Shown here: positions 1-21,307 of the stretch, one piece after another
Layout: each line of letters starts with the position of its first letter
How positions within the stretch are numbered: position 1 is the first letter of the stretch
Virus record (IMG/VR): IMGVR_UViG_3300013104_000082
Coordinates: 1 to 21,307 of that record
Direction: 5' to 3' (one strand)
Length of the DNA: 21,307 bases
DNA from: a virus
Made by a program: the position numbers and the translations under genes
Notes under the pieces: model-generated
What the model saw: only the letters and a program-made list of their open reading frames with translations
Database searches by the model: none
Told to the model about the DNA's origin: nothing

Positions 1-75
1 GATCGCGTCACGCTTGCTTGCTGCCATGACTACGAACTCAGTGCCAGTGCTTGCGGTTACTCGGTATGCGTTCAT
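1..75 (-). CDS. Partial small protein, 5' end only (unknown function)
   Basis: The first 25 codons of a leftward gene that leaves the window at base 1. It begins MNAYRVTASTGTEFVV and continues MAASKRDAI. The ATG at 75 is preceded by a purine-rich GAGAGG and lies downstream of a well-formed promoter (105-134), which supports this start. The opening resembles in style that of the 53-aa protein at 7023 (a short beta-strand followed by an Ala/Ser-rich helix start), a pattern common in small phage proteins, but I recognise no family. The product cannot be judged because the rest is missing. Confidence 0.6.
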   Translation of the reverse strand, partial: MNAYRVTASTGTEFVVMAASKRDAI

Positions 76-104
76 GGTGTTGCCTCTCATTCGGTGGTAA
101 CACC

Positions 105-134
105 ACTCTACCACACATGGTCTACATGACGCAA
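105..134 (-). promoter_or_regulatory. Promoter for the leftward gene at 75
   Basis: On the minus strand a TTGCGT -35 box (129-134) and a TAGAGT -10 box (105-110) are separated by 18 bp. Six nucleotides after the -10 box comes ACCACCGAA (98 down to 90), so this 9-mer would start the transcript. The same layout recurs at 2544, 5054 and 9324. Confidence 0.7.
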
Positions 135-152
135 CACCTGTTATCCACCCAT

Positions 153-210
153 CTACATAGGGTGCCCTATATGCACCCCCTGTATACACCCCCTCTACAC
201 AGGGTGCCCC
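153..210. repeat. 16-bp direct repeat pair and a GGGTGC/GCACCC dyad
   Basis: CTACATAGGGTGCCCT (153-168) and CTACACAGGGTGCCCC (195-210) match at 14 of 16 positions and lie 42 bp apart, which is four helical turns. The first copy also overlaps an inverted repeat, GGGTGC (160-165) with GCACCC (173-178). They adjoin the dyad array that starts at 213. A protein-binding role is inferred. Confidence 0.55.
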
Positions 211-212
211 AC

Positions 213-328
213 AGGAAACGCTTGTTTCCTAAACGCCGGCTTACCCATGCGAAACGCCGGTTTCCTGCCATGAAACAAGAGTTTCCGAATACGAAACAAG
301 AGTTGCCCCACAGGAAACTTGGGTTTCC
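213..328. repeat. Array of GGAAAC-N4-GTTTCC dyads, mostly at 21-bp steps
   Basis: Imperfect palindromes of the form GGAAAC-N4-GTTTCC start at 214 (perfect), 250, 271, 292 (right arm GTTGCC) and 313 (perfect); a degenerate copy lies near 231-246. The last four are spaced 21 bp apart, two helical turns. The first and last copies also share the preceding block TGCCCCACAGGAAAC. The spacing puts every dyad on the same DNA face, as expected for an operator, centromere (parS-like) or initiator array. It lies in a gene-free stretch (76-400), upstream of the leftward promoter at 105-134. No binding protein can be assigned from sequence. Confidence 0.75.
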
Positions 329-352
329 GCCGGTCGCTTGGGCCGCAACGCA

Positions 353-384
353 GACAACCCCTAGACCGTAGTCCAGGGGTTGTC
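353..384 (-). terminator. Strong hairpin, probable terminator of the leftward unit ending at 401
   Basis: GACAACCCCT (353-362) pairs with AGGGGTTGTC (375-384), and an inner GAC/GTC stem closes a CGTA loop. It sits directly after the stop codon of the leftward gene at 401. There is no U-run on the minus-strand side, so the terminator call rests on position and stem strength. Confidence 0.55.
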
Positions 385-400
385 CTCGTTCACTCTTGTC

Positions 401-607
401 TCAGTCGAGCGTCTCGATCCGATACTCCTCGTCGTCCACTCCGTCATAGTCGACTCGAGCAAGTGTGTCCTCGTAACTCTGCGCTGACAGATATTCCGCT
501 TGCTCTCGTTGGCTCATGTCCTCCCAGTTGTCGGGTGCCTCGTCGAGGACATGCACTTCGGTCCGACGCTCGAGAAAACTCACCGCTACGCGTACTTGCT
601 TTGCCAT
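401..607 (-). CDS. Small acidic hypothetical protein (68 aa)
   Basis: A 68-residue protein starting MAKQVRVAVSFLERRTEVHV, followed by an acidic, tyrosine-containing second half (EDTLARVDYDGVDDEEYR). The first third looks like a beta-strand or hairpin and the middle like a helix (MSQREQAEYLSAQ). No family is recognised. It is the last gene of the leftward unit 2179-401, 13 nt after the stop of the gene at 1256-621. Its ATG sits in the context GGACAACTGAGATG, almost identical to that of the genes starting at 1256, 1629 and 3392. A hairpin follows its stop. Confidence 0.75.
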   Translation of the reverse strand: MAKQVRVAVSFLERRTEVHVLDEAPDNWEDMSQREQAEYLSAQSYEDTLARVDYDGVDDEEYRIETLD

Positions 608-620
608 CTCAGTTGTCCTC

Positions 621-1256
621 TCAGCTTGCGATCAGTAGGGGTTCAGTCGCTCGGTGTGGCTCGGTCGCTAGTCGAGCGTCGAATAAGTCGGCACTCCCAC
701 CAATCCGCTCAGCGCAACTCGTCAAGTACTCCCCCAGCTCGCCTAGGCCGCGATCCCAGAAACCGACACCGTGGTGGTCCCTCGTCAATAGCAAGTCATG
801 GCCGAAGTGTGCCGAAGCGCTACCTGTGCCATGCGACGCGCTCGAGTCGCGCTGAGCGAGATACATTCGGACCGCTAGGGGATGCGTCGCCGCAAACTCA
901 CGAACCTCTGCCTCGACTGCCTCGACATAGTTTCCGTCGATGTCGTCGAGCGAGTAGAACGAGTCGAGGTTCTCGTCGTGGTGCTTATCGGTGTTGGGGC
1001 CGCGCTCACCGAACGACAGTCCGAGACCGTCGACGCCAAAGACCGCTTTCCACCCCTCGAGCGCTTCGTTCTCCCATGCTGTCAACTCTGCGCCATCACT
1101 CAGTTTGATCAGTGCCGATTCTGCCTCGTAGTCGAGTCGCCACAACTCGTCTGTCGTCGTCCAGAGTTGCGCCTCGAGGTAACCCTGGACTGCCTCGTCG
1201 ACGTCCAGCCCGCTTACGTCGAGCGCGTATGTGTGCCTGTCGATCCGATCGTTCAT
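621..1256 (-). CDS. Hypothetical acidic phage protein (211 aa)
   Basis: A 211-residue acidic protein of unknown function. Its most distinctive stretch is DLLLTRDHHGVGFWDRGLGE near residue 165, followed by LGEYLTSCAERIGG. I have the impression that similar LTR-x-x-HG-x-GFWDRG motifs occur in uncharacterised proteins of actinophages, which fits the setting but gives no activity. The N-terminal half is rich in Asp, Glu and Trp and probably helical. The start ATG lies 1 nt beyond the stop of the upstream gene (TGACATG), so translation is probably coupled. No signal peptide or membrane segment is visible. Confidence 0.8.
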   Translation of the reverse strand: MNDRIDRHTYALDVSGLDVDEAVQGYLEAQLWTTTDELWRLDYEAESALIKLSDGAELTAWENEALEGWKAVFGVDGLGLSFGERGPNTDKHHDENLDSFYSLDDIDGNYVEAVEAEVREFAATHPLAVRMYLAQRDSSASHGTGSASAHFGHDLLLTRDHHGVGFWDRGLGELGEYLTSCAERIGGSADLFDARLATEPHRATEPLLIAS

Positions 1257-1257
1257 G

Positions 1258-1629
1258 TCAGTTGCCCTTGGTCGTGGGTGCGTCGTGAAATCCGACGGCA
1301 GCCGAAAGTTTGGCCGTGTAACGCTCGGAGTAGTGACCGTGACCGTCGCTCGTGCCGATCACTCGTGTCTTACATGTGGCGCTGTCGAGGGAAACCAAGT
1401 CCGATGAGCCGACGCTATCCACGCGCGGCATGATCAAGTAGGCGGGACGCCAACCGGTCGTTATCCCAACTGTTCCGCACCGTACCCATGTGGAAAGTAG
1501 CGTGCCGTTGGCGTCGAAGTAGGACGTTTCAACCTTGACTCGAGGCTTGTCGCGCCAACGGGGGTTGTCGAAGAACAACCCGACATCGGGGTGTAATTGG
1601 CTCAAGTCTTGTGTCTGCGAGTTGCTCAT
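1258..1629 (-). CDS. Hypothetical protein (123 aa)
   Basis: A 123-residue protein with a mixed, apparently beta-rich composition (KVETSYFDANGTLLSTWVRC, GWRPAYLIMPRV). It has two cysteines (in VRCGTV and ATCKTR) but no obvious metal site. I recognise no family. It is the second gene of a tightly coupled leftward set: its ATG follows the stop of the 182-aa gene by 1 nt in the context GGGCAACTGACATG, and its own stop is equally close to the next start. The name is purely positional. Confidence 0.75.
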   Translation of the reverse strand: MSNSQTQDLSQLHPDVGLFFDNPRWRDKPRVKVETSYFDANGTLLSTWVRCGTVGITTGWRPAYLIMPRVDSVGSSDLVSLDSATCKTRVIGTSDGHGHYSERYTAKLSAAVGFHDAPTTKGN

Positions 1630-1630
1630 G

Positions 1631-2179
1631 TCAGTTGCCCTTCGGGTCGGTGTTGGTCGGATCGGCGTGGTTACGGAAGTCTGTCCACATGCTCTCGTAG
1701 TCCTCGTCCGCTTCGGGGTTGTCCTCGTCGGGTCGGTAGAACTCCCCCTGTTCGACGATGCGCCGTTGCCTGCCGTTCAGTGGCAGCATGTCCACCACGG
1801 CAATGCCCTCATTCCACACCGTCGAGTAGCCGATCATTGCCAGAGCCGCTTCGGCAGAGTCGACGGACGCTTGAATCGACTCCCACACGTCCGATTCCTG
1901 GTCTTCCGCTTCGACAATGATCTGAGTCAGGTCCTCGTCGAGTAGTTCCGCGTACGTTTGGGGGGAGTAGGGCAGGAAAGCTCCCACGCGCCACTCGTCG
2001 GGCCGAACCGCTGCACGCAGCAAGATCGAAGCGTTGCGCAGGTAGTAGCACACGTTGCTGAACGAGCCGACGCTATCGGACTCACTGAACACCGTGTGCG
2101 CCGTAACGGCGTCGATGTCTGCCGTGAACTGAGCGGCAAGTTGTTCGGCGGTTGCCTTGTGCGCTTCGTGGGATGTCAT
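1631..2179 (-). CDS. Hypothetical acidic protein (182 aa), first of a four-gene leftward set
   Basis: A 182-residue protein, largely helical in appearance (HKATAEQLAAQFTADIDAVT near the start), with an acidic C-terminal third (RPDEDNPEADEDYES). No catalytic motif, membrane segment or metal site is seen, and I cannot name a family. The ATG at 2179 follows a purine-rich GAAGGAAAC; ACCACCGAA lies just upstream (2197 to 2189), as for other unit-leading genes, although no clear -10 box precedes it. It heads the set 2179-401, whose junctions are all within a few bases. Confidence 0.75.
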   Translation of the reverse strand: MTSHEAHKATAEQLAAQFTADIDAVTAHTVFSESDSVGSFSNVCYYLRNASILLRAAVRPDEWRVGAFLPYSPQTYAELLDEDLTQIIVEAEDQESDVWESIQASVDSAEAALAMIGYSTVWNEGIAVVDMLPLNGRQRRIVEQGEFYRPDEDNPEADEDYESMWTDFRNHADPTNTDPKGN

Positions 2180-2222
2180 GTCGTTTCCTTCGGTGGTAGG
2201 TGTCGCGTCAAGTGCTCAGTTA

Positions 2223-2245
2223 GGGGGAGTGTCGAGCACTCCCCC
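2223..2245 (-). terminator. Perfect 9-bp hairpin after the gene at 2513-2256
   Basis: GGGGGAGTG (2223-2231) pairs perfectly with CACTCCCCC (2237-2245) around a 5-nt loop. It lies 10 nt beyond the stop codon of the leftward 85-aa gene and before the next leftward gene. No U-run follows on the minus strand, so the role is inferred from stem and position. Confidence 0.55.
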
Positions 2246-2255
2246 ACGCTCAGGA

Positions 2256-2513
2256 CTAGAAGCGGACGAGCGTCAGATTGTCGGTGTTGGTCCAGCCGAC
2301 GAGACGATTCCTGCCCTTGCTGTCGGTCTCAGCCATGCGCAACTCAGCGACAGTCACGCCCTGCGCCAGTTCGTCGAGACGCTCGAGGGTGTAGAGCATC
2401 GACCCGCCTACCCCACGACGCGAGACGAGAGAACCGACGCGCGGCGCACGGTTGCGCTTGACGAGTGAAACGAGCTTGACCATATCGACCTTGGGAGCGA
2501 TTGCAGTTGTCAT
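2256..2513 (-). CDS. Small basic hypothetical protein (85 aa)
   Basis: An 85-residue basic protein beginning MTTAIAPKVDMVKLVSLVKR, with an Arg-rich middle (RNRAPRVGSLVSRRGVGGS), then MLYTLERLDELAQGVTVAEL and NRLVGWTNTDNLTLV. The charge pattern could suit nucleic-acid binding, but there is no recognised fold, so this is only a possibility. It has its own promoter (2544-2573) and a hairpin after its stop, so it appears to be a single-gene unit. The ATG at 2513 follows CAACTGAGAGG, a variant of the start context of its neighbours. Confidence 0.75.
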   Translation of the reverse strand: MTTAIAPKVDMVKLVSLVKRNRAPRVGSLVSRRGVGGSMLYTLERLDELAQGVTVAELRMAETDSKGRNRLVGWTNTDNLTLVRF

Positions 2514-2543
2514 TTTTCTTGCCTCTCAGTTGGTGGTAATACG

Positions 2544-2573
2544 AATGTAGACCATGTGAGGGAACGAGCGCAA
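2544..2573 (-). promoter_or_regulatory. Promoter for the 85-aa gene at 2513
   Basis: On the minus strand a TTGCGC -35 box (2568-2573) lies 18 bp from a TACATT -10 box (2544-2549). The -10 is preceded by CCCTCACATGGTC, nearly the same as at the 4958 promoter. ACCACCAAC starts 6 nt after the -10 box. Confidence 0.75.
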
Positions 2574-2592
2574 GTCGAGCTGGCACCGACCC

Positions 2593-2796
2593 TTACGAGC
2601 GCCATAGCCATAGTTGGAAGAGTGACAGGATCGCGGTTAGCGCTATCGCTGCAGTGACGAGACAATGCCGTGTGTCCTGCCACGTCCAGGCAGTGTGAGC
2701 CAATACGAACCGACGAGCTGCCTCGTATGTCCTGCCTGCCCTCGTTCGTGGCCGTCGGTACTGCTTACGTGGGTGGTAGCCGATCATTGGGTTCAC
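2593..2796 (-). CDS. Small single-pass membrane protein (67 aa)
   Basis: A 67-residue protein with a basic N-terminal half (HPRKQYRRPRTRAGRTYEAARR) and a hydrophobic C-terminal segment (LVTAAIALTAILSLFQLWLW, about residues 46-65) that should span the membrane, giving a predicted cytoplasmic N-terminus by the positive-inside rule. The GTG at 2796 overlaps the preceding stop as GTGA, typical of this genome. An internal ATG at 2787, preceded by AAGGTG, is an alternative start and would remove three residues. It is the last gene of the unit 4266-2593. Function unknown. Confidence 0.65.
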   Translation of the reverse strand: MNPMIGYHPRKQYRRPRTRAGRTYEAARRFVLAHTAWTWQDTRHCLVTAAIALTAILSLFQLWLWRS

Positions 2797-3392
2797 CTTG
2801 CGCTAGCTGGGATAGGGCAGAGAACAGAACTGGCAGAGCGCGCTACGTCGAGCGAGTAACCCTCGTCGAGGTACTTGTGCGTTCCCCTCGTTGCGTCGGT
2901 GAGTGCTCGTAGCGCGTCGGGGTCACCCTCGTCGACAAGTACGCAGAAGTTCACCCCGTCGAGGACTGTCTTGCCCTCGTCGACATACGAAGTGATTCCC
3001 TCGAGGTACTTGCTGCGCAGTGTCGCGCCACTCTCGTCGAAGACAGACCCGACGACAACCCCGCCTCGACGGATAATGCCGTAGTCCCCCACCTGGACGT
3101 CATGCCGTTGCGCCGTGGGCAGCGGATTACCCCACGCAGGTTCCGCGCTCTGCGTCTCTCGCCCCGTCGCGACATCCCACGCGAACGAGCCGACGAGCAA
3201 CAACACACCAGCGGCAACGGCGCGCACTCCCCACCGTCCGACGAAGGCACCTGCACGCTCAGCTCGAGGGAACGAGTCCCCCTCGTCTGTCGGTGTTGGC
3301 TCGGTCCGCGTGCGTCTCGTCTCGCTCACAATATCCTCGTCTGTCCGCTCGTCTCGCGCTTCGTTATCCTCGTCTGTCCAGTCGTCGACCAT
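2793..3392 (-). CDS. Membrane-anchored acidic hypothetical protein (199 aa)
   Basis: A 199-residue protein with a highly acidic N-terminal region (VDDWTDEDNEARDERTDED), a basic patch, one hydrophobic segment (VRAVAAGVLLLVGSFAWDVA, about residues 55-74) and a probably extracytoplasmic C-terminal domain with two cysteines (NFCVLVDEGD, SVLCPIPA) that could form a disulphide. I infer a bitopic membrane protein; no family is recognised. The ATG at 3392 is preferred over further-upstream in-frame starts because it lies 1 nt beyond the previous stop in the recurrent context ACAACTGAGATG. The repeated peptide K/R-YLDEG is shared with the neighbouring 290-aa protein. Confidence 0.75.
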   Translation of the reverse strand: MVDDWTDEDNEARDERTDEDIVSETRRTRTEPTPTDEGDSFPRAERAGAFVGRWGVRAVAAGVLLLVGSFAWDVATGRETQSAEPAWGNPLPTAQRHDVQVGDYGIIRRGGVVVGSVFDESGATLRSKYLEGITSYVDEGKTVLDGVNFCVLVDEGDPDALRALTDATRGTHKYLDEGYSLDVARSASSVLCPIPASAR

Positions 3393-3393
3393 C

Positions 3394-4266
3394 TCAGTTG
3401 TTCTCCTCGTTCTCGTCGTGGTCGTACTCGTAAGGGCAACGAGCGCTAGGGGTCGGCTCGTTCTCGTCGTTCCACGTACGTCCGCACACTCCACACGTCA
3501 TGTCATGGTTCCAGTCGAAGCGGCGCACCCACGCGCTGAACCCCACGTAGAACTGTGAGTTTTCGTCGAGGTAGAACACAATCTCCGCATTACAGTCGAG
3601 CGCTTCGGCTATCTCTTCCGCTATGGCCGTGGGGGTTGAATCCTGTCCGGGGTGCCAGCCATTTTCGTGTCGACCGTCGGTCGATCCTTCGGGGTTGCCT
3701 GTCCACAATTTGAACCCTATTGCCTCGAGGTCACTCGTCGAGCAAAAACTCACGACGTGCGAGACTTCGGGCTCGTACTCGTCGAGCGGACCGACGCGCC
3801 ACACAAAGTCGCCGTCGATCAGTGAGTTTTCGACGTCTGCCATTGCGCAATCGCCACACACGTATCCATCCATCGTCCACATGGCGTCGAGCGTGAACGA
3901 GTAGCTATCCGCGCTCGTTCGGATCAGTCGATTGCAGTGTCGGCACTCTGTCCACTCGTCCAACCATTCACACTCGACGTCGATCCGCTGCAGCGCTTCG
4001 GCCAAACGGCTCATTGTTCCGTCGACGAGCACTCGTCCGAACTGATCTGCTTCGGGGTGAGTCTCACCCTCGTCGAGGTAACGATGCTTGTCATTCCAGT
4101 TGCCCAGCACCCACACAGTTTCGGGTGAGCCATAAGACCTCGAGGCGTAGCCAACGCCAATATCGGTCACACGTTCGTAGTCGAGCGCATCGTCTCGCGG
4201 GGTTCCCAGCGCTGCAGAGATAAGTCGTCGAGCTGCGTCGTAGCGCTCGTTCGTGGTGAGTGTCAT
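3394..4266 (-). CDS. Zinc-finger-like hypothetical protein (290 aa)
   Basis: A 290-residue acidic protein with two clusters of paired cysteines. The first is CRHC (108, 111) with CGDC (137, 140), a four-Cys site likely to bind zinc. The second is CGVC (258, 261) with C277 and possibly H283. Between them is a stretch with IAEEIAEALDCNAEIVFYLD and FYVGFSAWVRRFDW. Zinc-ribbon proteins of this layout are common in actinophage accessory regions without known function. The ATG at 4266 follows GAAGGAAAC, and an ACCACCGAA motif lies at 4288-4280. It leads the unit 4266-2593. Confidence 0.8.
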   Translation of the reverse strand: MTLTTNERYDAARRLISAALGTPRDDALDYERVTDIGVGYASRSYGSPETVWVLGNWNDKHRYLDEGETHPEADQFGRVLVDGTMSRLAEALQRIDVECEWLDEWTECRHCNRLIRTSADSYSFTLDAMWTMDGYVCGDCAMADVENSLIDGDFVWRVGPLDEYEPEVSHVVSFCSTSDLEAIGFKLWTGNPEGSTDGRHENGWHPGQDSTPTAIAEEIAEALDCNAEIVFYLDENSQFYVGFSAWVRRFDWNHDMTCGVCGRTWNDENEPTPSARCPYEYDHDENEENN

Positions 4267-4315
4267 GTTGTTTCCTTCGTTCGGTGGTGGTGTTTGGTCT
4301 AGTCGGTTCGGTAAA

Positions 4316-4337
4316 GCGCTCGAGGTGAGTCGAGCGC
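4316..4337 (-). terminator. Probable terminator of the leftward gene 4902-4351
   Basis: GCGCTCGA (4316-4323) pairs with TCGAGCGC (4330-4337) around a 6-nt loop; on the minus strand the stem is followed by TTT. An outer GTCGGTT / AACCGAC pair encloses it, so a larger structure is possible. It lies just after the stop at 4351. Confidence 0.6.
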
Positions 4338-4350
4338 CAAACCGACGCGA

Positions 4351-4902
4351 CTAACTCTCGTCGGCCGCTTCGTCGTCTGCCTCGTCAAAGTTGTCGACGT
4401 CCGCCCGCAATGCCTCGACAAGCCTTTCGAGCAACACCGAAGCGAGACGGCGAGCAATGTTGTAAAGGCAGATAGCGGGAATGGTGAACTCGGGCCCCAT
4501 GTCGCTTGTGCTGTCGTGCGAGACCTCGAGGAGACCGTCGGAGACAACCTCGTCCAGTTCCCGGTATGCGGCGAGGTCGACGAACTGTGTCCACAGTTCG
4601 TGTGTGTAGACGCTGGGAGCTGCGTCTGCAATGTTGTGCGCCGTGTCGTTCCAATCGACCTCGAGCAAGTCGCGGACGTCTCCCCCACGGTCCTCGAGCG
4701 GGAAAGCACCCTCCCAGGACTCGAGGACCATTGTGCGAACCCCGTTCAGCAGCACCGCGCCTGGACTGTCCTTCGAGTAGGGGTAGGCACACTCAGCATC
4801 GGCAGCGAGAGACGAGACTGTCGCTTGTTCGATGTCGGTATGTGCGTTGTAGTGATTGGGGGCAGTTACCTCGTTGCTGATGTCGAGCGTGCGTTCCGTC
4901 AT
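4351..4902 (-). CDS. Hypothetical acidic protein (183 aa), first leftward gene
   Basis: A 183-residue, strongly acidic protein starting MTERTLDISNEV and ending in an Asp/Glu/Ala tail (NFDEADDEAADES). A helical region near the C-terminus (ICLYNIARRLASVLLERLVE) might mediate assembly. I recognise no family. It is the first gene leftward of the divergent control region and is driven by the promoter at 4958-4986. The ATG at 4902 is chosen over an in-frame ATG at 4992 because the latter would lie upstream of the promoter, and because this ATG follows GAGGGAC. The hairpin at 4316-4337 follows the stop, so it is probably monocistronic. Small acidic early proteins in phages often bind host proteins, but nothing here shows that. 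Confidence 0.75.
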   Translation of the reverse strand: MTERTLDISNEVTAPNHYNAHTDIEQATVSSLAADAECAYPYSKDSPGAVLLNGVRTMVLESWEGAFPLEDRGGDVRDLLEVDWNDTAHNIADAAPSVYTHELWTQFVDLAAYRELDEVVSDGLLEVSHDSTSDMGPEFTIPAICLYNIARRLASVLLERLVEALRADVDNFDEADDEAADES

Positions 4903-4957
4903 GTCGTGTCCCTCGTTCGGTGGTGGTTTTCGTGGCGCTGGTTTGGCGCTGAGCACA

Positions 4958-4986
4958 AATGTAGACCTAGTGAGGGGGTTACGCAA
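4958..4986 (-). promoter_or_regulatory. Leftward promoter of the divergent control region
   Basis: On the minus strand a TTGCGT -35 box (4981-4986) and TACATT -10 box (4958-4963) are 17 bp apart. The -10 is preceded by CCCTCACTAGGTC, almost matching the promoter at 2544. The leader to the ATG at 4902 is about 50 nt and holds ACCACCGAA (4924-4916). Confidence 0.8.
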
Positions 4987-5030
4987 GTTCACAGGTCAAC
5001 CCTCGTTCCGACACAGCTCGAGGGTCGGTG

Positions 5031-5059
5031 TTGCGCTCAGTCACTACATGGTCTAGATT
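5031..5059 (+). promoter_or_regulatory. Rightward promoter of the divergent control region
   Basis: A TTGCGC -35 box (5031-5036) and TAGATT -10 box (5054-5059) are 17 bp apart. GGTC immediately precedes the -10, as in the leftward promoters. ACCACCGAA begins exactly 6 nt after it (5066-5074), the predicted transcription start. It would transcribe a leader of about 470 nt before the 404-aa gene, or 180 nt before the small ORF at 5247. Confidence 0.8.
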
Positions 5060-5065
5060 GATGGA

Positions 5066-5246
5066 ACCACCGAAACACACGGTCTTTCACAACTGCAGAG
5101 CGGCACACGACGAACGAGTCAGAGAAGGGCAGTGCAAGGGGTCGCAAGTACTTCGGTACTTTGGCAGGCTAGGCACTCACCGGGACTCGACAGAATCGAA
5201 ACTCAAGTACTAAGACAACCCCGAACGAGACGAGAGGATAGACGAC
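5066..5246 (+). other. Transcribed leader with a UUCG-capped hairpin
   Basis: This 180-nt stretch follows the rightward promoter and has no convincing gene. It contains AAGTAC-TTCG-GTACTT (5146-5161), a 6-bp stem closed by a C(UUCG)G tetraloop, a fold known to be unusually stable in RNA. No U-run follows, so it is not an ordinary terminator; a regulatory or processing role is possible. Another GTAC copy lies at 5207. Confidence 0.5.
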
Positions 5247-5471
5247 ATGACAGCATCGACGCAGTACTCAGGCATTACCGAAGTACCCGAAGTACCACGG
5301 CCGGCAGTACCACGGCCGGCGTTACCAGATAAACGCGCCGGCGTTGAAGAAGTACGCAGGTGGATCGACCAGTACGATCGCGCCGGCGTACCACCGGCAG
5401 AACGTACTCAGCCCGTACCAGCCCGTACTTCGGGTACTCGTACTAGCCCGTACCAGCCTGTACTCAGCTGA
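5247..5471 (+). CDS. Possible small Pro-rich protein (74 aa) overlapping a DNA repeat array
   Basis: An open frame of 74 codons with a fair ribosome-binding site (GAGAGG, 9 nt before the ATG). The product has a V-P repeat section (EVPEVPRPAVPRPALP), a more normal helical stretch (VEEVRRWIDQYDRAGVPP) and a repeat-derived tail (PVPARTSGTRTSPYQPVLS). The tail is dictated by the GTAC DNA repeats, which also run through other frames and beyond the stop, so the coding signal may be incidental. The central helix and the RBS argue for a gene; the repetitive DNA argues against. No family is recognised. Confidence 0.4.
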   Translation: MTASTQYSGITEVPEVPRPAVPRPALPDKRAGVEEVRRWIDQYDRAGVPPAERTQPVPARTSGTRTSPYQPVLS

Positions 5472-5517
5472 TCCGTACCAGAACAAACCAGCCCGTACTA
5501 CCAGTACCAGCAGGTAC
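5264..5517. repeat. Dense GTAC-centred repeat array with about 10-bp phasing
   Basis: GTAC occurs 18 times between 5264 and 5517. From 5404 to 5517 the copies start at 5404, 5415, 5425, 5434, 5440, 5450, 5460, 5475, 5495, 5504 and 5514, so most are 9-11 bp apart. The commonest unit is CAGCCCGTAC. A perfect tandem 15-bp repeat, AGTACCACGGCCGGC, lies at 5291-5305 and 5306-5320, and CGCGCCGGCGT occurs twice (5334, 5380). Spacing near one helical turn suggests cooperative protein binding on one DNA face. The array crosses the end of the doubtful ORF at 5247-5471 and continues to the start of the 404-aa gene. Confidence 0.75.
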
Positions 5518-5536
5518 ACCGAAAATAGGAGATGAA

Positions 5537-6751
5537 GTGCCAGTTCTACAGTTGACCGAAGACCAGCAGGATGCAGTCGAGTTGCTCAACGAGGATCTCG
5601 TTGCAGTTGCTCTTGGCAATGGCTGGGCAGAGGTCGGACCGTCCGGTTGCAATGACGACTACGCGTTCACCGTGCTGGAGCACGCCGGCCTGGATGGCAA
5701 GTTGCAACTGCTCGTCGCGGTGTTCGACTCCGAGGCCGACAGCAGCCCCGACAAGTTTGTGATCGGTAACAAGGTGATCAGTCAGTCCGAAATGCTGGCG
5801 CTGATCAACACCAACCACCGTGTGCCGCCCACTGATGCCGCCCATAGTGCCGCCCATACGGAGGAGACTGTGCCGCCCACTGCTGTGCCGCCCACCAGCA
5901 CCGATGCAATGCCGCCCACTGTGCCTCCCACTGGGGAATCCGATGCCGCCCATAGCGAGGAGGTGCTCGATGCCGCCCACCAGCACAAGGAGAAGCTGGA
6001 AGAGTACGGGGAGATGCCGCCCACCAGCGAGGAAGCATTCTGGGTCGGCAAGACCAACCTGCTCGAAACTGATTACGATCCGGACACGGTCAGCCAGGAA
6101 ACCATCGACGCTGGTGCCGCCCGTATCGCGGAGTCGATCGACGGAGCTCCCGAAGACCTGCCGTTGCCGACCAAGGTCACCTTCATGGACATCGGCTTCG
6201 ATCTGTTGTGGAACAAGGACGAGAGTGCCGCCCACGCAACAGTGAGCAACCCGGATCGCCTGGGAGAGTCGCACGCCGCGCTGGCGATCAAACTCAAGCA
6301 CACGCTCGAGGACGAACTGATGCTCGATCCGAGGGAGGGTGACCGCTGGATCGCGGAGTGTGACGCTGTGCTCAAGGCCAACGCTGACGTGAAGCAGGCC
6401 CAGAAGCATCCCACGCCGGACAAGAACCATCAGCCCGCGTACTCGGAGAACGAGACGCACGAGGCTGCCGCTGACCTGGCACAGGACGAGGATCGGTTGT
6501 GGTCGAACCTGGTCTCTCATCTGTCCGACGAGGAGATCATCAAGGCGGTGCTAGGCAAGACGGTCCACTGGCACAACAAGCACAGCCGACGAGACAACTC
6601 GGCCAAGGTGACCGCCAAGGCCACCAACCACCCGGCCCAGATCACCTCCAATCTGATCGACCAGGACGACTACCGCACCCTCTCGTTCCTGGAGGAAGGT
6701 GGCGGCTTCCGCTCGCTCGCGGTGTGCCGCATCACCAAGATCACCCGATAA
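5537..6751 (+). CDS. Hypothetical 404-aa protein with repeat-bearing linker; candidate replication initiator
   Basis: The first long rightward gene. The GTG at 5537 follows AATAGGAGATGAA; an ATG at 5532 is in a frame that stops after seven codons. The protein has an N-terminal domain (about 1-95), a low-complexity linker of PPT and AAH peptides (about 95-170), and a C-terminal part ending in VHWHNKHSRRDNSAKV and FLEEGGGFRSLAVCRI (about 345-400), which looks like a small beta domain. No catalytic motif is visible and I cannot name the family. The linker DNA carries the TGCCGCCCA array described separately. In phage lambda the O initiator gene likewise carries origin iterons in its linker region; by analogy only, this could be an initiator or another protein that binds its own gene. 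Confidence 0.8.
   Translation: MPVLQLTEDQQDAVELLNEDLVAVALGNGWAEVGPSGCNDDYAFTVLEHAGLDGKLQLLVAVFDSEADSSPDKFVIGNKVISQSEMLALINTNHRVPPTDAAHSAAHTEETVPPTAVPPTSTDAMPPTVPPTGESDAAHSEEVLDAAHQHKEKLEEYGEMPPTSEEAFWVGKTNLLETDYDPDTVSQETIDAGAARIAESIDGAPEDLPLPTKVTFMDIGFDLLWNKDESAAHATVSNPDRLGESHAALAIKLKHTLEDELMLDPREGDRWIAECDAVLKANADVKQAQKHPTPDKNHQPAYSENETHEAAADLAQDEDRLWSNLVSHLSDEEIIKAVLGKTVHWHNKHSRRDNSAKVTAKATNHPAQITSNLIDQDDYRTLSFLEEGGGFRSLAVCRITKITR
5823..6234 (+). repeat. TGCCGCCCA direct-repeat array inside the 404-aa gene (candidate origin or binding array)
   Basis: Exact TGCCGCCCA starts at 5823, 5836, 5848, 5871, 5886, 5910, 5944, 5971, 6015 and 6226, with one-mismatch copies at 5922 and 6115. All have the same orientation; several share an extended form, ATGCCGCCCA followed by YHRG. 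The copies occupy two reading frames of the gene, reading as PPT in one and AAH in the other, so the DNA word is kept while the peptide changes. I found no other copy on either strand in the window by eye. The spacing in the dense part is 12-27 bp. Confidence 0.85.
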
Positions 6752-6975
6752 TGGAAGCGACGACCAAGGAGCAGCGAAGGATCTGCTGGCCAGATCCCGA
6801 TGGGGTATGCCTGGAAGGCGGATGCGGCTACTGCAACTACGAGCGATTTAGGGACGTGAAGTCAATCCGTAAGCACGTGGACAAGCACCCGGAGTTGGAG
6901 AAGGCGTTCATCTACGGGATGCAACGAGGGTGGAACAACGCGATGTCCAGGGTTGTCACGTCCACAAGACAATAA
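6751..6975 (+). CDS. Small C2H2-like zinc-finger protein (74 aa)
   Basis: A 74-residue protein whose ATG overlaps the upstream stop (TAATG), so translation is probably coupled. It contains C-x4-C-x2-C (VCLEGGCGYC, residues 20-28) followed by KSIRKHVDKH with two histidines, giving a C-x2-C-x13-H-x3-H arrangement close to a classical zinc finger. This supports zinc binding and perhaps DNA or RNA contact, but no family is assigned. The C-terminus is basic. It lies between the candidate initiator gene and the helicase. Confidence 0.75.
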   Translation: MEATTKEQRRICWPDPDGVCLEGGCGYCNYERFRDVKSIRKHVDKHPELEKAFIYGMQRGWNNAMSRVVTSTRQ

Positions 6976-6992
6976 ATGTCCGAGCAGGGATG

Positions 6993-7015
6993 TACCCTGT
7001 TGATCTACCACCAAG
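6993..7015 (+). promoter_or_regulatory. Weak promoter candidate before the gene at 7023
   Basis: A TACCCT -10-like box (6993-6998) is followed after 8 nt by ACCACCAAG (7007-7015) and then the GGAG ribosome-binding site. No convincing -35 box is seen, so support rests on the recurring ACCACC element. Confidence 0.4.
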
Positions 7016-7022
7016 GAGCCCC

Positions 7023-7184
7023 ATGAAGAAGTTCATCGTCGACACCCAGCAGACGATCACCAACACGTACACCGTACTGGCCGAGTCGGCCGAGGACGCC
7101 GCGAGCAACTACGCGGATGGCAGCCTCGTTCACTCCGAGAACTCCGGCACGTTCATCGGGTCCGTCGAGGAGGATCTGACCTAG
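7023..7184 (+). CDS. Small hypothetical protein (53 aa)
   Basis: A 53-residue acidic protein starting MKKFIVDTQQTITNTYTVLA, then ESAEDAASNYADG, and ending FIGSVEEDLT. The pattern beta-strand, helix, beta-strand is common in tiny phage proteins of unknown role. The start is well supported by AAGGAG 5 nt upstream. The helicase gene begins on the base after its stop codon. A weak promoter with an ACCACCAAG element precedes it. Confidence 0.8.
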   Translation: MKKFIVDTQQTITNTYTVLAESAEDAASNYADGSLVHSENSGTFIGSVEEDLT

Positions 7185-9305
7185 ATGCCATCGCTAGTAT
7201 TCGATGACCCTATCCAGCAGGCCGCGCACGCGTCGTGGTCTGCTGGGTTCGTCTTCGCAGACCTGACCCAAGATCCCAAAGACCCAGGCCAGATCTCTAT
7301 CTGGCATCCCTGGACCCGCGAGCGTGGCAAGGCCTTCGACCAGAAGCTCTCCGCTCTCGGCGCCAAACTCGGAAGGCGAAAGAACGATGAGTGGCGTCTA
7401 CCAGCTTCAACCACGAACCTTCGAGCCCTTGAGCACCTGGCCGGAGACCTATTCGATCCAACCGAACGGCTGGAAGACTGGTTCTTCGCAGAGGTGGAGC
7501 GACTCAACTCTCTCGACAATCTGGCTTCCTCATCCAGTGATGCCGTGCTTTCAGCCCACACGGTCGAGGAAGCACCAAAGATCGCCAGAATGGCTCACGC
7601 CTACCAGCGAGCTGGAATTGTATTTGGCGCTACTACCAGGCGTTTTGGTCTATTCGACCAGCCGGGGCTGGGGAAAACCCTGCAGTGTTTTGGAGCTGTG
7701 GTCGAAGCTGGCATCACCGGCGACATCCTTGTTCTGGCGCCAACTGCTGCTGTGGCGATCACTTGGCCCGATGAACTCGCAATGTGGCTACCCGAAGACG
7801 ACGTTGTGGTTGTCAACGGAGATGGGAAGCGACGTAAGCAGATGCTCCACGCGGCCCTGGACGTGGAGCCTACAGCCAAGCGCCGCTGGTTCATCGTTAA
7901 CTTGGAGATGGCGAGGTCGGAATGGGTCAAACCAGGCGTTGAGGTCCGCTACCCGAAGACTGGACCGAATAAGCGCAACGGCACCGACCCGCGGAAGCGC
8001 GAGTTCCCCGTACCCGGATGGTGGGACTACAAGTACCCGGAACTCTTCGGCTCGTTCACGATCGAGGAGGACGGGCAGGAGGTCATAGTCGAGTACGACT
8101 CGTGGGCCACCATCGTTGTCGACGAGAGCCACCGCGGTCTCATCACCAAGACCTCGATCCCGCAGGATCAGACTCTCATCCGGGCCGGCATGGGCAAGTT
8201 GCCGCTGGCGGAGGGCGGACTCAAGATCGCGATGTCCGGCACGCCGATGCGCGGCAAGGTCGAGAACCTCTGGGGGACGCTGAACTGGCTGTACCCCGAG
8301 TTGTACAGCTCGTACTGGGACTGGGTCGAACGATGGTTCACATTCGTGGAACTCGACGACGGCAAGTCCGTGATCGACACGCTCGACGAGAGCAAGTCAG
8401 GAGAGTTCTACCGTGACATCCAGCCGTACATCCTCCGACGAACCAAGAAGGAGGTCCGCGCGGAACTGCCGGACAAGCTGTACGCCGGAACCCCGCTGCC
8501 GGACGAGTTCGGACGTGTGGACGAGACTTCGCCGGTGGGCCACTGGCTGGAGATGCACCCGAAGCAGGCCAAGGCCTACGCGGAGATCGTGGCCGAAGCG
8601 GAGACCCGCCTCGAGTCGGGCATCCTGGCTGCCAATGGACGATTGGCCGAACTGGTACGAATGAAGCAGTTCGCCAGCTCGTACGGGGACATCGAGACGT
8701 ACCTCGACTCGGAGGGTGACGAGGCGGTCCGGTTCAAGCCGCTGCTGCCGTCGAACAAGTTCGACTGGATCGTGGAGTTCCTCGAGAGCCTGGGGATCAC
8801 CAAGAACCCGACGGTGGAGTACGACGAAGACGGCAACCCGGAGTACCGGAAGGTCGTCATCGCGTCCCAGTTCACCTCGCTGATCGACCTGTACGACCGC
8901 GAGTTGACCAAGAAGGGGATCAAGTGCCTGAAGATTACCGGCAAGGTAAATACGAAGACCCGCGTCGAAGCTGCCAAGACCTGGCAGAACGGCGAGGATG
9001 GCCCCCGTGTGTTCCTGCTGAACACGATGGCTGGTGGAGTCGCGCTGACGCTCGATAGCGCGGACGACCTGATCCTCGTCGACGAGACGTTCATTCCGGA
9101 CGAGCAGGAGCAGGTGGAGGACCGTATCCACCGCGTCTCTCGGATGCACCAGGTGACGATCCACTACCTGCGCAGCCTCGGGACGGTCGAGGAGACCATC
9201 GCCATGACAACGTCGATCCGCGAGAAGATGACGAAGTTGCTGCTCGACGGCGAGCGAGGGGTGAAGTTCTTCAAGAAGTTGGTGACCCCGATCAAACGGA
9301 GTTGA
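7185..9305 (+). CDS. SNF2/SWI-type DNA helicase or translocase (706 aa)
   Basis: A superfamily 2 ATP-dependent DNA translocase that should remodel or unwind DNA during replication or recombination. The RecA-like domain 1 has motif I QPGLGKT (159-165), motif II DESH (313-316) and motif III SGTP (351-354). Domain 2 has QFTSLIDLYDREL and motifs V and VI (NTMAGGVALTL; QVEDRIHRVSRMHQV at about 643-657). The VALTL-to-RxHR arrangement is typical of SNF2 proteins. The first 130 residues are family-specific. The ATG follows the preceding TAG directly, with GGAGGATC as RBS inside the previous gene. Its stop overlaps the promoter for the next gene. Whether it unwinds or only translocates cannot be read from sequence. 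Confidence 0.93.
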   Translation: MPSLVFDDPIQQAAHASWSAGFVFADLTQDPKDPGQISIWHPWTRERGKAFDQKLSALGAKLGRRKNDEWRLPASTTNLRALEHLAGDLFDPTERLEDWFFAEVERLNSLDNLASSSSDAVLSAHTVEEAPKIARMAHAYQRAGIVFGATTRRFGLFDQPGLGKTLQCFGAVVEAGITGDILVLAPTAAVAITWPDELAMWLPEDDVVVVNGDGKRRKQMLHAALDVEPTAKRRWFIVNLEMARSEWVKPGVEVRYPKTGPNKRNGTDPRKREFPVPGWWDYKYPELFGSFTIEEDGQEVIVEYDSWATIVVDESHRGLITKTSIPQDQTLIRAGMGKLPLAEGGLKIAMSGTPMRGKVENLWGTLNWLYPELYSSYWDWVERWFTFVELDDGKSVIDTLDESKSGEFYRDIQPYILRRTKKEVRAELPDKLYAGTPLPDEFGRVDETSPVGHWLEMHPKQAKAYAEIVAEAETRLESGILAANGRLAELVRMKQFASSYGDIETYLDSEGDEAVRFKPLLPSNKFDWIVEFLESLGITKNPTVEYDEDGNPEYRKVVIASQFTSLIDLYDRELTKKGIKCLKITGKVNTKTRVEAAKTWQNGEDGPRVFLLNTMAGGVALTLDSADDLILVDETFIPDEQEQVEDRIHRVSRMHQVTIHYLRSLGTVEETIAMTTSIREKMTKLLLDGERGVKFFKKLVTPIKRS

Positions 9306-9344
9306 CGGAATGCTCTTACGTGCTACAGTAGGTCTACCACCGAA
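9302..9344 (+). promoter_or_regulatory. Internal promoter before the gene at 9358
   Basis: A near-consensus TTGACG -35 (9302-9307, overlapping the helicase stop codon) and TACAGT -10 (9324-9329) with a 16-bp spacer. ACCACCGAA begins exactly 6 nt after the -10 (9336-9344), followed by AGGAG and ATG. This is the best sigma-70-like promoter of the right arm. Confidence 0.8.
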
Positions 9345-9357
9345 TAGGAGAGAAACC

Positions 9358-9570
9358 ATGAGCAATGCAATCGAAGTCGACATCATCTCGGAGGAGGGAA
9401 AGTTCCTCTCGATGTATGGCGTATCTGTGCCGGCCCTTCCGCGCAAGGGCGACACCATCGACGCGGTCGATCACCGCGGACTGTCGCGCGAGCACGAGGT
9501 TATTGGCGTCCACTTCTCGCGAGACCCCAAGGTCAGCGATGCCTACGAGGTTACGGTGGTGACCGAATGA
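9358..9570 (+). CDS. Small hypothetical protein (70 aa)
   Basis: A 70-residue protein, likely all-beta (IEVDIISEEGKFLSMYGVSV, DTIDAVDHRG, YEVTVVTE). No motif is recognised. The ATG follows AATAGGAGAGAAACC and lies downstream of the strong internal promoter at 9302-9329. Its end overlaps the next start by four bases (ATGA), so the two are probably translated together. Confidence 0.8.
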   Translation: MSNAIEVDIISEEGKFLSMYGVSVPALPRKGDTIDAVDHRGLSREHEVIGVHFSRDPKVSDAYEVTVVTE

Positions 9571-9800
9571 GCGTGACTGCCGAGGTCGGCCAGCGCTACT
9601 GGCTGAACAAACTGAAGGTCGAGTGGGAGGTCGTCAGCATCACCGAGGACGGCACGCAGGTTCTTCTGGAGCAGAAGACCGGCGCCATCTTCGGCGGCGT
9701 CCGCGGGAGCGGCCCGATGCGGTACGGCACCAACTCTGTCCCGCGGGTTCGCCGCTGGGTCACCATCGACGAGCTACTACCGATCAAGGACAAGAAGTGA
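9567..9800 (+). CDS. Small basic hypothetical protein (77 aa)
   Basis: A 77-residue protein with a beta-strand pattern (RYWLNKLKVEWEVVSI, TQVLLEQKTGAIFGG) and a basic end (RVRRWV, PIKDKK). The architecture might be a small SH3-like barrel, but that is a guess from strand pattern only. It starts in an ATGA overlap with the 70-aa gene, and its stop overlaps the GTG of the nuclease gene (GTGA). It may be an accessory protein for the recombination genes that follow; nothing more can be said. Confidence 0.8.
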   Translation: MSVTAEVGQRYWLNKLKVEWEVVSITEDGTQVLLEQKTGAIFGGVRGSGPMRYGTNSVPRVRRWVTIDELLPIKDKK

Positions 9801-10999
9801 GCAGTGACCTGGTAAACGTCGGAGGGGGTGTGCTGGCGCCGTACACCGACCTGCCGATCTTCCGCACCTCCGAGCGGAAGGCCTTCAAGAACTGCCAGTG
9901 GCAGTGGTGGTACGTGTACGTCGAGGGCCTGCAGAAGAAGGGGGCACGCAAGGGAGCTCTCTGGTTCGGCCAGGGAATCCACCTCGCGCTCGAACGCTGG
10001 TACATCCCCGGCAAGGACCGCGGGGTCGATCCGATCGTCACCTGGCTGGAGTACTGCCTCGAGGCCTCGACCGACATCCGCGTCGAGGATGACGACGGAG
10101 AGTTCCTGACGTGGATGGATGCCAAGGATCTCGGCGTGGCCATGCTTACCCACATGCTGGAGACGTACGGCGACGACGACGAGTGGTACATCCTCTCGCC
10201 GGAGCAGACGGTCGAAGTGCTGATCCAACATCCGCAGCGGCCAGGAGAGATCCTGGTCCGCTACGTCGGCGTGTTCGACATCGTGGCCCGCAACCGCAAG
10301 ACCGGACTGATCTGGCTGTGGGACCACAAGACCGCGCGACAGATCAAGGTCAGCCACCTGAAGATGGACGAGCAGGCCGGTTCGTACTGGACCATCGCGG
10401 AGCCCGCGCTCAAGGCCGACGGCGTCATCGGGGAGAACGAACACCTCCGCGGTATCCTGTACAACTTCATCACGAAGTCTCCGCCGGACGAGCGTCCTCG
10501 CAACGCAGACGGGCTGTACTGCAACAAGCCGGTCAAGAAGGACTACGTCGCCGCTCTTTTGGGGCTCTACGACGACGAGTTGGCCAGGCATGGCGACCCG
10601 ATAGACCAATCGGACATCCCGGTCGAGTTGACCGAGAAGGGGCTGAACACCCTGAAACTCCCCGAGTTGATCAAGCTGGCCAAGAAGGAGGACCTCGAGG
10701 TCTTCGGTGCTCCGTCCAAGGTTCAGCCGGCCAAACGGTTCCACCGCGAGGAGGTGCAGCGATCCCCGAAGGCCCGCGAGCGACAGATCAAAAGGATCGG
10801 AGAGGACTACCTGCAACTGGCAGCCGTCCGCGACGGGCATTTTGCCAAGACCAAGAACCCTGGGGACCACTGCAACTGGTGCCCGATGAAGATGTTGTGC
10901 GAGATCGACGAGGAGGGTGGCGACACCGAAGAGATCATCGAGTTCGCATACGAGAAGTTCGACCCGTACGAGCAGTACACCACCGAAGGGAAATCATGA
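9797..10999 (+). CDS. Cas4/RecB-like exonuclease with a predicted Fe-S cluster (400 aa)
   Basis: A PD-(D/E)xK nuclease, probably an exonuclease that resects phage DNA ends for recombination. The catalytic pattern is seen as GVFD (D161) followed by WDHKT (D176, K178). One N-terminal cysteine (C33) and a C-terminal C-x2-C-x5-C (359, 362, 368) match the four-cysteine [4Fe-4S] site of Cas4 and AddB nucleases. There is no CRISPR array or other cas gene, so the CRISPR role of Cas4 does not apply. The GTG at 9797 overlaps the preceding stop; the frame is open further upstream but that part lies in the previous gene. The Sak4-like gene downstream fits a resection-annealing pair. Confidence 0.88.
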   Translation: MSSDLVNVGGGVLAPYTDLPIFRTSERKAFKNCQWQWWYVYVEGLQKKGARKGALWFGQGIHLALERWYIPGKDRGVDPIVTWLEYCLEASTDIRVEDDDGEFLTWMDAKDLGVAMLTHMLETYGDDDEWYILSPEQTVEVLIQHPQRPGEILVRYVGVFDIVARNRKTGLIWLWDHKTARQIKVSHLKMDEQAGSYWTIAEPALKADGVIGENEHLRGILYNFITKSPPDERPRNADGLYCNKPVKKDYVAALLGLYDDELARHGDPIDQSDIPVELTEKGLNTLKLPELIKLAKKEDLEVFGAPSKVQPAKRFHREEVQRSPKARERQIKRIGEDYLQLAAVRDGHFAKTKNPGDHCNWCPMKMLCEIDEEGGDTEEIIEFAYEKFDPYEQYTTEGKS

Positions 11000-11304
11000 G
11001 ACTGCTGGAAAATACCTACCAGGTTAGCTACCACCTGCCGAACATCTCACCGGTACTGGACTCCGAAACGAACGTGAACGCCTACCCGAAGCACATGCGG
11101 GTTCGAGCCGCTCATGCAGAGGAGGCGATCGCCCGAGTTCACGACTCCCTGGTGGAGACTCACAACCAGAACATGGAGAAGGCCTTCGGGCAGTCGGTGA
11201 ATCCGATTCTGAGCCCGGACGCCGCGAAGTTCTTCGAGGGTCGTGACGGACTCATCTTCTACCGCTCCGACTTCCCGATCATGGAAGCGAAGGTCGTCGC
11301 ATGA
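10996..11304 (+). CDS. Hypothetical protein (102 aa)
   Basis: A 102-residue protein that starts in an ATGA overlap with the nuclease gene and ends in one with the next gene. ACCACCGAA (10979-10987) followed by GGG lies just before the ATG, inside the nuclease coding region. The middle looks helical (RVRAAHAEEAIARVHDSLVE); the ends look beta. No catalytic or metal motif is visible and no family is recognised. The setting between nuclease and ATPase suggests an accessory role in recombination, which is inference from position only. Confidence 0.8.
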   Translation: MRLLENTYQVSYHLPNISPVLDSETNVNAYPKHMRVRAAHAEEAIARVHDSLVETHNQNMEKAFGQSVNPILSPDAAKFFEGRDGLIFYRSDFPIMEAKVVA

Positions 11305-11528
11305 GCGATCGAGTAGAGATCGAAGTCGAGTACCGTGTCCGAGCCAAGATCGAGTTGCCCGAGGGCCAGGACTACGCGGACTTCATCGACTTCCCCGAGA
11401 ACTGGGAAGACGCACTGGTCAACGACCTGATGCACTCCGGCGACACCGGGGAGTTCTCCCGGTACGTGAAGGCGATCCGCGTGGACACCTCCGACAGCAC
11501 CGACGACCCCGATTGGATGGAACTCTGA
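11301..11528 (+). CDS. Small acidic hypothetical protein (75 aa)
   Basis: A 75-residue acidic protein with an alternating N-terminal strand (VEIEVEYRVRAKIEL), then a helical, acidic middle (NWEDALVNDLMHSGDTGEF) and a strand (YVKAIRVDTS). The N-terminal half recalls in style the 68-aa left-arm protein (both contain PDNWED or PENWED after a strand), a faint similarity that might reflect a shared small fold. It is translationally coupled to the gene before it and separated by 1 nt from the Sak4-like gene. Confidence 0.78.
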   Translation: MSDRVEIEVEYRVRAKIELPEGQDYADFIDFPENWEDALVNDLMHSGDTGEFSRYVKAIRVDTSDSTDDPDWMEL

Positions 11529-11529
11529 T

Positions 11530-12294
11530 ATGCCTCCCGTGATCCTCAAGGCAGAGGACTACACCCCGTACATCTCCATGCTGCTGTACTCCGACCCCGG
11601 AGTCGGCAAGACGGTCTTCGCCACCAGCTCGGAGTCTCCGACGCTGGTCCTGGCCACCGAGGAGGGCACCCTCTCCGGTGTCCGGCAGGGAGCGCAGTTC
11701 GACATCATCGAATGCTTCGCCCCCGAAGGTGGCTGGGAGGCGTTCGAGGAGTCAATCGACTGGCTCTACGACGGCAACGCGGAGAAGTACAACTGGGTCG
11801 TCGTCGACACCGCGACCAGCCTACAGCGGCGGATCATGCAGCACCTTTCGATCACGCGGTCGAACGATCCCTCCGCGAAGAACCGGAACCCCGACAAGTA
11901 CCAGTTGGACGAGTACGGGGAACAGCAGGTCAAGTTCCAGAAGGCCGTCGAGCGGCTCATCGCTCTGCCGGTCAACGTCCTGTTCACCGCTCATGCTCGG
12001 ATGGCCGAAGACCAGGACGGCGAGTTGTACGTCAAGCCTGACATCCACGGCAAGGAAGCCAAGGCCGGCGAGTTGGCGGTCTGGTTGTCCGCGAACGTCA
12101 TGGCCACCGGCTTCATGTCTCCGATCACCTACAAGAAGAAGGTCGACGGAGCAGAGAAAATCATCCAGGGCCGACAGATCCAATGGCGCGGGAACGAGAA
12201 GGTCCGCGCCAAGGACCGCTTCGACGTCCTCGGAGATCGCACGATCGACAAGTCGCTCAAGCACATCGAGGATCTCATCTTCGCCGACGACTGA
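11530..12294 (+). CDS. Sak4-like RecA-fold ATPase, single-strand annealing recombinase (254 aa)
   Basis: A compact RecA-fold ATPase. Walker A is SDPGVGKT (21-28) and Walker B is NWVVVDTAT (88-96, D93). The strand-4 region NVLFTAHARM fits the sensor-type segment of this family. Length and lack of extra domains match the Sak4 group of phage annealing proteins, which are distant RecA relatives and act with a cognate ssDNA-binding protein. The next gene looks like such a partner. Other AAA-type phage ATPases annotated as nucleotide-binding proteins are the alternative. The ATG at 11530 is 1 nt after the previous stop. Confidence 0.85.
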   Translation: MPPVILKAEDYTPYISMLLYSDPGVGKTVFATSSESPTLVLATEEGTLSGVRQGAQFDIIECFAPEGGWEAFEESIDWLYDGNAEKYNWVVVDTATSLQRRIMQHLSITRSNDPSAKNRNPDKYQLDEYGEQQVKFQKAVERLIALPVNVLFTAHARMAEDQDGELYVKPDIHGKEAKAGELAVWLSANVMATGFMSPITYKKKVDGAEKIIQGRQIQWRGNEKVRAKDRFDVLGDRTIDKSLKHIEDLIFADD

Positions 12295-12305
12295 TCGTGT
12301 AGCCT

Positions 12306-12311
12306 TACATT
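12306..12311 (+). promoter_or_regulatory. Possible -10 box before the gene at 12362
   Basis: TACATT, identical to the -10 box of the promoters at 2544 and 4958, lies 50 nt before the start codon in a 67-nt intergenic gap. No good -35 box is seen, so this is weak. Confidence 0.3.
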
Positions 12312-12361
12312 TCCACCGCTCGTAGAAACACCCCATCATCACAATTCAGGAGTAACAGCAG

Positions 12362-13216
12362 ATGCCCAAGATCAAGCTCGGTCTCAACGCGCAGGACAAA
12401 GCAGCCCTCGACAAGGCAGCAGAAGAGAACAGTTTCGCGCGGTACGACGGGGACATCCCGCCGAACGGCCTCTACAAGGCCGTCATCAAGGTGGTCAACT
12501 ACATGATGAGCAAGGAGAAGGTCGTCAACGGCGAAACCGTCGAAGGCAAGCCCCAACTCCGCGCGGTCGTCGAGATCAAGGAGCCGAAGGGCTCCGAGAA
12601 GGCCGAGTACAACGGCTACGCTCTCTTTCACTACATCACACTCCCCGTCGACCCGTCGTACGAGTACTACGGCCTGCAGTCCGCTCAGACGAAAGAGTTT
12701 CTCTGTGCTCTCGCCGGCGGTGACGAGTCGGCCTGGAAGGGCTACAAGGACGACAACATGGTCGGTGACGAGTCCAAGGTCATGAAGGTGACCAAGTTCG
12801 GTACGTACAGCCACAACCACAAGGTCGGATCGCCGGTCAAGATCATGATCGAGCAGGACGGCGAGTACAAGGGACAGCCCAACATGCGGATCAAGCAGTT
12901 CGGCCTGATCAAGGGAGCCAGTAAGCCCGAGGTCGACGCCAGCGTCGAGGAGCCCGAGAGCATCCCTCTCGTCGAGGACGACGAGCCGCCGACCAAGCCC
13001 GAGCCGAAGGAAGAGCCCAAGCGTGAAGACGTGGAGCCTGCTGCTGTGGAAACGGAAGCACCTGTGGATACAGGTGACGACGCAACGGACGAGAGTCCTG
13101 CTGCAGGTGAACAGCGTGATGAAGCGGCCTCGGACGATAGTGGATCTTCGGATTCCGGGGATGCCGCGAGTGAAGCTGCTCCGCGCCGACGACGCCGACG
13201 CTTTGCTGACGCATAA
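12362..13216 (+). CDS. Probable single-stranded-DNA-binding protein with long acidic tail (284 aa)
   Basis: A 284-residue protein with a folded N-terminal part (about 1-190; strands such as GLYKAVIKVVNYMM, QLRAVVEIKEPKG, GSPVKIMIEQDG) and a long disordered tail (about 195-272) of Glu, Asp, Pro and Ala. Replication-type phage SSBs often have this layout, and the place just after the Sak4-like gene fits a cognate SSB. Classical SSBs end in an acidic tip; here the tail ends in a run of arginines followed by FADA, which is unusual. No OB-fold motif can be proven by eye, so the function is inferred from context and composition. An AGGAG site precedes the ATG. Confidence 0.65.
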   Translation: MPKIKLGLNAQDKAALDKAAEENSFARYDGDIPPNGLYKAVIKVVNYMMSKEKVVNGETVEGKPQLRAVVEIKEPKGSEKAEYNGYALFHYITLPVDPSYEYYGLQSAQTKEFLCALAGGDESAWKGYKDDNMVGDESKVMKVTKFGTYSHNHKVGSPVKIMIEQDGEYKGQPNMRIKQFGLIKGASKPEVDASVEEPESIPLVEDDEPPTKPEPKEEPKREDVEPAAVETEAPVDTGDDATDESPAAGEQRDEAASDDSGSSDSGDAASEAAPRRRRRRFADA

Positions 13217-13220
13217 CAGC

Positions 13221-13249
13221 TAGACAGAACCACTCAGTTGGTCTAGAGT
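13221..13249 (+). promoter_or_regulatory. Promoter-like boxes directly before a terminator
   Basis: TAGACA (13221-13226) and TAGAGT (13244-13249) are 17 bp apart, and GGTC precedes the -10 as in the divergent promoters. A transcript starting here would begin within the terminator stem at 13254-13284, so the site may instead be an operator sharing the GGTCTAGA word. Confidence 0.4.
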
Positions 13250-13253
13250 AAGG

Positions 13254-13284
13254 GGGTCGGACCGAGACGGTCCGGCCCTCTTTT
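13254..13284 (+). terminator. Rho-independent terminator after the SSB-like gene
   Basis: CGGACCG (13258-13264) and CGGTCCG (13268-13274) form a perfect 7-bp stem around an AGA loop, extended by GGG/CCC pairs on the outside, and followed by CTCTTTT. This is the clearest intrinsic terminator in the window. It separates the recombination genes from the methyltransferase gene. Confidence 0.88.
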
Positions 13285-13285
13285 G

Positions 13286-13305
13286 TGCAGTACCCAACCA
13301 CCGAA
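13286..13305 (+). promoter_or_regulatory. Weak promoter candidate for the methyltransferase unit
   Basis: TGCAGT (13286-13291) is placed like a -10 box, 5 nt before ACCACCGAA (13297-13305), followed by TAAGGA and the start codon. It resembles the 9324 promoter (TACAGT) in layout but lacks a -35 box. Confidence 0.35.
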
Positions 13306-13318
13306 TTAAGGAACTACC

Positions 13319-14515
13319 TTGACGTATGACGTAATCGACCTGTTCGCTGGCCCCGGCGGATGGGATCAGGGTCTCGTTCAGACCGGCTCCCCGCTCAGTC
13401 TGCTTGGCATCGAGTACGAGAAGGATGCCTGCGCTACCGGCCAGGCCAACGGACACAAACGGCTCATGCAGGACAGCGCCAACCTCGAGCCGATGCATTA
13501 TGGGTTCCGCGAGCACCTCCGGGGGCTGATCTGCAGCCCGCCGTGCCCCGGATTCTCGGCAGCAGGCAAGGGCCTCGGCCGCAAGGATCTGGAGTTGCTC
13601 ATCGCGGAAGTCAGACAGATCCGCATGGGAGCCGATCCCGACAAAGCAATCGAAGACGTGGCCCGCTACGCGTTCGACGACCGATCGAAACTCACCCTCG
13701 AACCTCTCCGCTGGGCTCTCGCGCTCCGTCCCGAGTGGACAGTCTGGGAGCAGGTCCCCGCGGTGTTGCCGTTCTGGGAGGCCTGCGCCGAAGCCCTCCG
13801 CGGTGTCGGCTACAACGTGTGGGTCGGCAAGTTGAGCTCGGAGCAGTACGGCGTGGCCCAGACGCGGACCCGCGCGGTGCTGATCGCCTCTCGCATGAAG
13901 CCCGTCGCGCCGCCGAAGCCGTCGCACTCCAAGTTCTACTCGCGCGACCGCCAGCGGCTCGACTCCGGCGTCAAGAGGTGGATGTCGATGGCCGAAGCTC
14001 TGGACTGGGGAATGACCGATCGCCCTTACCCGACGATAACCGCTGGCACCTCCGGCGGGGGCCAAGATCCCGCGATGCTCGGAGGATCTGGAGCACGCGC
14101 GACCGTACAGGCCGAACATGACGAGGGCCGTTGGCAGTACGTCAACGGGAACCAGGCCAACTCGTGCCGACGAGAGATCAGCGAGCCCGCTCCGACGGTT
14201 CACTTCGGCGCCAGGTCGAACAAGGTGGAGTTCCAGTTCTGTGGCGCTGGCATCACCTCGGAGCAGACGGCAGGCCAGAAGCCTCGGAAGGTCGACGAAC
14301 CGGCACACACCATCACCGGAAAGGGCACCGCGGCGTGGAAGGCTTGGCTGGCAGACCAGCCACAGACCCGACGAGTCACGGTCCAGGAGGCTGCGATCTT
14401 GCAGTCGTTCCCGGCCGACTACGTGTGGTGCGGATCGAAGACGAGTCAGTTCCAGCAGGTCGGTAACGCGATCCCGCCGCTGCTCGCGCAGAGGATTCTG
14501 GAGGTGGTGCTGTGA
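13319..14515 (+). CDS. DNA (cytosine-5) methyltransferase, orphan (398 aa)
   Basis: A complete C5-cytosine methyltransferase that would use S-adenosylmethionine to modify DNA. Motif I is DLFAGPGG (7-14), motif IV SPPCPGFS (73-80) with catalytic Cys76, motif VI EQV (144-146) in place of the usual ENV, motif VIII QTRTR (181-185), and motifs IX-X include ILQSFPADY and QQVGNAIPP near the C-terminus. The variable region between 190 and 330 is the target-recognition part. No restriction enzyme gene adjoins it, so it is an orphan, most simply protecting phage DNA from host restriction or marking it. The start is TTG at 13319, preceded by TAAGGAAC; the next gene overlaps its stop (GTGA). The target site cannot be predicted. 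Confidence 0.93.
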   Translation: MTYDVIDLFAGPGGWDQGLVQTGSPLSLLGIEYEKDACATGQANGHKRLMQDSANLEPMHYGFREHLRGLICSPPCPGFSAAGKGLGRKDLELLIAEVRQIRMGADPDKAIEDVARYAFDDRSKLTLEPLRWALALRPEWTVWEQVPAVLPFWEACAEALRGVGYNVWVGKLSSEQYGVAQTRTRAVLIASRMKPVAPPKPSHSKFYSRDRQRLDSGVKRWMSMAEALDWGMTDRPYPTITAGTSGGGQDPAMLGGSGARATVQAEHDEGRWQYVNGNQANSCRREISEPAPTVHFGARSNKVEFQFCGAGITSEQTAGQKPRKVDEPAHTITGKGTAAWKAWLADQPQTRRVTVQEAAILQSFPADYVWCGSKTSQFQQVGNAIPPLLAQRILEVVL

Positions 14516-14718
14516 GCCCGCGACGGAAGCCCCGGTACGCAGTCGGGGACAAGGTCGAGTACAAGGGCTTCGTCTACCTGGTCAAGGAGGTTCTCTGGCG
14601 CAAGGCCAAGGACCGCCACCTATACCCGGCGTACCTGTTGGTGCGCCGCTACGGGACGACCAAGCGACACCAGACGTATGCCATGACCAGCGGACCGAAC
14701 CTTCGAAAGGTGAAGTGA
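14512..14718 (+). CDS. Small very basic hypothetical protein (68 aa)
   Basis: A 68-residue, Lys/Arg-rich protein (SPRRKPRYAVGDKVEYKG, LWRKAKDRHLYPAYLLVRR). The GDKVEYKGFVYLVKEVLW stretch looks like a small beta-barrel (SH3 or KOW-like) that often binds nucleic acid, but this is only a pattern impression. It starts with GTG overlapping the methyltransferase stop and its stop abuts the GTG of the polymerase PHP gene, so it is in the same translational chain. Confidence 0.75.
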   Translation: MSPRRKPRYAVGDKVEYKGFVYLVKEVLWRKAKDRHLYPAYLLVRRYGTTKRHQTYAMTSGPNLRKVK

Positions 14719-15651
14719 GTGGAGTTCGTTTCCCTTCACAATCACACGACGTTCTCGCTCGGAGACGGTTTCAAGCGGCCCCAGTTCCACGTAGAGCGTG
14801 CCGCCGAGCTCGGGATGACCGCGATGGGCGTCTCCGAGCACGGCGGGATCTCCTCTCACGCTCAGTTCGAAGTGTGGGGCGAGAAGCTCGGAGTCAAGAT
14901 CATCTTCGGCTGCGAGTTCTACGTGACCGAGGGACCGAATCTATCGAAGTTCCACCAGACCGTTTTTGCCATGAACGAAGAGGGGTACCGGAACCTATGT
15001 CGACTCGTCACTCGCTCGTACAAGGAAGGGTTCTACAAGTATCCGACTGTCCACACGGAATGGCTGATGGACCCTGCGCAGACTGCTGGCTTGATAGTCC
15101 TGTCCGGCTGCGCGGACTCCTGGTTGAGTTGCTCGATTTTGGGTGGAAAGTCCTACGGGGATCGAAGGGAGGACTGGGAGCAGGAGGACGCACATCGGGG
15201 ACGGCGGCTGGTCGAGAGATTCCAGTCCGTGTACGGGGACCGATTCTACCTCGAAACTCAGCGGTTCCCAGGGCTCGAGAGGTCGACGATCCTCAACCAG
15301 TGCTTCGCAGACATTTCCTCGATGACTGGTGCGAAGATGGCAGCGACCGCCGACGTGCATTATCCCCTCCCGGAGCAGAATGCGATGCAGCGAATCCTGC
15401 ACGCGGGCTCCCGCTCGACGGGAACTGTCGCAGCTGCCGACGCCTCCTGGGAGTACGACATCCTGCTGACCTACCCCGAGAGTGACGAGCAGATCCGAGG
15501 CCAGTTCCTCGAGCAGGAGTTGACCACCACCGAAGCGGACTCGGCCATCGCCAGTACGCGCGAGATCGCAGACCGATGCAACGTCGTGTTGCCGAAGTCA
15601 ACCCCCATCATCTACAAGCCGAGACCAGGAGACGAAGACCCATGGGTATGA
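14719..15651 (+). CDS. DNA polymerase III alpha subunit, separate PHP domain (310 aa)
   Basis: The N-terminal PHP domain of a bacterial-type replicative polymerase, here as its own polypeptide. The metal-binding layout is kept: HNH (H7, H9), SEHG (E40, H41), GCEFY (E66), SGC, and DVH (D212, H214), so it could be an active phosphoesterase or proofreading exonuclease, as in many actinobacterial DnaE1 proteins. It ends at residues IADRCNVVLPKSTP, equal to the point where PHP joins the palm in full-length DnaE. The polymerase half follows at 15811, in the same frame but separated by stop codons. Together they total 1132 residues, close to full-length DnaE. GTG start directly after the previous stop. 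Confidence 0.9.
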   Translation: MEFVSLHNHTTFSLGDGFKRPQFHVERAAELGMTAMGVSEHGGISSHAQFEVWGEKLGVKIIFGCEFYVTEGPNLSKFHQTVFAMNEEGYRNLCRLVTRSYKEGFYKYPTVHTEWLMDPAQTAGLIVLSGCADSWLSCSILGGKSYGDRREDWEQEDAHRGRRLVERFQSVYGDRFYLETQRFPGLERSTILNQCFADISSMTGAKMAATADVHYPLPEQNAMQRILHAGSRSTGTVAAADASWEYDILLTYPESDEQIRGQFLEQELTTTEADSAIASTREIADRCNVVLPKSTPIIYKPRPGDEDPWV

Positions 15652-15833
15652 GCCCGCTAGGTAAGCGCAGCGAAGGCGAGCGACGAACGAGTTGCGACAA
15701 TTGCGGGAAGGCTATGTACCCGGACCGCCTGCACATCATCACCGAGAGAGCAACAACAGAGAAGCCGTACGGCGACTGCATCGTCACCGTTCACAACTGG
15801 GAGGAAGGCCGTGGCCGCGTTATCTTCCAGTGA
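15648..15833 (+). CDS. Small zinc-ribbon-like protein wedged between polymerase halves (61 aa)
   Basis: A 61-residue protein in a different frame from the polymerase halves. Its ATG overlaps the PHP stop as ATGA, and its end overlaps the GTG of the polymerase gene by 23 nt. It contains TSCDNCGKAM (C-x2-C, residues 17-20) and a later Cys (YGDCIVTVHNWEEG), suggesting half a zinc ribbon, which might need a partner or a His ligand. An alternative ATG two codons upstream (15642) is possible. No family is recognised. The position suggests co-translation with, and perhaps bridging of, the two polymerase halves; that is inference. Confidence 0.75.
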   Translation: MSPLGKRSEGERRTSCDNCGKAMYPDRLHIITERATTEKPYGDCIVTVHNWEEGRGRVIFQ

Positions 15834-18279
15834 GCTGCTGTGGAAGTGGGTCGACTACGGCATCGACTACCGCCTGGAGCGCTCTCCCCGCTTCCGGCGG
15901 AACTTCTACCCTCGTGAGGACGAGTACATCGAGCGGGCCAAGATGGAGGTCGGCGTCATCAACGGGAAGGACTTCCCGGACTACTTCCTGGTGACCTCCG
16001 ACCTGATCCGCTGGGCGAAGGACCGGCCGGAGGGGAGCATCACGATCGGGCCCGGTCGTGGCTCTGCAGCGGGTTCGTTCGTCTGCTACGCGCTCCGGAT
16101 CACCGAGATCGACCCGGTACCGAATCCGCTGATGCTATTCGAGCGGTTCATCGACCCCGGCCGACCGGACTACCCGGACATCGACATCGACGTGGCAGAC
16201 CACAAGCGGCACCTGCTCGTCGAGAGGCTGGTGGACCTCTACGGTCGCGATTATGTCGCCAACATCGGAAACTACCTCCGCTACCGGGGCAAGACCGCGC
16301 TGGAGACGGTGGCCGGCGTCTACACGATCCCGTCGTACGAGATCGCAGACGTCAAGAAGTTGGTCGTCGACCGGCCCGACGGCGATGCCCGCGAGGAAAA
16401 CAGTTTCGAGGACACCGTCGAGGCGTTCGCGGAGGCTCAGGCTCTCGTTCGCAAGCATCCCGAGCTCAAGTACGCGTACGAGTTGGAAGGTGACTACAAG
16501 AGCCTCGGCACACACGCCGCCGGCATCGTCATCTCCAACACCCCGATCGAGGACATCTGTGCCGTCTACCAGCGCACCAAGGCCGACGGCACGGAGATGT
16601 CGGTCATCTCGTACGACAAGCGGGACGCCGAGCGCCAGGGGGTCCTCAAGCTGGATCTGCTCGGCCTGGCCAACATGGGGATTGTCGACGACTGCATCTC
16701 GTGGGTTCCGGAGTTGACGCTCGAAGGAATGTACGAGTTGGAACTCGACGACGAGAAGACCCTCGAAGGATTCCGCAACGGGAACCTGGCCGGGATCTTC
16801 CAGTACTCGGGCCGAACGACCCGCGGGATCACGAAGCGGATCTACGAGCGCACGATCGGCATGGAGGCGGAGAACCCCATCTCCTTCGACACGCTGGCCG
16901 ACATCAACGCGCTCTCGCGGCCCGGTTCGCTGATCTCGGGCATGACCGACAAGTACATCGCGGTCGAGAACGGGAAGGCTCAGCCGGAGAAGTTCCATCC
17001 GGTCGTCGACAACATCCTCGGCAGCTCGCACGGGTGTCTCGTCTACCAGGAGCAGGTAATGAAGATCGGCTCCGAGTTGGGCGGGTTCCCCGGCGACAAG
17101 GTGGGCGCGCTCCGCAAGATCATCGGCAAGAAGACGGCCGGCGGCGCGTTCGAGGCGTACTACGAGGAGTTTGCCAAGGGCGCGATGGAGTTGCACGGTA
17201 TGCCCGAGAAGACCGCTCGGGTCATCTGGGATTACATGGCGGCATCCGCGTCGTACCTGTTCAACGTGGCGCACTCGGTGAGTTACGCGGTCATCGCCTA
17301 CTGGATGATGTGGCTCAAGGTCCACTACCCGGCTGAGTTCTACGCGGCATCGCTCCGTCGGGCCAAGAAGACCAAGGACAAGGACCCCGCGCTCGAACTG
17401 ATGCAGGCCGCGGTGCGGGACGGGATCAAGGTGCTCCCGCCGGACCTCCGCTTCAAACACCAGATCACCTGGACGCCAGATCACACCTACGGTCCGAAGT
17501 TCCAGAGGATTCCCGCTGTGCAGGCGGGGTTCACGCAGATTCCTGGAGTCGGGGAGAGCATGGCGCAGGCCATCATCGACTACCAGACCGGCGAGAATCG
17601 GAACGGGGAGTTCGCGATGAAGTGGAAGGAGTTGCAGTACACCCCGGCCAAGAAGAAGAGGCAGCGCTTCCCCTGCACACCGTACGAACACACCCTCCCC
17701 AGCGGCAAGGTGGTCACGCGAGACTGGGTGTCGGAGGATGTGATCGCGGAGGAGTCCAAGGGTGTCCCCGGACTCGGCAAGACCACCCTGGACAAGATCA
17801 TCGCGTGGACCGAGAAGGACGATCCCTTCGACATCCACCTGGCCGAACGGTCGTGCGCGATGGTGTACACCGCCATCAACCGCGGCAAGATCCCGCTGGA
17901 CCTGCCGACGGCCGACGGCACCTACGTGGCCAGCGCGCCGGACAAGGAGGTCGTCTTCATCGGGATCGTCAACGAGGTTCGGATCATCGACATCATCGAG
18001 TCCGAGAGGAAGAGGACCGGACTCACCGCGGAGGAGGTTAGGGCTACACTCACCAAGCACCCCGACAAGACCACCAAGGCCAAACTGATCACCACCGATC
18101 ACACCGGCGTCGAGGTCCACATCAACATCGACCGAATCCGCTACCCACAGTTCGCGGAGGACATCGAGTCAATCACCCCCAGGGTTGACGTCGTTCACGT
18201 CCAGGGCAGGACCCGCGACGGCTACGGCGCCACCATCCAGGCCGACTACGTGTCGGTCATCGACCTATCAGGAGAATGA
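15811..18279 (+). CDS. dnaE: DNA polymerase III alpha subunit, polymerase core (822 aa)
   Basis: The catalytic part of a C-family replicative DNA polymerase, starting where the PHP domain ends. The palm has GPGRGSAAGS (80-89), PDIDID (122-127; D123 and D125 match the catalytic pair of E. coli DnaE) and KLDLLGL with the third aspartate (D282). The fingers include GALRKIIGKK and HSVSYAVIAYW. A helix-hairpin-helix stretch (PGVGESMAQ; VPGLGKTTLDKI) and a probable C-terminal OB region follow. All core motifs are present, so it should be active, presumably with the separate PHP protein. It begins with GTG inside the 61-aa gene; the RuvC-like gene overlaps its stop. No separate beta-clamp or loader gene is in the window, so host factors may be used. 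Confidence 0.93.
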   Translation: MAALSSSELLWKWVDYGIDYRLERSPRFRRNFYPREDEYIERAKMEVGVINGKDFPDYFLVTSDLIRWAKDRPEGSITIGPGRGSAAGSFVCYALRITEIDPVPNPLMLFERFIDPGRPDYPDIDIDVADHKRHLLVERLVDLYGRDYVANIGNYLRYRGKTALETVAGVYTIPSYEIADVKKLVVDRPDGDAREENSFEDTVEAFAEAQALVRKHPELKYAYELEGDYKSLGTHAAGIVISNTPIEDICAVYQRTKADGTEMSVISYDKRDAERQGVLKLDLLGLANMGIVDDCISWVPELTLEGMYELELDDEKTLEGFRNGNLAGIFQYSGRTTRGITKRIYERTIGMEAENPISFDTLADINALSRPGSLISGMTDKYIAVENGKAQPEKFHPVVDNILGSSHGCLVYQEQVMKIGSELGGFPGDKVGALRKIIGKKTAGGAFEAYYEEFAKGAMELHGMPEKTARVIWDYMAASASYLFNVAHSVSYAVIAYWMMWLKVHYPAEFYAASLRRAKKTKDKDPALELMQAAVRDGIKVLPPDLRFKHQITWTPDHTYGPKFQRIPAVQAGFTQIPGVGESMAQAIIDYQTGENRNGEFAMKWKELQYTPAKKKRQRFPCTPYEHTLPSGKVVTRDWVSEDVIAEESKGVPGLGKTTLDKIIAWTEKDDPFDIHLAERSCAMVYTAINRGKIPLDLPTADGTYVASAPDKEVVFIGIVNEVRIIDIIESERKRTGLTAEEVRATLTKHPDKTTKAKLITTDHTGVEVHINIDRIRYPQFAEDIESITPRVDVVHVQGRTRDGYGATIQADYVSVIDLSGE

Positions 18280-18947
18280 TGAAGCTGTCCGAGATCACCC
18301 AGCCGACCCGCTGGCTCCCCAGCCGCGAGGCTGCGGCCAACTGGTGGAGACACAACCACGAAGAAATGCACCTCGCTCGGAACGGGTGCAGGGTCTTCGA
18401 GTTGGACAAGACGAACCCGAAGATCCGCGTGGTGGCCTTCGACCCAGGCGGAACCACCGGCTGGTCGGTCATGGAGACCACACTCGAAGCCCTGAACGAC
18501 AACACCGTTCCGGTCCACGAGATCCTGACCGGATGGTGGCACGGCCAGATCGTCTGTAACGACGAGAAGATCGACAACTACGAGCAGGTGGCAATCGACG
18601 CGATGGCCGAGTTGATCACGGCTCAGGTTGTCGACGTGGACGACATCGCTATCGTCGTCGAGTCGTACCAGATTCGATCGAAACGGACCGACAAGGAGAC
18701 GATCTCCCCGATCCGTTTCATCGCGGGCATCGAGCAGTATGTCTGGGATATGTACAGGTACATGGCTCAGCAGGGGCCGTCGGAGAAGACCGGAGTCACC
18801 GACGAGCGACTGGAGACGTGGGGCCTGTACCTCCGCGACGGACAGCAACACGCGCGGGACGCGGACCGGCACGCGCTCCTGTTCCTGAAGAAGCTGCGAG
18901 CGAAGAAGAGTTTGCAGCGAAAGCACTTCCCTCGGCTAGGATTGTGA
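18276..18947 (+). CDS. RuvC-like Holliday junction resolvase (223 aa)
   Basis: An RNase H-fold endonuclease of the RuvC type, expected to cut four-way junctions and branched replication intermediates. The acidic active-site pattern is visible: VVAFDPGGTTGWS (D56), IVVESY (E129), and DADRHALLF (D195, D197, H199), matching the D...E...D(A)xxH order of the family. It is a little longer than phage RuvC proteins because of an N-terminal extension of about 45 residues that is Trp- and Glu-rich. The start ATG (18276) overlaps the polymerase stop; a second ATG follows immediately. It completes the recombination set of nuclease, annealase and SSB-like protein. Confidence 0.85.
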   Translation: MMKLSEITQPTRWLPSREAAANWWRHNHEEMHLARNGCRVFELDKTNPKIRVVAFDPGGTTGWSVMETTLEALNDNTVPVHEILTGWWHGQIVCNDEKIDNYEQVAIDAMAELITAQVVDVDDIAIVVESYQIRSKRTDKETISPIRFIAGIEQYVWDMYRYMAQQGPSEKTGVTDERLETWGLYLRDGQQHARDADRHALLFLKKLRAKKSLQRKHFPRLGL

Positions 18948-18978
18948 TACTGTAGGCCAAGTGAAGGACACCACCGAA
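18948..18978 (+). promoter_or_regulatory. Candidate promoter before the double-HTH gene
   Basis: TACTGT (18948-18953) resembles the -10 of the 9324 promoter. ACCACCGAA (18970-18978) lies right before the ATG at 18980, here 16 nt after the box instead of 6. No -35 box is clear. Confidence 0.4.
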
Positions 18979-18979
18979 A

Positions 18980-19360
18980 ATGAACTCTGAGAAGCTATCC
19001 ACCAAGCGCGCCGCCGAGCATCTCGGCATCGCCCAGACCACCCTGAAACGGATGGTCGCGGCAGGTCAGGTCCAGGTACACCGCAAGCCGAACAAGCACA
19101 AGTCGCGGCTGTACTTCGACAAGGCCCACCTCGACCGCCTCCTCCAGGCTGGACCCCCACAACTTCAGCGCGTACGGAACAACGAGAAGGTCGACCCGGA
19201 GACCTCGTACACGACCACTCAGGTCTGTCAGGTTCTCGGTATCGACCGGACCACCGTCCGCGACTGGGAGAAGAAAGGCCTGATCGTAGGCCTAAGGGCA
19301 CACAACCGTGTGTACTACGACCGCACTACCATCGACACAATTCGAGAGGCAAGAAATTGA
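18980..19360 (+). CDS. Transcriptional regulator with two MerR/excisionase-type HTH domains (126 aa)
   Basis: A DNA-binding protein made of two similar winged-helix-turn-helix units. The first (about 5-55) reads STKRAAEHLGIAQTTLKRMV then a wing and YFDKAHLDRLL; the second (about 72-120) reads TTTQVCQVLGIDRTTVRDWE, a wing (HNRVYYD) and RTTIDTIREA. Each matches the helix-turn-helix/wing pattern of MerR- and excisionase-like proteins. Two copies in one chain could bind a site with two half-sites without dimerising. It may act on one of the repeat arrays or promoters of this window, which is untested. There is only a short leader (ACCACCGAAA directly before the ATG), so translation may be unusual. 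The next gene begins by overlapping its stop (TTGA). Confidence 0.8.
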   Translation: MNSEKLSTKRAAEHLGIAQTTLKRMVAAGQVQVHRKPNKHKSRLYFDKAHLDRLLQAGPPQLQRVRNNEKVDPETSYTTTQVCQVLGIDRTTVRDWEKKGLIVGLRAHNRVYYDRTTIDTIREARN

Positions 19361-19740
19361 AAAAGATCGCAATCGCCGCTGTAGCCGCACTGTCCGTCGT
19401 CGGACTGGCCGCGTGTGGAGTCAACGACGCCGACGTCGTCAACGAGAACATCTCCAAGGCCGGCGACAACTTCGAGGTGAACCGACGCATCACGTTCATC
19501 AACAACCTCGACGGCAGCAAGCCGATCCAGATCGTCGAAGGCTGGTGCAACGTCGAGCTCAGCCCCGATCACATCACGGCGACGTGCAAGTCACAGGGCA
19601 AGTACTACCGCCACTACCAGGGGTTGAACGCCACCTCGACGTACTCGATCGAGCAACTGGACGGCTCCGACGTGAGCAAGGACCACTACCGCGTCTCGTA
19701 CAAGCCTTCCGCGGTCATCCCGGACATCAACATCCGATGA
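19357..19740 (+). CDS. Predicted lipoprotein (127 aa)
   Basis: A secreted lipoprotein by its N-terminus: KK, a hydrophobic stretch (IAIAAVAALSVVG), and a lipobox LAAC with the modified cysteine at residue 20. The mature part is beta-rich with two more cysteines (GWCNVEL, TATCKSQG) that could form a disulphide. It would be anchored in the host cell envelope. Phage lipoproteins expressed from prophages or early in infection have been linked to superinfection exclusion in other phages; here that is only a hypothesis. The start is TTG overlapping the previous TGA, and the next gene's ATG overlaps its stop. The next protein is also a membrane protein. Confidence 0.85.
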   Translation: MKKIAIAAVAALSVVGLAACGVNDADVVNENISKAGDNFEVNRRITFINNLDGSKPIQIVEGWCNVELSPDHITATCKSQGKYYRHYQGLNATSTYSIEQLDGSDVSKDHYRVSYKPSAVIPDINIR

Positions 19741-20132
19741 GTGATTACGTCAAGGGTGCCCTGTCCATCCCGTCACTGATACTGATCGTCGGAGCGGTTG
19801 GCCTGATCGCCATCCTCTTCGTCTGTCTGATGACCCTATTCAACACGCCGACCTTCATCGGACCGGCCAAACTCTTCAGCAAGAAGGGTCTGATCGAAGA
19901 CCGTCGTTACTCCAATCGAGTGTCGTCGGCCGTCAACATCCTCTGGGCCAACAGTTCGCGGAGAATCTTCTGGTTCGGCGGCTTCGGGCTCTATACCGTC
20001 CGAGTCCCCCGCGATGGGGCCTGGGCGCCAATCTCGAACGAGAAGCGTGAGTTGAACCGAGAGTTGGATCGAGAGGTAGGCGCGGCCTACGACAGGTACC
20101 TCGACAAGTGGAAGGAAGCGTCGACCGAATGA
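19737..20132 (+). CDS. Membrane protein (131 aa)
   Basis: A 131-residue protein with one clear hydrophobic segment near the N-terminus (IPSLILIVGAVGLIAILFVCLM, about 11-33) followed by a basic cytoplasmic-type region (AKLFSKKGLIEDRRYSNR) and a C-terminal helix rich in Arg and Glu (SNEKRELNRELDREVGAAYD). I infer an N-terminally anchored protein. Function unknown. It overlaps the lipoprotein stop (ATGA), and both are envelope-directed, so they may work together. Its ATG at 19737 is preferred over the longer open frame to the left, which overlaps the lipoprotein gene. Confidence 0.75.
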   Translation: MSDYVKGALSIPSLILIVGAVGLIAILFVCLMTLFNTPTFIGPAKLFSKKGLIEDRRYSNRVSSAVNILWANSSRRIFWFGGFGLYTVRVPRDGAWAPISNEKRELNRELDREVGAAYDRYLDKWKEASTE

Positions 20133-20497
20133 ACCAGCCCAAGTACGGCCCGAAGAATCAACCCCTCGCGTCTCTGCGCAAGGTAGACCAGGAGACGTTC
20201 TCCGACCGCGTGAAGGAAACCCTGCTGGCGATCAACGCCGACGGAGTCAACGGGAAGCTGAAGTCGGCGCCGGTCACCCACGAGATATTCCGAGTTCGAG
20301 AGGGCTCGGAGGAGCGCCAGCCCGATCGAGACTACTGGACAGCGGGGCTCGACGACCTCTCATGTGGCTCGATCGCGGATCTCCTCGTCGCTCGGCTGAA
20401 GATGCAGGGGTACGTCCTGTACTTCGACGAGAAGGCTCTCCGAACAAACCTGAGCACGGCGAAGGCTAGACTCTCGGGGATACTTCCCCCAGAGTAA
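20129..20497 (+). CDS. Hypothetical protein (122 aa)
   Basis: A 122-residue protein with a basic, helical first half (SLRKVDQETFSDRVKETLLA) and an acidic-to-basic second half (DYWTAGLDDLSCGSIADLLVARLKMQGYVLYFDEKAL). A single cysteine in DDLSCGS is seen; no motif is recognised. The ATG (20129) overlaps the preceding stop as ATGA; the upstream in-frame ATG would extend into that gene. It is followed 9 nt later by the WhiB-like gene. A role in replication or regulation is possible from position only. Confidence 0.78.
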   Translation: MNQPKYGPKNQPLASLRKVDQETFSDRVKETLLAINADGVNGKLKSAPVTHEIFRVREGSEERQPDRDYWTAGLDDLSCGSIADLLVARLKMQGYVLYFDEKALRTNLSTAKARLSGILPPE

Positions 20498-20506
20498 GGA
20501 CCCCGC

Positions 20507-20701
20507 GTGACCGCTACTGACCAAGGACTCTGCTACACCGTTCACAAGCACCAGGCTCATCTCTGGGACGAGTCACTCGACAGTTCCGGGCCGACGGCCA
20601 AACGGGAGAGTCCGCAGATGAAGCGGTTCCGAAGATCAATGGCAAGGGGCATCTGTCAAAGGTGCCCCTTGTCCACCACCTGCGAATACAAGATCGAATA
20701 G
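20507..20701 (+). CDS. Minimal WhiB-like [4Fe-4S] protein (64 aa)
   Basis: A very short member, or relative, of the WhiB family of actinobacterial Fe-S transcription factors. One N-terminal cysteine (C9) and the C-terminal ICQRCPLSTTCEYK (C50, C53, C59) give the C-x(n)-C-x2-C-x5-C pattern with the CPL/CPV signature. The usual GVWGG turn and basic C-terminal DNA-binding tail are absent, so it may bind the host sigma factor without contacting DNA directly. Phage WhiB proteins are known to act on host gene expression (WhiBTM4 of mycobacteriophage TM4). The start is GTG after GTAAGGA. It precedes the primase gene by 7 nt. Confidence 0.8.
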   Translation: MTATDQGLCYTVHKHQAHLWDESLDSSGPTAKRESPQMKRFRRSMARGICQRCPLSTTCEYKIE

Positions 20702-20708
20702 GACATCC

Positions 20709-21307
20709 ATGTCGTACGCGGACAACGCGCAGAAGTACATCGACGCTGGCTGGGACAGCCCGATGCCCCTCCCCAGAGGCCAGAAGTACCCGCCGCCAGA
20801 GAACTCCACCGGAAACCACCCCGACATCACCCTCCAGAAGATTGGTGAGTGGGTCGAAGAGTCGAGCCCCAACTCCAACATCGCGCTGCGTATGCCCCGC
20901 GGCAAGGACTGGGAGATCATCGGCATCGACATCGACCACCACGACACCAAACGCGGCAACGACACCATCCTCAAGGCCGAGTCCACTCACGGTAAACTCC
21001 CCGACTCGTTCTCCTGTAGCTCGCGTGGCAGCAAGAACCGCCACGGCATTCACTTCTACCGCGTTCCGCGGGGCATCAAGTGGGATGGACAGATCGGCCC
21101 GTCGGTCGAGGTCATCCAGCGCACCCACCGCTACGCCGTGGTCGCCCCGTCCGTCGTCGAGGGCCGCGAGTACACCTGGTACGACGCCGACGGCGACGAG
21201 TGGGACATGGGCATCCCGAAGGTGTCCACGCTCCCCGACCTGCCCCAATCCTGGATCGACGCGTTCTCCAAGGGCGCCGCCATCGACCGGAAGCCCATCG
21301 CGGAAGA
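20709..21307 (+). CDS. Bifunctional primase-polymerase (prim-pol), N-terminal 199 aa, truncated by the window
   Basis: The start of an archaeo-eukaryotic-type primase-polymerase that makes primers for phage DNA synthesis. The first 199 codons include the family opening (YIDAGWDSPMPLPRGQKYPP, with the GW-P-P-KxP pattern), the metal-binding GIDID (D74, D76), SSRGSKNRHGIHFYR (H115 near the substrate-binding position), and VEVIQRTHRYAVVAPS (133-148), which equals the ExR-x-x-G-x-YVVAPPS block. A C-terminal helicase domain may follow outside the window. It lies next to the WhiB-like gene. Because the window ends inside it, whether it is intact is unknown. Confidence 0.88.
   Translation, partial: MSYADNAQKYIDAGWDSPMPLPRGQKYPPPENSTGNHPDITLQKIGEWVEESSPNSNIALRMPRGKDWEIIGIDIDHHDTKRGNDTILKAESTHGKLPDSFSCSSRGSKNRHGIHFYRVPRGIKWDGQIGPSVEVIQRTHRYAVVAPSVVEGREYTWYDADGDEWDMGIPKVSTLPDLPQSWIDAFSKGAAIDRKPIAE

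Follow-up and report, generated by a model that had tools for sequence, protein, structure and literature searches.

Why does the first gene of a phage replication operon carry ten exact copies of a 9-mer, TGCCGCCCA, all in one orientation and written in two reading frames of the same gene? The window analyzed here, a stretch of 21,307 bases from a virus record, aligns over 94% of its length, at ~95% identity, with the replication arm of Rhodococcus phage ChewyVIII (NC_073456, Zierdtviridae), and the 404-aa protein encoded by the array-bearing gene shows 97.8% identity with ChewyVIII gp85. The array marks a putative protein-binding site that is most likely a replication origin, and the evidence for this reading, together with that for its alternatives, is given below.

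The array and its gene

The preliminary description took the 404-aa gene to open the replication arm, and the gene order agrees: it is the first gene of a rightward replication operon, directly past a divergent region, and it is followed by genes for an SNF2-type helicase, a Cas4-type exonuclease, a Sak4-like ATPase, a methylase, a DnaE-like polymerase, RuvC, a tandem HTH protein and a prim-pol/D5 primase-helicase. DNA polymerase III alpha is apparently encoded by two genes (14719-15651 and 15811-18279 in the window) with a small gene between them, corresponding to ChewyVIII gp72, gp71 and gp70. The 404-aa protein itself is predicted to consist of an alpha-beta N-terminal domain, a disordered linker and a small C-terminal beta-barrel carrying the GGGFRSVAV motif. 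The coordinates of these features are listed in Table 1.

Table 1. Features of the window that bear on the TGCCGCCCA array
Feature	Position	Strand	Remarks
GTAC-rich region, CCGAAGTAC repeats	5147..5530		possible operator or accessory site
Array-bearing gene, 404-aa protein	5537..6751	+	phrog_12059 (function unknown); ChewyVIII gp85 homolog
Segment coding N-terminal domain	5537..5822	+	alpha-beta4-alpha in model of GTE8 homolog, pLDDT mostly 70-86
Array, ten exact TGCCGCCCA and three one-mismatch copies, single orientation	5823..6234	+	extended consensus RTGCCGCCCAY
Dense core, nine exact copies	5823..6023	+	spacings 13, 12, 23, 15, 24, 34, 27, 44; one-mismatch copy at 5922
Tenth exact copy, outlying ~200 bp further on, SAAH frame	6226..6234	+	ChewyVIII has equivalent copy
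Segment coding conserved C-terminal domain	6428..6748	+	small beta-barrel in model; motif GGGFRSVAV
126-aa tandem MerR/excisionase-like winged-HTH protein, candidate binder	18980..19357	+	phrog_1729; in 14/14 array-bearing records
Prim-pol/D5-type primase-helicase gene, 5' part (window end cuts gene)	20691..21281	+	likely downstream replication enzyme

Exact copies of TGCCGCCCA start at 5823, 5836, 5848, 5871, 5886, 5910, 5944, 5971, 6015 and 6226, all on the + strand, and outside the 404-aa gene the whole 21,307-base window holds none on either strand; by chance, ~0.2 exact copies would be expected per window under a first-order Markov model. The count on both strands therefore confirms the ten exact copies in one orientation that had been described, whereas the two near-exact copies reported with them have to be revised to three one-mismatch copies, at 5922 (TGCCTCCCA), 6115 (TGCCGCCCG) and 6165 (TGCCGACCA). 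The use of two reading frames in one gene, also noticed earlier, is an even split, with five exact copies read as (V/M)PPT and five as (D/S)AAH. When synonymous codons were shuffled within the 404-aa gene, with its protein sequence and codon usage kept, TGCCGCCCA occurred 1.26 times on average and at most 6 times in 5,000 trials, compared with the 10 copies observed. These results suggest that protein sequence and codon usage alone are insufficient to produce ten copies.

Conservation across the phage family

By tblastn, homologs of the 404-aa protein were detected in 74 records from phages of Gordonia, Rhodococcus and Nocardia. We compared 13 of these loci, ChewyVIII and relatives in viral contigs, which together give 25 distinct genes and 204 words. 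All of the 25 genes bear 6 to 11 exact copies of TGCCGCCCA in the linker-coding part and always in the sense of the gene, while protein identity among them drops to ~30% and the linker otherwise aligns poorly. The 9-mers common to all of 16 divergent homologous genes are exclusively those overlapping TGCCGCCCA.

In 12 complete genomes the array is found at the homologous gene only, with 0 to 3 stray copies elsewhere: nine of the 12 (64-69 kb) have no stray copy, and the others have one to three scattered ones on the opposite strand. As a control, TGCCGCCCA read backwards occurs at most twice per genome in the same 12 genomes. The array is also the densest 9-mer cluster in the window and in each of the six genomes examined. 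The count in genomes and relatives, proposed as a check in the preliminary description, thus gives one locus per genome and no even spread. Among viral contigs, three-copy arrays were found in 43 stretches, and the combination of two frames with a homologous protein is seen solely in genes of Zierdtviridae type, the remaining arrays being repeats in unrelated ORFs and nearly all single-frame. Among 84,980 species genomes, closely spaced triple copies are present at 72 loci, none of which encodes a homolog of the 404-aa protein; the loci with 12/13 spacing that were inspected among these 72 are simple repeats or belong to one shared chromosomal gene, which we take to be MetX-like.

Short direct-repeat arrays are also the form that pac and parC/parS sites can take, and the array could accordingly be a packaging site or a partition centromere, the latter having been named beside an origin in the preliminary description. 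The pac site of SPP1, moreover, overlaps a gene (PMC6316719). However, in ChewyVIII the terminase small subunit gene and the annotated genome end are ~6 kb away from the array. Among the Rhodococcus phages described in PMC13313380, circular permutation is stated for Jace and Finch only, which implies defined ends in ChewyVIII and the CR6/CR7 relatives and also argues against a pac-like role. A centromere is unlikely and poorly supported, as no partition genes are present among the annotated genes of ChewyVIII (this concerns annotation only, and the genome of the window is incomplete) and the Gordonia-phage relative GTE8 is obligately lytic by description (PMC4524720). We consider packaging or partition together a very unlikely explanation of the array.

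Selection on the nucleic-acid word

The consensus over the 204 words, with flanking positions included, is RTGCCGCCCAY, and the codons that write it depart strongly from those used elsewhere. The Ser preceding AAH is encoded by AGT in all 82 word copies as compared with 11 of 397 Ser codons elsewhere in these genes, and the Val preceding PPT or PPI is encoded by GTG in 81 of 81 cases versus 207 of 541 outside the words. The codon preceding AAH is always NNT (AGT, GAT, CGT or GGT), although only 6.6% of the other codons end in T. Relatives that keep the peptides and lose the word were looked for and not seen: PPT is written CCG CCC A.. in 80 of 81 cases and AAH is written GCC GCC CA. in 112 of 112, the single exception among these 193 peptides being the window's own copy at 5922. 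The reverse is observed, as TGCCGCCCA is retained through the peptide changes PPT to PPI and AAH to AAQ (VPPI, SAAQ and TAAQ are seen). Two of the three frames are occupied, and the third, which would read Cys-Arg-Pro, is never used.

Because word copies are not independent, either within a gene or between related genes, seven divergent genes were also tested singly. The AGT bias is individually significant (p < 0.03) in six of them (the window, CoffeeBean, MacGully, GTE8, L073 and Fury), and the seventh, NC1, has one Ser preceding AAH in total; the bias toward T-ending codons holds in each of the seven (p < 4e-4). Across the family, the codon bias and the peptide changes that spare the word strongly support the earlier claim of a word that stays constant as DNA under varying peptides. 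The target of selection is the nucleic acid, be it at the DNA or the RNA level, and the array is almost certainly a cis-acting nucleic-acid element.

Repeats in coding DNA are often driven by the protein, an example being a MacGully gene with collagen-like AAGGGTGAC repeats, and VPPT and SAAH do recur in the linker. It could thus be argued that the linker needs PPT and AAH motifs, for instance to bind a partner, and that their codons are alike through recent internal duplication. However, this explanation is largely refuted by the codon evidence, namely the contrast in AGT use and the word codons in 192 of 193 PPT/AAH peptides. Moreover, one word encodes two unrelated peptides and survives when they change, synonymous variation is nearly absent in the two frames used, and the spacers between copies are unrelated, hence the array is not a simple tandem duplication. 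The codon biases and the two-frame use therefore exclude a simple protein repeat, and a requirement at the protein level is extremely improbable as the source of the array. The AAGGGTGAC clusters (11810-12436 in MacGully and 17145-17808 in ChewyVIII) are unrelated to the array; those in MacGully are collagen-like coding repeats, in contrast to the two-frame array.

A different possibility is that the word is read in RNA, as a row of unstructured binding sites in the leading mRNA for a protein of antitermination, Rho or translational control. The strand specificity of the copies, which are always in sense, their C-rich composition and the lower degree of structure of the array RNA relative to dinucleotide shuffles (z +2.2) are all consistent with it. 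On the other hand, recognition of the Rho type would not need a 9-mer to stay exact where protein identity is as low as 30%, no RNA-binding partner was identified, and we know of no analogous nut-like element in these phages. An RNA-level role is quite unlikely in our estimate.

Upstream sequences and possible transcriptional control

The region 250-900 bp before the array contains 21 copies of GTAC where 4.0 are expected, an excess of about five-fold, and the count in ChewyVIII is identical; most relatives have just a few GTAC copies immediately before the gene. In the loci of seven Gordonia phages (L008 to L014), one to four tandem TCGAAC-N5-TTCGA palindromes lie ~525-590 bp upstream of the array. 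Genome-wide, Outis and GTE8 have three of these palindromes each, at the locus upstream of the array only, and none is present in the window, ChewyVIII, MacGully or CoffeeBean. The palindrome resembles the actinobacterial LexA (SOS) box, which suggests that the replication operon may be under SOS control by the host.

The strongest rival to an origin is an array that controls transcription, in which same-direction operators in the first early gene would let a regulator of phage or host origin silence, pace or roadblock the replication operon, in the manner of stoperators or of a nucleoprotein filament of the BldC type. The copies are oriented with transcription and lie within a few hundred bases of the operon's start, each of the 14 array-bearing records encodes a MerR/Xis-like tandem winged-HTH protein, and the LexA-box-like tandem palindromes ~550 bp upstream in the Gordonia relatives suggest a regulated locus. 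In known stoperator systems, however, the sites are spread along the genome, whereas TGCCGCCCA is confined to one spot. Furthermore, operators have no need to be placed in coding DNA, where they constrain two frames of a protein. We therefore regard silencing or operator function as unlikely, despite its standing as the strongest rival.

Candidate binding proteins

If the array is bound by a protein, the candidates are the 404-aa protein itself and the 126-aa tandem winged-helix protein. By sequence, the 404-aa protein has no match in Pfam or the PDB, and a Foldseek search of two AlphaFold models (mean pLDDT 53 and 60) against the PDB gave no match with E < 0.1. Neither of its domains matches a known initiator by sequence or by fold, given models of low confidence, in agreement with the earlier statement that the protein has no recognized initiator fold. 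Outside the family, the searches with the C-terminal domain gave nothing convincing beyond one weak match of 51 residues (L181). The WYL-domain proteins PafBC and DriD and the Sm/SH3-like barrels in the VIA rows were rejected, as their scores (Z <= 3.8) are within noise.

The co-occurrence of the tandem winged-HTH protein with the array carries little weight, because many genes are common to all these phages. In 12 of 13 homologs of this protein, the second recognition segment, SRPTLRRWEREGKI, hardly varies, but in ChewyVIII and the window this segment is altered to DRTTVRDWEKKGLI while the word is unchanged, so this protein stays a lead. The MerR-like protein BldC binds direct repeats head-to-tail and in variable number (PMC5859096), and binding of this kind would, by analogy, fit copies that point in the same direction and are loosely spaced.

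The array as a putative replication origin

With its repeats in the part of the first replication gene that encodes the linker, its single locus per genome and a replisome of the phage's own, the system is reminiscent of lambda and SPP1, and for this reason we rate an origin of lytic replication as the best explanation of the array, with a probability of about one half; its position and architecture are like those of lambda O and SPP1 gene 38. The array would then be a row of same-direction sites for a sequence-specific and probably phage-encoded protein, hidden in the stretch that codes for the linker in the opening gene of the replication operon. An initiator, either the 404-aa protein or the tandem winged-HTH protein, would occupy neighboring copies, distort or open the DNA close to them, and recruit the prim-pol/helicase of the phage and the DnaE polymerase. 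Transcription of the operon crosses the array and could help activation, as in lambda.

Several observations weigh against this reading. Within 150 bp of the array, even the most AT-rich 40-bp window is ordinary (0.45-0.57). GC skew is uninformative as a marker, and its turning points generally do not coincide with the array. Of the earlier proposal of an origin, the position and architecture resembling lambda O therefore stand, whereas no adjoining AT-rich element, GC-skew signal or initiator fold was found. Since the adjacent AT-rich element was looked for and is missing, the array should not be filed without reservation as an origin of the lambda or SPP1 type. An AT-rich stretch ~400 bp upstream stands out in three of seven sequences (Outis, GTE8 and MacGully), and not in the window, NC1 or CoffeeBean. 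The spacings of copies across the family (12, 13, 17, 23-24 and 29-30) show no more than weak helix phasing, in sequences that are not independent of one another.

Away from the array, isolated 60-bp stretches of 70-88% AT occur in these genomes of 62-67% GC, at ~6.3-6.6 kb in ChewyVIII, ~6.3 kb in NC1, ~66.6 kb in MacGully, ~67.6 kb in Outis, ~59 kb in GTE8 and ~67 kb in CoffeeBean. These could possibly be promoters or an alternative unwinding site.

In the literature searched, we found neither a mapped origin of lytic replication in this family nor a paper describing TGCCGCCCA or the array. The GTE8 genome report noted repeats, but its authors could identify no replication origins in their phages (PMC4524720). 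The array offers a precise target throughout the family: a single exact word, at a single locus in each genome, with two proteins as candidate binders. In addition, the array neatly illustrates how a single DNA word can be carried in two reading frames, and thus how genomes may keep a putative binding site inside coding sequence.

Comparison with known systems

Among actinophages, the replication loci of mycobacteriophage RepA/parABS replicons offer a comparison; an origin within or next to repA was suggested by the authors, who found no repeated motif (PMC7157519). Those replicons are extrachromosomal prophages with repA or parAB, genes that are absent from the ChewyVIII annotation. The sites of BldC resemble the array in the variable number of direct repeats, and the phages studied here encode a MerR/Xis-like winged-HTH protein of their own. 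However, BldC repeats are imperfect and of AATT type (PMC5859096), whereas TGCCGCCCA is exact and GC-rich, and binding by the winged-HTH protein is putative here.

Plasmid origins with iterons (P1, RK2, R6K and pSC101) likewise have several direct repeats that point the same way. In general, iterons are in phase with the helix and adjoin an AT-rich element (PMC5043065), unlike the present array, which lies in a gene, with variable spacing and in a GC-rich context. SPP1 is a lytic siphovirus in which oriL is made up of direct repeats within gene 38; the product of this gene, gp38, is the origin-binding protein and binds them (PMC6316719). SPP1 has in addition a second origin, oriR, of the same organization and an AT-rich unwinding element, whereas no second array is seen here, and the searches done indicated no relationship between the 404-aa protein and gp38.

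The lambda origin is located in gene O, consists of repeats bound by the initiator and needs transcription through the region (PMC5043065). The array resembles it in having repeats in a gene of the replication operon that is transcribed through, and the analogy to the linker-coding part of O, drawn in the preliminary description, holds here, and the copies lie in the variable linker in 25 of 25 genes. The two differ in that lambda has a few repeats, of 19 bp and with inverted symmetry, beside a 40-bp AT-rich region, whereas the present phages have 6-11 asymmetric sites of 9-11 bp, with looser spacing, no adjoining AT-rich region and no recognized O-like fold. A more tentative possibility is that the array represents a new type of origin and initiator, in which GC-rich, unphased 9-mers of single orientation, written in two frames and with no AT-rich neighbor, would be served by a phrog_12059 initiator or by a MerR/Xis-like filament feeding the prim-pol/D5 helicase. 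If true, it would define origins across the whole family Zierdtviridae. An origin inside an initiator gene is of a known kind, as lambda and SPP1 illustrate, but its two-frame, GC-rich and loosely spaced form, with an unrecognized protein family, would be new.
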